Program-made: the position numbers and the translations under genes | The notes under the pieces: model-generated | What the model was told of the DNA's origin: nothing | The model's database searches: none | The model's input: only the letters and a program-made list of their open reading frames with translations | In this document: positions 1-59,310 of the stretch, piece by piece | How the letters are laid out: each line of letters starts with the position of its first letter | Numbering within the stretch: the first letter of the stretch is position 1 | Assembly: GCA_003989075.1 (NCBI GenBank) | Contig: RXIX01000006.1 | Location: 1-59,310, forward strand | Reading direction: 5' to 3' | DNA: 59,310 nucleotides | Source: Candidatus Competibacteraceae bacterium | GTDB taxonomy: Bacteria; Pseudomonadota; Gammaproteobacteria; Competibacterales; Competibacteraceae

Positions 1-267
1 CGCATCAGCGCCCAGCCTGACCGCCCCGGCTTCTTCCGCCTCAGCGTCGCCGATAACGGCATCGGCATCGCCCCCGAGCAGCAGGCGCAACTGTTCCACT
101 TCGGCTATACCACCAAGCCGCGCGGCAATGGCTATGGCCTGCATTCAGTGGCCAATTTCGCCCAGAGCCTCGGCGGCCAGATCGCTTTCGAAAGTCCCGG
201 TCCCGGCCAGGGCGCGACTTTTTCCCTGGTGTTGCCGCTGCACGCGAATCGGGAGATCACGCAGTGA
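1..267 (+). CDS. Sensor histidine kinase, C-terminal part (cut by window edge)
   Basis: Frame 1 is open from the first base to TGA at 265-267, giving 88 residues of a HATPase_c domain. The N-box end is outside the window. An ADNGIGI stretch (G1 box), an F-box-like FGYTTKP and a glycine-rich GNGYGLHSV (G2 box) are visible, followed by the usual final strand ATFSLVLPL. This is the ATP-binding half of a membrane or soluble two-component kinase. The FxxGYTTK(P)xGxGxGLHS form is typical of PAS-containing kinases that end right after the HATPase domain. The sensor input and phospho-acceptor histidine cannot be seen. It is transcribed in the same direction as the next gene, 43 bases away. Confidence 0.85.
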   Translation, partial: RISAQPDRPGFFRLSVADNGIGIAPEQQAQLFHFGYTTKPRGNGYGLHSVANFAQSLGGQIAFESPGPGQGATFSLVLPLHANREITQ

Positions 268-310
268 AGCCGGCGCGCACCCTCGCCGATCCGCATCCGG
301 AGACCCAGGC

Positions 311-841
311 TTGAGCAGGCACGACACGCGCAGTTGGACACTCCATATCCGCAAGGACAACATCAAATTTTCCGCAGCGCACATGACCGTGTTCGCCGAT
401 GGCCAGAAGGAGCACCTGCACGGTCATAATTACGCAGTGGAACTGACCGTGGAGCTGGCGGAACCGCCGGCATTGGCGCGGATGCTCAGTTACGAGGTGT
501 TCAAGCAGGCGCTGCGTGCGGTCTGCGCCGACTGGGATGAGAAAGTGCTGATCGCCGGCGGTAATCCGTGGCTGGAATGGCTGCCTGCCGATGCCAATGA
601 ATGCGCTTTCCGCCTGTGCGGCAAGCGCTATGTGCTGCCGGCTGATGAAGTGGTGGTGCTGGACATGGACAACGTCACCGCCGAGAACCTGGCGCAGGCG
701 CTGTTCGAGCGCTTCTGGGCGCTGCTGAGCTGTGAGCAGGCCATTCCCTGGCATGAGCGGATTGCTGCCGTCAGCCTGCGCATCGACGAATCGCGCGGCC
801 AAGGCGCCAGCTACACGGTCCGTTATGGTGAGCGGGCCTGA
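311..841 (+). CDS. 6-pyruvoyl-tetrahydropterin synthase / QueD superfamily protein, PTPS-III-like motif
   Basis: The protein has 176 residues and the T-fold fingerprints of the family: FSAAH (zinc ligand His24), HLHGHNY (His37 and His39) and a late DNVTAENLAQ motif. In QueD and true PTPS a catalytic Cys sits a few residues before HGH. Here that stretch reads KEHLHGH, so a Glu (Glu34) stands two residues before HGH. From memory of the family literature, E-x2-HGH marks PTPS-III, which makes 6-hydroxymethyl-dihydropterin from dihydroneopterin triphosphate and replaces FolB in folate synthesis. I chose TTG 311 because GGAG lies 8 bases upstream and no ATG or GTG gives the N-terminal strand; ATG 383-385 would delete it. 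The substrate is an inference. folA is elsewhere in the window (55951). Confidence 0.8.
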   Translation: MSRHDTRSWTLHIRKDNIKFSAAHMTVFADGQKEHLHGHNYAVELTVELAEPPALARMLSYEVFKQALRAVCADWDEKVLIAGGNPWLEWLPADANECAFRLCGKRYVLPADEVVVLDMDNVTAENLAQALFERFWALLSCEQAIPWHERIAAVSLRIDESRGQGASYTVRYGERA

Positions 842-901
842 GCGCCCATACGAAAACTGCAACGCCAAGCCTGAACTGGCACAACCCGCAAGGATTCCGC
901 A

Positions 902-1948
902 ATGACCACGCTGCCCCATGCCCATGGCCTGCCCCCGGTGCGCGGCCGCCTGCGCAGCACTCCCGAGGACTTCCAGGTCCGCGAGGAACTGGATTTTCCG
1001 CTCGATGGCAGCGGCGAACATGCCTGGCTGTGGGTGCGCAAGCGCGGCGCCAATACCGAATGGGTCGCCCGGCAACTGGCGGCGCGGGCCGGGGTTCCGG
1101 CGGGCGCGGTCAGCTACGCCGGGCTCAAGGATCGCCACGCGCTCACCGAGCAATGGTTTTCGGTGCACCTGCCCGGCAAGGCCGATCCCGACTGGCAGGC
1201 CGATCCGCATCCCGATTTCACCGTGCTCAATGCGCTGCGCCATTCGCGCAAGCTGCGCCGCGGTGCGCTGAGCGGCAACACCTTTGCGATTACCGTTCGT
1301 GAACTGGAGGGCGACCTGCAGGCGCTGGCGACACGGCTGGACAGCATCGCCGCCCGCGCTGTGCCCAACTACTTTGGCGAACAGCGCTTTGGCCGCGAGG
1401 CGGGCAATCTGGCGCGGGCCGAGGCGATGCTGAGCGGCCGGGAAAGGGTGCGCGACCGGCATCAGCGCGGCCTGTATCTGTCTGCTGCCCGCTCGGCGCT
1501 GTTTAACGCGGTACTGGCGCGACGCGTCGCCGACGGCAGCTGGAATCAGGCACTACCCGGCGAAGTCCTGATGCTGGCCGGCAGCCACAGCATTTTCACC
1601 CCTGAGGCCATCGACGACACCATCCGCCAGCGCATCGCGACCTTCGATGTGCATCCCACCGGGCCGCTGTGGGGTGCGGGCGACCTGCGCAGTACGGGCA
1701 CGGTACGGGCGCTGGAGGAAGAGGTGGCAGCGACCCTGCCGCTGTTTCGCGATGGGCTGGCGGCGGCGGGCCTGAATCAGGAGCGGCGTGAATTGCGTCT
1801 GCTGGTGGCCGATGCCCGTCTGGACTGGCTCGATGCACACAGCGCCCGTATCAGCTTCCGCCTACCGGCCGGCGCCTACGCCACCACAGTGCTGCGCGAA
1901 CTGGTGGCTACAGGCGATGAGAGTGCCAGCGCACAGCCGCGTGACTGA
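902..1948 (+). CDS. truD: tRNA pseudouridine(13) synthase TruD
   Basis: The 348-residue protein converts uridine 13 of tRNA-Glu to pseudouridine. The family fingerprint AGLKDRHALTEQWFSV is present near residue 79 and contains the catalytic Asp. Upstream, RSTPEDFQVRE is the TruD start motif, and NYFGEQRFG is the conserved central motif. The length matches E. coli TruD (349). The ATG is preceded by AAGGA at a normal distance. In E. coli truD sits in the surE-truD-ispF cluster; here that context is absent and it follows the PTPS-like gene by 60 bases. Confidence 0.96.
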   Translation: MTTLPHAHGLPPVRGRLRSTPEDFQVREELDFPLDGSGEHAWLWVRKRGANTEWVARQLAARAGVPAGAVSYAGLKDRHALTEQWFSVHLPGKADPDWQADPHPDFTVLNALRHSRKLRRGALSGNTFAITVRELEGDLQALATRLDSIAARAVPNYFGEQRFGREAGNLARAEAMLSGRERVRDRHQRGLYLSAARSALFNAVLARRVADGSWNQALPGEVLMLAGSHSIFTPEAIDDTIRQRIATFDVHPTGPLWGAGDLRSTGTVRALEEEVAATLPLFRDGLAAAGLNQERRELRLLVADARLDWLDAHSARISFRLPAGAYATTVLRELVATGDESASAQPRD

Positions 1949-1952
1949 GCGG

Positions 1953-2456
1953 CTAGCGTGGCGGTCGCGCTGCCCTGGGTAGCAGTACCAGTTCGGTTTC
2001 CGAGGCGCGATCCGGCAGGTTCAGCGCCAGCAGCAGCAGCAGGCTGAGCAGGCCGGCCGTGACGCTCGGCGCGATCTCGATCCTGAACACCTGGTGCAGA
2101 TAGACCAGCGGCAGCAGCCACAGCCCGGCGACCAGGAAGCGCAGCAGCGCCTGCCACCAGCTGATGCCGTGCCCATTGCGCTGCTGCACGCGCAGCCGCC
2201 AGGCGCGCATCCCCAGGGTCTGACCGCCATGGGTCCAGAAGCCGCCATAGAAGAAAAAGCAGACCAGGAACAGATAGGTCGATAAAAACGGGTTTCCGGT
2301 CAATGGATTATGGGCGCGCACCGCCTCGCTGCCCAGCACCAGCACCGCCAGCACCAGCGCCAGACCGGTGGCCACGAACAACACACCACTAAGCAGCAGG
2401 CTGTCGTAGACGATGGCTGCCAGCCGGCGTGGCAGAAGACGTGGGTGCATGAACAT
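1953..2456 (-). CDS. RDD-family membrane protein
   Basis: The 167-residue protein starts MFMHPRLLPRRLAAIVYDS, with the Arg and Asp of the RDD signature. It has three to four hydrophobic segments: about residues 18-45, 60-80, 108-128 and 132-150. A central hydrophilic loop holds the second family motif, GMRAWRLRVQ. RDD proteins are small inner-membrane proteins of mostly unknown role; some are linked to ion transport. Its stop is 4 bases from the end of convergent truD. It follows tolC in the same direction, 29 bases away, so it may be co-transcribed. The function cannot be given more precisely. Confidence 0.85.
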   Translation of the reverse strand: MFMHPRLLPRRLAAIVYDSLLLSGVLFVATGLALVLAVLVLGSEAVRAHNPLTGNPFLSTYLFLVCFFFYGGFWTHGGQTLGMRAWRLRVQQRNGHGISWWQALLRFLVAGLWLLPLVYLHQVFRIEIAPSVTAGLLSLLLLLALNLPDRASETELVLLPRAARPPR

Positions 2457-2485
2457 GGCGAGGTGCGGGAACGCGCTGCAGCGGA

Positions 2486-3907
2486 CTATTTCGCGGCGGG
2501 CTTGCGCACCGGCGTGGCGTTCCTGGCCGGCGCTGGCGGTGCGGCCGTTGCCGCTGCAGATGTGGCTGCCGCTGCCGTAGCACTGACCCGGTCGGGGAGG
2601 GTCGACTCCGGCTTGCCTAGCCAGCCATTGATCTGGTTGACATCCTCATCGGCGAGCTGCCCGGCGGCCTGTTTCAAGGTCAGATAGTTGGCGATGTAGG
2701 AATAACGGGCGGCGGCATAGTCGCGCTCGGCGCGGTAGACGTTGCGCTCGGCATCAAGCACATCGACGATGGTGCGGGTGCCCACTTCGTAACCGGCCTG
2801 ATTGGCTTCCAGAGCGCTGCGTGTCGAGACCCGGGTCTGGTCAAGCGCCTTGATCTGGCTGATGGCGGTTTGCTGGCCGCGATAGGCATTGCGCACCGTG
2901 CGCACCGTGTCGCGCTGCAGATTTTCCAGACCCTGCCGTGTGGCCTCGTAGCTGTAGGCCGCTTCGCGTGAGCGCGAGGATACCGCGCCACCGCTGTAGA
3001 TCGGAATCTTCAGGGTCAAGCCGACCTGGCTGCTGGAGGTGTCCGTAATGCTGTTGTCGCCACTGACCCGGCTCAGGTTCAAGTCCAGGGTCGGGTAATG
3101 ACCGGATTTCTGCAGCTTGATGTTTTCGCGCGCCTGATCGACGCTGAAACTGGCGCTGCGCAGGCTCAGGTTGTATTCCAGGGCCATGCGCACCCAGATC
3201 TCGGCGTCCTGCGGTTCGGGCAGGGCCAGCGGCATGCGTTCGCTGAGCAGATTGAGCTGGACGTATTCCTGACCGGTGAGCTGGCGCAGCGCCTCGCGGG
3301 CATCGGCCAGGGTGTTGATGGCCTCAATTTCGCTGGACACCGCGCCATCAAAACGCGCCTGGGCATCGTAGACGTCAGTGATGGTCGCCAGACCAACCTC
3401 GAAGCGCCGGTTGGCCTGTTCGAGCTGGCGGGCGAAGGCGTTCTTCTCGGCGGTGGCAAAAGTCAGGTTATCAATCGCCGCCAGCACGCCAAAATAGCCA
3501 CGTGCGACCCGCAGGATCAGTTCATTGGCGGCGTTGCGCAGATCAACATCGGACTGGCTGACCGTCGCCTCAGCCAGACGCTGCTGCACCTGACTGGCAC
3601 GGTTATAGATCGGCTGCTGCAGGGCGATGGCGTAGTTGTGGCTGTCGTAGGAATCGTTACCGCGCTGCGAACCGGCAATGCCAAAGGTCTGCCCCTGCTC
3701 GACCGATGCGCCAATGCTCGGCAGCAGCAGAGCACGCGCCTGGGGCTTGGCCTCCTGCGCGGCATCACGCGAGGCTACCGCCGCTTTGAGCACTGGATCG
3801 CTTTCCATGGCCTGGCGATAGACATCCAGCAGATTTTCCGCGGCTGCCGGCTGAGCGCACAGCGCGGCGACGATCCCGGCCAGGACCAGGCGAGGCAGTT
3901 TGGACAT
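2486..3907 (-). CDS. tolC: TolC-family outer-membrane efflux channel
   Basis: The 473-residue protein has a signal peptide (MSKLPRLVLAGIVAALCA followed by QPAAA) and the TolC repeat structure, two OEP domains of roughly 200 residues each. Motifs include ENLLDVYRQAMESDP at the mature N-terminus and GTRTIVDVLDAERNVY near residue 390. TolC trimers form the outer-membrane duct for tripartite pumps and type I secretion. ATG 3907 was chosen because GGGGAG lies 10 bases upstream and it begins the signal peptide; the frame is open further to a TTG at 3937. The C-terminus is an Ala/Pro-rich tail (last 40 residues), probably periplasmic. The order pcm, rhodanese, tolC is known from other gammaproteobacteria. 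Confidence 0.93.
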   Translation of the reverse strand: MSKLPRLVLAGIVAALCAQPAAAENLLDVYRQAMESDPVLKAAVASRDAAQEAKPQARALLLPSIGASVEQGQTFGIAGSQRGNDSYDSHNYAIALQQPIYNRASQVQQRLAEATVSQSDVDLRNAANELILRVARGYFGVLAAIDNLTFATAEKNAFARQLEQANRRFEVGLATITDVYDAQARFDGAVSSEIEAINTLADAREALRQLTGQEYVQLNLLSERMPLALPEPQDAEIWVRMALEYNLSLRSASFSVDQARENIKLQKSGHYPTLDLNLSRVSGDNSITDTSSSQVGLTLKIPIYSGGAVSSRSREAAYSYEATRQGLENLQRDTVRTVRNAYRGQQTAISQIKALDQTRVSTRSALEANQAGYEVGTRTIVDVLDAERNVYRAERDYAAARYSYIANYLTLKQAAGQLADEDVNQINGWLGKPESTLPDRVSATAAAATSAAATAAPPAPARNATPVRKPAAK

Positions 3908-4001
3908 GGCTGACAGGCTCCCCTTGCGCGACTTCAAAGTATTTCAGTAAACGCTAATATACCAGAGCAGCAACGGCCATGAAAACCGCTGGTCCGCGCG
4001 A

Positions 4002-4322
4002 TCAATAACGGGGCATGTCCGGGTCGACTTCCTCAGCCCAGGCATTGACACCCCCGTCGAGATTGGCCACCTGTGCGAAGCCGGCCCGCTCCAGGAACAG
4101 CGCCACTTGGAAACTGCGCCCGCCGTGATGACAGATCACCACGGTTTCACGCGCCGGATCGAGCGCATCGCGCCAGATCGCGCCCAGACCGCTCATCGGC
4201 ATATTGACCGAGCCGTCGATACGGGCGATGGCGTATTCCCAGGGTTCGCGCACATCCAGCAGCAGCGGCGCCGGGTTCTGTCCCAGGCGCCGTTGCAGAT
4301 CAACCGGCGATAGCTGCCGCAC
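4002..4322 (-). CDS. Rhodanese-like domain protein
   Basis: This is a single rhodanese domain of 106 residues. LLLDVREPWEYAIARI is the CH2A-like motif, and CHHGGRS is the active-site loop, whose Cys would carry the persulfide. NLDGGVNAWA is the terminal motif. Rhodaneses transfer sulfane sulfur to cyanide, thiols or protein acceptors; the in vivo acceptor here is unknown. The start is GTG 4322, with AGGAG 6 bases upstream, in the 9-base gap after the pcm stop. Translation is therefore probably coupled to pcm, and tolC follows. Confidence 0.9.
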   Translation of the reverse strand: MRQLSPVDLQRRLGQNPAPLLLDVREPWEYAIARIDGSVNMPMSGLGAIWRDALDPARETVVICHHGGRSFQVALFLERAGFAQVANLDGGVNAWAEEVDPDMPRY

Positions 4323-4331
4323 GCAGAGCTC

Positions 4332-4991
4332 CTAGAAGGTAAAGCTGCGCACCGGAGCTGCGCCGCGCAGCGGTTGCAGTTCGGTATCGAACAGGCTTTC
4401 CTGCTGCCATTCCTGTTCGCTGACCCGGGTGATCAGCAGCGCTTCCATCACCGGCGGCTGACCGACCACGATGAACAGGCGCCCACCTATGCTCAGGCTG
4501 CGCCGCCAGATTTCGGCGACTTCACCCACCGAACCGGTGACAGCAATGGCGTCATAGCGGTGCTCGCCCCAGCCGTGGCTGGCGTCGCCGGTGTGCAGCA
4601 CCACGTTGTGGATACCGTGCGCCTTGAGACGGTTGCGCGCAGCCTCGACGAAGGCGGCGACGATATCGACGCTGACCACATTGGCGGCCAGGCTCGCCAG
4701 GCAGGCAGTCAGATAGCCACTGCCGGTGCCAACCTCAAGGACATTATCGCCCGGCTGCACGGCCAGTGCTTGCAGGATCCGGCCTTCCAGGTTCGGCTTG
4801 AGCATGCATTCGCCCTGGCCGAGCGGGATGTTGATGTCGGAAAACGCCAGGTTTCGATAGCGCTCCGGAACGAAATCCTCGCGCGGTATGCTGGCGATCG
4901 TATCCAGCACCCGCTGATCCAGCACATCCCAGGGCCGGATCTGCTGCTCGATCATGTTGTAGCGGGCCTGTTCAAAGTTCAATGCGGTCAT
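4332..4991 (-). CDS. pcm: Protein-L-isoaspartate O-methyltransferase
   Basis: The 219-residue protein is a class I SAM methyltransferase. VLEVGTGSGYLTA is the SAM-binding motif I at about residues 84-96. The PCMT family start is seen in MIEQQIRPWDVLD, and VPERYRNLAFSD covers the substrate region. The family methylates isoaspartyl residues formed by protein ageing. This version belongs to the pcm-rhodanese-tolC subgroup, which differs from the E. coli surE-linked Pcm, so activity on isoaspartate is inferred by family only. The gene heads a three-gene minus-strand operon. Confidence 0.88.
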   Translation of the reverse strand: MTALNFEQARYNMIEQQIRPWDVLDQRVLDTIASIPREDFVPERYRNLAFSDINIPLGQGECMLKPNLEGRILQALAVQPGDNVLEVGTGSGYLTACLASLAANVVSVDIVAAFVEAARNRLKAHGIHNVVLHTGDASHGWGEHRYDAIAVTGSVGEVAEIWRRSLSIGGRLFIVVGQPPVMEALLITRVSEQEWQQESLFDTELQPLRGAAPVRSFTF

Positions 4992-5144
4992 GTTCGGGAT
5001 CCTGTCAACGCCTGGTGGTCTTGATGTTCTGGCGGGGCGACGCCCCGGTTGCCGGTTGCGGTATGGGGTAGCCTCATTCTAACACTTCTCCATGCACGCG
5101 CTGCCAGCGCGGGCGCGCGCCCGGTCGCGTCCCGGCGCCTTGCT

Positions 5145-6524
5145 TCACAGGAAGGTAGCGCCAACCGCGAACAGTCGTTCCACCTCGGGCACCCGCTTCT
5201 TGTCGACCAGAAACAGGATCACGTGATCCTCGGATTCGATCATGGTGTCGTGGTGGCAGATGATCACTTCGTCACCGCGGGCGATGGCGCCGATGGTGGT
5301 GCCGGGCGGCAGGCGGATTTCCTCGACACGCCGTCCGACTACCTTGGAGGTCTTGTAGTCGCCGTGCGCGACCGCTTCGATGGCTTCGGCGGCGCCGCGG
5401 CGCAGCGAATGCACCTTGGCCACGTCACCGCGGCGCACATGGGTGAGCAGGCTGCCGATGGTAGCCTGCTGCGGTGAGATGGCGATGTCGATAATGCCCG
5501 AGGACTCGACCAGTTCGACATAGGACACCCGGTTGATCAACGCCATCACCTTGCGCGCGCCCATGCGCTTGGCCAGCATCGCCGAGAGGATGTTGGCTTC
5601 ATCATCATTGGTCACCGCGCAGAACACATCGACATGCTCGATGTTCTCCTGGCGCAGCAGGTTCTCGTCGGCAGCGTCGCCCTGCAGGACGATGGCGCGG
5701 CTGAGCCGCTCGCACAGACTCCGGCCGGTCTCAGGGTTGCGCTCGATGACCTTGACCTGGAAGCGTTCTTCCAGCGCCTGCGCCAGCCGGGCGCCGATGT
5801 GGCCACCGCCGGCAATGATCAGCCGCTTGACCATGCGGTCGAGCTTGCGCAGCTCGCTGACGATAGCGCGGGTGTTCTTGCGGGCGGCGACGAAGAAGAC
5901 CTCGTCCTCCGCTTCGATGACCGTGTTGCCCTCGGGCATCACCGCACTGCCCTGGCGGAAGATCGCCGCCACCCGGGTTTCGATGCCCGGCATATGCTCG
6001 GGTAGGGTACGCAGGGCCTGGCCAACCAGCGCGCTGCCCTCGTAGGCCTTGACGCCGACCAGTCGCACCTGGCCTTCGGCAAAGTCGAGCACCTGCAGCG
6101 AGCCGGGATGTTCGATGATGCGGTGGATGTAGTCGGTGACCAGCTGTTCGGGGCTGATCAGCACATCGATCGGCAGCGCATCGTCCTTGAACAGGGTGCC
6201 CTGGTAGCGGATATAGCTGCCGGCGCGCACCCGGGCGATCTTGGTCGGGGTGTTGAATAGGGTATGGGCGATCTGGCAGGCGATCATGTTGACTTCGTCG
6301 TTATCAGTCAGCGCGATCAGCATGTCGGCATCGGCGATACCGGCCTGTTCGAGGATATCCGGATAGGAGGCATGGCCGCGAATGGTACGAATATCGAGCC
6401 GGTCCTGCAGGGCCTGCAGACGTTCGGCGTTGGCATCGACCACAGTGACATCGTTGGCCTCGCTGGCCAGGATGGTCGCCACCGAACCGCCGACCTGGCC
6501 GGCACCGAGAATCACGATCTTCAC
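5145..6524 (-). CDS. trkA: Trk potassium-uptake regulatory protein TrkA
   Basis: The 459-residue protein is almost exactly the length of E. coli TrkA (458). It has two tandem RCK modules. The first nucleotide-binding Rossmann motif is KIVILGAGQVGG at residues 2-13; the second is LIIAGGGHIGARLAQAL near residue 235. Each is followed by a TrkA_C domain. TrkA sits under TrkH/TrkG and gates K+ flux in response to NAD(H) or ATP. GTG 6524 was chosen because GGAGG lies 6 bases upstream and the family starts directly with the Rossmann strand. It is the last gene of the def-fmt-rsmB-DUF4390-ntrYX-trkA operon. No trkH is in the window. Confidence 0.96.
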   Translation of the reverse strand: MKIVILGAGQVGGSVATILASEANDVTVVDANAERLQALQDRLDIRTIRGHASYPDILEQAGIADADMLIALTDNDEVNMIACQIAHTLFNTPTKIARVRAGSYIRYQGTLFKDDALPIDVLISPEQLVTDYIHRIIEHPGSLQVLDFAEGQVRLVGVKAYEGSALVGQALRTLPEHMPGIETRVAAIFRQGSAVMPEGNTVIEAEDEVFFVAARKNTRAIVSELRKLDRMVKRLIIAGGGHIGARLAQALEERFQVKVIERNPETGRSLCERLSRAIVLQGDAADENLLRQENIEHVDVFCAVTNDDEANILSAMLAKRMGARKVMALINRVSYVELVESSGIIDIAISPQQATIGSLLTHVRRGDVAKVHSLRRGAAEAIEAVAHGDYKTSKVVGRRVEEIRLPPGTTIGAIARGDEVIICHHDTMIESEDHVILFLVDKKRVPEVERLFAVGATFL

Positions 6525-6543
6525 AGGCAGCCTCCGCTGGCGT

Positions 6544-7914
6544 TCATTCGTCCAGAGCTTTCTTGGGGTCGATCCCCAGGGCACGCAATTTGCGATAGAG
6601 GTTGGTGCGCTCCATGCCGACCCGGTCGGCCAGACGCGCTACGTTGCCCTCACATTCGCGGAACTGCTGCATCAGATAGGCGCGTTCGAACTGTTCACGC
6701 GCCTCGCGCAGCGGCAGGTTGAGCGGAATGCTACCGACATCCGGCGATTTGGTATTGGTCGCGCCACGCACTGCGGCATCGACCTCGTCCTGGGCGATTT
6801 CCTCGTCGCCGCCGAGAATCAGCAGGCGCTGCACCAGGTTCTTCAGTTCGCGGATGTTGCCCGGCCAGCTGTAGTTGCGCAGCCGGTTCTGGGCCGCCAG
6901 GGTGAAATGGCGGTAGATGAGGCTTTCCTGATCGACGAAGTAGTTGACGTAGTAGTTGAGCAGCTCCGGCACGTCTTCGATGTGCTCGCGCAGCGGCGGC
7001 AGCTTGATCGGCACCACGTTGAGCTGATAGTACAGATCCTCGCGAAAACGCCCGGCTGCTACTTCCTGATCCAGCTCGCGGTGGGTCGCGGCCACCACGC
7101 GCACGTTGACCCGCACCGGTTCCTTGCCACCGATGCGCAGGAAGGAGCCGTTTTCCAGGGCGCTGGCCAGCTTGGACTGGGCTTCCGAATCCATGTCGGC
7201 CAGCTCGTCGAGGAACAGGGTGCCGCCGCTGGCCTGTTCCAGGCGGCCGTAGTGGATGCGGTCGCCCTGCTCGGAGCCGAACAGTTCCAGACTGGCGTTC
7301 TCACGGGCGATCGAGCCGACACCGACATCGATGAACGGCCCGCTGCGGCGCGGGCTGTGCGCGTGCAGGAAGCGGGCGTAGACCTCCTTGCCGGTGCCCG
7401 GTTCGCCAAAGATCAGCACCGGCGCATCGTGCTGGGCGATGCGCAGCACCTGAGCGCGCAGCCGCTGCACGACGTCGCTGCGCCCGACCGGCTCGGCGAC
7501 GATGCGCTGCTGGCGGCGCAGGTTCTGGTTCTCGCGCGCCAGCCGGTCAGCATCCAGGGCCCGCTCTACGGTCAGCAGCAGCTTGGCCATCGACAGCGGT
7601 TTCTCGATGAAGTCATAGGCGCCCAGCCGGGTGGCCTCGACTGCGGTCTCGACCGTACCGTGCCCGGACATCATGATCACCGGACAGGGCAGATGATCGC
7701 CCTCGCTCCATTCCTTGAGCAGGGTGATGCCGTCGGTATCGGGCATCCAGATATCGAGCAGTATCAGGTCAGGACGCTGGGCACGGCGCGCTTCGCGGGC
7801 GGCAGCTGCGTTCTCGGCGATCGCCACGGCGTACCCTTCGTCTTCGAGAATCTCCTTGACGAGATCGCGAATGTCGGGTTCGTCATCGACGACCAGAATG
7901 TAAGGCGCACTCAT
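6544..7914 (-). CDS. ntrX: NtrX-type sigma-54-family response regulator without GAFTGA loop
   Basis: The 456-residue protein has a receiver domain (residues 5-120; VVDDEPD acidic pocket, LLDIWMPDTDG phospho-acceptor, EKPLS), a central AAA+ domain with Walker A GEPGTGKE and Walker B GGTLFLDELADM, and a C-terminal Fis-type helix-turn-helix (last 45 residues). The GAFTGA loop that contacts sigma-54 is absent: the region reads ELFGSEQGDRIHYGRLEQ and goes straight on. NtrX partners with NtrY, whose gene overlaps by four bases (ATGA). Without GAFTGA this protein probably does not remodel sigma-54 holoenzyme in the usual way and may act as a DNA-binding repressor or sigma-70 regulator (inference). 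Confidence 0.9.
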   Translation of the reverse strand: MSAPYILVVDDEPDIRDLVKEILEDEGYAVAIAENAAAAREARRAQRPDLILLDIWMPDTDGITLLKEWSEGDHLPCPVIMMSGHGTVETAVEATRLGAYDFIEKPLSMAKLLLTVERALDADRLARENQNLRRQQRIVAEPVGRSDVVQRLRAQVLRIAQHDAPVLIFGEPGTGKEVYARFLHAHSPRRSGPFIDVGVGSIARENASLELFGSEQGDRIHYGRLEQASGGTLFLDELADMDSEAQSKLASALENGSFLRIGGKEPVRVNVRVVAATHRELDQEVAAGRFREDLYYQLNVVPIKLPPLREHIEDVPELLNYYVNYFVDQESLIYRHFTLAAQNRLRNYSWPGNIRELKNLVQRLLILGGDEEIAQDEVDAAVRGATNTKSPDVGSIPLNLPLREAREQFERAYLMQQFRECEGNVARLADRVGMERTNLYRKLRALGIDPKKALDE

Positions 7915-10154
7915 CCGGTCTCCTTATCGGGATTCAACGGCTCAACCTGGGGCGCGGAAGCAGGATGCGCGCCGGTGCCATCCTGGTGCAGGGGCAGCCA
8001 GATTGCCACCCGGGCACCACCTTCCGCAGGGGACTCCAACTGAATCCAGCCGCCATGTTCCTCAACGATTTTCTTGACAATCGCTAATCCTAGCCCGGTT
8101 CCCTTGGGTTTGGTAGTCACATAGGGTTCAAAGGCGCTGCCGAGAATCGTGTCGGGGAAGCCCGGTCCATTATCGCGCACGCTCAATTCGACACAGTCGG
8201 CGCCGACGGCGTGCTCGCGACGGGTGGCGATCCACAGGGTCGAGCCCTGGCCGTCACGCATGGCCTCAATGGCGTTCTTGACCAGGTTATGCAGCAACTG
8301 GCGCAGGCGCACCTTGTCGGCGTGGATGCGCAGCGGTTCATCAGCCAGATCAAGGCGGATTTCCACCCCGGCTGGATAGTCGCGATACAGATAGAGCACT
8401 TCGGTGATGAACTCGTTCAGTTCCAGCGGCGCCAGTTGCAGGCGCGGCGGCCGGGCGTATTCATTGAAGGCATCTACCATCTCCTTCATCGCCTGCACCT
8501 GCTGGATGATGGTGTGGGTGCCGCGATCGAGGATCTTGCCCTGTTCGGCATCAAACAGCTTCAGGTACTTGTGGCGGATGCGCTCGGTGGCCAGCTGGAT
8601 CGGCGTCAGCGGGTTCTTGATCTCATGGGCCAGGCGCCGTGCGACCTCGGCCCAGGCCGCATCGCGCTCGGCCCGCACCAGATGGGTAATGTCGTCGAAA
8701 ACGATCACGTGACCGCCGCGCAGGCCGACCGCATCCGGCAGCGCGCTGCCCCGGCACATCAGGATGCGCCGCCCAGCGCCGCTGAACCAGGCAATTTCCT
8801 GGCGCCAGTCACCGCCCTGCGCCATGCGCGGACCGATCGCATCGATCAGGTCCTGCAGCACCGGGTGCTCGGCGATGATGCGCTGGCTGTCGGCGCCGAT
8901 CAGCGCCTGCAGGTCGACGCCGAGAATCTGGCTGGCGGCGGCATTGCTGGTGTTGAGCCGCCCGGCATAATCGATCGTCATCACCCCTGAGGACAGTCGC
9001 GCCAGCACCGTTTCCAGATAGGCGCGCTGGCTTTCCAGCAATTCCTGGCTGCGCTGGGCAATGTCGCGGGCCTGGGCCAGATTGCGGGTCATCTGGTTGA
9101 AGGATTCCACCAGGAAGCCGAGTTCATCGCTGCCGGCGCGCGCTAATTGCTTGTCAAACTGCCCGGCGGCCACCGCCTGAGTGCCGGCGGCCAGATGGCG
9201 CAGCGGCTGCACCAAGCGTCGCGCGGTGTAAAAGGCTGCCCAGAACGCCGCCAGCACCGCCAGCAGCAGCGCCAGCGACAGGGTCAGGGTAAAACTGGCC
9301 TTGAGCGGCGTGCGCAGAAACATCAGACCTTTGTAGCTGTCGACCGCCTCCTGCACCGCGTCACCGAGCAGGCTCAGGCGGTCGGTGACCGGGAACAGGG
9401 CCTGCAGCAGCAGCTTATCGCTGTTCATGCCGCTGACCGGCACCACCACGCGGATATGAAAACCGGCATCGCGCCCCGGCTCCAGGCTGACGTAATTGCG
9501 CCCCTGCTGCACCTGCAGCAGCACGGTATCCGGTGGCGAATTAGGCAGGATGATGCTCGGGTCAGCCGTGGCCGTGGCGACAATGCGCCCGCTGTCATCG
9601 AACAGGGTCAGCTCGTCGGCCTCGCCGATGTCGAGCAGTTCATCCAGGCGCCGGCCGATCTGCTCGCCTTCGCTTTCGGCGATGCTGGTGGCGATACGGG
9701 TGGTCTGGCGCAGCACCGCGCGCATGCGCAGATCCAGCGCCGTGCGACTCAGTTCCAGGGCGTCTTCCAGGCCGCGATCGACGCGCACGTCGAACCAGCT
9801 ATCGATACTGCGCTGCAGGACATGCAGCGAGAAGCCATAGACCATCGCCACCGGGACGATCGCCAGTACCGCGAAGATGGCGGCCAGACGCAGAGTCAGG
9901 CGTGCGCCAGGTACCTGGCGATGGTACAGGCGCAGCAGCCCGACCAGGTTGTAGACAATCAGCGCTGCCAGAGCCGCCAGCCCCAGCGCGCTGACCGGCA
10001 GCAGCCAGAAATACAGCCGTTCAAATTGCACCGCGGCGGTGCTCGCCCAGGCCAGCAACACCAGCAGCACCAGCAGCAGGCCAAACAGCAGCAGCGCCGG
10101 GGTCAGGCCCTGGCCGCGCGCCAGACGCCGGATCAGAGCGGCCATGTGAACCAT
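7911..10154 (-). CDS. ntrY: NtrY-type membrane sensor histidine kinase
   Basis: The 747-residue protein has transmembrane segments at about residues 18-40, 48-72, 85-112 and 290-312, enclosing a periplasmic or extracytoplasmic region of about 175 residues. A HAMP domain (RRLVQPLRHLAAGTQAVA), a PAS domain (about 385-490), a HisKA domain with ARRLAHEIKNPLTPIQLA (phospho-acceptor His) and a HATPase_c domain (NLVKNAIEAM, DNGPGFP, GTGLGLAIVKK) follow. NtrY phosphorylates NtrX; the pair is linked to nitrogen and redox/respiratory control in other proteobacteria. The start lies inside the upstream DUF4390 gene (22-base overlap; ATG 10145 is an alternative), so translation is probably coupled. Confidence 0.93.
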   Translation of the reverse strand: MVHMAALIRRLARGQGLTPALLLFGLLLVLLVLLAWASTAAVQFERLYFWLLPVSALGLAALAALIVYNLVGLLRLYHRQVPGARLTLRLAAIFAVLAIVPVAMVYGFSLHVLQRSIDSWFDVRVDRGLEDALELSRTALDLRMRAVLRQTTRIATSIAESEGEQIGRRLDELLDIGEADELTLFDDSGRIVATATADPSIILPNSPPDTVLLQVQQGRNYVSLEPGRDAGFHIRVVVPVSGMNSDKLLLQALFPVTDRLSLLGDAVQEAVDSYKGLMFLRTPLKASFTLTLSLALLLAVLAAFWAAFYTARRLVQPLRHLAAGTQAVAAGQFDKQLARAGSDELGFLVESFNQMTRNLAQARDIAQRSQELLESQRAYLETVLARLSSGVMTIDYAGRLNTSNAAASQILGVDLQALIGADSQRIIAEHPVLQDLIDAIGPRMAQGGDWRQEIAWFSGAGRRILMCRGSALPDAVGLRGGHVIVFDDITHLVRAERDAAWAEVARRLAHEIKNPLTPIQLATERIRHKYLKLFDAEQGKILDRGTHTIIQQVQAMKEMVDAFNEYARPPRLQLAPLELNEFITEVLYLYRDYPAGVEIRLDLADEPLRIHADKVRLRQLLHNLVKNAIEAMRDGQGSTLWIATRREHAVGADCVELSVRDNGPGFPDTILGSAFEPYVTTKPKGTGLGLAIVKKIVEEHGGWIQLESPAEGGARVAIWLPLHQDGTGAHPASAPQVEPLNPDKETG

Positions 10155-10720
10155 TCGCTGCTCAGACGCCAGTCCTCGGACAGATAGGCAAACAGTCGCA
10201 ACGGTGCCGGCAGCGCCTCCAGATCAAGTCGGACCTGCAGCGCGCCTTCGTAGCGCCCATCAGCCGGCAGCAGACTCTGGTCCAGGAGCGGAAAATCATG
10301 CACCTGACCCATGAACTCCAGCGCCGCACCCAGGGTGGTGAAGCCACGGCGTTCACCGCTATTGAGCGTGTTGACCAGATACTGGCGGCTTAAGGTGTGA
10401 TATTCGAGGCGGAAGCGCTGCGCCAGGGTGTAGACGGTTTCATCCCAGACCCAGGGCCGGCGCCGCCGCACCTCCATCTGCAATTCCACGGTCAACGGAA
10501 CGCCATTGCGCAAGGCGTCTAGAGCCGCATTGCTGAAGCGATATTCAATACTGGCATTCAGACGGTAGACGCCCTGTTCCAGGCGGGTCGAGGCTTCGCG
10601 CACCTCGAAACCCACCGCCCAGGCGCTGCGTATGCCGAGCAGGGCGAGCAGCACCAGCGCGCCGAACAGCACAGCGCCGCTCAGATGGCCAAACCGCTGG
10701 GGAAAGCAGGCAGCGGTCAC
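10133..10720 (-). CDS. DUF4390 exported/membrane-anchored protein
   Basis: The 195-residue protein has one hydrophobic N-terminal segment (about residues 13-35, ending SAWA), so it is either secreted to the periplasm or anchored. The rest is soluble, with the DUF4390 pattern: a VREASTRLEQGVYRLNASIEY strand region, then RRRRPWVWDE, YHTLSRQYLV and a final LSSEWFTWPL. The function is unknown. It starts with GTG overlapping the rsmB stop (GTGA) and runs into ntrY. DUF4390 genes are commonly found just before ntrY-like kinases, which suggests a role in the signal sensed by NtrY (inference). Confidence 0.85.
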   Translation of the reverse strand: MTAACFPQRFGHLSGAVLFGALVLLALLGIRSAWAVGFEVREASTRLEQGVYRLNASIEYRFSNAALDALRNGVPLTVELQMEVRRRRPWVWDETVYTLAQRFRLEYHTLSRQYLVNTLNSGERRGFTTLGAALEFMGQVHDFPLLDQSLLPADGRYEGALQVRLDLEALPAPLRLFAYLSEDWRLSSEWFTWPL

Positions 10721-12036
10721 GATGTTCCGTCCGTGGTCTGCCGCACCAGCACGGCATAGTAAAAGCCGTCCATGCCCGCCGTGCCGGGCAGTATCTGGCG
10801 CCCGTGGTGCAGCGCCCGCCCCCAGTCGGCGACGATCGGCACCTCGCGGGCATCGGCATGCGCGGCGAGAAAGGCGGCGATGACGGCTTCGTTTTCCTGG
10901 CGCAGTACCGAGCAGGTGGCGTACAGCAGCCGGCCACCGGGCCGCAGCAGTGGCCAGAGTGCGGCAAGCAGTTCACCCTGTTGCGTGGCCAGCGCGGCGA
11001 TATCGGTCGCGCGCCGCAGCAGCTTGATATCGGGATGACGGCGGATCACACCACTGGCCGAGCAGGGCGCGTCGAGCAGGATGCGGTCATAGGGCTGGCC
11101 GTCCCACCAGCCGGCCGGCGCGCGGGCATCGCCGACCAGCAGCGTGGCACTCAGGCCCAGGCGCTGCAGATTGGCCCGCACCCGTTCCAGGCGCGCCGGG
11201 TCCTGGTCCAGGGCAGTCAGCTTCAGATCGGAAACCTGTTCCAGCAGATGCCCGGTCTTGCCGCCAGGCGCGGCGCAGGCATCCAGCACCCGCTGACCGG
11301 GTTCGGCGGCAAGCAGCGGCGCGGCCAGTTGCGCGGCGGCATCCTGCACCGAAACCGCGCCTGTGGCGAAGCCCGGCAGCGTGAGCGGCTCAACCGGCTC
11401 GTCCAGAATCAAGGCACTGTCAACGCCCGCGACCGGCGCAGCGCGATGTCCGGATGCGGCGAGCAGCGCCTGATAATCGGCGCGGCTGTGCTGGCGGGTG
11501 TTGATCCGCAGGGTGAATGGTGGCCGGGCATTGTTGGCAGCGACCAGATCGGGCCAGTCGTCCGGCCAGTCCCGGCGCAGGCATTGCAGCAGCCAGCGCG
11601 GGTGCGCGGTTTGCGCGTCCTCGCGGGTCGCCAGGGCCGCAGTCAGTTCAGCACGCCGGCGCACAGCATTGCGCAGCAGTGCATTACTCAAACCCACCGC
11701 CCAGGGACGCTGCAGGGTATGCGCGGCGGCTACGGTTTCGGCAACGGCGGCGTGCTCGGGCATGCGCAGATGCCAGAGCTGATACAGGCCCACCAGCAGC
11801 AGGGCGCGCACCGTGTGTTCACCGGGCGCCAGCGGTCGCTGCAGCAGCAGATCCAGCAGTGCCTGCAACTGCGGCTGCCAGCGGCATACGCCATAGCAGA
11901 GTTCCTGCAGCAGGCCGCGATCGCGTGGTGTGGTCCGCGCCAGCGCCGGTGGCAGCACGCTGGCCAATGACTGGCCCTCGCCGAGTACCGCGGCCAGGGT
12001 CCGGGCCGCCAGCGCGCGCATGTTAGCCGCGCTCAT
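10717..12036 (-). CDS. rsmB: 16S rRNA (cytosine(967)-C(5))-methyltransferase RsmB
   Basis: The 439-residue protein has a NusB-like N-terminal RNA-binding domain (about residues 5-140, with [13 protein letters not shown]) and a C-terminal Fmu/SAM methyltransferase domain. [18 protein letters not shown] is the SAM site, DAPCSASG holds one conserved Cys, and [12 protein letters not shown] holds the catalytic Cys near residue 375. It methylates C967 of 16S rRNA. Start and stop both overlap neighbours by four bases (ATGA with fmt, GTGA with DUF4390), showing tight operon coupling. The length is close to E. coli RsmB (429). Confidence 0.96.
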
Positions 12037-12986
12037 GCCATCCCGCCCAGACGCCGGCCCAGCAATCGGCGGGCATTCAGGAACGCCGCTGCCGGCTGCG
12101 GGCGGCCGCCGGGCAGTTGCAGTTCCAGCAGATGCAGTACGCCGGCACCGGTGGCTACCACGATGGATTCGCGGGTTTCCCGCAGCACCGTACCCGGGGG
12201 CGCGCTGCTGCCTTCATCCTCGGCGCGAGCCCGCCAGATGCGCAGCATCAGGCCATCATCGAGCGGCGTCTGCGCCACCGGCGCCGGGTTGAAGGCCAGC
12301 ACCTGCCGTTCCAGATCCAGAGCGGGCCGCGACCAGTCCAGGGTTGCTTCGGCCTTATCGATCTTGGCCGCGTAGATGGCCAGGGTGGCGTCCTGCGGTT
12401 CCGGCTGGAGGTGACCGGCCAGCAGCGCCGGCAGCACCGCCAGCAGAGTTTCGGCACCGAGCACGGCCAGACGCTCCTGCAGCGCGCCGGCGGTCGTGCC
12501 GCGCGCGATCGGACAGGCGGCGCGGGCGTACACCGGCCCAGTATCAAGACCGGCTTCCATGTGCATGATGCACACGCCGCTTTCGGCATCACCGGCCAGC
12601 AGGGCGCGCTGAATCGGCGCCGCACCGCGCCAGCGCGGCAGCAGCGAGGCATGGACATTGATACAACCCAGCCGGGGGATGGCCAGCACCGCCGGCGGTA
12701 GAATCAGGCCATAGGCCGCCACCACCAGCAGGTCCGGGGCCAGCGCCGCCAGTTCAGCCTGCACAGCGGCATCGCGCAGAGTGATCGGCTGATGGACCGG
12801 CAGGGCGGCGGCCAGCGCATGCTGCTTGACCGGACTTGGGCGCGGCTGACGACCCCGGCCCGCGGGCCGGTCGGGCTGGGTATAAACTGCGCTGAGTGGA
12901 TACCCGGCCCGCAGCAGGGCATCCAGGCTGGGCACGGCGAATTCGGGGGTGCCGGCAAAAAGCAGGCGCGGCGGAGAGCTCATCAT
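12033..12986 (-). CDS. fmt: Methionyl-tRNA formyltransferase
   Basis: The 317-residue protein formylates initiator Met-tRNA using 10-formyl-tetrahydrofolate. [18 protein letters not shown] opens the formyl-transferase domain. [19 protein letters not shown] carries the catalytic Asn and His, and [11 protein letters not shown] carries the catalytic Asp. The C-terminal oligonucleotide-binding domain covers about residues 207-310. The length matches E. coli Fmt (315). It sits 85 bases after def, the classic def-fmt pairing, and overlaps rsmB. The start could also be the second ATG, 3 bases later. Confidence 0.97.
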
Positions 12987-13071
12987 ACGGGTATCAGTTC
13001 AGGCGCAGCCCGGATGGCCGGGTCGCCGGTGAAGCGGCCGGGCCGGCCGCGGTGGCAGCGGCGCCCATCAA

Positions 13072-13584
13072 TCAGGACGCGCGCGATTCATGACGGGACT
13101 GCTTTTCCAGCTTCTTGCGAATCCGTTCGCGTTTGAGTGTCGATAGATAATCGACGAACAGCCGGCCATCCAGGTGATCCAGTTCATGCTGGATGCACAC
13201 CGCCAGCAGGCCGCTGGCGTCGATTTCAAAGGCATCGCCTCTGCGATCCAGAGCGCTGACCCGCACCCGCTGGGCGCGGCGCACCGTCTCATAAAAGCCC
13301 GGCACTGACAGACAGCCCTCCTCCATGTCATCCTCACCCTCGCGTTCCAACAGGGTAGGATTGATCAGCACCAGCGGCTGATTCTTGGCGTCGGATACGT
13401 CGATAACGATGATCCGGCGCTGGACGTTCACCTGGGTCGCCGCCAGACCGATACCCGGCGCCGCATACATGGTTTCGAGCATGTCGTCGACCAGGGTGCG
13501 CACGCTGTCGTCAACCGTTTCAACCGGCAGCGCGGATTTGCGCAGGCGCGGATCGGGAAAATGCAGGATGGTCAATTGTGACAT
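13072..13584 (-). CDS. def: Peptide deformylase
   Basis: The 170-residue enzyme removes the N-formyl group from nascent proteins. All three metal/active-site motifs are intact: GIGLAATQV (near residue 44), EGCLSVPG (near 90, Cys is a metal ligand) and QHELDHLDG (near 132, two His ligands and the catalytic Glu). ATG 13584 is preceded by GGAG at 6 bases; the frame is open 57 bases further upstream but that part is not family-like. It is the first gene of the minus-strand operon that ends with trkA, facing the LysM gene. Confidence 0.97.
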
Positions 13585-13670
13585 TGGCGACTCCGTGGGT
13601 GCCCCGCTCAATGAGGCAGCAGTTAGCCGATTGGAAATCATACGAGAAACCCGCGCGCGGCGGCTATACT

Positions 13671-13698
13671 TTGCGCGATGGCAGCGATTCGCTACACT
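13671..13698 (+). promoter_or_regulatory. Possible sigma-70 promoter of the LysM-dprA genes
   Basis: In the def/LysM divergent gap there is TTGCGC, a 16-base spacer and TACACT, ending 33 bases before the LysM ATG. A second -10-like TATACT lies at 13665-13670. The match is moderate and no start site is known. Confidence 0.35.
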
Positions 13699-13731
13699 CC
13701 CGCCCGCTTCTCCGGAGGATGAGCAAGGACC

Positions 13732-14895
13732 ATGAACACCCCGCGTTCCTCAAGGCCCCTTGGACCGGCTCTGTCGCTGGCGCTCGTGGTTCTGCTTGGC
13801 GCCTGCGCCCAGAATCCAGCGGCCACCGATGCTGCCGGCACACCCGGCGCGGCCGAGCCACCACCCCCACTGGGCGCCAGCGCTGCCGCGCCGACTCCGC
13901 CCGCCACAGCACCGACCGCTGCCAGCGAAGCCGTGGCTGTGCGTCCGGATCGCCCCGAGACCTACACGGTGGCGCCAGGTGATACCCTGTGGAGCATCGC
14001 TGCACGCTTCCTGAAAAAACCCTGGCAGTGGCGTGAGATCTGGCGCCAGAATCCACAACTGCGCAATCCTAACCGCATCTATCCGGGCGATGTGCTGCGC
14101 TTCAGCTACACCGCCGACGGCCAGCCGCAATTGCAGGTAGCCGAGCGCGAGGACGTGCCGCTGCTCAAGCTGTCGCCGCAGGTGCGCGCCGAGGCGCTCA
14201 CCCAGCCGATCCCGCCGGTACCGCGTGACGCCATCGATTCCTTCCTGACCCGGGCGCAGATCCTCAGCGAGCGCGAGTGGCAGCAGATGCCCTACATCAT
14301 CGCTGACGACGAGAATCAGGTGGTCTATACGAACCGCGACCGGGTTTATGCCCGCGGTGCTCTGTTCGACCAGCCGCGCTATCAGGTGTTCCGCCCCGGC
14401 GAGGCGCTGCTCGACCCCGGTTCCGGCCAATCTCTGGGCGTCGCCGGCCTGTATCTGGGCGTGGCGGTGCTGGAACGCGACGAGGACCCGGCCAGCTTCC
14501 TGCTCAGCGAGGTGATCGGCCCGGTGCGTGCCGGCGACCGGCTGCTGCCGGTTGACGAGGAGCGTGAGCTGTACAACTTCGAACCACATCCGGTGCCGCC
14601 CGATACCGAGGGCCTCATCATCGCCAAGCTCGATCCCGATGTGACGCAGATCACCCAGTACAGCAGCGTTATCGTCAATCTCGGCGCCCAGGAAGGCATG
14701 GAGCCGGGCCATGTGCTGGCTATCTACGGTAAGCCGCGCACGGTTGTCGATCCGATCTCCGGAAATGATGTGCAATTGCCCGGCGAACGCGCCGGGCTGC
14801 TGATGCTGTACAAGATCCACGATCTGGTCAGCTACGCTCTGGTGATGCAGGCCGAACGCGCTATCCGCATGAATGATCGGGTGACGACGCCCTGA
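13732..14895 (+). CDS. LysM-domain lipoprotein
   Basis: The 387-residue protein has a lipoprotein signal peptide with lipobox LLGAC (Cys near residue 25), a Pro/Ala-rich linker to about residue 70 and one LysM domain ([18 protein letters not shown] to IYPGDVLRF, about 78-127). The remaining 260 residues form the conserved domain of the PA0020-like family ([19 protein letters not shown]). It probably binds peptidoglycan glycan strands from a lipid anchor. The same gene lies between def and dprA in Pseudomonas. A start RBS AAGGA is 2-3 bases before ATG; GGAGG further upstream at 13713-13717 may serve instead. Its stop overlaps the inferred dprA start. Confidence 0.92.
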
Positions 14896-16049
14896 ACCGT
14901 TACGTTTCCCCGCCCGCCGGCGACCCGGCCTGGCTGCTGGCTTTGCTGCGCGCGCCCGGCATCGGCCCGGCGCGCTTTGCCCGGCTGCTGGAATCCTTTG
15001 GTTCGGCCGAGGCGGTGTTTGCCGCTGACCGCGACGCCCAGCGTCAGGCTGGCGCGCCCCCGGCAGCGCTGGATTATCTGCAGGCGCCCGACTGGAGCCA
15101 GGTTGAACTGGATCTGGCCTGGTTGCGCCGGCCGGATAACTATCTGCTCGACCGCAGCGATCCGCGCTATCCGCCGCTGCTGCAGCAGATCGATTACCCG
15201 CCGCCGCTGCTGTTCGTGCATGGCGACCTGGACAGTCTGCGGGCGCCGCAACTGGCCATGGTCGGCACCCGCAACCCGACGCCCGGCGGGGCCGAGATTG
15301 CCTGGGAGTTTGCTGCCCACCTCGCCGGTGCCGGTCTGCTGATCACCAGTGGCCTGGCCCTGGGCATCGACGCTGCCGCGCATCAGGGCGCCCTGGACAG
15401 CGGCGGGCGCACCATCGCGGTGATGGGCACCAGCCTGGATCGGGTCTATCCGGCCCGGCACCGTGATCTGGCCCACGCCATCGCCGAACGCGGCGCGCTG
15501 GTTTCGGAACTGCCGACCGGCACGCCGCCGACTGCAGAAAACTTCCCGCAGCGCAATCGCCTGATCAGCGGCCTGGCGCTGGGCGTGCTGGTGGTGGAGG
15601 CCGCAACCCGCAGTGGCTCCCTGATCACCGCGCGCCTGGCACTCGACCAGGGCCGCGAGGTGTTCGCCATTCCCGGTTCGATTCACAACCCGCTCGCCAA
15701 GGGCTGTCACGCCCTGATCCGGCAGGGCACGGCCAAGCTGGTAGAAGCCGCTGATCAGATTCTGGAGGAACTCGGTGCCTTGGCCGCGCTGACCAGCGGC
15801 GCGCCGCTCACAGCGCCTGATCGTACCCCATCCGCGCCGTCTGCAGCCGCATGCGCAGCGCCGGAAACGCTCGATGAAGACTACCGTCAACTGCTTGTGG
15901 CCATGGGGGAACAGCCTGCGGGCGTTGATCTCCTGGTGGAACGCTGCGGATTGACGGCGGAAGTGGTTTCCTCCATGCTGCTGATGCTGGAGCTGAAAGG
16001 CCATGTGGCGGCTGTTCCGGGCGGCGTTTACCGGCGCCTGCACGTCTGA
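14892..16049 (+). CDS. dprA: DNA-processing protein DprA (Smf)
   Basis: The 385-residue protein loads RecA on incoming single-stranded DNA during transformation. The Rossmann-like core is intact: LAMVGTRNPTPGG, ITSGLALGIDAAAHQGAL, FPQRNRLISGL and VVEA, with a C-terminal winged-helix domain (about 310-385). The start is unusual. The reading frame has no ATG or GTG near its N-terminus. It is open from 14877, and conserved sequence (AWLLALLRAPGIGPARF) begins before the first TTG at 14943. CTG 14892 overlaps the LysM stop as CTGA and would give a complete N-terminus. TTG 14943 is the conservative alternative, losing 17 residues. Confidence 0.85.
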   Translation: MNRYVSPPAGDPAWLLALLRAPGIGPARFARLLESFGSAEAVFAADRDAQRQAGAPPAALDYLQAPDWSQVELDLAWLRRPDNYLLDRSDPRYPPLLQQIDYPPPLLFVHGDLDSLRAPQLAMVGTRNPTPGGAEIAWEFAAHLAGAGLLITSGLALGIDAAAHQGALDSGGRTIAVMGTSLDRVYPARHRDLAHAIAERGALVSELPTGTPPTAENFPQRNRLISGLALGVLVVEAATRSGSLITARLALDQGREVFAIPGSIHNPLAKGCHALIRQGTAKLVEAADQILEELGALAALTSGAPLTAPDRTPSAPSAAACAAPETLDEDYRQLLVAMGEQPAGVDLLVERCGLTAEVVSSMLLMLELKGHVAAVPGGVYRRLHV

Positions 16050-16078
16050 ACCCCCCCCATCGCCTATCGCGCGCCCGC

Positions 16079-16104
16079 GCCCCTGCCGCAAGGCCGGGGC
16101 TTTT
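16079..16104 (+). terminator. Rho-independent terminator-like hairpin after dprA
   Basis: GCCCC, one mismatch, GCC, a GCAA tetraloop, GGC and GGGGC are followed by TTTT. A GNRA loop with a U run is a good terminator shape. It separates dprA from smg, 25 bases before the smg ATG, so it could also attenuate read-through. Confidence 0.6.
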
Positions 16105-16128
16105 GCATTTGCGAAGCGAGCACTATTA

Positions 16129-16596
16129 ATGAAAGAAAACGTGTTGGACGTGCTGATGTACCTGTTCCAGAACTACATGGACGATGCGGAAACCGACCCC
16201 GACCGGGAATCCATCCAGACCGAGCTGCTCGCCGCCGGTTTTCCCTCGCGGGAGATTCAGCAGGCTTTTGAATGGCTTGATGGCCTGATTGAGCGCCCGG
16301 ACGCGCCGATGCCGGTCCATGCCGGTTCCTGCCGCATCTATATTGAACAGGAACTGGACCGACTCAATACCGAATGCCGCGGGTTCCTGCTGTTCCTGGA
16401 GCATGGCGGCGTGATTAACCTGGAAACCCGCGAGCTGATCATTGACCGGGTCATGGCGCTGGAAACTGAAGAACTCAGCCTGCATCAACTCAAATGGATC
16501 ATCCTGATGGTGCTGTTCAACCAGCCCGGCCAGGAAGAAGCCTACGCCTGGATGGAAGACCTGGTATTCGACGACGCGCCCAGCTACCTGCACTAA
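16129..16596 (+). CDS. smg: Smg family protein (DUF494)
   Basis: The 155-residue protein matches the Smg/DUF494 family along its length: MKENVLDVLMYLFQNYMDD at the start, then EIQQAFEWLDGL, FLEHGGVINLETRELIIDR and a conserved end WIILMVLFNQPGQEEAYAWME. The function is unknown. The gene is regularly found between dprA and topA in beta- and gammaproteobacteria, as here. ATG 16129 starts exactly at the family N-terminus; the frame is open upstream but carries no family sequence. Confidence 0.93.
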   Translation: MKENVLDVLMYLFQNYMDDAETDPDRESIQTELLAAGFPSREIQQAFEWLDGLIERPDAPMPVHAGSCRIYIEQELDRLNTECRGFLLFLEHGGVINLETRELIIDRVMALETEELSLHQLKWIILMVLFNQPGQEEAYAWMEDLVFDDAPSYLH

Positions 16597-16728
16597 GCGA
16601 TCCAGAATTTTCCGGGCCCTCTCTTCGGAATTCCCGTCCCTGCGGCGGGTCCTAGCGGAGGACGCCGTCATCGCGGCCGGGATACCGCCGCGGCGCCCTT
16701 TCCCTACCCAGCTACCCGCAACACGGTC

Positions 16729-19104
16729 ATGAGCAAAAACCTGGTCATCGTGGAATCGCCGGCCAAGGCGAAGACCATCAAGAAATACCTGGGCAAGGAC
16801 TTCGAGGTACTGGCCTCCTATGGCCATGTGCGCGATCTGGTGCCCAAGGAGGGTGCGGTCGATCCCGAGCACGACTTCGCCATGAAATACCAGCTCATCG
16901 ACAAGAACGAGCGTCACGTCGAAGCGATCGCCAGGGCGGCAGCCAAGGCCGAAATTCTCTATCTGGCCACCGACCCCGACCGCGAGGGCGAGGCGATCTC
17001 CTGGCACCTGTGCGAGATTCTGCGCCAGCGCACGCTGCTCGACGACCGGCCGGTGCAGCGGGTGGTGTTCCATGAAATCACCCAACGGGCGGTGCGCGAC
17101 GCCATCGCCCACCCGCGCGCCCTGTCGCTGGATCTGGTCAACGCCCAGCAGGCCCGCCGCGCCCTGGATTATCTGGTGGGCTTCAACCTGTCGCCGCTGC
17201 TGTGGAAGAAGATCCGCCCCGGACTGTCCGCCGGCCGGGTGCAATCGCCGGCGCTGCGCATGATCGTCGAGCGTGAGGAGGCGATCGAGAACTTCCAGAC
17301 TCAGGAATACTGGACCCTGGAAGCCGACGCCGCTCCGGCCAGCGGCGCACCGTTTACCGCGCGGCTGGTCGAGTTCGCCGGTGAGAAGCTCAGCCAGTTC
17401 AGCATCACCGATGGTCAGCGCGCGCACCTCCTGGAACAGGCGCTGCAGGCAGCAGCCCAGGTGGCGGGACCGGCGACCCATGCCGATGCCCTTGGCCGGC
17501 TGTCCGTCATCCGGGTCGAGCATAAGCAGCGCAAGCGCAACCCGGCGCCGCCCTTCACCACTTCAACTCTGCAGCAGGAAGCTGCGCGCAAGCTCGGTTT
17601 TTCCGCCCAGCGCACCATGCGTGTCGCCCAGCAGCTCTACGAGGGCATCGACACCGGCAGCGGTGCAGTCGGCCTGATCAGCTACATGCGCACCGACTCG
17701 GTCAATCTCGCCCAGGAAGCCCTCGCCGAGATTCGCGCCCTGATCGCCCGGCGCTACGGTGCCCATAACCTGCCGCCGGTGCCGCGCATCTTCAAGACCA
17801 AGGCCAAGAACGCCCAGGAAGCACACGAGGCGATCCGGCCCACTGCGGTCGATGTCACCCCGGAAACGGTGCGCGCTCATCTCAGCGCCGAGCAGCACGC
17901 GCTTTATGAGCTGATCTGGAAGCGCACCGTTGCCTGTCAGATGATCGCTGCCACCCTGGACACGGTCGCAGTCGATCTAGGCTGCGGGCCGGGCAATACC
18001 TTCCGCGCTACCGGCTCGACCCTGGCTGACCCCGGTTTCATCGCCGTGTATCGCGAGGGCGTCGATGATCCGGATGAGGATGACGAAGGCCGCATCCTGC
18101 CGCCGCTGCACGAGGGTGATGTCGTGGATCTGCTGACGCTGCGCCCGGAACAGCATTTCACCGAACCGCCACCGCGCTATTCCGAAGCCAGTCTGGTCAA
18201 GGCGCTGGAAGAGCACGGCATTGGCCGGCCGTCCACCTACGCGGCGATTCTGTCTACCCTGCTGACCCGCGAATACGCAGTGCTGGAGAGTCGCCGTTTT
18301 ACGCCCACCGACATCGGCCGCATCGTCAACCGCTTCCTCACCCAGCATTTCACCCGCTACATCGACTACGAGTTCACCGCTCATCTGGAGGATGAACTGG
18401 ACGCGGTGTCGCGCGGCGAGGAGGACTGGCTGCCACTGCTGCGGGGCTTCTGGGAGCCGTTCCGGCAGCGCGTCGAGGAAACTGCCGAGAACGTTTCGCG
18501 GCAGGATGTAGTGCAAAGCCGCGAACTCGGCCAGGATCCCAAGAGCGGCAAGCCGGTATCGGTGCGCATGGGCCGTTTTGGCGCCTTCGCCCAGATCGGC
18601 ATCAAGGAAGACCTGGAAAAGCCGCGCTTTGCCAGCCTGCGCCCCGAGCAGCGCCTCGACACCATCAGCCTGGAACAGGCCCTGGCGCTATTCCAGTTGC
18701 CGCGCGATCTGGGCAGCACCGCCGCCGGTGAGCCCATCCAGGCCAATATCGGCCGCTTTGGTCCCTATCTGCGCTACGGCAAACAGTATGTCTCGCTGAA
18801 GAAAGAGGATCCCTACACCGTCAGCCGCGAGCAGGCGCTGGAACTGATCGCCGCGCATCAGGAAGCAGCGGCCAACAAGATCCTGCGTGTTTTCCCCGGC
18901 TCGGCGATTCAGGTGCTCAACGGCCGCTTTGGCCCCTACATCACCGACGGTCAGAAGAACGTGCGCCTGCCCAAGAATCGCGAACCGGGCAGTCTGGAAC
19001 TGGCTGAATGCCAGGCCCTGCTGGCCGCAGCACCGGAGAAGAAGAAGCCGGCCGGCCGGCGCGCCGCCACCACGACCCGGTCCAAGCGTTCCAGCGGAAG
19101 CTGA
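16729..19104 (+). CDS. topA: DNA topoisomerase I (type IA)
   Basis: The 791-residue protein relaxes negative supercoils. The Toprim domain begins KNLVIVESPAKAKTIKKYL and holds the metal site ATDPDREGEAISWHL. The catalytic Tyr is in SYMRTDSVNL (near residue 319). EEHGIGRPSTYAAIL is the conserved motif of domain IV. The C-terminus differs from E. coli TopA: instead of Cys4 zinc ribbons there are repeats centred on GRFGAFAQIG, GRFGPYLRYGKQYVSL and GRFGPYITDGQKNVRLP, and no Cys pairs. A basic Lys/Arg-rich tail ends the protein. tsaC follows after one base. Confidence 0.97.
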   Translation: MSKNLVIVESPAKAKTIKKYLGKDFEVLASYGHVRDLVPKEGAVDPEHDFAMKYQLIDKNERHVEAIARAAAKAEILYLATDPDREGEAISWHLCEILRQRTLLDDRPVQRVVFHEITQRAVRDAIAHPRALSLDLVNAQQARRALDYLVGFNLSPLLWKKIRPGLSAGRVQSPALRMIVEREEAIENFQTQEYWTLEADAAPASGAPFTARLVEFAGEKLSQFSITDGQRAHLLEQALQAAAQVAGPATHADALGRLSVIRVEHKQRKRNPAPPFTTSTLQQEAARKLGFSAQRTMRVAQQLYEGIDTGSGAVGLISYMRTDSVNLAQEALAEIRALIARRYGAHNLPPVPRIFKTKAKNAQEAHEAIRPTAVDVTPETVRAHLSAEQHALYELIWKRTVACQMIAATLDTVAVDLGCGPGNTFRATGSTLADPGFIAVYREGVDDPDEDDEGRILPPLHEGDVVDLLTLRPEQHFTEPPPRYSEASLVKALEEHGIGRPSTYAAILSTLLTREYAVLESRRFTPTDIGRIVNRFLTQHFTRYIDYEFTAHLEDELDAVSRGEEDWLPLLRGFWEPFRQRVEETAENVSRQDVVQSRELGQDPKSGKPVSVRMGRFGAFAQIGIKEDLEKPRFASLRPEQRLDTISLEQALALFQLPRDLGSTAAGEPIQANIGRFGPYLRYGKQYVSLKKEDPYTVSREQALELIAAHQEAAANKILRVFPGSAIQVLNGRFGPYITDGQKNVRLPKNREPGSLELAECQALLAAAPEKKKPAGRRAATTTRSKRSSGS

Positions 19105-19105
19105 C

Positions 19106-19663
19106 ATGGATCGACTGCGGATACGCGCCGTAGCGAGGATGGTCCGGGCCGGCGGCCTGATTGCCTATCCCACCGAAGCGGTTTACGGTCTCGGCTGCGA
19201 CCCGCGCAATCGGGATGCAGTGCGGCGCTTGCTGCTGCTCAAGCGCCGGCCAGCGCATAAGGGTCTGATTCTGATTGCTGCCGACGCGGCGCAACTGGCG
19301 CCCTACATGATGCCGCTCAGCGCCACGGAGCAGGCCCGGCTCGATGCGAGCTGGCCCGGCCCGCATACCTGGCTGGTGCCGACACCGACAGCGACCCCAC
19401 GCTGGCTGCGCGGCCGCCATGCCACTTTGGCGGTGCGGGTGACCGCGCATCCACTGGCGGCGGCGCTGTGCCGGGCCTGCGGGCATCCCCTGGTATCGAC
19501 CAGCGCCAATCGCAGTGGCCGGCCCGCATTGCGCAGTGCGCGCGCGGTGCGCATCCAGCTGGGACGCGCCCTCGACGGCCTGCTGCCCGGTCCGACCGGC
19601 GGCGCGGCACGGCCCACCGCGATTCGCGATCTGCGCAGCGGCCAGCAGCTGCGCGCCGGCTGA
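19106..19663 (+). CDS. tsaC: L-threonylcarbamoyladenylate synthase TsaC
   Basis: The 185-residue YrdC/Sua5 domain protein makes threonylcarbamoyl-AMP for the t6A37 modification of ANN-reading tRNAs. GGLIAYPTEAVYGLGCD is the nucleotide-binding motif, KRRPAHKGLIL is the KxR-SxxK-type basic site, and PLVSTSANRSGRPA is the conserved C-terminal loop. There is no Sua5 extension, so it is the short bacterial form. GGAAG precedes the ATG by 5 bases. The start is 1 base after the topA stop, so the two are probably co-transcribed. The convergent MTA phosphorylase gene ends 3 bases away. Confidence 0.95.
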   Translation: MDRLRIRAVARMVRAGGLIAYPTEAVYGLGCDPRNRDAVRRLLLLKRRPAHKGLILIAADAAQLAPYMMPLSATEQARLDASWPGPHTWLVPTPTATPRWLRGRHATLAVRVTAHPLAAALCRACGHPLVSTSANRSGRPALRSARAVRIQLGRALDGLLPGPTGGAARPTAIRDLRSGQQLRAG

Positions 19664-19666
19664 GCT

Positions 19667-20437
19667 TCAGCTACTCCGAATCTCAGTCTCGTCCAGGGTC
19701 GATATCACCCGCTCCAGCAGCATCCGCGTCTGCACCATGCCTGACACCAGGTTCCTTTCGATCTCGGCCATGGTGATCGGGCCGGCGACCTTGCCCGCCG
19801 CCCGGTTGGCGACCACCGCGCAGGCGGCATAGCGCATCTCCAGTTCGCGGGCCAGTGCCGCCTCCGGCATGCCGGTCATACCGACGATATCGCAGCCATC
19901 CCGTTCCAGCCGCCGCACCTCGGCAGCGCTTTCCAGGCGCGGCCCCTGGGTGGCGGCATAGGTGCAGGGATCGCACACCGCCTCCAGGTTCAGCATCCGC
20001 GCAGCATCAATCAGGCGTGCACGCAGGGTGGCGCAATACGGCTCGGTAAAGTCGATGTGGGTAACCGGCGCCGGGTGATCCTCGAAGAAGGTACTGGCCC
20101 GACCCCAGGTGTAATCGATGATCTGATCGGGAAAAGCCAGCACACCGGGCGCCATGTCGGCACGAATGCCACCGACTGCCGCCACCGCGATGATCCGCCG
20201 CACACCGCGCTGATGCAGCGCCCACAGATTGGCGCGGTAATTGATCCGGTGCGGCGGCAGGCTGTGCCGGTCGCCATGCCGGGCCAGGAAAACCACAGTG
20301 CGACCGGCCAGCGTGCCCCAGCTCAGTGGGCTGGACGGCACGCCATAGGGCGTAGCCACGGTTTCGCGGCGGTTGATCAGCAGATTGTCAAGCGCGGTCA
20401 GGCCAGTACCGCCGATGATGGCCAGGGCAGGCAGCAT
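19667..20437 (-). CDS. S-methyl-5'-thioadenosine / thioinosine phosphorylase family
   Basis: The 256-residue protein is in the MTAP branch of trimeric purine nucleoside phosphorylases. ALAIIGGTGLTALD holds the phosphate-binding loop, LARHGDRHSLPPHRINYRAN is the family signature with active-site His residues, and GMTGMPEAALARELEM is the purine/ribose site. It cleaves methylthioadenosine or methylthioinosine with phosphate. In Pseudomonas aeruginosa the homologue next to nagZ (PA3004) prefers methylthioinosine; that preference cannot be read with certainty here. ATG 20437 has a perfect AGGAGG 7 bases upstream. It follows hpt by 16 bases. Confidence 0.9.
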   Translation of the reverse strand: MLPALAIIGGTGLTALDNLLINRRETVATPYGVPSSPLSWGTLAGRTVVFLARHGDRHSLPPHRINYRANLWALHQRGVRRIIAVAAVGGIRADMAPGVLAFPDQIIDYTWGRASTFFEDHPAPVTHIDFTEPYCATLRARLIDAARMLNLEAVCDPCTYAATQGPRLESAAEVRRLERDGCDIVGMTGMPEAALARELEMRYAACAVVANRAAGKVAGPITMAEIERNLVSGMVQTRMLLERVISTLDETEIRSS

Positions 20438-20453
20438 GGAGAATCCTCCTGGT

Positions 20454-21008
20454 TCAATCACGGGCTGCGTAGATGGCCGGCAACTGGCGCCAGTATTCCT
20501 GGTAATCCATGCCGCGGCCAAACACATAGCGATCCGGTACTTGCAGACCGACGAAGTCAACGCTCAGGCCCGATACCTTGCGGTCATGCTGTTTATCGAC
20601 CAGCACCGCGCTATACACCGCCGCCGCGCCCTGAGCCCGCACCTGATCGAGAATCGCCCGCAGGGTATCGCCTTCGTCGAAAATATCATCGACCACCAGC
20701 ACCACCCGACCCGCCACGTCGGGACGGGGCGGCGCAATCCAGTCTACCGCGCCGCCCTGGGTGGTGCCGCGATAGCGGGTGGCGTGCAGATAGCCGATCT
20801 GCAATGGAAATTGTAGCCGTTCCAGCAATTGCGCCGCCGGGATGAAGGCGCCGCTCATCACCACCAGCACCAGCGGATCGCAATGCTCCAGGCGGGCGGT
20901 AATGGCGCTGGCCAGGCGATCCAGGGCAGCATCAATCTGTTCCGGGGTGCACAGCAACTCGGCCTCGCGCAGCACGGCGCGGGCTTGTTCAGCGGTTATC
21001 GACGGCAT
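20454..21008 (-). CDS. Hypoxanthine(-guanine) phosphoribosyltransferase family protein
   Basis: This is a 184-residue type I phosphoribosyltransferase. VLVVDDIFDEGDTL is the PRPP-binding motif (about residues 104-117) and VVMSGAFIPAAQLL is the first loop. It resembles the Hpt type that recovers hypoxanthine or guanine as IMP or GMP. The next gene releases adenine or hypoxanthine by phosphorolysis, so the pair could be a salvage route from methylthio-nucleosides to IMP. The operon order is nagZ, DsrE-like, this gene, MTA/MTI phosphorylase. Confidence 0.85.
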   Translation of the reverse strand: MPSITAEQARAVLREAELLCTPEQIDAALDRLASAITARLEHCDPLVLVVMSGAFIPAAQLLERLQFPLQIGYLHATRYRGTTQGGAVDWIAPPRPDVAGRVVLVVDDIFDEGDTLRAILDQVRAQGAAAVYSAVLVDKQHDRKVSGLSVDFVGLQVPDRYVFGRGMDYQEYWRQLPAIYAARD

Positions 21009-21064
21009 GACAAGTTCCAGAGAGCAAAGAATACGGACTGAAATCCGTGAGGTGATTCAGGGAG

Positions 21065-21433
21065 TTAATAGCTCAGGGTGAGCGTTTCGCCGTCCATGGC
21101 CTCGCTGATCAGATAGGCGCCACCGACAATCCCGTCGATCGCATCGAGCAGATCATCGCCCCAGCGTTCCACCGAGGTTGTGCACACCTTCAGCTTGACC
21201 CCAAGCTCGCGGGCACTGTGGATCAGGTCCTGAACGGTGCGGCTTGGATCGTCGGCGAGTGCGACCTGCGCGGCTACGCCCTTGATCGCCAGTTCCGCGC
21301 TGCGCCCGGACAGGATGATCTCGACAGGGTAATTCATGGCGGCGGCGACGCTGGCCTGCGTTAAGAGCGCGCACAGTGCCGTCGCATCGCGCGGGTCGGT
21401 GTTGACCATGAGGATCAGCAGCTTACGGGCCAT
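21065..21433 (-). CDS. DsrE/DsrF-like family protein
   Basis: This is a 122-residue protein with a flavodoxin-like DsrE fold: ARKLLILMVNTDPRDA, an ALLTQASVAAAMNYPVEIIL helix-strand pair and a C-terminal DAIDGIVGGAYLISEAMD. One Cys lies in LGVKLKVCTTS, the place where the sulfur-carrying Cys of YchN/DsrE proteins is found; a further Cys is in DATALCALL. It may handle persulfide sulfur, but no partner Dsr/Tus genes are nearby. GGAGA precedes the ATG by 7 bases. It sits between nagZ and hpt in the same direction. Confidence 0.75.
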   Translation of the reverse strand: MARKLLILMVNTDPRDATALCALLTQASVAAAMNYPVEIILSGRSAELAIKGVAAQVALADDPSRTVQDLIHSARELGVKLKVCTTSVERWGDDLLDAIDGIVGGAYLISEAMDGETLTLSY

Positions 21434-21509
21434 GGGGCATTCTCCGGGTCAGGTTTGCAACAACTGCGGAGCAGTCCGGCAGCCGGCACGGCGGTGCCGT
21501 TTGCAGCGT

Positions 21510-22562
21510 TCAGATATCCATATCCAGCAGCGGAAAGGCATCATAGTCCTGCACCAGATGCACGGCCCGCCGCCATTCCGGGCGGTGCCGCAGGTAGTCT
21601 CCGGCCGGGTGACCACGCCCGTGCAGGCGGATCAGGCGCAGCTGACTGACCGGATCGAGCGGCTCGCGCAGACTTTCGATGATGGCGATGGCGGCACGGC
21701 GATCATTGCAGGCCAGCACCATATCGCAGCCGGCAGCGCGGGCGGCACGAGCCCGCTCGGCTGGACCACCGGCCACGCCGGCGCCGGCCATGTCCAGGTC
21801 ATCGCTGAAAATCACGCCCTGAAAGTCGAAGTGGCGGCGCAGGATATCCTGCAGCCAGCGTGCGGAAAAGCCGGCCGGCTGCGCATCGACCGCCGGATAG
21901 CGCACATGCGCCGGCATCAATGCCGCCAGCCCGTAGTGGATCATGCGCTCAAAGGCCAGCAGGTCGGCGTCGGCCAGCGCCTCGTAGGGACGCGGATCGA
22001 TGGGCAATTCGTGATGTGAATCGGCCGCAACCCCGCCATGGCCGGGAAAGTGCTTGCCCACCGCTTCCATGCCGGCTTTCTGCATGCCGCTCATGTAGGC
22101 GTGGGCCAAATCCGCGACCGCTTCAGGATCATGGTGAAAGGCGCGGTCGCCAATCACGCCGCTGACGCCGTGATCGAGATCCAGCACCGGAGCAAAGCTG
22201 AAATCGACCCCGACCGCGCGCAACTCGGCAGCCATCAGCCAGCCGCTGACCCGGGCCAGCTGCTTGGCGCGCATCCGTTCCTGGTCGTAAATCTCGCCCA
22301 GCCGCCGCACCGCCGGCAGGCGGGTGAAGCCCTCGCGAAAGCGCTGCACCCGGCCGCCCTCGTGATCGACCGCCACCAGCAGCCGCGGCTGGCGCAGGGC
22401 GTGAATCGCCGCCACCAGCGCCGCGACCTGCGCCGGCGAGTGGTAATTGCGGGTGAACAGGATGACGCCACCGACCTGCGGATGGCGCAGCAGCTCGCGC
22501 TCCTCGGCGCTCAGCTCCAGCCCTTCCACACCCAGCATTACCGGCCCTAGCGCCATCATCAT
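21510..22562 (-). CDS. nagZ: Beta-N-acetylhexosaminidase NagZ
   Basis: This is a 350-residue family GH3 enzyme that cuts GlcNAc from anhydro-muropeptides during cytosolic peptidoglycan recycling. It starts MALGPVMLGVEGLELSAEE, and LVAVDHEGGRVQRFR, KHFPGHGGV (the flexible loop with the catalytic His) and IFSDDLDMAGA (catalytic Asp nucleophile) are intact. There is no signal peptide. The start may be any of three consecutive ATGs. The length is near that of E. coli NagZ (341). It is first in its minus-strand cluster, with a 266-base divergent gap to the GGDEF gene; no convincing promoter was recognised there. Confidence 0.96.
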   Translation of the reverse strand: MMMALGPVMLGVEGLELSAEERELLRHPQVGGVILFTRNYHSPAQVAALVAAIHALRQPRLLVAVDHEGGRVQRFREGFTRLPAVRRLGEIYDQERMRAKQLARVSGWLMAAELRAVGVDFSFAPVLDLDHGVSGVIGDRAFHHDPEAVADLAHAYMSGMQKAGMEAVGKHFPGHGGVAADSHHELPIDPRPYEALADADLLAFERMIHYGLAALMPAHVRYPAVDAQPAGFSARWLQDILRRHFDFQGVIFSDDLDMAGAGVAGGPAERARAARAAGCDMVLACNDRRAAIAIIESLREPLDPVSQLRLIRLHGRGHPAGDYLRHRPEWRRAVHLVQDYDAFPLLDMDI

Positions 22563-22828
22563 TACCCCCCGATTGTCCTGCGTCTCTGGTTAGCCATCAG
22601 CGCAAGAGCCTATCCGATTGCCCTGTTCTGTGCTAGGTTTTCACAGCCTTAGTACTTGGCAAAGCTGCAAGCCACTGCCCGGATCGGTGTTTCGCAAGCC
22701 AGCGTCCCGCCGTCCCATCCTGCGCCTGTTGTGCCCCGATTCTACGCGCCCTTGCGGGGCTGGCCGCGCTCGCCGTTTCCATGATGAATGCTGCCGATGC
22801 CAGCTGTGCCATTTCCAGGACCTGACTC

Positions 22829-25800
22829 TTGAACCCGATGCCCCCGCCCTTGAAACATGCCGACTGCGAACGCCTGCAGCAGTTGATAAACGCGATTGGC
22901 GATGGCGTCTGGGACTGGGACCGTGTCGCGGATCGCATCGACTGGGATGCGCGCAGCTACGCCCTGCTCGGCTATGCGCCGGATGCCTTTCCGCTTAATC
23001 TGGCCACCTGGAAGACCCTGATTCATCCCGAGGATCGCGCCACAGCCTGGGAGATGGTGGCCACGCAGTTGCGCAGCGGCCAGCGCTTCAGCGTCGAATT
23101 TCGCTACCAGCGCGCCGATGGCGGCTGGATATGGGTGCAGGGGCGCGGCCAGGTGGTGAGCCGGAATGAACAGGGCGAAGCGACGCGCCTGTTGGGTACG
23201 CACACCGATATCAGCGCGCGCCGCGCCATCATCCAGCAACTGGCCGAGGAGCGCCTGCTGCTGCGCAGCCTGTATGCGGCGATTCCCGATCTGGTCTGGC
23301 TCAAGGATCTGCACGGCCGCTTCCTGGTCTGCAACCCGGCGGTCGCCGCCTATTACGGTGCGCCGGCCGAGGAGATTCTCGGCCGCTGCGATGCCGATTT
23401 CGTCAGCGCCGAAACCGCCGCGGCCTATCGCCGCAAGGATCAGCACGTCGCCGCGACCGGCGTGCCGCATCGCTACGAACAGTGGATGCAGCATGCGGAT
23501 GGGCGCCCGCGCCGGGTCGAAGTCACCAAGGTGCCGCTGCGCCGCGATGATGGCAGTCTGCTCGGCGTACTGGGCGTGGCGCGCGACATCAGCGACCGTC
23601 ATGCCACGGAGGAACGTCTGCGGCAGCTTTCGCTGGCGGTCGAGCAAAGCCCGGTGTCGATCGTGGTCACCGATCTTGATGCCCGCATTCAGTACGTCAA
23701 CCCCTGCTTCAGCCGTGTCACCGGCTACAGCGCTGCCGAAGTGCTCAACCAGAACCCGCGCATTCTGCAGTCCGGAGTGACCCGTCCCGAAACCTACCAG
23801 GCCCTGTGGGACACGGTCACCGCCGGCAAAACCTGGAGCGGACTGCTGCACAACCGGCGCAAGGATGGCTCGCTGTATTGGGAACAGGCCATCATCAGCC
23901 CGATCCGCGACAACGAAGGCCGCATCGTTCAGTACTTGGGCGTCAAGCAGGACATCACCCTGCAAAAGCAGCTTGAGGACGCCCTGGCGCGCAGCGAAGC
24001 CCGTTATCGGACCCTGTTCGAATCGGCGCGGGTGGCGATGCTGCTGATCGATCCGAATGATGGCTGCATCATCGAGGCCAATGCCGCCGCCTGCGCCTAT
24101 TACGGTTACAGTGCTGCGCAGATGCGGGCGCTGCATATCGGCGATATCAACACTCTGAGCGCGGAGCAGTTGCGCACCGAAATGGCCTGCGCCCAGCTGG
24201 ACAACCGCTACCAGTTCTTTTTCCGTCACCGCTTGGCTAATGGCCAGTTGCGTGATGTCGAGGTGCATTCCGGGCCGATCGAGTTCAATGGCCGTTCGCT
24301 GCTGTACTCGATCATCCACGACATCACCGAGCGCCGCGCCGCCGAACAGCGCCTGCGCCTGATGGCCAGCGTATTCCGCCATGCCCATGATGGCATCGTC
24401 ATCACCGACACTGCGGTCAACATCATCGAAGTCAATGAAACCTTCACTACCCTGACCGGCTACAGCCGCGACGAGGTGCTCGGGCGGAATCCACGCCTGC
24501 TGCAGTCGGGCCACCATGAGCGCGCCTTCTACGCCGGCATGTGGCAGGCCCTGAACAGCGACGGTTTCTGGACTGGCGAGATGTGGAACCGCAAGAAAAA
24601 CGGCGAGATCTACGCCGAAATCGCCAGCATCTCGGCGGTGCGCGACGATCAGGGCCAGGTGACGCACTACGTCAACGTGTTCGCCGACATCACCGCCCTC
24701 AAACACAGCCAGCAGCGGCTCGAACGGCTGGCCTTCCATGACCCGCTGACCGGTCTGCCCAACCGGGCGCTGCTCAGCGATCGTCTGAGCCAGGCCATCG
24801 CCAACGCCGAACGCAGCGCCAGCCTGCTGGCAGTCGGCTATCTTGATCTGGACGGATTCAAGCCGGTCAACGACCGTCTTGGCCATGCCGCCGGCGATCA
24901 ACTGCTGATCGCGGTGGCGCGGCGCCTGGGCGCGGAACTGCGCAGCAGCGATACCCTGTCGCGTCTGGGCGGCGATGAATTTGTTCTGCTGCTCAACGAT
25001 CTGGGTGATCTGAATGCCTGCGAGCGCGCCCTGTACCGGATTCTGGCCGCTCTGGCCGCGCCGTTCACCATCGCCGGGCAGCAGGTCACGGTTTCGGCCA
25101 GTCTCGGCGTCAGTCTCTATCCGCTCGACCATGTCGACGCCGATACCCTGATCCGCCACGCCGATCAGGCGATGTACGCTGCCAAGCAGGCCGGCCGCAA
25201 CCGCTACCGTCTGTTCGACCGGGAGCGCGACCAGCAGGTCCAGCAGCAGAGCACGCTGCTCGGACAGCTGGCGGCGGCCCTGCAGCAGAACGCTCTGGTG
25301 CTGCACTATCAGCCCCAGGTTGATCTGCGCCGCGGCACGGTGACCGGTGTCGAGGCCCTGCTGCGCTGGCCCTGCCCGGAGCGCGGCCTGCTGCTGGCGG
25401 ATGAGTTCCTGCCCGGGATCGAGCACAGCGATCTGATGATCAGCCTCGGCGAGTGGGTGCTGGAAACGGCGCTGCGCCAGCTCGATGCATGGGCTGCCCT
25501 TGGCCAGGCGCTGCCGCTGAGCGTTAACATCGCGGCCCGCCACCTGCGGCAGCCTGATTTCATCGCCCGCCTGCGGGCATTGCTGGCCCGCTACCCTGCG
25601 GTGCAGCCGCAGTGGCTGGTACTGGAACTGCGCGAAAGCGCGGCGCTGGATCAGCTGGCCCAGATGATCGAGATTATCGGCGCCTGCCAGCGGCTCGGCG
25701 TGCGCGTTGCGCTCGATGATTTTGGCACCGCGCATTCCTCGCTGCATTATTTCCGCCGCCTGTCGGCTAACGACATCAAGATCGATCGCAGCCTGATCGG

Positions 25801-26434
25801 CAGCATGCTCGACGAAACCGAGGATCTGGCGATCATCGAAGCCATCATCGGCCTGACCGAGACCTTCCAGCGGCAGGTGATCGCCAAGGGCGTCGAGCAG
25901 GTCGAGCAGGGTGCGCTGTTGCTGCAACTGGGCTGTGATCAGGCGCAGGGCTTCATCATCGCACCAGCGATGCCCGGCTCGCAGGTGCCGGTGTGGCGCG
26001 CAGGCTGGCGGCCTGATCCACGCTGGTGCGCCCTGGCCACGCACTACTGGCCACGGGCCGATTTTCCGTTGCTGGCCCTGGGTATTGAACACCGGCGCTG
26101 GGCACAGCGGATTCGCCGGGCGCTGACCCATGAGGAGGATGTGCCGACCCTGACCAGCATTCTGACCCGCCACAGCAGCGAGCACGGCGACTGTTTCATG
26201 CACTGGCTGGAGCGGCGGGGCCGTGCATATCGCCAGCGCCCCGAATTGGCCCTGCTGCTTGATACCCACAGTCGCTTTCACGCCATCGCCGACCAGATCA
26301 TCCAGCGCCAGCGGCACGGTGATCACGCCGGCGCCGCTCAAGAGCTGGCCCTGCTGGACAAGGAGCTTACTGTATTGCTGGCGGCGGCGGAGCGCGTCCA
26401 ACACATCGTGGCTTTGCCGGAATCGGCTCGCTAG
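22829..26434 (+). CDS. PAS-rich GGDEF-EAL protein with C-terminal CZB domain; EAL half probably inactive
   Basis: The 1201-residue cytosolic protein has five PAS-like domains in tandem (about 12-130, 140-262, 268-392, 397-520, 524-645), a GGDEF domain with intact GGDEF at 714-718 and an inhibitory RxxD site at 705-708, an EAL domain (about 820-1065) and a C-terminal zinc-binding CZB domain with candidate ligands His1088, Cys1122, His1147 and His1151. In the EAL domain Glu842, the Asn of NIAARHL, both Asp of DDFG, the Lys of DIKID and the late Gln are kept, but the catalytic-base Glu of the usual AEGVE motif is Lys1020. Prediction: a zinc-tuned diguanylate cyclase with a non-catalytic EAL sensor. 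TTG 22829 was chosen for AGGA 9 bases before it; ATG 22838 is possible. Confidence 0.93.
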   Translation: MNPMPPPLKHADCERLQQLINAIGDGVWDWDRVADRIDWDARSYALLGYAPDAFPLNLATWKTLIHPEDRATAWEMVATQLRSGQRFSVEFRYQRADGGWIWVQGRGQVVSRNEQGEATRLLGTHTDISARRAIIQQLAEERLLLRSLYAAIPDLVWLKDLHGRFLVCNPAVAAYYGAPAEEILGRCDADFVSAETAAAYRRKDQHVAATGVPHRYEQWMQHADGRPRRVEVTKVPLRRDDGSLLGVLGVARDISDRHATEERLRQLSLAVEQSPVSIVVTDLDARIQYVNPCFSRVTGYSAAEVLNQNPRILQSGVTRPETYQALWDTVTAGKTWSGLLHNRRKDGSLYWEQAIISPIRDNEGRIVQYLGVKQDITLQKQLEDALARSEARYRTLFESARVAMLLIDPNDGCIIEANAAACAYYGYSAAQMRALHIGDINTLSAEQLRTEMACAQLDNRYQFFFRHRLANGQLRDVEVHSGPIEFNGRSLLYSIIHDITERRAAEQRLRLMASVFRHAHDGIVITDTAVNIIEVNETFTTLTGYSRDEVLGRNPRLLQSGHHERAFYAGMWQALNSDGFWTGEMWNRKKNGEIYAEIASISAVRDDQGQVTHYVNVFADITALKHSQQRLERLAFHDPLTGLPNRALLSDRLSQAIANAERSASLLAVGYLDLDGFKPVNDRLGHAAGDQLLIAVARRLGAELRSSDTLSRLGGDEFVLLLNDLGDLNACERALYRILAALAAPFTIAGQQVTVSASLGVSLYPLDHVDADTLIRHADQAMYAAKQAGRNRYRLFDRERDQQVQQQSTLLGQLAAALQQNALVLHYQPQVDLRRGTVTGVEALLRWPCPERGLLLADEFLPGIEHSDLMISLGEWVLETALRQLDAWAALGQALPLSVNIAARHLRQPDFIARLRALLARYPAVQPQWLVLELRESAALDQLAQMIEIIGACQRLGVRVALDDFGTAHSSLHYFRRLSANDIKIDRSLIGSMLDETEDLAIIEAIIGLTETFQRQVIAKGVEQVEQGALLLQLGCDQAQGFIIAPAMPGSQVPVWRAGWRPDPRWCALATHYWPRADFPLLALGIEHRRWAQRIRRALTHEEDVPTLTSILTRHSSEHGDCFMHWLERRGRAYRQRPELALLLDTHSRFHAIADQIIQRQRHGDHAGAAQELALLDKELTVLLAAAERVQHIVALPESAR

Positions 26435-26441
26435 CGCCACC

Positions 26442-28748
26442 GTGGACATTCGGCCCCGACACCCGGCCCGCCTCACACCCGCCGCCTCACTGTCCTCGCG
26501 CCGGGTGCCATATCGCATCCTGGCCCGCTGCCTGTGCCTGCTGCTGACGCTGCTGGCCGCGTCGTGGGCCAGCGCCGCCGGTGATGCAGACACCTGCGTG
26601 GATACTGGAAATGGACCGGTCGGCTGGTTCGGCAGCATCGATATGGGCAGTTGGACCACCCTGCTGCCCTATCTATGGTTGCTGGTGCTGCTGGCCGGGA
26701 TCGCCGTCGCGGCGCTGCTGTGGTCGTGGCTGCTGCGCCGGCAGGTCGCGCAGCGCACCCGCCAATTGCAACAGGAGCTGAGCGAGCGCCGCCAGGTAGA
26801 AGCGGCGTTGCGCGAGAGCGAGACCCGTTTTCGCGATGTTACCGAGGCAGCCAGCGACTGGATCTGGGAAATGGATGCCAATCTGCGCTTCACCTATCTT
26901 TCCGAGCGCTTCTACGCCCTGACTGGAATTGCCCCGCAGAGCGTGCTCAATCGCGCCCGCTGGGAGCTGGCGCAGCAGGATTCCGCCGCCGAACGCGAAA
27001 AATGGCGCCAGCATCGCGCCCTGCTGGAGCGGCGTCATCCGTTTCGCGATTTCATTTACCGCACCGGCAGCGGTATCGGCATCCGCAGCGGCGACAGCCG
27101 CTACCTGAAAATCAGCGGCAAGCCGGTGTTCGACCACGAAGGGCGCTTTTGCGGCTATCGCGGCACCGGCACCGATATCACTGAGCAGTTGCGCGCCGAA
27201 GCGGCGCTGCACGAAAGCGAGTTGCGCCTGCGGCGGATCATCGATCTGGTGCCGCACATGATCTTCGCCAAGGACCGCCGTGGTCATTTCCTGCTCGCCA
27301 ACCGCGCGGTCGCCGCCGCCTATGGCCTGAGCGTGGAGGAACTGGTCAGCCAGCCGCATGCCGTGGTCCATCACCCGGGTGAGGAACTGGCACGGATGCT
27401 GGCCGATGACCGCGAAGTGATCGAAAGCGGCGATTCCAAGTACATCGCCGAGGAATCGTTCACCGACCACACCGGCCAGGTGCGCACCCTGCAGACCATC
27501 AAGATTCCGTTCAATGAACCCAGCCTTGACGAAACTGCGGTGCTGGGCGTGGCCATCGACATCACCGAGCAGAAGAATGCCAAGGAAGAGGTGGCGCGCA
27601 TGCGCCACTATCTGAAGAACATTATCGACTCGATGCCCTCGATGCTGATTGGCGTCGATCCCTGGGGCTATATCACCGTGCTCAACCAGCCCGCCGAGCA
27701 GGCCAGCGGCGTGAGCTGGGAAGCGGCGCAGGGGCGCTTTTTCGGTGATCTGTTCCCGCAACTCGACAGCCAGTTCGAACAGATCCGCCAGGCGATCCGT
27801 CTGGGGCGCTCGATCAAGACCCCGCGCATGACCCTGGACAGCCAGGGCGAACTGCGCTACGCCGATGTGATGGTCTATCCTCTGGTGGCGGACGGCGCCA
27901 GTGGCGCGGTGATCCGGGTTGATGATGTCACCGCCCGGGTGCGCATCGAATCGATGATGGTGCAAACCGAGAAAATGCTCTCGGTGGGCGGGCTGGCCGC
28001 CGGCATGGCCCACGAGATCAACAACCCGCTGGGCGCAATCCTGCAGGGCTGCCAGAATATCCGCCGGCGCATCGATCCGGGCATGCCGCAGAACCGCGCC
28101 GTCGCCGCCGCCATCGGCCTTGATCTGGAACAGCTCAACCGCTACCTGGAACAGCGCCGCATCCTGCACTTCCTGGAGGGCGTGCGCGAAGCCGGCACCC
28201 GCGCCGCCAAGATCGTCGCCGACATGCTCTCGTTCAGTCGGCGCAGCGAATCGCATTTTGGTCCGGTTGATCTGGAGGACATGCTGGAAACCGTGCTGCG
28301 CCTGGCCGCGAGCGACTACGATCTGAAAAAGAAATACGACTTCAAGCGTATCATTATCGAGCGCCAATACGATGCAGGGCTGCGCCGGGTGAACTGCGAC
28401 AAGACCGAGATGGAGCAGGTCATTCTCAACCTGCTCAAGAATGCTGCCCAGGCCATGGCAGACGACGGCACGCCGAGTCCGACCATTACCCTACGCACCG
28501 GGCGCGAGCCGGACTATGCTTTAATCGAAGTCATTGACAACGGCCCCGGCATGGATGAAAAAACCATCAAGCGCATCTTCGAGCCCTTTTTTACCACCAA
28601 GGATGTCGGCATTGGTACGGGTCTGGGCTTGTCGGTGTCTTATTTCATCGTCACCGAGCAGCACAATGGCCGGCTGTCGGTGCAATCAAAGCCCGGGCAT
28701 GGCGCCTGTTTCAGTATTCGCCTGCCGTTGCGGCGGAGGATGCTGTGA
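26442..28748 (+). CDS. Membrane PAS sensor histidine kinase
   Basis: The 768-residue protein has an N-terminal signal-like segment (LARCLCLLLTLLAASWASA), a short periplasmic stretch, a transmembrane helix (LLPYLWLLVLLAGIAVAALL) and a coiled coil. Three PAS domains follow (about 125-250, 260-375, 385-490). The HisKA domain has GLAAGMAHEINNPLGAIL, and the HATPase_c domain has NLLKNAAQAM, DNGPGMDE and GTGLGLSVSYF. An inserted stretch between the first and second HisKA helices (about 545-600) is longer than usual. GTG 26442 lies 7 bases after the previous stop; GTG 26505 would give a shorter signal. It heads a block with a receiver, RssB-like and RssC-like genes and probably phosphorylates one of the receivers. 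Confidence 0.9.
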   Translation: MDIRPRHPARLTPAASLSSRRVPYRILARCLCLLLTLLAASWASAAGDADTCVDTGNGPVGWFGSIDMGSWTTLLPYLWLLVLLAGIAVAALLWSWLLRRQVAQRTRQLQQELSERRQVEAALRESETRFRDVTEAASDWIWEMDANLRFTYLSERFYALTGIAPQSVLNRARWELAQQDSAAEREKWRQHRALLERRHPFRDFIYRTGSGIGIRSGDSRYLKISGKPVFDHEGRFCGYRGTGTDITEQLRAEAALHESELRLRRIIDLVPHMIFAKDRRGHFLLANRAVAAAYGLSVEELVSQPHAVVHHPGEELARMLADDREVIESGDSKYIAEESFTDHTGQVRTLQTIKIPFNEPSLDETAVLGVAIDITEQKNAKEEVARMRHYLKNIIDSMPSMLIGVDPWGYITVLNQPAEQASGVSWEAAQGRFFGDLFPQLDSQFEQIRQAIRLGRSIKTPRMTLDSQGELRYADVMVYPLVADGASGAVIRVDDVTARVRIESMMVQTEKMLSVGGLAAGMAHEINNPLGAILQGCQNIRRRIDPGMPQNRAVAAAIGLDLEQLNRYLEQRRILHFLEGVREAGTRAAKIVADMLSFSRRSESHFGPVDLEDMLETVLRLAASDYDLKKKYDFKRIIIERQYDAGLRRVNCDKTEMEQVILNLLKNAAQAMADDGTPSPTITLRTGREPDYALIEVIDNGPGMDEKTIKRIFEPFFTTKDVGIGTGLGLSVSYFIVTEQHNGRLSVQSKPGHGACFSIRLPLRRRML

Positions 28749-29131
28749 TGACCTGGGTGCTGATCGTCGATGATGAGGATATGATCCGCGAAAATCTGAA
28801 AGTGTACCTGGAAGATGAAGGCCTGCAGGCAGCGGCATTCGCGGCCGTCGGCCCGGCCCTGGCGTGGCTGCGCGCGGGTCATGCCTGCCCGGTGTGCATC
28901 ATGGACATGCGACTGCCGGACATGGACGGCAACAGCGCCATTCGCACCCTGCACCGGCTCTATCCCGACATGGCATTCCTGATCCACACCGGCTCTTCCA
29001 GCTACAGCTTGCCCGAGGATCTGCGCGCCATGGGCCTGGACGAGGGGCGGGTTTTTCGCAAACCGCTGAATGATATGGCGCCGCTGGCAGCCCTGGCCGG
29101 GCATCTGGCCGCGCGGAACGCATGCCTATGA
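28748..29131 (+). CDS. Single-domain response regulator
   Basis: This 127-residue receiver domain has no output domain. VLIVDDEDM is the acidic pocket, IMDMRLPDMDGN holds the phospho-acceptor Asp, the conserved Thr sits in LIHTGSS, and the Lys is in FRKPL. ATG 28748 shares a base with the kinase stop (TGATG) and has GGAGG 8 bases upstream. Its end overlaps the next gene by 10 bases. It may be a phosphate shuttle or sink for the upstream kinase. Confidence 0.93.
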   Translation: MTWVLIVDDEDMIRENLKVYLEDEGLQAAAFAAVGPALAWLRAGHACPVCIMDMRLPDMDGNSAIRTLHRLYPDMAFLIHTGSSSYSLPEDLRAMGLDEGRVFRKPLNDMAPLAALAGHLAARNACL

Positions 29132-30309
29132 ACGAACGCCCGGTCCGCATCCTGTCGATCGATGACGAAGCGCTGGTGCGCGAGATCATCACCGCCTATC
29201 TTGAAGACAGCGGCTTCGAAGTGATTCAGGCCAGTGATGGACGCACCGGCGTCCAGCTCTGCCGCGACGCCCATCCCGATCTGGTGCTGTGCGATCTGCG
29301 CATGCCAGGCATGGATGGCCTGCAGGTGCTCGCCCAGGTGACCCGCGAATTCCCCGAACTGCCGATCCTGGTGGTGTCAGGCATGGGCGGCATGAGCGAT
29401 GCCATCCAGGCCCTGAAGCTCGGTGCCTGGGACTATGTCACCAAACCGATCGAAGACATGGCGATGCTCGAACACGCCATCGATCACGCCCTGGAGCGGG
29501 CGCGGCTGCGGCGCGAGAACCGCGAGCACCGCGAACACCTGGAAATGGTCAATGAGCAGTTGCGCCAGACCGTGCGCCAGTTGCAGGAGGATGAAGCGGC
29601 GGCGCGGCGCATCCAGTTTCAGTTGCTGCCGGAAAACGACAAGCAGTACCGCAATTACCAGTTCAGCCGCCATCTGCTGACCTCGCAGTATCTGAGCGGC
29701 GATTTCGTCGATTACTTCGCCATCGACGGCGACCATCTTGGTTTCTACATCGCCGATGTCTCCGGACATGGCGTATCCTCAGCCTTTGTCACCGTGATGC
29801 TGAAAAGCTACATCGGCCGCTACCGGGAGCTGCACCGGCAAAACCGCGACAAGGGCATCCTCAACCCGGCCGAGACCCTCGGGCGACTGAACCGGGAGAT
29901 CTTCGGTTGCCACATGGACAAGTACCTGACCATGTTCTACGGCGTGATCGACTGGTCGGCCAACCGGCTGCGCTACAGCAGCGGTGGCCAGTTTCCCTTT
30001 CCGATTCTGTTCGATGGTGAGCAGGCCCGCTATATCGGCAAGAAGAGCCTGCCGATCGGGCTGTTCGATTTCGCCAGCTACCAGACCGAAGCGATGGAGC
30101 TGCCGCCGCGCTTCGTTATGGCGCTGATTTCCGATGGCATTCTGGAAACCCTGCCGCAGCAGACCCTGCGCGAGAAACAGCAGTTCCTGCTGGAACTGAT
30201 CCACGACACCAATCTGAGCATCGACACTCTGGTCCAGACCCTGGACCTGGACCGCATCGGGCTGCTGCCTGACGATGTCACCCTGCTGCTGGTCAAGCGC
30301 GCGGAGTGA
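29122..30309 (+). CDS. Receiver-PP2C phosphatase response regulator, RssB-like
   Basis: The 395-residue protein has a receiver (residues 8-125; LSIDDEALV, CDLRMPGMDG, TKP), a coiled-coil linker (RRENREHREHLEMVNEQLRQ) and a SpoIIE/PP2C-type phosphatase domain (about 190-392). The metal-binding pieces are LSGDFVDYF, ADVSGHGVSSAF and SDGILE near the end, all with their Asp residues. Length and layout match Pseudomonas RssB rather than HsbR, which has an extra kinase domain. It should dephosphorylate the STAS partner encoded next, in a partner-switching chain. The start may be ATG 29122 or 29128. Confidence 0.9.
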   Translation: MPMNERPVRILSIDDEALVREIITAYLEDSGFEVIQASDGRTGVQLCRDAHPDLVLCDLRMPGMDGLQVLAQVTREFPELPILVVSGMGGMSDAIQALKLGAWDYVTKPIEDMAMLEHAIDHALERARLRRENREHREHLEMVNEQLRQTVRQLQEDEAAARRIQFQLLPENDKQYRNYQFSRHLLTSQYLSGDFVDYFAIDGDHLGFYIADVSGHGVSSAFVTVMLKSYIGRYRELHRQNRDKGILNPAETLGRLNREIFGCHMDKYLTMFYGVIDWSANRLRYSSGGQFPFPILFDGEQARYIGKKSLPIGLFDFASYQTEAMELPPRFVMALISDGILETLPQQTLREKQQFLLELIHDTNLSIDTLVQTLDLDRIGLLPDDVTLLLVKRAE

Positions 30310-30314
30310 TGGCG

Positions 30315-30806
30315 ATGGAGGCGGGAGCAGCGTTCTACGTCAAGCAGAACCAGACCTATATCCTCAAGCTGGTCGGTGACATCCGCTATACCATGGGATG
30401 CACACTGGGCGATTTTCTCGATGATCTGTTCGCGCACGGCGACTGCGACGACATCATCGTCGATCTGACCGATACGCAATCGATCGACAGCACCAGCCTG
30501 GGCCTGCTGGCCAAGATCGCCAATTTCAGCCGCCAGCGCTTTGCCCGGCGCACCACCCTTCTATCCACCCATCCCGATGTCAATCAGGTGCTCGATAACC
30601 TGGGCTTCTACGACATCTTCAATATTCGCGATACCGGCGAGGCCATCACCGCAGCGTTGCGTGAGCTGGCGATCCAGCCACCGGCCAAGGAGCAGTTGAC
30701 GCGGATTGTCTTCGAAGCGCATCGCGCCCTGAGCGAACTCAATCCGCGCAACCAGGAAGCCTTCCGCAGCGTGCTCGACAGCCTGCGCCCCAAGCTGGGC
30801 GAGTGA
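30315..30806 (+). CDS. STAS-domain anti-sigma-factor antagonist, RssC-like
   Basis: The 163-residue protein has an N-terminal STAS domain (about residues 8-100). TDTQSIDSTSLGLL holds the Asp58-Ser59 site that is phosphorylated in SpoIIAA-like antagonists. A helical C-terminal part of about 60 residues has the pattern seen in RssC. The likely substrate partner is the phosphatase encoded just upstream, which would remove the phosphate and free it to bind an anti-sigma factor or other target. ATG 30315 has GGAG at exactly 8 bases; GTG 30306 and ATG 30309 are also in frame. No anti-sigma kinase gene is in the window. Confidence 0.87.
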   Translation: MEAGAAFYVKQNQTYILKLVGDIRYTMGCTLGDFLDDLFAHGDCDDIIVDLTDTQSIDSTSLGLLAKIANFSRQRFARRTTLLSTHPDVNQVLDNLGFYDIFNIRDTGEAITAALRELAIQPPAKEQLTRIVFEAHRALSELNPRNQEAFRSVLDSLRPKLGE

Positions 30807-30827
30807 GTCCCTGCCCTGTTCCCATGC

Positions 30828-31613
30828 TCAGCGCGCTGCCGGCAGAGCGGGCAGCGTGACCAATTCGGCGATCGGTGCCGGGCTGAGAATAAACACCTGA
30901 AATGGACTGCGCTGCAGGTAGGCAGCGGCAAAACTGACCGATACCGCGCAGGAATAGATCAGCAGCGCCACAGCCTGGGTACGCCAGTTCTCCAGATGTA
31001 CCAGGACAATGGTCAACAGGGTCAGTGCACCCAGGCAGGCAACGGCAAACCATTTCAGCGGATCGCCATGCTTGCGGCTCTGCGCCAGGCGCTGATGGCG
31101 CGCCACCTGCACCCGTTCCACATCCTGCAGCATCACGGTATGCACGCTGAGTGGCACACCGCGCACCACCGGCTCAGCCAGCACCGCACCGAGCAGGCGT
31201 CGCCAGCCATCCAGAACCTGATCGCTGGTTTGGCCTTGGGCGAGCAGCGGCCACTCGACCTCGCTGGTCAGGCGCGCGTAGTCACGGATCGCGGCCAGGA
31301 TCGGCGCGCCAATCGCTGCCGGCTGCTGCTCGGCGAGGCGAAACAGGCCCCGCAACGCCTCAGTTTCCTGCAGAATCGCGGTCTGTGCCCGGTCGCGGAT
31401 ATTCCAGATATCACTGGCGAAAAAGGTGGTGTACAGGGCAAACAGGATGCCGACCACTGCCACCACCTGCGGCGAGAATTGGGTCAGGGCCTGGATACGC
31501 GGCGCCAGTCGGGAAAAATTGCTCAGCCACAGCAGCAGGCCCGCAGTTACAAACGTGGCCAGGATGCCAAGCAGCAGCAGGCTGACGTAGATCACTTCCT
31601 GGTATGGGTTCAT
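30828..31613 (-). CDS. DUF4239-like membrane protein
   Basis: The 261-residue protein has four hydrophobic segments: about residues 8-30, 45-66, 186-205 and 212-230. The central soluble part (70-180) includes NIRDRAQTAILQETEAL, which resembles the DUF4239 (bestrophin-like) pattern. Nothing catalytic is seen. It is convergent with the STAS gene and has a 21-base gap to it. ATG 31613 was preferred to the in-frame GTG 31625, since it starts just before the first helix. The function is unknown; a channel-like role would be an inference from the fold group. Confidence 0.7.
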   Translation of the reverse strand: MNPYQEVIYVSLLLLGILATFVTAGLLLWLSNFSRLAPRIQALTQFSPQVVAVVGILFALYTTFFASDIWNIRDRAQTAILQETEALRGLFRLAEQQPAAIGAPILAAIRDYARLTSEVEWPLLAQGQTSDQVLDGWRRLLGAVLAEPVVRGVPLSVHTVMLQDVERVQVARHQRLAQSRKHGDPLKWFAVACLGALTLLTIVLVHLENWRTQAVALLIYSCAVSVSFAAAYLQRSPFQVFILSPAPIAELVTLPALPAAR

Positions 31614-31693
31614 GTGGGCATGCACGCGACGTTATAGCGTTGTTCTATGTGTTATTCGATTCTTGGCGAACGGCACCGATCCCGCAGGCGCGG

Positions 31694-33145
31694 CTACAGG
31701 CCGATGCACAGATACTTCAGGTTCAGATATTCATCGATGCCGTAGCGTGAGCCTTCGCGGCCAAAGCCGGAGCACTTGACTCCGCCAAACGGCGCCACCT
31801 CGTTGGAAATCAGCCCGGTGTTGATGCCGATCATGCCGTACTGCAGCGCCTCGGCGACACGGAACACCCGACTCAGGTCGCGGCTGAAGAAGTAGGCAGC
31901 CAGCCCGGCCTCGGTGGCATTGGCCAGTGCAATCGCCTCGGCATCATCACTAAAGCGCAGCAGCGGCGCCACCGGGCCGAAGGTCTCCTCACGCGCCACG
32001 CGCATATTCGCGGTCACGCCGCTGAGCACGGTCGGTTCGTAAAACGTACCGCCCAAGGCATGGCGGCGACCACCGGTCAGCACAGTAGCGCCCTGGGCCA
32101 CGGCATCAGCGACATGCGCCTCGACCTTGGCCAGCGCCGCTGCGTCGATCAGCGGTCCCTGGGTCACGCCCGCTTGCAGACCATTGCCGACCGTGATCTG
32201 GCTGCGCACCGCGGCGCTCAGCCGCGCAGCGAAGGCCTCGTAAATGCCATCCTGGATCAGGAAGCGGTTGGCACAGACACAGGTTTGGCCACTGTTGCGG
32301 TACTTGGATAAAAGCGCCCCGGCCACCGCCGCGTCGAGATCGGCATCATCAAAGACGATGAATGGTGCATTACCACCCAGTTCCAGCGACAGGCGCTTGA
32401 GCGTGGCAGCGCTGCGCTGCATCAGATACTGACCGGTGCGGGTCGAACCGGTGAAGCTGAGCTTGCGCACCTCAGGATGGTCAAGCAGGGTCGCGCCGAC
32501 GACCTCAGCGGGACCGGTGACTACGTTTAACACCCCAGCGGGCAGTCCGGCGCGCTCGGCCAGCACCGCCAGCGCCAGCGCCGAGAATGGCGTCTGCGGC
32601 GCCGGCTTGACGATCATCGTGCACCCGGCAGCCAGCGCTGCGCCCGCCTTGCGGGCAATCATCGCCGCCGGAAAATTCCACGGCGTGATCGCCGCGCACA
32701 CCCCGATCGGCTCCTTGAGCACCAGAATGCGCTTATCGGCCTGCGGCGCGGGAATGGTGTCGCCATAGACGCGCTTGCCCTCCTCGGCGAACCATTCGAG
32801 AAAGCTGGCGGCATAGACGATCTCGCCACGGGCCTCGGTCAGCGGCTTGCCCTGCTCGCGGGTCATCAGGCAGGCCAGATCCTCCTGATGGGCGTGCAGC
32901 AGTTCGAACCAGCGGCGCAGGATCGTGGCGCGCGCCTGGGCGGTTTGTGCCCGCCAGCCCGGCAGCGCAGCAGCGGCGGCGGCAATGGCGCGCCCGGTTT
33001 CATCCGCGCCACAGGCCGGCACCTGACCGAGTCGTTCGCCGCTGGCCGGATCGTGAATGGGCAGGGCGGCGCCGTTCGCGGCGCTGATCCAGCCACCGTC
33101 CACATAGCAGTGTTCCCGGAACAGGCCCGGGTCGCGCAGTTGCAT
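31694..33145 (-). CDS. gabD: NAD(P)+-dependent succinate-semialdehyde dehydrogenase family
   Basis: This 483-residue aldehyde dehydrogenase has all catalytic residues: ITPWNFP (cofactor loop), SFTGSTRTGQYL, LELGGNAPFIVF (catalytic Glu) and NSGQTCVCANRF (catalytic Cys). The closing NEVAPFGGVKCSGFGREGS and IDEYLNLKYLCIGL end is typical of the GabD group, which oxidises succinate semialdehyde in GABA breakdown. No gabT or gabP neighbour is present, so the substrate is inferred from family resemblance; related glutarate-semialdehyde dehydrogenases look alike. Polyamine breakdown can feed GABA, and polyamine genes lie about 5 kb away. Confidence 0.88.
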   Translation of the reverse strand: MQLRDPGLFREHCYVDGGWISAANGAALPIHDPASGERLGQVPACGADETGRAIAAAAAALPGWRAQTAQARATILRRWFELLHAHQEDLACLMTREQGKPLTEARGEIVYAASFLEWFAEEGKRVYGDTIPAPQADKRILVLKEPIGVCAAITPWNFPAAMIARKAGAALAAGCTMIVKPAPQTPFSALALAVLAERAGLPAGVLNVVTGPAEVVGATLLDHPEVRKLSFTGSTRTGQYLMQRSAATLKRLSLELGGNAPFIVFDDADLDAAVAGALLSKYRNSGQTCVCANRFLIQDGIYEAFAARLSAAVRSQITVGNGLQAGVTQGPLIDAAALAKVEAHVADAVAQGATVLTGGRRHALGGTFYEPTVLSGVTANMRVAREETFGPVAPLLRFSDDAEAIALANATEAGLAAYFFSRDLSRVFRVAEALQYGMIGINTGLISNEVAPFGGVKCSGFGREGSRYGIDEYLNLKYLCIGL

Positions 33146-33316
33146 GATCGTCTCCAGAGTATGAAAGCGGCCATTGCGGGCGCCGCGTCCTTCGGGATAC
33201 TACGAACACGATAGTCGGAACGCCCGGAGCGCAATACAATAGCGCGTTTAGACCTTCCCCCCAAAAGCAATAACTTGAACTCCATCGAACCGAAACGCCA
33301 ACGGAGCCCTCGCACC

Positions 33317-34882
33317 GTGAAACTCCGCATGTTCCTGAGTGTTGTTCTGCTGGCAAGTCTGTGCGCCAGTCCGATGGCCGGCTTTGCCGCACCGAGCGTA
33401 CCTGAATCCACGCCCGCCACCACGCCGCCGCCGAAGCGCTTCAACTTTGCCGATGTGCGCCGGCGCGCCGAAGTGCTGGCCAACCAGCCCTATCAGGCAC
33501 CGGCCAGCGAGCTGCCGGCGTTCCTGAAGAACCTGGATTACGACCAGTACCGCGATATCCGCTTCCGCGCCGAACGCAGCCTGTGGCGCGACCAGGCGCT
33601 GCCCTTCGAAATCCAGTTCGCGCCGCTGGGCTTCCTGTTCAACCAGCCGGTCGCTATCAACATCGTCAGCGATGGCGAGAACCAGCCGGCCGAATACGCC
33701 AACGACCTGTTCGACTACGGCAAGAATCCGGTGCCGGACAACCTGCCCAAGGATCTTGGCTTTGCCGGTTTCAAGGTGCTCTATCCGCTGCACACCGACA
33801 GCCACTATGACGAAGTCGCGGTGTTTCTCGGCGCCAGCTATTTCCGCGCCATCGGTCAGAACCAGAACTACGGCCTGTCGGTGCGCGGTCTGGCGATCGA
33901 TACTGGCCTGCCCAAGCCCGAGGAATTCCCGCGCTTTCGCGAATTCTGGCTGGAACGGCCCGGCAAGGACGCCACCGAGCTGACCGCCTACGCGCTGCTG
34001 GACAGCCCGAGCGTCACCGGTGCCTACCGCTTCGTGATCCGCCCGGGCGTCAATACCCAGATCGAGGTCAAGGCCAACCTGTTCATGCGCGAGCGGGTAC
34101 AGAAGTTCGGCGTGGCGCCGCTGACCAGCATGTTCTTCCATGGCGCGCTGAATGAGCGCTTCTTTGATGACTTTCGTCCGCAGGTGCACGACTCCGACGG
34201 TCTGCTGATTGCCGCCGGCAACGGTGAATGGATCTGGCGGCCGCTGAACAACCCGACGCGGCTGCGCATCAGCGCCTATCAGGACAATAACCCGCGCGGC
34301 TTTGGCCTGCTGCAGCGTGATCGCGCCTTCGAGAACTATCAGGATCTGGAAGCCCAATACCACAGCCGGCCCGGGGTCTGGGTCGAGCCGATTGGCGACT
34401 GGGGCAAGGGCTCGGTGCAGCTGATCGAGATTCCCAGCGAAGCGGAGCGCTACGACAACATCGCCTCACTCTGGGTGCCGGAAAAGCCGGTCGAAGCCGG
34501 TCAGCAGCTCGAATATCACTATCGACTGACCTTCTTCCGCGATCTGCCCAGCCTGTCGTCGGGCGGCCGGACCCTGGCCAGCCGGGCCGGAGCCGGTGGC
34601 ACGGGCGATCTGGATCACACACGGCGGCGCTTTGTCATCGATTTCGGTGGCGATAACCTGACCCGGCTGCCCGCCGACGCGGCGGTGAGCGCCGTGGTCA
34701 GCGGCTCGACCGGGCAGATTCAAAACGTAGTGGTGCACAAGAACCCGCAGACCCAGGGCTGGCGGCTGTCCTTTGAGCTGATGCCGCAGGATGATGCGCC
34801 CTCAGAACTGCGCGCGTTCCTCAAGCTGGGCAACGATGTCCTGACCGAGACCTGGAGCTACCAGTGGACCAGCGTCAAGTGA
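33317..34882 (+). CDS. opgG: Periplasmic glucan biosynthesis protein OpgG (MdoG)
   Basis: The 521-residue protein begins with a signal peptide (MKLRMFLSVVLLASLCASP then MAGFA) and covers the full MdoG family. FNFADVRRRAEVLANQPYQ, LDYDQYRDIRFR, PLHTDSHYDEVAVFLGASYF and ERYDNIASLWVPE are typical stretches. It works in the periplasm to shape osmoregulated periplasmic glucans made by OpgH. GTG 33317, with GGAG about 11 bases upstream, gives the best signal peptide; a TTG at 33275 would add 14 residues. The stop overlaps the next gene by four bases (GTGA). Confidence 0.94.
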   Translation: MKLRMFLSVVLLASLCASPMAGFAAPSVPESTPATTPPPKRFNFADVRRRAEVLANQPYQAPASELPAFLKNLDYDQYRDIRFRAERSLWRDQALPFEIQFAPLGFLFNQPVAINIVSDGENQPAEYANDLFDYGKNPVPDNLPKDLGFAGFKVLYPLHTDSHYDEVAVFLGASYFRAIGQNQNYGLSVRGLAIDTGLPKPEEFPRFREFWLERPGKDATELTAYALLDSPSVTGAYRFVIRPGVNTQIEVKANLFMRERVQKFGVAPLTSMFFHGALNERFFDDFRPQVHDSDGLLIAAGNGEWIWRPLNNPTRLRISAYQDNNPRGFGLLQRDRAFENYQDLEAQYHSRPGVWVEPIGDWGKGSVQLIEIPSEAERYDNIASLWVPEKPVEAGQQLEYHYRLTFFRDLPSLSSGGRTLASRAGAGGTGDLDHTRRRFVIDFGGDNLTRLPADAAVSAVVSGSTGQIQNVVVHKNPQTQGWRLSFELMPQDDAPSELRAFLKLGNDVLTETWSYQWTSVK

Positions 34883-35373
34883 GCGTAGCGCGGCCTTTTC
34901 TGCCGGCGGCGGCTAACACGCTGGATGATGAGCAACTGCTCGACCGGCTGGGCGCCTACTGGGAAGCGCTGGGTGTCAGCGATACAACCCAGGCCAGCCA
35001 GCTTGCCGCGCGGACCCTGCAACGGCTGCATAACCGCCCCGGCGCACCGGGCCTGAGCCTGCTGGAGCAGGCCATTGCGGCGGCGGGTGCGCTGCTCGAT
35101 GACTGGCTGATGGCGGAACTGGCCCTGCAGCGGCGCGGTACGGCCCTGGCAGCGGCGCGGGCCGCGCTGCTCAGTGGCGCAGTGCCGGCCGACTGGCCGG
35201 CGGCGCTGCTGGCTGGATCGGGCATGCCGGCGGCGCTGCGGGAAGCACTGCGCGCCGCTCAGGCCGTGCCCGTGCCCGCTGCGCGTCCGGCGGTCATGCC
35301 CACGCAGCGTATCAGCCTGTTTTCCCTGCTGGGACCGCTGCGCCGGCTGGCGCGGCCAACCTCATCCACCTGA
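34879..35373 (+). CDS. Unknown small protein between opgG and opgH
   Basis: This 164-residue cytosolic protein is rich in Ala and Leu and has no signal peptide or clear membrane helix. It appears all-helical: LDDEQLLDRLGAYWEAL, an EQAIAAAGALLDDWLMAELAL helix and an AALREALRAAQ helix, with a basic, Pro-containing end. I do not recognise a family. GTG 34879 overlaps the opgG stop (GTGA) and opgH starts 26 bases later, so it is part of the operon. OpgH here lacks the N-terminal cytoplasmic domain known from E. coli, so this protein could supply a regulatory part in trans; that is speculation. Confidence 0.75.
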   Translation: MSVARPFLPAAANTLDDEQLLDRLGAYWEALGVSDTTQASQLAARTLQRLHNRPGAPGLSLLEQAIAAAGALLDDWLMAELALQRRGTALAAARAALLSGAVPADWPAALLAGSGMPAALREALRAAQAVPVPAARPAVMPTQRISLFSLLGPLRRLARPTSST

Positions 35374-35399
35374 CCGGAGCGACCCGACTGGAACCGTTC

Positions 35400-37475
35400 A
35401 TGGCTAAACCCGCGCGGACTTCTATCATCGGACACACCCTGCGGCGGGTGGTGTTCTTCCTGCTCACGATCCTGACCACGCTGCTGGCGCTGGGGCTGCT
35501 GGCCAGCGCCTTCCACAGCGATGGCCTGAGCCCGATGGAACTGCTGCTGCTGCTGCTGTACACCATCCTGGTAGCCTGGATCAGCCTGTCGTTCTGGACT
35601 GCCTTCATGGGCTTTTTCATCATCCTGCTCGGTCGTGACCGCTGGGCAATCTCGCGCCAGCCGGGCACACCGCCGGCTGCGAGCGCGCCGGCTCCGCGCA
35701 CCGCAATCCTGATGCCGATCTACAACGAGGATTCCGAGCGGGTGTTCGCCGGCCTGCGTGCCATTCATCGCTCGCTGGCTGATACCGGGCGGCTGGCCGA
35801 TTTTGATTTCTTCGTGCTCAGCGACACCCGCGATCCTGATGTGTGGGTGGAAGAAGAATTGCGCTGGCAGGACATGGTGCGGGCGCTGAACGGCAAGGGG
35901 CGCATCTTCTACCGCAACCGGCCCGAGAACACCAGCCGCAAGAGCGGCAACCTGGAGGACTTCTGCACGCGCTGGAGCCGCCATTACCGCTACATGATCG
36001 TTCTGGATGCCGACAGCCTGATGCAGGGCGAAACCCTGGTGGAGATGGTGCGGCTGATGGAGCAGCATCCAGGCGTGGCGCTCATCCAGACTCCGCCGAT
36101 CGCGGTCAACCGCAGCTCACTGTTTGCGCGCATTCTGCAGTTTGCCGGGCGCATCTACGGGCGCATGTTCACCGCTGGCCTGAACTACTGGCAGCTCGGT
36201 GAGAGCAACTACTGGGGGCACAACGCCATCATCCGCGTGCAGCCCTTCCTCGATCATTGCGGCCTGCCCAAGCTGCCCGGGCGCGAGCCGTTCGGCGGCG
36301 AGATTCTCAGCCATGATTTCGTCGAGGCGGCGCTGCTGCGGCGGGCCGGCTGGGAGGTGTGGCTGGCCTATGATCTGGATGGCAGTTTCGAGGAACTGCC
36401 GCCGACTCTGATTGACTACGCCAAGCGCGACCGCCGCTGGTGTCAGGGCAACCTGCAGCATCTGCGTCTGGCGCTGGCGCATGGCTGGAATGGCCTGAGC
36501 CGGCTGCATTTCTTCATGGGCGTCATGTCCTATGCCGCTTCGCCGCTGTGGCTGCTGTTTCTGATCGCGACCGGGGTGGAGGCCTTCATCCAGGCCCAGC
36601 AGCGGCCGGTGTATTTCTTTGGCGATAACTGGATGCCGGTATGGCCGGTCTCCTTCGCCGTGGAAATGACCACTGTGTTGCTGGTGACCCTGATCATGCT
36701 GTTCCTGCCCAAGCTGCTGGCGCTGCTGCTGCTGCTCAAGGACAGTCGCTGGCGGCGCGCGCATGGCGGCATGCTGGCGGCCACGGCCAGCGTGGTGCTG
36801 GAGACGGCGTTCTCGGTGCTGACCGCGCCGGTGCTGATGCTGTTCCAGACCAAGTTCGTGCTGGCCATCCTGATGCGTCGGGCGGTGGGCTGGCCACCGC
36901 AGCAGCGCGGCGATCATATGACCCGCTTCAGCGAGGCAGCGCTGGCCCACGGCAGCCATACTCTGATCGGTCTGGTTGCCGGCGTGCTCAGCTACCAGTA
37001 TGTGCCGTCATTTTTCTGGTGGTTCACGCCGGTGCTGGTCGGGCTGGCCCTGTCGATTCCGGTGTCGATGCTGTCGAGCAGCATTGCCCTCGGGCAGCGG
37101 GCGCGGGCGCTGGGGCTGTTCCTGACCCCGGATGAAACCATGCCGGCGTCGGTGCTGCGCTATCTGGACGCGGAGATGGCCGGCGGCGAAGCGGTGCTGG
37201 CGGTGCTGCGTGAGCCACCGACCAGCCGCTTCCTGCAGGCGCTCACTGATCCCTACGTCAACGCCCTGCACCGCTCGCTGCTGCCGGAGCGCGAGCCGCC
37301 CAATCGACGCCGTCGGCATTATCTGGAAGGGCTGATACATCAGCTCGAAGAGGAAGGACCGGATAGCCTGAGCGCGGCGCAGCGGCGTGAGCTGATCGCC
37401 GATCCGGAAACCCTGTTGCGTCTGCATGCACTGTTCTGGAGTCGTCCGCCGAGCAACGCCGGCGCACTGCCCTGA
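35400..37475 (+). CDS. opgH: Glucans biosynthesis glucosyltransferase OpgH (MdoH), short form
   Basis: The 691-residue family GT2 membrane enzyme polymerises beta-1,2-glucan from UDP-glucose. Two helices (about 18-38 and 45-78) precede the catalytic domain. It carries IYNEDSERVFAGLRA, the metal-binding VLDADS, GHNAIIRVQPF, SHDFVEAALLRRAGW and the RDRRWCQGN acceptor motif. Five or so helices follow (about 370-580). E. coli OpgH has 847 residues; the about 140-residue N-terminal cytoplasmic domain, reported to bind FtsZ, is missing here. The protein starts just before the first helix (residues TLRRVVFFLLTIL). ATG 35400 begins the family match. Confidence 0.95.
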   Translation: MAKPARTSIIGHTLRRVVFFLLTILTTLLALGLLASAFHSDGLSPMELLLLLLYTILVAWISLSFWTAFMGFFIILLGRDRWAISRQPGTPPAASAPAPRTAILMPIYNEDSERVFAGLRAIHRSLADTGRLADFDFFVLSDTRDPDVWVEEELRWQDMVRALNGKGRIFYRNRPENTSRKSGNLEDFCTRWSRHYRYMIVLDADSLMQGETLVEMVRLMEQHPGVALIQTPPIAVNRSSLFARILQFAGRIYGRMFTAGLNYWQLGESNYWGHNAIIRVQPFLDHCGLPKLPGREPFGGEILSHDFVEAALLRRAGWEVWLAYDLDGSFEELPPTLIDYAKRDRRWCQGNLQHLRLALAHGWNGLSRLHFFMGVMSYAASPLWLLFLIATGVEAFIQAQQRPVYFFGDNWMPVWPVSFAVEMTTVLLVTLIMLFLPKLLALLLLLKDSRWRRAHGGMLAATASVVLETAFSVLTAPVLMLFQTKFVLAILMRRAVGWPPQQRGDHMTRFSEAALAHGSHTLIGLVAGVLSYQYVPSFFWWFTPVLVGLALSIPVSMLSSSIALGQRARALGLFLTPDETMPASVLRYLDAEMAGGEAVLAVLREPPTSRFLQALTDPYVNALHRSLLPEREPPNRRRRHYLEGLIHQLEEEGPDSLSAAQRRELIADPETLLRLHALFWSRPPSNAGALP

Positions 37476-37510
37476 GCGGAGCGCACTGGCGCAAGCCGGT
37501 GCGGGATCGT

Positions 37511-37516
37511 TATACT
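37511..37516 (+). promoter_or_regulatory. -10 element of the tRNA-Ser promoter
   Basis: TATACT lies 10 bases before the first base of the tRNA. It is followed by GGGT, so the transcript would start almost at the 5' end of the tRNA. No good -35 is seen at 16-18 bases; TGGCGC at 37487-37492 is the nearest. Confidence 0.45.
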
Positions 37517-37526
37517 GGGTGGCCTT

Positions 37527-37615
<89 letters not shown>

Positions 37616-37623
37616 TAACTTAT

Positions 37624-37653
37624 AAAGCCCTGATTATTCAGGGCTTTTTTTTT
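37624..37653 (+). terminator. Strong rho-independent terminator after tRNA-Ser
   Basis: AAAGCCCTGA, loop TTAT, TCAGGGCTTT, then a run of T to 37653. The perfect 10-base stem and 9-T run make this a textbook terminator 10 bases after the tRNA 3' end. Confidence 0.93.
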
Positions 37654-37745
37654 ACGCGATAGGCGTCTCAATGAACCAGGAATCAGCAATCTTTAACGAT
37701 TAATTCCAGTTTCAATTTTCCATTCAGGCCAACCCAAAATACCGC

Positions 37746-38033
37746 TCAACAGCTTGCCGCAAGATCATTCCAATTCGGATTCTTTTTTTCGATCAAGTCG
37801 ATTTTCCATTGTCGGCTACGGTTTTTGATTTTCTTTTCAAGTTCGATAGCCGCGGCAATGTCTTCGCCCTGAACAAATCAAACCAGGTTCGTAATATCGT
37901 ATTTGCTGTTAAATCCTTCAAGTAAATGATGCTTGTGTTCATACATGCGGCGTTGAAGGTTGCTGGTAACGCCTGTGTATAACGTGCCGTTTTTCTTGCT
38001 GGCGAGGATGTAGACATAAGCGACTTTGTTCAT
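37746..38033 (-). pseudogene. GIY-YIG nuclease-like gene broken by one in-frame stop
   Basis: Reading the minus strand from ATG 38033 (GGGAAGG upstream) gives MNKVAYVYILASKKNGTLYT, then GVTSNLQRRMYEHKHH and SKYDITNLV, followed by TGA at 37880-37878. The same frame then continues with EDIAAAIELEKKIKNRSRQW and NPNWNDLAA to TGA 37748-37746. Family members have a Trp or Tyr at the stop position (LVW/YF), so a single TGG-to-TGA change explains it. The full length would be 95 codons, the usual size of these small GIY-YIG proteins. It is AT-richer than its neighbours. It lies next to palindromic repeats, which may point to a mobile repeat unit. Confidence 0.85.
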
Positions 38034-38049
38034 TGCGCCTTCCCGAAGA

Positions 38050-38178
38050 TGGATTCCGCGACTGCGCGCGGAATGACATTGATCCAGTTGCTCTTTGCAA
38101 AGTCGCTGTTGCCCTGCGCGGAGTGGCTGTCACCCCTGTACGGAGTGGCTGTCACCCTGCGCGAAGTCGCAGGGTCCA
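38050..38178 (+). repeat. REP-like inverted palindrome pair
   Basis: Two 28-base units face each other. 38050-38077 reads TGG, a hairpin with stem ATTCCGCG/CGCGGAAT, then GAC. 38151-38178 reads GTC, a hairpin with stem ACCCTGCG/CGCAGGGT, then CCA. Between them a 16-base direct repeat (GGAGTGGCTGTCACCC at 38120-38135 and 38142-38157) looks like partial extra copies. The TGG...GAC / GTC...CCA borders are the same as in the pair at 45306-45379. Confidence 0.75.
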
Positions 38179-38208
38179 TGCTGCTGCATGAGTTAATAAT
38201 TTCTTCGG

Positions 38209-39363
38209 CTACAGGTAATAGGTGCGCAGGGGCGGAAAACCGTTGAACTCTACCGAACTGTAGGACGCAGTATAGGCGCCGGTGGACAGCCAATAGATGC
38301 GGTCACCGCTTTCCAGCGAGAGTGGCAACTGATACTTGTGGTGCTCGTAGATAATGTCGAGACTGTCACAGGTTGGCCCGGCCAGGATGACATCGCCACT
38401 TTCACCGCCTTTCACGGTATAAGCCGGATACTTGATCGACTCGTCAATGGTTTCCATCAGGCCATTGAAAATGCCGACATCGGTATAGACCCAGCGTTTC
38501 AGATCGGTTTTCGATTTTTTAGCAATCGACACCACTTCGCTGATCAACACCCCGGCCTCACCGACCAGACCCCGCCCCGGTTCCAGATAGATGTCCGGAA
38601 CGGCATCGGCAAAGTGCAGGTCCACATAGCGGTTGATCTCCTCGGCATACACCGACAGCGGATTACAGCGAATCAGGTAATCAGCCGGAAAGCCACCGCC
38701 CATATTCATCGCCCGCAGGCGGATGTTCTTTTCCGCTGCCCAGTCAAACAGATGGCGCGCCTGGGCAATCGCCGCATCCCAGGCCGGAATTTCGCGCTGC
38801 TGCGAGCCGACATGGAAGGAAATCCCATACGGGTCCAGTCCCAGATCAGCAGCCAGTGCCACCAGATCAATCAGCATGCGCGGCTGGCAGCCGAATTTGC
38901 GCGATAAAGGCCAATCTGAATCAGAGGTCAGCGCATCCATCAGCACCCGGAAAAAGACCCGTGAACCGGGCGCCTCACGGGCGATATTGCGCACGTCGGC
39001 CTCGCAATCGCTGGCGAACAGGCGCACGCCTTTCTCATAGGCCTCGCGAACATGGCGCGCCTTCTTGATGGTGTTGCCAAAGCTCAGCCGCTCGGGCGCC
39101 ACATTCAATTCCAGCATCTTGTCGAGTTCGTACACCGAGGCAATATCGAAATACGAGCCCAGATCGCGCAGCAGGGTCAACACCTCGCTGCCGGGATTGG
39201 CCTTGACCGCGTAATAGATCTTGGCGCTGGGAAAGTGGGTGCGGAACTGCTCGAATTTTTGCCGCACCCGATCGAGCAGCACAATCAGGAACGGGGTTTC
39301 CCTGGTCTGCGCAAAGCTCAGGATCCGGTCCCACTCGGCGGGAGAATAGTAGTTCTGATACAT
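38209..39363 (-). CDS. Ornithine/lysine-type PLP decarboxylase (fold III)
   Basis: This 384-residue enzyme is of the alanine-racemase-fold ODC group. YYAVKANPGSEVL holds the PLP Lys near residue 53, SFHVGSQQ and MGGGFP the phosphate site, YLEPGRGLVGEAG the PLP-binding Glu-Pro-Gly, and GPTCDSLDI the active-site Cys from the other subunit. The size fits short bacterial ornithine decarboxylases (about 387) and the lysine/ornithine enzymes. It would make putrescine (or cadaverine) for the two genes upstream, which attach an aminopropyl-type unit from aspartate semialdehyde. The substrate is inferred. AAGG precedes ATG 39363 by 10 bases. It is separated from the dehydrogenase by a hairpin. Confidence 0.88.
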   Translation of the reverse strand: MYQNYYSPAEWDRILSFAQTRETPFLIVLLDRVRQKFEQFRTHFPSAKIYYAVKANPGSEVLTLLRDLGSYFDIASVYELDKMLELNVAPERLSFGNTIKKARHVREAYEKGVRLFASDCEADVRNIAREAPGSRVFFRVLMDALTSDSDWPLSRKFGCQPRMLIDLVALAADLGLDPYGISFHVGSQQREIPAWDAAIAQARHLFDWAAEKNIRLRAMNMGGGFPADYLIRCNPLSVYAEEINRYVDLHFADAVPDIYLEPGRGLVGEAGVLISEVVSIAKKSKTDLKRWVYTDVGIFNGLMETIDESIKYPAYTVKGGESGDVILAGPTCDSLDIIYEHHKYQLPLSLESGDRIYWLSTGAYTASYSSVEFNGFPPLRTYYL

Positions 39364-39411
39364 GGCGGTACACCTTCATTCAATACGGAAAGCGCGCAAT
39401 GGCCAGCATGC

Positions 39412-39446
39412 AAAAAGGCTATCCGGCACGGGGCCGAAAAGCCTTT
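39412..39446 (-). terminator. Hairpin with U run between the dehydrogenase and the decarboxylase genes
   Basis: On the minus strand AAAGGCT, a loop containing CGGC/GCCG, and AGCCTTTTT form a terminator-like stem with a T run at its 3' end. It stands in the 107-base gap of the polyamine cluster and could reduce transcription of the downstream decarboxylase or give it a separate promoter. Confidence 0.55.
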
Positions 39447-39470
39447 GGGCGATGCTTTGCGGCTATGGGA

Positions 39471-40829
39471 TCAAACAGCCGGCGGCGGCGTGGCACTCGG
39501 CTTGCGCAGGGCGATCATCGGGTTGGCGGCCGACACCGTGACCGTAGCGGTCGATTCGGCCAGTTCCTGCTCCAGCGCCCGCACCGTGCCATTGAAGGAC
39601 GCCGCGCTACCGGGTTCGATCTCGCGCACTTCGGTAGGCAGGCCGATCTGGTCAAGCAGGGCGATGAACGGTTCCGGGTCGAGTTCCTCAACATTGACCA
39701 TGCGCTGCACATCCCAGGGCCCCTGGGCGATGAGCATGGCGGCTGCGACCGGCGGCACACCGGCGGTGTAGCTGATGCCCTGCGATTCCACTTCCTCGTA
39801 GCATTTCTTGTGGTCGGATACCTGGTAGATGAAGACTTCGCGCGGCTTGCCGTCCTTCCAGCCTTTGACAAAGTTGCCTATGCAGGTATTGCCGGTATAG
39901 CCGGGCGCCAGGGTCTGCGGATCGGGCAGCAGCGCCTTAATCACCTTCAGCGGCACGACCTCCTGACCGGTGCTCAGGGTCACCGGGAGGTGCGAGAGCA
40001 GGCCGAGGGTGCGCAGCACGGTGAAGACGTTGATGTAATGGTCGCCAAAGCCCATCCAGAAGCGGATGCTGTTGGCGTCGATGTTCTGCGACAGTGAATG
40101 CAGTTCATCATGGCCATTCAGGTAAATCGGGCAGGGACCGACCACCGGGAAGTCATAGACGCGCTTGACCGAGTGGGTCGGGTATTCCTGCCACTGGCGG
40201 TCGATCCAGGTCCAGACCTTGATGAATTCGCGAAAATTGATTTCCGGATCGAAATTAGTGGCGAAATACTTGCCGTGACTGCCGGCATTGACGTCAAGGA
40301 TGTCGATGGTATCGATCCGGTCGAAATAGCGCTTGACCGCCAGCGCGCAGTAGGCATTGACCACGCCCGGATCAAAGCCGGCGCCGAGAATGGCGGTCAG
40401 GCCCTTTGCCGCGCAGCGGTCCTTGCGCTGCCACTCGTAATTGGCGTACCAGGGCGGGTTCTCGCAGACCTTGTCCGGGTCTTCGTGAATCGCGGTGTCG
40501 ATATAGGCGGCGCCGGTTTCCAGGCAGGCTTCCAGCACCGACATATTGACGAAGGCATTGCCCAGATTGATGACGATCCCGGAATTCGTCTCGCGGATCA
40601 GCTTGACCGTGGCCGGAATGTCGAGAGCATCCAGCGCGCGCGCATAAAGCTTTTTCGACGCATCCTTGAGATGGCCCTTGCGCTGCACGCTGTCGATGAT
40701 CGCTTCGCACTTGGCCACCGTGCGCGAGGCAATGCAGATATCGCCGAGTACGTCATTATGCATGGCCGCCTTGTGGGCAGCGACATGGGCGACGCCGCCG
40801 GCGCCGATGATCAGTACGTTTTTTTTCAT
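39471..40829 (-). CDS. Carboxynorspermidine/carboxyspermidine dehydrogenase family
   Basis: The 452-residue protein belongs to the saccharopine-dehydrogenase-like family. VLIIGAGGVAHVAAHKAAMH is the NAD(P)-binding start, and INLGNAFVNMSVLEACLETG, AGFDPGVVNAY and a GISYTAGVPPVAAAMLIAQG stretch near residue 350 are family-typical. It reductively joins aspartate semialdehyde to putrescine or diaminopropane, giving carboxyspermidine or carboxynorspermidine. The C-terminal 50 residues, after LDQIGLPTEV, exceed the usual length and look unconserved. AGGAG lies 11 bases before the ATG. nspC is 21 bases upstream, completing the two-step pathway. Confidence 0.9.
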   Translation of the reverse strand: MKKNVLIIGAGGVAHVAAHKAAMHNDVLGDICIASRTVAKCEAIIDSVQRKGHLKDASKKLYARALDALDIPATVKLIRETNSGIVINLGNAFVNMSVLEACLETGAAYIDTAIHEDPDKVCENPPWYANYEWQRKDRCAAKGLTAILGAGFDPGVVNAYCALAVKRYFDRIDTIDILDVNAGSHGKYFATNFDPEINFREFIKVWTWIDRQWQEYPTHSVKRVYDFPVVGPCPIYLNGHDELHSLSQNIDANSIRFWMGFGDHYINVFTVLRTLGLLSHLPVTLSTGQEVVPLKVIKALLPDPQTLAPGYTGNTCIGNFVKGWKDGKPREVFIYQVSDHKKCYEEVESQGISYTAGVPPVAAAMLIAQGPWDVQRMVNVEELDPEPFIALLDQIGLPTEVREIEPGSAASFNGTVRALEQELAESTATVTVSAANPMIALRKPSATPPPAV

Positions 40830-40850
40830 GTCAGTCAGATCTCCTAAGAT

Positions 40851-41960
40851 TCAGGAAAGGCTGTGCTTGAAGTCGTCGTATGCAAAACTGCGGATGCGCT
40901 CCAGCGTTCCATCCAGTCGGCGCACGACAATAGCGGGCATGGGCAGGCCGTTAAACCAGTTCTTGTTCACCATGGTATAGCCCGCAGCGTCGGCGATGCG
41001 GACTTCGCTGCCCACTCGCAGTGGGGCTTCGAGAGCATACTCACCGAATATGTCACCTGCTAGACAGGAGCGGCCGGCGATCATGACCCGATGCGGACCC
41101 GGTGCGGGCGCATTCAGCCGCGGCGTGGTGCCATAGATCAGATGATCGGGCATATGCGCCTGTAGCGAGGCGTCGAGGATGGCAATGTCGATTTCGTTGT
41201 GCAGCACATCCAGCACCGTCGTCACCAGTTCGGCGCTCTCGGTGATCGCCGCTTCGCCGGGTTCCAGGTAAACCTGCACGCCAAAGCGTTCGCTAAACCC
41301 CTTCAGCAGCGCGCAGAACCGGTCCAGCGCATAGCCGGCCTTGGTGAAATACAGACCGCCGCCAAGGCTGACCCAATCGAGCCGGTCGAGCAGCGGCCCG
41401 TACTGTTCGCCGATGCGGTCGATGGCAGCGGTGATATTGTCGATATCGTCGTTTTCACAGTTGAAATGGAACATGGCGCCCTTGATCAGGGGCGCGACCG
41501 CTAGCAGCGCATCCAGATCGCGCACGCCCAACCGCGAATAACGTCGCGCCGGATCGGCCAGATCGAAATGTGAATAGCTGATACCGGGATTGACGCGCAG
41601 GCCGATCTGCAGGTCGCGCACCTCGGCGTGATAGCGTTGCAACTGCGAAATCGAGTTGAAGATCACCTTATCGGCGAAGCCTTTCACCGCCTGAATGTCG
41701 CTGTCGGAGAAGCCGACGCTATAGGCATGGACTTCCCCACCGAATTCCTCATAGCCAAGCCGCGCTTCATACAGGGCGCTGCTGGTGGTGCCGTCCATGT
41801 ACTCACGCATCAGGCCAAACACGCACCAGGTCGAAAAGCACTTCAGGGCCAGCACCGATTTCGCGCCGGACTGCTCGCGCACCTGCTGGATGATCTCCAG
41901 GTTCTGGCGCAGCCGCGCTTCATCGATCAGGTAATAGGGAGTAGGCAGGGTAGTCGTCAT
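40851..41960 (-). CDS. nspC: Carboxynorspermidine/carboxyspermidine decarboxylase
   Basis: This 369-residue PLP enzyme is of the alanine-racemase fold. TPYYLIDEARLRQNLEII opens the family, SVLALKCFSTW holds the PLP Lys, and SSALYEARLGYEEF, VNPGISYSHF, YLEPGEAAIT and GRSCLAGDIFG (active-site Cys) are the other markers. It removes CO2 from the dehydrogenase product to give spermidine or norspermidine. ATG 41960 was chosen because GGAGA is 8 bases upstream and the family starts here; the frame stays open 168 bases further without family sequence. It is the first gene of its cluster. Confidence 0.94.
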   Translation of the reverse strand: MTTTLPTPYYLIDEARLRQNLEIIQQVREQSGAKSVLALKCFSTWCVFGLMREYMDGTTSSALYEARLGYEEFGGEVHAYSVGFSDSDIQAVKGFADKVIFNSISQLQRYHAEVRDLQIGLRVNPGISYSHFDLADPARRYSRLGVRDLDALLAVAPLIKGAMFHFNCENDDIDNITAAIDRIGEQYGPLLDRLDWVSLGGGLYFTKAGYALDRFCALLKGFSERFGVQVYLEPGEAAITESAELVTTVLDVLHNEIDIAILDASLQAHMPDHLIYGTTPRLNAPAPGPHRVMIAGRSCLAGDIFGEYALEAPLRVGSEVRIADAAGYTMVNKNWFNGLPMPAIVVRRLDGTLERIRSFAYDDFKHSLS

Positions 41961-42295
41961 CGGCCAGTTCTCCGGTAGGCGGATGCAGCACATTGCCGGG
42001 CGGTCACCCGGCGGTGGCGAGTTGCCCTGGCCAGCGGATCCTGCTCCGACACGCACGGCAACACACGGGCGGATTGGTGAAAAAAGGGCAGCGGTCTGCA
42101 TTTCAGGCGCGGCACGATACGGGATCAATCGTGGTTTGTACAGCGGCGATCGACCCAGGCTGGATGTGTGGAGCCGGGCCCCTGCACGGTCAATAATTCA
42201 CAGCGCGCGCATGCACTATAAAAGTTGCAGCCATTAAAAAATCATTTTATTTTCATGATCAAAGAAAAGTATCATTTTAGAACATACCCAATAAC
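41961..42295. other. Divergent intergenic region nspC / cheB
   Basis: 335 bases without a gene. The nspC-side half is GC-rich with no clear motif. The cheB-side half (about 42190-42295) turns AT-rich with runs of A and T and holds the only promoter-like element I can support. No terminator, riboswitch or repeat was recognised. Confidence 0.6.
42225..42253 (+). promoter_or_regulatory. Possible sigma-70 promoter of cheB-cheR
   Basis: TTGCAG, a 17-base spacer and TATTTT lie 43 bases before ATG 42296, inside an AT-rich block. The match is fair, the spacing ideal; not tested. Confidence 0.35.
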
Positions 42296-42952
42296 ATGAT
42301 CATCCACTCGATATCAGATACCATGGCCAATACCACACTCGCAAGCACGCTGAATATCGATCCTGATCAGGGGCCTGGCATTGTTGCATTGGGTGCATCT
42401 GCCGGTGGCCAGGATGCATTCGCCCGATTTCTGGCCGCAGTACCGGTCGATACCGGCCTGGCCTTCGTGCTGGTGCAGCACCTCGATCCCCATCAGCGCA
42501 GCCTGCTGGCGGAACTGGCCCAGCGCCACACGACCTTGCCAGTGCAGGAGATCGAAGAAGGCCAGCGCGCCGCACCCAATCACGTCTACACCATTCCGGC
42601 AAACTGCAACATCGACCTGTTGCATGGTGTTTTTCACCTGACACCGCTGGACAACCTGCCCGGACCACGCCTAGTCATTGATCATTTTTTCCAGTCACTG
42701 GCCCAGGACCAAGGCGAACACGCTGTGGGCATTGTTCTATCAGGCAGTGGCAGCGATGGCGCTCAAGGGGTACGTATCCTCAAGGCTGAAGGCAGCCTGA
42801 CCCTGGCCCAGACACCGGCCACCGCCGCGCATGCCTCCATGCCGCAAAGCGCCATCGCCACCGGCTGCATCGACCAGATTCTGCCGCCGGAACAGATGCC
42901 CGCCTATCTGCTGCGTTGCCTACACCTGTTTAAACACACGGTGCAGACTTGA
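42296..42952 (+). CDS. CheB-type methylesterase domain protein
   Basis: This 218-residue protein consists of only the CheB catalytic domain, without a receiver. The catalytic triad is visible: Ser in GASAGGQDAF, His in VQHLDPHQRS and Asp in GSGSDGAQG. It would hydrolyse glutamyl methyl esters on chemoreceptors. Its TGA is followed immediately by the ATG of the CheR-PAS gene, and both are in the same frame. In related bacteria the two are one CheB-CheR-PAS fusion. No clear RBS is present before ATG 42296 or ATG 42323. No chemoreceptor, CheA or CheW gene lies in the window, so it may act in a non-flagellar signalling system. Confidence 0.9.
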   Translation: MIIHSISDTMANTTLASTLNIDPDQGPGIVALGASAGGQDAFARFLAAVPVDTGLAFVLVQHLDPHQRSLLAELAQRHTTLPVQEIEEGQRAAPNHVYTIPANCNIDLLHGVFHLTPLDNLPGPRLVIDHFFQSLAQDQGEHAVGIVLSGSGSDGAQGVRILKAEGSLTLAQTPATAAHASMPQSAIATGCIDQILPPEQMPAYLLRCLHLFKHTVQT

Positions 42953-45223
42953 ATGGCGCCCTCGGCAGATAGCGCGCTGCACAGGATTTTCATCCTGTTA
43001 CGCGCCCGGACCGGTCATGACTTTTCCCAGTACAAGCAGAAAACCGTCCAGCGGCGTATTAGCCGACGTATGGCAGTACAGCAAATTGAGCAGATTGAGG
43101 ACTACTACCAGTATTTGCGGCGTATGCCGATGGAAGTGAACCTGTTAGCCGGGGAGTTCCTGATTGGCGTCACCGAGTTCTTCCGCAATCCTGAGGCCTT
43201 CGAGACACTTGGGCAGCTTGCCCTGCCGCCTTTGTTCACCGCGCGCCCACCCGAGGAGCCGATTCGGGTCTGGGTGCCAGCCTGTGCCAGTGGCGAGGAA
43301 GCCTACTCGATCGCTATCCTGCTCTACGAGTATCAGAACGCCACCCATAACATCTACCCGGTGCAGATCTTCGCCACTGATCTGGATCGCGCCGCGATCG
43401 GCCGCGCCCGGCTCGGTCACTATCCCCTGGGCATCGCCGCCCACCTGAGCCCCGAGCGCCTGGAGCATTTTTTTGTTCTGGACGAAAACGGCTATCAGGT
43501 CAAGGATCTAATCCGCAATTCAGTGGTGTTCGCGACGCACAGCCTGATCAAGGATCCGCCTTTTTCCCGCGTTGACCTGATCAGTTGCCGTAATCTGCTC
43601 ATCTACCTGCAGTCGCCGCTGCAGAAAAAAGTCCTGCAACTGTTGCACTACGCGCTCAAGCCGGGTGGTTTTCTGTTCCTGGGCAACTCGGAAAACGCTG
43701 ATGCCTTCCCTCATTTGTTCACGCCGATCAATCGCCAGTGGAAAATTTATCAGCGTATCGCCAATTCCGAACCACGCTCACTAGCAACGAATGTTTTAGA
43801 TTTAAACAGGATACCCAATAATTCCGAACTGGCCAGAACGTCTCCAGAACCCGCAATCAACATTCGGCAGATATTGGAGCAATGGCTCCTGGATCGCGCG
43901 CCGCCCTGTGTGCTCGTAAATGGTCAAGGCGACATCCTGTATGTGCATGGCCGCACTGGGGCATACCTGGAGCTGGCCAGCGGTGAAGGCATTGAGAGCA
44001 ACGTGCTGCGTCTGGCGCGCGAGGGTCTGAGCTCTTTCCTCGGTGCCGCCCTGCGTCAGGCGCAGATAGGTCGCGAACCGGTGATTTACGAGCACGTCCG
44101 CATGCAGGGTCATGACGGGTTTCAGAATATCCGCCTGAGCGTATACCCGCTGCCCAAGGTGGCGACCGCGCCGGAACTCAACATCATCCAGTTTGAGACC
44201 CTGGACAGCAGCAGCGCGCCACCGAGTGCCTCGGCCAGTGCCGAAAAGCGCATCGCCACCCTGGAATGGGAATTACGCGCCACCCGCGAATACCTGCAGA
44301 CCACCATTCAGGATCTGGAGGCATCCAACGAGGAAATGAAATCCAGCAACGAGGAAATCCAGAGTGCCAACGAGGAATTGGAAAGCTCACGCGAGGAACT
44401 GCAATCGGTTAATGAAGAACTGGTGACGCTCAACGCCGAGCACGAGCAGAAAATCGCGGAGCTGCTGCAGGTCAACAACGATTTAAACAATGTGCTTAGC
44501 CGCATCGATATCGGCATTATTTTCCTCGACAACCAGTTGCACATCCGTCGCTTCAACGCAGCCGCCACCCGCATCAGCAACCTGATCGGCAGCGACCTGG
44601 GCCGCCCGCTGAGCGATATCGTCTCCAAGCTGAACTATCCCGCACTGCTGGATGATGTGCGCGCAGTCCTGGATCAGCTTTCAAGCCGCGAGTGCGAAGT
44701 GCAGACCCGGGAAGGCGGCTGGTATTGGATGTGTATCCGTCCTTATCGCACCGCCGATAACGTCATTGATGGCGTGATGCTGACCTTCACCAATATCAGT
44801 GAGCAGAAGACGGTACAGCAGCAGCTACAGCAGGCTCAGCAGGATATCCAGGCCGCGCGGGTGCGGGCTGAGAGCCTGATAGCCAACATCGTTGATCTGT
44901 TTGATGCGCCGCTAGCGGTGCTGGACAGCGACATGCGGATCGTCACCACCAACCGTGCATTTCGCCAATACGGCCAGATCAAGGCCACTGATGCAAGCGA
45001 TTATCGTCTGCGTGAATTGATACATGAGTCCGCAGACTTGAGGCCCTTGCAGGCCCTGCTGGCCGATGAAAGCCAGACGCCGGAGCCACGCACCCTGGAG
45101 CTGCCATCGGCCATACCCAATAGTACCGGCCCGGCGCTGCGGCTGACCGCTCAACCCATCCGGGCGCCGGAGGGCGGCGCACCGCTGCTGCTGGTGACCT
45201 TTGATCCGGCATCCATATCCTGA
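42953..45223 (+). CDS. CheR methyltransferase-PAS protein
   Basis: The 756-residue protein has a CheR N-terminal domain (KTVQRRISRRMA, about residues 10-65) and a SAM methyltransferase domain with VWVPACASGEEAYSIAILL and DLISCRNLLIYL (about 75-270). A middle PAS-like part (300-430) follows, then a long coiled coil of repeated SNEEMKSS / ANEELESS units (about 450-520) and two PAS domains (about 520-630 and 645-756). It starts directly after the cheB stop with no gap, in frame. The coiled coil plus PAS arrangement is typical of the second half of CheB-CheR fusions next to PAS-GGDEF/EAL genes. Confidence 0.92.
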   Translation: MAPSADSALHRIFILLRARTGHDFSQYKQKTVQRRISRRMAVQQIEQIEDYYQYLRRMPMEVNLLAGEFLIGVTEFFRNPEAFETLGQLALPPLFTARPPEEPIRVWVPACASGEEAYSIAILLYEYQNATHNIYPVQIFATDLDRAAIGRARLGHYPLGIAAHLSPERLEHFFVLDENGYQVKDLIRNSVVFATHSLIKDPPFSRVDLISCRNLLIYLQSPLQKKVLQLLHYALKPGGFLFLGNSENADAFPHLFTPINRQWKIYQRIANSEPRSLATNVLDLNRIPNNSELARTSPEPAINIRQILEQWLLDRAPPCVLVNGQGDILYVHGRTGAYLELASGEGIESNVLRLAREGLSSFLGAALRQAQIGREPVIYEHVRMQGHDGFQNIRLSVYPLPKVATAPELNIIQFETLDSSSAPPSASASAEKRIATLEWELRATREYLQTTIQDLEASNEEMKSSNEEIQSANEELESSREELQSVNEELVTLNAEHEQKIAELLQVNNDLNNVLSRIDIGIIFLDNQLHIRRFNAAATRISNLIGSDLGRPLSDIVSKLNYPALLDDVRAVLDQLSSRECEVQTREGGWYWMCIRPYRTADNVIDGVMLTFTNISEQKTVQQQLQQAQQDIQAARVRAESLIANIVDLFDAPLAVLDSDMRIVTTNRAFRQYGQIKATDASDYRLRELIHESADLRPLQALLADESQTPEPRTLELPSAIPNSTGPALRLTAQPIRAPEGGAPLLLVTFDPASIS

Positions 45224-45305
45224 TACATCATCCTGATACATCCGTTCTTGCAATGCAGCATCTGCTGTACTGAACTATATTTATTTCTATCGGGACTTTC
45301 GCTTT

Positions 45306-45379
45306 CCGTCATTCCCGCGTATGCGGGAATCCAGTAGCTTGTTGAAAAGAATGGATACCCGCTTTCGCGGGTATGACGG
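45306..45379 (+). repeat. REP-like inverted palindrome pair with compensatory stem changes
   Basis: 45306-45333 and 45352-45379 are 28-base near-inverted copies separated by 18 bases. Each folds on its own. The first has stem ATTCCCGC/GCGGGAAT, the second ATACCCGC/GCGGGTAT. The one stem difference is matched by its partner base, so the hairpin is conserved rather than the letters. Outer borders CCGTC...CCA and TGG...GACGG pair with each other. This resembles a REPIN/BIME unit. It lies in the gap between cheR and the next gene. Confidence 0.85.
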
Positions 45380-45473
45380 AAAAAGCAAGGTAAGCGAACG
45401 TCCTGTTTATAAAGCATTTATTGATGCTTGTTCGAGCGGAGATATAAACGACGCTTAATTATGAATTCCTCAT

Positions 45474-47759
45474 ATGCGAAGACTTCCTATGACTTTCATC
45501 TCACGCAGCCACCGCAACAAGAATTTGCGCCATCGGGCGGAAGCGCTGCTGCAAAAGAAGCTGATACAGCCATTGCTGATTTCCAGTGATGTCAAGTCCT
45601 TGCAGCACGAGCTGCATGTGCACCGGATCGAACTGGAACTGCAGAATGAGGAACTGCGTGCCGCCGAGCAGCGCCTGCGTGGCCTGCTCGATCGCTACAC
45701 CGATCTGTATGATTTTGCCCCGGTCGGCTATTTGACCCTGGATGCCCAGGGCGTGATTGTCAAAGCCAACCAGTGTGGCGCGGCCCTGCTCGGTATCAAC
45801 CGCGACAAACTACCCGGTCAGGTCTTCACGAACTTTATCGCTGCGGTAGATTGCGACCGCTACATCGCCTATCGGGTGCGCCTGTTGCAGGCCAAGACAG
45901 GTGTGCCACCACTGGAAGTGTTGTTGCGGCCAGCGACCGGCGCATTGCGCTGTGTGCTCCTGAACGGCACCCGCGCGCCGACCGTAGCCGATCAGGCCGA
46001 GGAATATCGCTTCGCGCTGAGTGACATCACCGATCTGCGCCACGCTGAATCCACCCTCAAGGACACCACGGCACACTTGAGCGCCGTCCCGGACATGATG
46101 ATGACCGTGGATCGCGAGTTAAGGATTCGCACGCTCAACCATGCTCCTGAAGGTCTGGATTCCGGGCAGTTCATCGCAACGCCCATTCTCGATCACGTCG
46201 ACCCGACCAGCCGTGCCACCGTAGCGGACTCGCTGCGCCAGGTGCTCGACAGCGGCCAGCCCAACCGCCACGAAGCCCTGGCGATCGGTCCTTTCAACAG
46301 TCTGCACTGGTACGACACCCACGTCGGGCCAATCCTTGACAACGAGGGCGGCGTGGTCGGCGCAATCCTGGTCATCCGCGACATCACCGCGCGCAAGGTT
46401 TTGGAAGAAGCACTGCGCGAACGCGAGCGGCAGGTGCGCTTTCTCGCCGAGCACGATCCGTTGACGGGCCTGCCCAACCGGGCGCTGTTCGAGGACCGCC
46501 TCGCACAGGCCTGCAGCCAGGCACACCGCCAGCAGCAGCGGCTGGCAGTGCTCTTCATTGATCTGGACCGCTTCAAGCCGATCAACGACACCCTCGGTCA
46601 TGCCATCGGCGATCGCCTGCTGCAGGAAACCGCGCAACGGCTGGCGGCCTGCCTGCGCCAGAGCGATACCGTAGCGCGCATCGGCGGTGACGAGTTCGTG
46701 ATCCTGCTGCTGAACATCGAGGACATCAGCGCGGTGCGTCAGGTCATCGACAAACTGCTGGAGACGATCACCCAGCCGTTTCATATCGATGCACACTGTC
46801 TGCACATCTCGTTAAGCGTGGGCGTGGCGCTGTACCCCGAACACAGTCAGGATGTCGCGACCCTGCTGCGTCAGGCTGATACCGCCCTGTACAAAGCCAA
46901 GAGCGATGGCCGCGGTATCTGCCGATTCTACGAGCCGGCCATGGGCGAAACCGCGCTGGCACGCATGCATCTGGAAATCGAGCTGCGCACCGCCCTGCAA
47001 CGCGATGAGTTCATCCTGCTCTATCAGCCGCAGATTGCCGTCAGTCACGGACAGCCGATCGGTTTCGAGGTGCTGCTGCGCTGGCAGCATCCGCAGCGTG
47101 GCCTGCTGACACCGGAGCTGTTCATGGACGTCGCCGAGCAGAGCGGCCTGATGATACCGATCGGTGACTGGATCCTGGATAATGCCTGCCGGCAACTGCG
47201 CGCCTGGCAAAATGGCGGCGAAGGCGCGCGTCGAGCGCTGAGTGTGGCGGTCAACCTGTCGCGCACGCAACTGGCGCAGGACACTCTGCCGACGCGGATC
47301 ACAGCCATCCTCGCCGCGCACCAGTTGCACCCGGCGCAACTGGAACTGGAACTGCCCGAGGAAGCGCTGATGACCCATCCGACGGCATTGGCGCTGCTGG
47401 CGAAGCTCAAGCGTATTGGCGTGCGTCTGGTGCTGAACGAGTTTGGCGTTGGCTATTCCAGTCTGGAATATCTGCAGCAGATGCCGCTGGACAAGATCAA
47501 GATCGCCAGCAGCCTGGTACGCCAGTTGACACAGTCGCAGCGTCACGATGCCCTGGTCGCGGCGATCATTGGTCTGGGCAAGTATCTGGATTTGTGCGTG
47601 CTCGGGAGCGGGGTGGAAACCCGCGAGCAGTGGCAATTCCTGCAAGCTTATGGCTGCGACCAGTTACAGGGCGCGGCTATCGGCGCACCGCTGATGGCGG
47701 CAGCGGTCGAAGGCTGGCTGCGCGACTGGCATTACAGCCCGCTGGAGCTGTCCACCTAG
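45474..47759 (+). CDS. PAS-GGDEF-EAL protein with degenerate EAL domain
   Basis: The 761-residue cytosolic protein starts with a coiled coil (LQHELHVHRIELELQNEELR), then a PAS domain (about 70-190) opening with DLYDFAPVGYLTLD, a second PAS (about 195-310), GGDEF (GGDEF intact at 404-408, RxxD five residues before) and EAL. The EAL domain keeps Glu532, the Asn in VAVNLSR, Lys676 and the final Gln. The metal-binding Asp pair is Asn655-Glu656, the Asp after KI is Ala678, and the catalytic-base Glu is Ser712. Phosphodiesterase activity is therefore unlikely; cyclase activity is possible. ATG 45474 is used; ATG 45489 is an alternative, and neither has a strong RBS. Confidence 0.92.
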   Translation: MRRLPMTFISRSHRNKNLRHRAEALLQKKLIQPLLISSDVKSLQHELHVHRIELELQNEELRAAEQRLRGLLDRYTDLYDFAPVGYLTLDAQGVIVKANQCGAALLGINRDKLPGQVFTNFIAAVDCDRYIAYRVRLLQAKTGVPPLEVLLRPATGALRCVLLNGTRAPTVADQAEEYRFALSDITDLRHAESTLKDTTAHLSAVPDMMMTVDRELRIRTLNHAPEGLDSGQFIATPILDHVDPTSRATVADSLRQVLDSGQPNRHEALAIGPFNSLHWYDTHVGPILDNEGGVVGAILVIRDITARKVLEEALRERERQVRFLAEHDPLTGLPNRALFEDRLAQACSQAHRQQQRLAVLFIDLDRFKPINDTLGHAIGDRLLQETAQRLAACLRQSDTVARIGGDEFVILLLNIEDISAVRQVIDKLLETITQPFHIDAHCLHISLSVGVALYPEHSQDVATLLRQADTALYKAKSDGRGICRFYEPAMGETALARMHLEIELRTALQRDEFILLYQPQIAVSHGQPIGFEVLLRWQHPQRGLLTPELFMDVAEQSGLMIPIGDWILDNACRQLRAWQNGGEGARRALSVAVNLSRTQLAQDTLPTRITAILAAHQLHPAQLELELPEEALMTHPTALALLAKLKRIGVRLVLNEFGVGYSSLEYLQQMPLDKIKIASSLVRQLTQSQRHDALVAAIIGLGKYLDLCVLGSGVETREQWQFLQAYGCDQLQGAAIGAPLMAAAVEGWLRDWHYSPLELST

Positions 47760-47771
47760 CGGCCTGGTCCG

Positions 47772-48518
47772 TCACAGGTTGCTGTCGATGGGCAGAATAG
47801 CGCCGGTCATGCAACCGGATTCGCCAGGATCGCAGAGGAACGCAATGATCCGCGCGATCTCAGCCGGACCGGTGCGGGTGCGCAGATGGGGCGCGGCCTG
47901 ACGCAGCATGGCGGTATCAACCGCGCCCGGAGCAACCGCATTGACGCGAATGCCATGCGTCTTGCCCTCAGCGGCGAGTGCTTCGGTCAGGCCGCTCAGG
48001 GCAAACTTGCTGACCGTATAGGCAGCATAGCCGGGGAACTTGACGGTATTGGCGATGCCGCCGAGCGAAGACACATTGACCAGACTGCCGCCATGCGCCT
48101 GCACCATCATCAGCCGGAAGGCCTGTCGCGCGCACAGCACCGCGCCACGCAGGTTGATCGCCATCAGCCGATCCCAATCGGCCATCGTCATGCTGGCAAA
48201 GGGCGCGCTGAGCAGGATGGCGGCATTGTTGACCAGTATATCCAGCCGGCCCAGGGTCGCGGCGATATCGCTAAAAACCGCATCCACCGCCGCCTCATCG
48301 GCGACATCCAGCACCCGCGCCGAGGCCGCCAGGCCCGCCGCGCGCAGTTGCAACACCGTTGCATCCAGTTCCGCAGCGCTGCGGCTGGCGATCACCACAT
48401 GGGCGCCCTTGCGCGCCAGCGCTTGCGCAGTCGCGGCGCCAATACCCCGGCCACCGCCGGTGATCAGGGCCACCTGACCGCGCAGAGTCGGGGAAACCGG
48501 GGACAGGACATCAGACAT
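47772..48518 (-). CDS. Short-chain dehydrogenase/reductase
   Basis: This 248-residue classical SDR has the cofactor motif TGGGRGIG (residues 20-27), ILVNNAAIL, the catalytic Ser in VNVSSLGG, YAAYTVSK (Tyr and Lys) and a RVNAVAPGAVDTAML loop. An Arg/Ser pair after the second strand (IASRS) suggests NADP(H). It is convergent with the GGDEF gene, 12 bases apart. The substrate cannot be told; FabG-like 3-oxoacyl reductases and alcohol dehydrogenases share these motifs. Confidence 0.9.
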   Translation of the reverse strand: MSDVLSPVSPTLRGQVALITGGGRGIGAATAQALARKGAHVVIASRSAAELDATVLQLRAAGLAASARVLDVADEAAVDAVFSDIAATLGRLDILVNNAAILLSAPFASMTMADWDRLMAINLRGAVLCARQAFRLMMVQAHGGSLVNVSSLGGIANTVKFPGYAAYTVSKFALSGLTEALAAEGKTHGIRVNAVAPGAVDTAMLRQAAPHLRTRTGPAEIARIIAFLCDPGESGCMTGAILPIDSNL

Positions 48519-48741
48519 GGCACGTGCTCCGTTCCAAGGTTCAAGAGTAGATCCGCAATCAGGACCGCTGGCCCGCGCCTGACCCGGGTTGCATATTCCA
48601 GCGTCCGTTCAGTAAGGTGCAATCGGTTTCGGGAATCCCGCGCCACCTGACAAGCCGGCCCTTGAATTTCGGCGCGGCAATCCCCACAACGATAGACACT
48701 TTAAACCTCCCCTTGCCATCAGCCTGCCCGCGAGGTGCGCC

Positions 48742-49023
48742 ATGCCGATTTACGAATATCGCTGCCAGTCCTGCAACCATGAACTGGAAGCGCTGCAAAA
48801 ACTCAGTGACCCCGAACTGACCGAATGCCCGTCCTGCAAGCAGCCGCGCTTGCAGAAACTGATCTCGGCGGCCGGATTCCGCCTCAAGGGCAGCGGCTGG
48901 TACGAAACCGACTTTAAGAAAGGCAACCAGAAGAACCTGGCCAAGAGCGACACCTCCAGCGGCAGTTGCGATGGCGCCGGCGGCTGTGGCGCCTGCCCGA
49001 CGCCCGCAGGTACGGCCAGCTAG
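48742..49023 (+). CDS. FmdB-family zinc-ribbon protein
   Basis: The 93-residue protein has the FmdB start MPIYEYRCQSCNHELEALQK with CxxC, and a second CPSCK, forming a zinc ribbon (residues 8-36). GFRLKGSGWYETDF is the conserved middle. The C-terminal tail carries Cys-Gly repeats (GSCDGAGGCGACP) and is unstructured. The family was named from formamidase and methylamine operons and may regulate transcription; the role here is unknown. fmdB-like genes often precede aspS in gammaproteobacteria, as here (153-base gap). Confidence 0.9.
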   Translation: MPIYEYRCQSCNHELEALQKLSDPELTECPSCKQPRLQKLISAAGFRLKGSGWYETDFKKGNQKNLAKSDTSSGSCDGAGGCGACPTPAGTAS

Positions 49024-49176
49024 AACGCCAGCGTACATGCCGGACTCCGGTTGCGGCCAGGAGTCCGAATCCGTACCATTTCTGCCTCCATTCACCGGAC
49101 ATGGCTCGCGCGCCGGCCCGGCCCGCCCATTTCTTCCCAGTCCTGTTTGTTGCCACACGTACGGAACCCAGACACC

Positions 49177-50946
49177 ATGCGCAGCCATTATTGCGGCCAG
49201 GTCACCGATAGCCTGCTCGATCAAGACGTCACGCTTTGCGGTTGGGCACATCGCCGCCGCGATCATGGAGGCGTGATTTTCATCGACCTGCGCGACCGCG
49301 AGGGCCTGGTGCAGGTAGTCATCGATCCTGATGTGCCGGACGCCTTCGCCCACGCCGAGCGCGTGCGCAATGAATATGTGCTGCGGGTGACCGGCCGGGT
49401 GCGCCGGCGCCCCGCAGGCACCGAGAATGCCAATCTGGCCACCGGCGCGGTGGAAGTGCTGGCCCGCGAGGTCGAGATTCTCAACCGCGCCGAGCCGCTG
49501 CCCTTCCAGCTCGACGATGATGACACCTCCGAGGAAGTGCGGCTGCGCTATCGCTATCTGGATCTGCGCCGGCCTCTGATGCAGGATCGGCTGCGGCTGC
49601 GCACCCGGGTCATCAGCACCCTGCGCCGCTTTCTGGAGCAGCACGGTTTCATGGACATCGAAACCCCCATGCTGACCAAGGCCACGCCGGAAGGCGCCCG
49701 TGACTATCTGGTGCCGAGCCGCACCCATCCGGGCAATTTCTTCGCCCTGCCGCAATCGCCGCAGTTGTTCAAACAGTTGCTGATGATGGCCGGCTTCGAC
49801 CGCTACTATCAGGTGGTGCGCTGCTTCCGCGATGAGGATCTGCGCGCCGACCGTCAGCCGGAATTCACCCAGCTCGATATCGAGACCTCCTTCCTTGACG
49901 AACAGCAGATCACCGACCTGATGGAAGCGATGATCCGCGCCCTGTTCCGCGAGGCGCTGCAGGTCGAACTGCCCGACCCGTTCCCGCGCATGCCCTATGA
50001 AACGGCCATGCAGCGCTACGGTTCCGACAAGCCGGACCTGCGCATCCCGCTGGAGCTGACCGAGCTGTCCGACCTGATGGCCAGCGTCGATTTCAAGGTG
50101 TTCGCAGCGGCGGCCCAGGATCCGCGTGGCCGGGTAGCGGCGCTGCGCGTGCCCGGCGGTGGCTCGCTCAGCCGGCGCGAGATCGATATCTACACCGAGT
50201 TTGTCGGCCGTTATGGCGCTAAGGGTTTGGCCTATATCAAGGTCAACGATGTCACCGCCGGCCGCGACGGCCTGCAGGCGCCGATCGTCAAGTTCCTGCC
50301 CGACGAGGTACTGGCCAAGATTCTCAGCCGCACCGGCGCCGAGAATGGCGACCTGATTTTCTTCGGCGCCGATTCGGCCAAGGTGGTTAACGATGCCCTC
50401 GGCGCGCTGCGCATCAAGGTCGGCCATGATCTGGGTCTGGTCAGTGGCGAATGGGCGCCGCTGTGGGTGGTCAACTTCCCGATGTTCGAATGGGATGAGC
50501 AGGAACAGCGCTGGAATGCCCTGCACCACCCCTTCACCGCACCGCGCAACGATGACCCGGCTGAGATGCGCGCCAACCCGGAGCGCTGCCTGTCGCGCGC
50601 CTACGATATGGTGCTGAACGGGACCGAAATCGGCGGTGGCTCAGTGCGTATTCACCGTCAGGAGATGCAGAGCGCGGTGTTTGAGCTGCTCGGCATCAGC
50701 GCCGAGGACGCGCGCGCCAAGTTCGGTTTCCTGCTCGACGCGCTCAAGTTTGGCTGCCCGCCGCACGGTGGCCTGGCCTTTGGCCTCGACCGGCTGGTCA
50801 TGCTGATGGCTGGCGCCAAGTCGATTCGTGAAGTGATGGCCTTCCCCAAGACCCAGACCGCCGCCTGTCCGCTGACCCAGGCACCGGCGCCGGTCACGGA
50901 TGCGCAGTTGCGTGATCTCAATATCCGTCTGCGCCGCACGCCCTGA
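49177..50946 (+). CDS. aspS: Aspartyl-tRNA synthetase
   Basis: The 589-residue bacterial-type class II synthetase starts [20 protein letters not shown], with an N-terminal OB fold that binds the anticodon ([16 protein letters not shown]). [10 protein letters not shown] is motif 1. [20 protein letters not shown] with FTQLDIE is motif 2. The bacterial GAD insertion runs from about residue 290 to 420, and [12 protein letters not shown] is motif 3. The length equals E. coli AspRS (590). It does not need GatCAB unless it is non-discriminating; no gat genes are here. ATG 49177 fits the family start. Confidence 0.97.
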
Positions 50947-51017
50947 AACCTGAGACCTGAGACAGGGCCGGCACTGCCGGCCCCCATCCTCTGCCGCACC
51001 AACAGGGTACGCCCGCG

Positions 51018-53588
51018 TTGAACACGAAGATGAAAACGGTATCGGCGCGTCTCCTTGGTCCGGCCATCGGCCTGAGCCTGTTCCTGGCCGCGCTGTGGGT
51101 GCTGCATCAGGCGCTGGACGAATATCGCTATGCGGACGTGGTGACCGCGCTGCGGAACCTGTCGCCGGGGCAACTGCTGGCCGCCCTGCTGGGCACGGCG
51201 CTGAGCTATCTGGTCACGACCGGCTATGACTGGCTGGCGCTGCGCTATATCCGCCGACCACTGCCCTGGCGCCAGTTTGGTTTTGCCGCACTGGTTAGTT
51301 ATGCCTTCAGCAACTCGGTGGGTCTGTCGATGCTGACCGCCAGTTCGCTGCGCTACCGACTGTATGTGAGCTGGGGATTGAGCGCGGTGGATGTGGCGCG
51401 GATCATCCTGTTCACTACGCTGACCCTGTGGCTGGGCATTCTGGCGGTGGGCGGCGCGGTGCTGGTGCTGGATCCTCTGGACATGGGCGCCATTCCCGGC
51501 CTGGATCTGGGCGCCCGCCCGCTGGGGCTATTGCTGCTGGCGCTGCCGCTGGCCTATCTGCTGCTGGGCCTGCTGCGCCGGCAGCCGCTGCGGATCGGGC
51601 CGTGGGAACTGCCGATGGTGCGGCCGCGCCTGGCGCTGCCGCAACTGGCGGTAGGCGCGCTGGACTGGATCATGGCGGCGGTGGTGCTGCACACCCTGAT
51701 GCCGGCGGATGTGCTCAGCCTGGGCCAGGTGATTGGCGTGTTCATGGTGGCGCAGATCGCCGGCCTGATCAGTCAGGTGCCTGGGGGGCTGGGGGTCTTC
51801 GAATCGCTGGTGCTGGTGCTGCTCAAGGGACGCATGCCGGCCGCTGATCTGTTCGGCGCACTGCTGGCCTACCGGCTGCTCTACTACCTGTTGCCGCTGG
51901 CGCTGGCGGCGCTGGCACTGGGTCTTTACGAACTGCGCCATCAGAAGGAACGGGTGCTGTGGCTGCCGCGCGTGATCGGGCCGTGGGTGCCGGTGCTGCT
52001 GCCGCAACTGTTTGCGCTGCTGGCGCTGATCAGCGGCGCGGTGCTGCTGTTCTCGGCCGCGACGCCGGCGGTGGAAGCGCGGCTGGCCTGGATGGAAGAG
52101 CTAATCCCGCTCTCGGTGCTGGAAATTTCGCATTTCATCAGCAGCCTGATGGGCATGGGCCTGCTGCTGCTGGCGCGGAGTCTGCAGCGCCGCCTGGATG
52201 CCGCCTGGATGCTGGCCGTGGGGTTTCTGAGTGCCGGCACCGCCGCCTCGCTGCTCAAGGGTGGCGACTACGAGGAAGCGATCATTCTCGCCGTGCTGCT
52301 GGCCGGGCTGCTGCCGTCGCGGGCACAGTTCTACCGCCACGCCTCGCTGTTTGGCGAGCGCTTCACGCCGGGCTGGATCATCGCCATTATCGTGGTGCTG
52401 GCCTGCTCGATCTGGCTGGGCTTCTTCTCCTATCAGCATGTCGAATACTCGAACGCGCTGTGGTGGGAATTCAGCTTTGGCGGCGAAGGCGAGGCACCGC
52501 GTTTCCTGCGCGCCATGGTGGGTGCCCTGGCGGTGGTGCTGTTTTTCAGCATTGCCAAGCTGTTGCGCCCGGCGCCATTCGAGCCGGTGGCGCCGAGTGC
52601 TGCCGAACGCGCCACGATCCAGGCACTGGCCATGGCCTATTCCTGCACCTACGCGCATCTGGCGCGGCTGGGCGACAAGGCGCTGCTGTTCAACGAGCGC
52701 CGCGATGCCTTCCTGATGTACGGCGTTGAGGGGCGCAGCTGGGTGGCGATGGGCGATCCGGTGGCCACCGATGAAACCGAGCGCCGCGAACTGGCCTGGC
52801 GATTTCGCGAACTGTGCGAGCGTCACGGCGGCTGGCCGGTGTTCTATCAGGTGCATCCGGAACATCTGGGCCTGTATGTGGAACTGGGCCTGACCCTGCT
52901 CAAGTTCGGTGAGGAGGCACGGGTACGACTGGCCGATTTCTCGCTGGAGGGTAAGGCGCGCAAGACCCTGCGCAATACGGTCAATCGCCTGGAGCGCGAC
53001 GGCTACCGCTTCGAGATCCTCGATGGCCCGGCAATAGCGGCGCTGCTACCGCAACTGCGGCAGGTGTCCGATGCCTGGCTGAGCCACAAGAACACCCGTG
53101 AAAAGGGCTTTTCCCTGGGTTTTTTCGATGAGGATTACCTGCAGAGTGGCCCGCTGGCGATCGTTCGTCAGGGTACGACGATCGTTGCCTTCGCCAATCT
53201 CTGGCAGGGCGGCGACGTCGAACTGTCGGTGGATCTGATGCGCTTCACGCCCGAAAGTCCGGCCGGGCTGATGGACTATCTGTTCATCCAGTTGATGCTC
53301 TGGGGTCGCGCCCAGGGTTATATCGGGTTCAACCTGGGCATGGCACCGCTGGCCGGCCTGCAGAACCGCAGTTTTGCGCCGCTGTGGAACCGGTTTGGCG
53401 CGCTGGTGTTCGGGCGCGGTGAGGCGTTTTACAATTTCCGCGGCCTGCATCAATACAAGGATAAGTTTTCACCCGAGTGGGAAGCGCGCTATCTGGCCCT
53501 GCCCAACGGCATTATGGTCCTACCGCGAGTACTGGCGGATCTGACCGCGCTGATCGCCGGTGGATTCAAGGGTGCCATTGGAAAATAA
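51018..53588 (+). CDS. mprF: MprF: aminoacyl-phosphatidylglycerol synthase/flippase
   Basis: The 856-residue protein has an N-terminal part with 12-14 hydrophobic helices (about residues 15-510; conserved YAFSNSVGLSMLTASSLRYR and QVPGGLGVFE) that forms the flippase. The C-terminal GNAT-like DUF2156 domain (about 530-850) carries SFAPLWNRFGALVFGRGEAF, YNFRGLHQYKDKF and AMGDPV. It moves an amino acid (Lys or Ala) from charged tRNA to phosphatidylglycerol and flips the lipid, lowering the negative surface charge. Which amino acid is used cannot be told. AGGG is 10 bases before TTG 51018; ATG 51030 is the alternative. An acvB-like gene follows 34 bases downstream. Confidence 0.94.
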   Translation: MNTKMKTVSARLLGPAIGLSLFLAALWVLHQALDEYRYADVVTALRNLSPGQLLAALLGTALSYLVTTGYDWLALRYIRRPLPWRQFGFAALVSYAFSNSVGLSMLTASSLRYRLYVSWGLSAVDVARIILFTTLTLWLGILAVGGAVLVLDPLDMGAIPGLDLGARPLGLLLLALPLAYLLLGLLRRQPLRIGPWELPMVRPRLALPQLAVGALDWIMAAVVLHTLMPADVLSLGQVIGVFMVAQIAGLISQVPGGLGVFESLVLVLLKGRMPAADLFGALLAYRLLYYLLPLALAALALGLYELRHQKERVLWLPRVIGPWVPVLLPQLFALLALISGAVLLFSAATPAVEARLAWMEELIPLSVLEISHFISSLMGMGLLLLARSLQRRLDAAWMLAVGFLSAGTAASLLKGGDYEEAIILAVLLAGLLPSRAQFYRHASLFGERFTPGWIIAIIVVLACSIWLGFFSYQHVEYSNALWWEFSFGGEGEAPRFLRAMVGALAVVLFFSIAKLLRPAPFEPVAPSAAERATIQALAMAYSCTYAHLARLGDKALLFNERRDAFLMYGVEGRSWVAMGDPVATDETERRELAWRFRELCERHGGWPVFYQVHPEHLGLYVELGLTLLKFGEEARVRLADFSLEGKARKTLRNTVNRLERDGYRFEILDGPAIAALLPQLRQVSDAWLSHKNTREKGFSLGFFDEDYLQSGPLAIVRQGTTIVAFANLWQGGDVELSVDLMRFTPESPAGLMDYLFIQLMLWGRAQGYIGFNLGMAPLAGLQNRSFAPLWNRFGALVFGRGEAFYNFRGLHQYKDKFSPEWEARYLALPNGIMVLPRVLADLTALIAGGFKGAIGK

Positions 53589-53622
53589 ACAATGCAATAC
53601 AAAAGGTTAATAAAATATTCTC

Positions 53623-55143
53623 ATGCGCATGCGTTTTCTCCTCTCCTGTCTGGCCGCGACCCTGCTGGCTACTGCCGCCGCCGCTGATCCGATCGCGGAA
53701 ACCCTGGACACGCCCGACTTTGGCACGCTGCGCATCCAGCGTCCCAGCGGGGAACCCAAGGGTGTGGTGCTGGCCCTGTCCGGCAACGACGGCTGGAACG
53801 CTGCGCTGACCGGTGTGGCGCGGGAGATTGCTGATAACGACTATGTGGTAGCCGGCATCGACCTGAACAGCTATCTCGACCTGCTCAACCGCGCCGACGC
53901 GCCCTGTATTGACCTGTCGACCGCCTTCGAGCAGCTCAACCGGCTCATGGAACAGCGCTATCCGCCGGCGGTCCATCTGGCGCCGGTTGTGTTTGGGGTT
54001 GGCGCCGGTGCGGCGCTGGGCTATGCAGCGCTGGCCCAGGCTCCGGCGGAACGCTTTCATGCCGGGGTTGCGGTGGATTTCTGCCCGGAACTGGCGCTGC
54101 GCAAGCCGCTGTGTGCCGGTGTCGCGGCGCTGGAAACCAGTCCGTTGCCTAACAATCACGGTGTGCTGCTCAAAGCGGTGAGCCGTCTGCCGACCACCTG
54201 GTTTGTATTCCAGAACCGGCCAGCCTGCGATGCCGGTGCGGCGACACAGTTCGTGCGTGGCACCGGTCTGGCACGGCTGAGCGAAATGCCCGGTGCCAAC
54301 GGTCTGACCGACCTGCAACCGCAGCTTGCGGCGCTGTTTCAGTGGCTGGACCCGAGCATCGTCAAGCAGGTACAGCCCGATGCCAGCATCAGCGGCGTCC
54401 CGCTGACCGAGGTACCGGTGAGCGCTGGTCCCGAACGCCGGCAACTGGCGGTGATGTTCTCCGGCGATGGTGGCTGGGCGCTGCTTGATCGTGCCGTGAC
54501 CGCTGAGCTGGCCAAGTATGGTCTGCCGACGATTGGCTGGGATTCGCTGAGCTATTTCTGGAAAGCCCGCCAGCCGGATGAGGTGGCTCTGGACCTGGAA
54601 CGGGTGCTGCGCCATTACCTGGGGCAGTGGAAAAAGGACCGGGTGGTGATCATCGGCTTTTCATTCGGCGCGGATGTGCTGCCCGCAGTCCTGAACCGCC
54701 TGCCGCCGGATTTGCAGCAGCGGATTGATCTGCTTGCGCTGCTGAGTCTTTCCGATTACGCCGCCTTCGAGTTCCATATCGACAACTGGATCAGCGATGA
54801 TCCCGCAGCCGGTGATCAGCCGGTGCGCCCGGAGTTGGAAAAGCTGTCCGCGCTTAAGCGCTTGTGTGTCTACGGTGCCGATGAGGACGAAACGCCCTGC
54901 CCGAAGCTCGCCGAATTGGGCGTCATCCCGGTGAAAATGCCCGGTGACCATCATTTCGATGAGGACTATCAGGGCGTGGCGCACCGCATCCTGGCGCAGA
55001 TGCCGCCTCCATCACCGGTTCCGGCACCGGCACCCGCTCCGGCTGCTGCTCCGGCACCGGCACCCGCTCCGGCTGCTGCTCCGGCACCGGCACCCGCTCC
55101 GGCTGTTGCTGCTCCGGCAGCAGTGCCCACCGTCAAAAACTGA
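53623..55143 (+). CDS. AcvB/VirJ-family periplasmic serine lipase
   Basis: The 506-residue protein has a signal peptide (MRMRFLLSCLAATLLATAAA) and two tandem alpha/beta-hydrolase-like halves. The second half keeps a GFSFGAD nucleophile elbow near residue 348 and GDHHFDEDY with the likely catalytic His near residue 448; the first half has GVGAGAALG instead of a Ser elbow. Length and layout are those of AcvB (VirJ is the short form). In Agrobacterium and Rhizobium AcvB hydrolyses lysyl-phosphatidylglycerol and is paired with the MprF orthologue LpiA, as here. The end is a Pro-Ala tail from a 30-base tandem repeat. The stop is 1 base before apaH. Confidence 0.88.
   Translation: MRMRFLLSCLAATLLATAAAADPIAETLDTPDFGTLRIQRPSGEPKGVVLALSGNDGWNAALTGVAREIADNDYVVAGIDLNSYLDLLNRADAPCIDLSTAFEQLNRLMEQRYPPAVHLAPVVFGVGAGAALGYAALAQAPAERFHAGVAVDFCPELALRKPLCAGVAALETSPLPNNHGVLLKAVSRLPTTWFVFQNRPACDAGAATQFVRGTGLARLSEMPGANGLTDLQPQLAALFQWLDPSIVKQVQPDASISGVPLTEVPVSAGPERRQLAVMFSGDGGWALLDRAVTAELAKYGLPTIGWDSLSYFWKARQPDEVALDLERVLRHYLGQWKKDRVVIIGFSFGADVLPAVLNRLPPDLQQRIDLLALLSLSDYAAFEFHIDNWISDDPAAGDQPVRPELEKLSALKRLCVYGADEDETPCPKLAELGVIPVKMPGDHHFDEDYQGVAHRILAQMPPPSPVPAPAPAPAAAPAPAPAPAAAPAPAPAPAVAAPAAVPTVKN
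55021..55110 (+). repeat. Three tandem 30-base repeats in the acvB-like gene
   Basis: Units at 55021-55050, 55051-55080 and 55081-55110 are identical except one base in the third. Each encodes ten residues of a Pro-Ala linker (PAPAPAPAAA). In-frame unit length means copy number changes would only alter tail length. Confidence 0.95.
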
Positions 55144-55144
55144 C

Positions 55145-55954
55145 ATGGCCATCTACGCGATCGGGGATATTCAGGGCTGCTACGCGCCGCTGCGGCGACT
55201 GCTGGACCGGCTGCGCTTCGATCCGGCCACCGATACCCTGTGGCTGGTTGGTGATCTGGTGAACCGGGGCCCGCATTCATTGGAGGTGCTGCGCCTGGTG
55301 CGTGATCTGGGATCACGGGTGGTCGCGGTGCTCGGCAATCACGATCTGACCCTGCTGGCGGTGGCTGCTGGACAGGTCAAGCCCAAGCGCAAGGACACGT
55401 TTCACAGCATTCTCGACGCTCCAGACAGCGCTGAGCTGCTGGGGCTGCTGCGCCAGTGTCCGTTGCTGCACCACGATGCTGGACTGGGTTTCACGATGGT
55501 ACATGCGGGTCTGCCACCCGCGTGGGATCTGACTCTGGCGCAGCGCTGCGCCGCAGAGGTGGAAGTCGTGCTGCGCGGCCCGGGCAGTCGTGACTTTTTC
55601 GGCCAGATGTTTGGTGGTGAGCCGCGCCGCTGGGATGAGTCGCTGAGTGGTTACGAGCGGTTGCGCTTTACCGTCAATGCCCTGACCCGGATGCGCTTTT
55701 GCACAGCCGATGGCACGCTGTCCTTCGCCGAGAAGGGGCCACCCGGCACTCAGCCGGTGGGGCTGTTGCCCTGGTTCGAAGTGCCGGGCCGGCGCAATGC
55801 CGATCTCAATATCGTGTTTGGCCATTGGGCGGCGCTGGGCTATTACCGCGCGCCGGGTATTCATGCTCTCGACAGCGGTTGTGTCTGGGGTAATCGGCTG
55901 ACCGCGATTCGCCTTGATGATCCTGACACGCCGATGATGAGTGTGCCAGCATGA
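55145..55954 (+). CDS. apaH: Symmetrical bis(5'-nucleosyl)-tetraphosphatase ApaH
   Basis: This 269-residue metallophosphatase hydrolyses Ap4A to two ADP and also removes Np4A caps from RNA. AIYAIGDIQGCYAPLRRLL holds the first metal motif, WLVGDLVNRGPHSLEVL the second, AVLGNHDLTLLAVAAG the third, and FGHWAALGYYRAPGIHALDS closes the active site. ATG 55145 starts 2 bases after the acvB-like stop. The stop overlaps folA by four bases (ATGA). The length is close to E. coli ApaH (280). Confidence 0.96.
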   Translation: MAIYAIGDIQGCYAPLRRLLDRLRFDPATDTLWLVGDLVNRGPHSLEVLRLVRDLGSRVVAVLGNHDLTLLAVAAGQVKPKRKDTFHSILDAPDSAELLGLLRQCPLLHHDAGLGFTMVHAGLPPAWDLTLAQRCAAEVEVVLRGPGSRDFFGQMFGGEPRRWDESLSGYERLRFTVNALTRMRFCTADGTLSFAEKGPPGTQPVGLLPWFEVPGRRNADLNIVFGHWAALGYYRAPGIHALDSGCVWGNRLTAIRLDDPDTPMMSVPA

Positions 55955-56445
55955 CCCCAACCCTGACCCTGATCGCTGCGCTGGCGCGCAACCGGGTGAT
56001 TGGCCGCGATAATCGCCTGCCCTGGCATCTACCGGCGGATCTGCGCTTTTTCAAACAGAGCACGCTGGGCAAGCCGCTGCTGATGGGCCGGCGCACCTGG
56101 GAATCGATTGGCCGGCCCTTGCCGGGTCGGCGGATGATTGTGCTCAGCCGGGACCGTGACTATCGCGCGCCGGGCTGCGTGGTCGTGCACAGTCTGGATG
56201 CGGCGCTGGATGTCGCGGGCGCGGTGCCTGAGCTGATGGTGATTGGCGGGGCTGAGCTGTACCGGCAGACGCTGCCGAGGGCACAACGGCTTTGCCTGAC
56301 CCGGGTGGAGGCTGAGGTGCCCGGGGATACCTGGTTCCCGGATTGGGACGCGGGCGAGTGGCAACTGGTCGCGGACGAAGCATATCCGGCAGACGCCGCG
56401 CACGCCTGGCCGTATCGTTTTCAGCACTGGGTGCGCACTCGGTGA
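55951..56445 (+). CDS. folA: Dihydrofolate reductase
   Basis: This 164-residue enzyme reduces dihydrofolate with NADPH. LIAALARNRVIGRDNRLPWH is the Met20-loop region with the Asn/Asp-Leu-Pro-Trp motif, LRFFKQSTLGKPLLMGRRTW carries the substrate helix and cofactor motif, and MVIGGAELYRQTLPRAQ is the Gly-Gly loop. The length fits chromosomal DHFR (159 in E. coli). The start overlaps apaH. No thyA is adjacent. Confidence 0.96.
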   Translation: MTPTLTLIAALARNRVIGRDNRLPWHLPADLRFFKQSTLGKPLLMGRRTWESIGRPLPGRRMIVLSRDRDYRAPGCVVVHSLDAALDVAGAVPELMVIGGAELYRQTLPRAQRLCLTRVEAEVPGDTWFPDWDAGEWQLVADEAYPADAAHAWPYRFQHWVRTR

Positions 56446-56533
56446 CCGGCGCCCCTTGCCCCTGCGGAGAGGGGTCGGGGCTGAAGACCGCATTCAGACA
56501 TTCGCGCTGCATGCCTGTCTCATGGCAGCCTGC

Positions 56534-56779
56534 TTATCTCGTAGGCTCCCATGATTCTGCCGCCAACGGTAGTTCATTGAGTTCAGCCCGAGCCTCCCGC
56601 CAGCTCGGGTAATGCTTGTCCAGCAGATCAATGAAGCGTGGGCTATGGCTTGGTTCGATCAGGTGCAGCATCTCATGCACCACGACGTATTCCAGCAAGT
56701 CCTAAGGCTTCTTGACCAGTTCGGTATTCAAGCGGATCGTGCCAGCCCGGTGATTACAGCCGCCCCACTGGGTCTTCAT
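56534..56779 (-). pseudogene. Remnant of a YgjP-type (DUF45) M48-like metallopeptidase gene
   Basis: On the minus strand, 82 codons up to TAA 56536-56534 match the C-terminal part of the family: MKTQWGGCNHRAGTIRLN, TELVKKP, then TAG at 56704-56702, then LLEYVVVHEMLHLIEPSHS with the HExxH zinc site, PRFIDLLDKHYPSWREAR and a conserved end. The in-frame TAG breaks the gene just before the active site. Upstream (56780-56960) no continuous family sequence is left; frames shift and stop. The 515-base stretch 56446-56960 holds nothing else that I can support. It looks like a decaying gene between folA and the PAAR-like gene. Confidence 0.75.
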
Positions 56780-56960
56780 TTCAATGGAAGCAGCAACTTT
56801 AACCCATGGCCAAAGAGAAGGGGGATCGAAGCCTGACAACGGTGCTAACACACGTTCAGCATCCTGGATCTCACCGCAAAGCTGCGTAGCATGGCCGGCA
56901 GGTGATCGAAACCAGCCGCTGCTTCCGGTCCAGCCAAACCTGTTAATGATTCCGTAGCGT

Positions 56961-57350
56961 TCAGGGAATCTGCTCGGTGAACTGCCCCGGCTGGACTACG
57001 GTAATCACCCCGCCCCAGGTGCACATCAGCGTTGAGGTATTATTCAGCGCCGGCATGTTGCCAAGCAGCACCGTCGGCGAGCCGACCACCCAGGGCGCGG
57101 GCGTGACCGGCACGCAGGGCATCGGCGTCAGCACACCCATCGCCGCCGTCGTCGCCGCCGCCACCGCCGGATTGCTCGGCGTGATGCACATGCCAAACGG
57201 CATGATGTTGACCATGGGGATATGATCCATGATGTTGGCCGCCGGCATATTGCTGGTCAGGGTCCGGTTGAGCGGCAGCACAGTCAGGACGCTGGGCGCG
57301 ACCCCGAAACTGCACATCAGCGTCGCACCGTTACAAACATGCATGGGCAT
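56961..57350 (-). CDS. PAAR-like (DUF4280) protein
   Basis: This 129-residue protein is of the DUF4280 PAAR-like family. It has MPMHVCNGATLMCSFGVAPS at the start, MVNIMPFGMC in the middle, TPMPCVPVTPAPWVVG and ALNNTSTLMCTWGGVITV near the end. The repeated Cys and Gly-rich turns fit a small metal-stabilised spike cone that tips a type VI secretion or related contractile needle. No vgrG, hcp, effector or immunity gene is adjacent, so it is an orphan. GGAGG is 6 bases before ATG 57350; the frame is open 42 bases further. Confidence 0.83.
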   Translation of the reverse strand: MPMHVCNGATLMCSFGVAPSVLTVLPLNRTLTSNMPAANIMDHIPMVNIMPFGMCITPSNPAVAAATTAAMGVLTPMPCVPVTPAPWVVGSPTVLLGNMPALNNTSTLMCTWGGVITVVQPGQFTEQIP

Positions 57351-57450
57351 CGCACACCTCCGGCTCTCGATGGTCTGATTGTCTCGCTGCAATGAATTCG
57401 ACTATGGCCAAGCCCGGCACAACCCAAACCGCTCCCGGAGATTCCCGATC

Positions 57451-57840
57451 GTGTATCCCGCGCTCAAACACCTGCACCTGACCGCCGTTGCCCTGAGCTT
57501 CAGCCTGTTCATGCTGCGCGGCCTGTGGATGCTGGCCGATTCGCCGCGCCTGCAACAGCGCTGGGTGCGGATCGTACCGCATGTGATTGATACCGTGCTG
57601 CTGGTCAGTGCCATCGGCCTGACCCTGATACTGCATCAGTATCCCTTCGTGCAAAATTGGCTGACCGCCAAGCTGCTCGGGCTGGTGGTGTACATCATCC
57701 TCGGCAGTATCGCCCTGCACTATGGTCCGAACAAGCCACTGCGCGCTACGGCCTGGATCGCCGCCCTGCTGGTGTTGGGCTACATCGTCAGCGTTGCCCT
57801 GACCCGTGCGCCGCAGGGCTTCCTGCTCTGGCTGTCCTGA
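57451..57840 (+). CDS. SirB2-family membrane protein
   Basis: The 129-residue inner-membrane protein has four helices (about 7-27, 45-66, 75-97, 104-124). LKHLHLTAVALSFSLFMLRG is the first, and the conserved His residues of the family (KHLHL, VPHVIDT) are present. The biochemical role is unknown; conserved membrane His suggest heme or metal. GTG 57451 has GGAG 10 bases upstream and starts at the family N-terminus; the frame is open upstream to 57379. It is divergent from the PAAR-like gene. Confidence 0.88.
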   Translation: MYPALKHLHLTAVALSFSLFMLRGLWMLADSPRLQQRWVRIVPHVIDTVLLVSAIGLTLILHQYPFVQNWLTAKLLGLVVYIILGSIALHYGPNKPLRATAWIAALLVLGYIVSVALTRAPQGFLLWLS

Positions 57841-57868
57841 CCGTCTGACCTGGTCCGATTCCGAATGG

Positions 57869-58567
57869 CTACGGCGCGGAGATGCCGTAGTCGCGGATGA
57901 ATTCCGTCCCCAGGCGCTGGCCTTGCGCCTGCTGCGCTGGACTGAGCAGCCTGATGATCTGCTCGCGGTTATGGGCTGCCTTGGCATTGCCGCGGGCCGC
58001 AGCAACGCTATACCAGGCAAAGGCCGTCACCCGGTCCATCGGCAACCCCTGACCATTGGCATACAGCACGCCGAGATTATTCTGCGCCAGGGCATAGCCC
58101 TGCTCGGCCGCGCGCCGATACCAGTGGGCCGCCTCGCCAAAATCCTGCACCACGCCTTGGCCATCCTCGTACAGCACGCCAAGGTTGAATTGCGCCTCAG
58201 CCAGTCCAGCCAGCGCGGCGCGCCGATACAGGCTGGCTGCTATAACATGACTCTGCACCACGCCCAGACCACTGGCGTAAAGCTCGGCGAGATTAAACTG
58301 CGCCCCGGCATGCTGCTGCTCGGCCGCCCGCTGATACCAGCGAGCGGCCTGGGCATGATCCTGCGCCACACCCAGACCCTGGTCATACAGAACCCCAAGG
58401 TTGAACTGGGCCTCGGCCTGACCCTGAACTGCCAGCGCCTGCCAGTGTGCCAGTGCCAGCGCATAATCACCCCGGACAAACGCCGCCGCGCCAGTGGTAA
58501 AGTCGGCGCGCCCGACAGTCGCCGCCAGCCATAGAACAATCGCCACCAGAACTCTGGCCCGTGTCAT
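57869..58567 (-). CDS. Secreted Sel1-repeat protein
   Basis: The 232-residue protein has a signal peptide (VLVAIVLWLAATVGRA) followed by five Sel1-like/TPR units of about 36 residues. The repeats are recognised by AEAQFNLGVLYDQGLGV, AGAQFNLAELYASGLGV, AEAQFNLGVLYEDGQGV and ALAQNNLGVLYANGQGL, each preceded by an AAxWYxRAA helix. Such proteins are periplasmic or outer-membrane-side scaffolds for protein contacts. No partner is evident from the context; a phasin gene lies 112 bases upstream in the same direction. Confidence 0.93.
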   Translation of the reverse strand: MTRARVLVAIVLWLAATVGRADFTTGAAAFVRGDYALALAHWQALAVQGQAEAQFNLGVLYDQGLGVAQDHAQAARWYQRAAEQQHAGAQFNLAELYASGLGVVQSHVIAASLYRRAALAGLAEAQFNLGVLYEDGQGVVQDFGEAAHWYRRAAEQGYALAQNNLGVLYANGQGLPMDRVTAFAWYSVAAARGNAKAAHNREQIIRLLSPAQQAQGQRLGTEFIRDYGISAP

Positions 58568-58679
58568 GGAATTGCTTACTTTGAGCTGAAATGGAAGCTC
58601 TCAGCATAGCCAATTTCGGCGGCGGCGTGTAGTGTCAGGGCGTCAAGATGTCTCGCATAAGATACGTTTTTTTGTGCGA

Positions 58680-59027
58680 TCAATACCGGAAAATCAGCGC
58701 AATCAGACCGGCGCGCCACAGGGCGTAGCTACGGGCCAGGGTGCTCTGCTGCCATTCCAGCAGCGCCCGGCTGTCATCCTGTAGCCGATGACCGAGAAAG
58801 CTGAACACGGCAATCTGACTATCCAGCGCCTCACACAGATCCTGCGGACTGCTGATCTGCGCCGCGACCCGGTATTGCGCGAGTCCAAGATCGACATAGG
58901 CACGCAGGCTGTTCATCTGCAATGCCACCAGGCTTTCCCACTGGGCGACCCCCTCCTGTCGTGCCTTGACCACCAGCCTGACACCAGGCTGCAGCGCGTT
59001 GAAAAACACCGTTGTCGTACCCTTCAT
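58680..59027 (-). CDS. Phasin-family protein
   Basis: The 115-residue protein is nearly all helical and amphipathic: VVKARQEGVAQWESLVALQ, LRAYVDLGLAQYRVAAQISS, then SPQDLCEAL. This is the phasin_2-like pattern in which helices coat polyhydroxyalkanoate granules. The last 15 residues (RAGLIALIFRY) are more hydrophobic than usual. GGAGG is 5 bases before the ATG. No phaC or phaA gene is in the window. It could also be a generic phasin-like stress protein. Confidence 0.7.
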   Translation of the reverse strand: MKGTTTVFFNALQPGVRLVVKARQEGVAQWESLVALQMNSLRAYVDLGLAQYRVAAQISSPQDLCEALDSQIAVFSFLGHRLQDDSRALLEWQQSTLARSYALWRAGLIALIFRY

Positions 59028-59090
59028 GGCATCCTCCTTCCCGGATGACCCGCTTGCATGGCCACATGATTTTAATAGTGTAGCAGCGCA

Positions 59091-59105
59091 TGCCGCAGTG
59101 CGGCA
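59091..59105. repeat. 15-base perfect palindrome in the phasin/fbp divergent gap
   Basis: TGCCGCA, G, TGCGGCA. The position, 64 bases before the phasin ATG on the minus strand and 47 bases upstream of the candidate fbp -10, suits a protein-binding operator, but no known site is recognised. Confidence 0.4.
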
Positions 59106-59151
59106 TAAAGCGCGGAAAACCCCGCGTGCAGTAGGTCCACTGTATAGAATG

Positions 59152-59157
59152 TATAAT
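59152..59157 (+). promoter_or_regulatory. Possible -10 element of the fbp promoter
   Basis: A perfect TATAAT lies 67 bases before the fbp ATG in the divergent region. No convincing -35 is at 16-18 bases. Confidence 0.4.
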
Positions 59158-59224
59158 CATTCACGCGGTCCAGCAGTGAACCTGCCCGGCCGCGCCGGCT
59201 TCGCACAACCCAGGGACACGCACC

Positions 59225-59310
59225 ATGCCAATTGGTACCACCATCACTGAATTCATCATTGAAGAACAGCGGCACGTCAAGGGTGCTTCCGGTGATTTCA
59301 CCTCGTTGAT
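59225..59310 (+). CDS. fbp: Class I fructose-1,6-bisphosphatase, N-terminus (cut by window edge)
   Basis: Only the first 28 codons are in the window. MPIGTTITEFIIEEQR, followed by HVKGASGDFTSL, is the characteristic start of class I FBPase. In the intact enzyme this helix lies near the AMP allosteric site. The enzyme makes fructose-6-phosphate in gluconeogenesis and the Calvin cycle. Catalytic residues lie beyond the edge. Confidence 0.8.
   Translation, partial: MPIGTTITEFIIEEQRHVKGASGDFTSL

Follow-up and report, generated by a model that had tools for sequence, protein, structure and literature searches.

The gene at 22829-26434 of the window (the whole stretch analysed, 59,310 nucleotides of contig RXIX01000006.1 of Candidatus Competibacteraceae bacterium, assembly GCA_003989075.1) raises the question of what becomes of a GGDEF-EAL protein when the catalytic base Glu of its EAL domain is replaced by Lys: does it still break down c-di-GMP, and if not, what could the EAL domain be kept for? 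The open reading frame lies on the forward strand, where the initial annotation had placed it, and encodes 1201 amino acids from a TTG codon; an in-frame ATG at 22838 may instead be the true start. Pfam and NCBIfam profiles bear out the proposed order of five PAS domains, GGDEF and EAL, with all these matches far over the cut-offs, and a CZB-like tail follows:

22829..26434, + strand: whole gene, 1201 amino acids, TTG start at 22829 or ATG at 22838
22880..24712, + strand: five PAS domains in tandem, spanning roughly residues 18-628, with approximate internal borders (five stretches each with PF00989 and TIGR00229)
24731..25204, + strand: GGDEF diguanylate cyclase domain, residues 635-792 (Pfam, 163.1 bits against a cut-off of 23.8)
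24941..24982, + strand: I-site RSSD and active-site GGDEF, residues 705-718 (sequence reading)
25265..25966, + strand: EAL domain, residues 813-1046 (Pfam, 219.5 bits against 31.3; the model matches solved EAL domains)
26090..26302, + strand: CZB-like domain, residues 1088-1158, as the Pfam stretch (Pfam score below cut-off, and family profile)

The GGDEF domain carries the sequence RSSD-TLSRL-GGDEF, with RxxD located five residues ahead of GGDEF (714-718), which is the canonical arrangement and agrees with the earlier description of an intact active site and I-site. Judging from these motifs, the protein probably still makes c-di-GMP.

The EAL domain was modelled with a pLDDT of 89.9, and the model matched the solved structures 4rni, 5m1t and 3n3t with TMt of about 0.9. 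Three of its features are central to the question:

25712..25732, + strand: LDDFGTA loop, in which both Asp persist and Ala968 replaces the final Gly of DDFGTG (alignment)
25778..25780, + strand: catalytic Lys984 (sequence reading)
25886..25888, + strand: Lys1020 (AAG) replacing the first Glu of ExxE (sequence and alignment)

The residue 36 positions after Lys984 is Lys1020, as had been noted from the sequence. An alignment of 16 EAL-CZB proteins, including the window protein, confirmed that the other key residues persist (E842, N900, E933, D963, D964, K984, D986, E1023 and Q1040), so that, of the metal, substrate and ExxE residues of a catalytic EAL phosphodiesterase, only the first ExxE Glu is missing. 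The substitution is rare: of the 96 distinct EAL domains from the loci that were fetched, about 91% have Glu at this column, and the window protein is the only one with Lys. At columns conserved in 85% or more of these domains the window EAL deviates at 6 of 48, compared with four or fewer in 81 of the 96; its further changes at conserved positions are P857A, G968A, L975F, F989L and P1047A, and include a Gly of loop 6.

The consequences of losing this Glu can be gauged from homologues. A recent study of EAL residues reports that hydrolysis by TBD1265 depends on the first Glu of ExxE (E703) and is abolished by its loss, but does not need the second (E706) (PMC12943098); the catalytic role of the base Glu is taken here from later papers citing the mutagenesis. 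In PA3825, metal M2 is coordinated by Asp161, the second Asp of DDFG, and Glu217, which touches M2 in the calcium form, assumes the phosphate contact of that metal when the M2 site is empty (PMC5301497). Glu217 was equated with the base Glu by its spacing from the motif Lys, as mapped from Asp183. On the strength of these two homologues, loss of hydrolysis would be expected from Lys1020.

A search for close orthologues of the window protein returned none, the best match in any searched collection having about 46-47% identity and a scan of genome contigs giving only three matches (35-42%). In a tree of 54 EAL-CZB proteins, five lack the base Glu (Lys in the window protein, Gly in L038, Gln in L051, Val in L141 and in L157), and the well-supported branches require no fewer than four separate losses. 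A canonical GGDEF motif and I-site are retained by all five; the second Asp of DDFG is gone in the other four and kept in the window protein. When the mean family identity of the GGDEF domain was subtracted from that of the EAL domain, L157, L141 and the window protein gave the lowest values of 48, which makes the window EAL the third most diverged relative to its own GGDEF. The Glu-less group (n = 5) ranks low against the intact proteins (one-sided Mann-Whitney p 0.0017), a value that is indicative only, given the small number of Glu-less proteins and the mutual relatedness of the 48 that were compared. The EAL domain thus evolves faster than its GGDEF partner, as expected after loss of function. 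A 210-amino-acid EAL-CZB remnant in a related genome (L057, 1178-1807, - strand), probably a degraded copy, carries Gln in place of the base Glu, and its frame encodes no GGDEF domain.

Other EAL domains with Lys at the base were sought in 369 genomes by a DNA pattern for V-[VIAMT]-A-K-G-[VIM]-[ED]. It occurred at 62 places, most of which were rejected as EAL domains because they belong to FlhB and other unrelated proteins, while the Glu version of the pattern turns up in 282 genomes of this set of 369, frequently at many places in one genome. Six clear Lys-type EAL domains were recovered (the window protein, L187/L225, L188/L224, L200, L211 and L216), along with a few short fragments. Every key residue save the base is kept in the window protein, L187, L188 and L211; L200 has also lost the catalytic Lys, and L216 the second Asp. 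Both Asp of the DD pair are retained in five of the six Lys-type domains versus none of eight Glu-less domains without Lys (Fisher p 0.003), a contrast that is only suggestive because the two sets were gathered by different routes. A comparison set with Gln at the base could not be drawn from a DNA pattern, as none of the 30 loci fetched proved to be an EAL domain with Gln. The Lys-type protein L225 (genome G075, - strand) has a PAS-GGDEF-EAL architecture and does not belong to the CZB family; it shows the Lys substitution alone, with a canonical GGDEF and I-site.

The reading to which we give somewhat better than even weight is that the protein acts on balance as a diguanylate cyclase, its EAL domain being regulatory and unable to cleave. 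In this scheme it would be a soluble multi-sensor cyclase whose GGDEF domain is controlled by the PAS array and perhaps by the CZB tail; this domain would make c-di-GMP under feedback limitation at the RxxD site, while the change of Glu to Lys at 1020 would stop cleavage by the EAL domain, leaving it to work as a regulatory module. Because all other metal and substrate residues remain, the EAL domain most likely still binds c-di-GMP, although binding may be gone as well, given the changes at further conserved positions including the loop-6 Gly. This last point leads to an alternative that we rate as possible and clearly less probable, namely that the protein is a net cyclase whose EAL domain neither cleaves nor binds c-di-GMP and is a mere dimerisation or inhibitory scaffold. 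Its model is E. coli DgcE, likewise a PAS-GGDEF-EAL cyclase, with a dead EAL domain that is inhibitory (PMC6510439), and the deviation of the window EAL at 6 of 48 conserved columns, more than in most EAL domains, fits it; however, DgcE has lost essentially all EAL ligand residues and the window protein one, and DgcE differs further in its MASE1 membrane domain and lack of a CZB domain. A more specific proposal, which we put forward tentatively and consider rather unlikely, concerns the chemistry of the pocket. By analogy with PA3825, M2 would be lined by both Asp964 and the lost Glu (window numbering), and the ammonium group of Lys1020 could substitute for this metal by pairing with Asp964, leaving a pocket that is charge-balanced without M2 and hence a metal-poor, non-cleaving c-di-GMP receptor that arose several times. 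The retention of the second Asp in most Lys-type domains, set against its loss in the other Glu-less ones, is suggestive of this, with the reservation already made on how the two sets were gathered.

Two further explanations would leave the enzyme active. An error of sequencing or assembly, or a very recent mutation, would make the product an ordinary bifunctional cyclase/phosphodiesterase: GAG and AAG differ by a single G-to-A change, and Glu is present at this site in most relatives, an outcome that the initial annotation had named in advance as pointing to an error. Against this, Lys recurs at the base site among unrelated EAL domains, and the entire window EAL has diverged to an unusual degree when set against its own GGDEF, with other conserved positions altered; such divergence implies a domain long under different selection rather than one misread base, and we therefore hold an error to be improbable. 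Even less probable is that the domain still cleaves c-di-GMP, slowly or via another base. Glu1023 and all other catalytic residues are kept, but removal of the first Glu abolished activity in TBD1265 and the second Glu is dispensable there, so rescue by Glu1023 is not expected. The proposal of a cyclase with a non-cleaving EAL domain is accordingly retained in its main part, supported by the intact GGDEF, the absence of the essential Glu and the faster divergence of the EAL domain; its 'zinc-tuned' qualifier is still conjectural, because the CZB tail is diverged and a deletion adjoins its Cys ligand.

The features of this tail are as follows:

26090..26092, + strand: putative zinc ligand His1088 (alignment)
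26153..26185, + strand: extra segment before the Cys (TSILTRHSSEH region), about nine residues longer than in relatives (alignment)
26192..26194, + strand: putative zinc ligand Cys1122, with one residue deleted just behind it (alignment)
26267..26269, + strand: putative zinc ligand His1147 (alignment)
26279..26281, + strand: putative zinc ligand His1151 (alignment)

The original assignment to CZB stood in part. The tail carries His, Cys, His and His in line with the 3His/1Cys ligands, and a profile of the tail family matches the solved CZB domain of DgcZ (3t9o) with an E-value of 2.2e-5 and the zinc ligands aligned. The Pfam model PF13682, however, gave only 17.3 and 23.1 bits, under its gathering score of 29.4, and the spacing from Cys to Trp is 4 in the window protein versus 5 in all 40 relatives, making it unique among the 41 sequences. 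The whole tail (1063-1201) was modelled as a helical bundle with a pLDDT of 86, which aligned with 3t9o over 117 residues (Z 10.7, rmsd 3.4) at rank 37 among many helical bundles; the predicted fold is compatible with CZB rather than diagnostic of it. The tail is thus a diverged CZB member with a deletion by its Cys ligand, and control of the protein by zinc or oxidants is plausible from its sequence. The reverse of this case, an intact EAL domain with CZB zinc ligands lost, is seen in several EAL-CZB relatives (L017/L072, L049/L070 and L159-L161).

The cyclase gene is closely followed on the same strand by genes for a PAS histidine kinase, a receiver protein, a receiver-SpoIIE phosphatase and a STAS protein (26441-30806, +), which overlap at their ends. 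By their arrangement they likely form an operon behind the cyclase and resemble a partner-switching module; the shared strand, close spacing and overlapping ends make co-expression with the cyclase a likely prediction. Profile searches of the genome found 18 EAL and 37 GGDEF matches. Among these 18 EAL domains (loci L105-L122), five or six lack either the base Glu or the DD pair; degeneration of this domain is thus common in the genome. The window itself encodes a second GGDEF-EAL protein with a degenerate EAL domain (45465-47756, +), having NEFG for DDFG, KIA for KID and Ser at the base.

The initial annotation implied an unusual protein, and in this it went too far: the PAS-GGDEF-EAL-CZB layout is already published (PMC6416229), EAL-CZB proteins are established as one of the CZB subgroups (PMC8262984), and in PAS-GGDEF-EAL proteins it is usual for one domain to be active and the other degenerate, the latter sometimes regulatory (PMC6510439). 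The domain order is shared with Acidithiobacillus AFE_1725 and AFE_1712 (PAS-/Protoglobin-GGDEF-EAL-CZB; PMC6416229); the window protein, for its part, has five PAS domains, an altered CZB and Lys at the base position. E. coli DgcZ (CZB-GGDEF; PMC8262984) likewise has a CZB domain attached to a cyclase, with 3His/1Cys aligned with the window tail family, but its CZB is N-terminal, it has no EAL domain, and its control by zinc and HOCl is measured, whereas that of the window protein, with its altered Cys region, is predicted from sequence. As in degenerate EAL receptors of the FimX type (PMC3527489), which do not cleave, the window EAL may bind c-di-GMP; FimX lacks the DDFGTG motif (PMC5301497), whereas the window protein retains both Asp.

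A change of role in a dead EAL domain is common in this class of proteins, and its Lys version is rare. What is new here is the form of the loss, by Lys alone, together with several separate losses among EAL-CZB proteins and the evidence against an error, which makes for a modest finding. Annotation would describe the window protein as a bifunctional cyclase/phosphodiesterase, while a net producer of c-di-GMP is more likely. On the EAL-CZB tree L038 (G025), which has lost both Glu and Asp, adjoins the intact L047 (G004), and the two form a natural pair in which the breakdown activity would have been lost recently and which is directly testable. The Lys-type pattern in turn suggests a concrete, testable route from enzyme to receptor for EAL domains.
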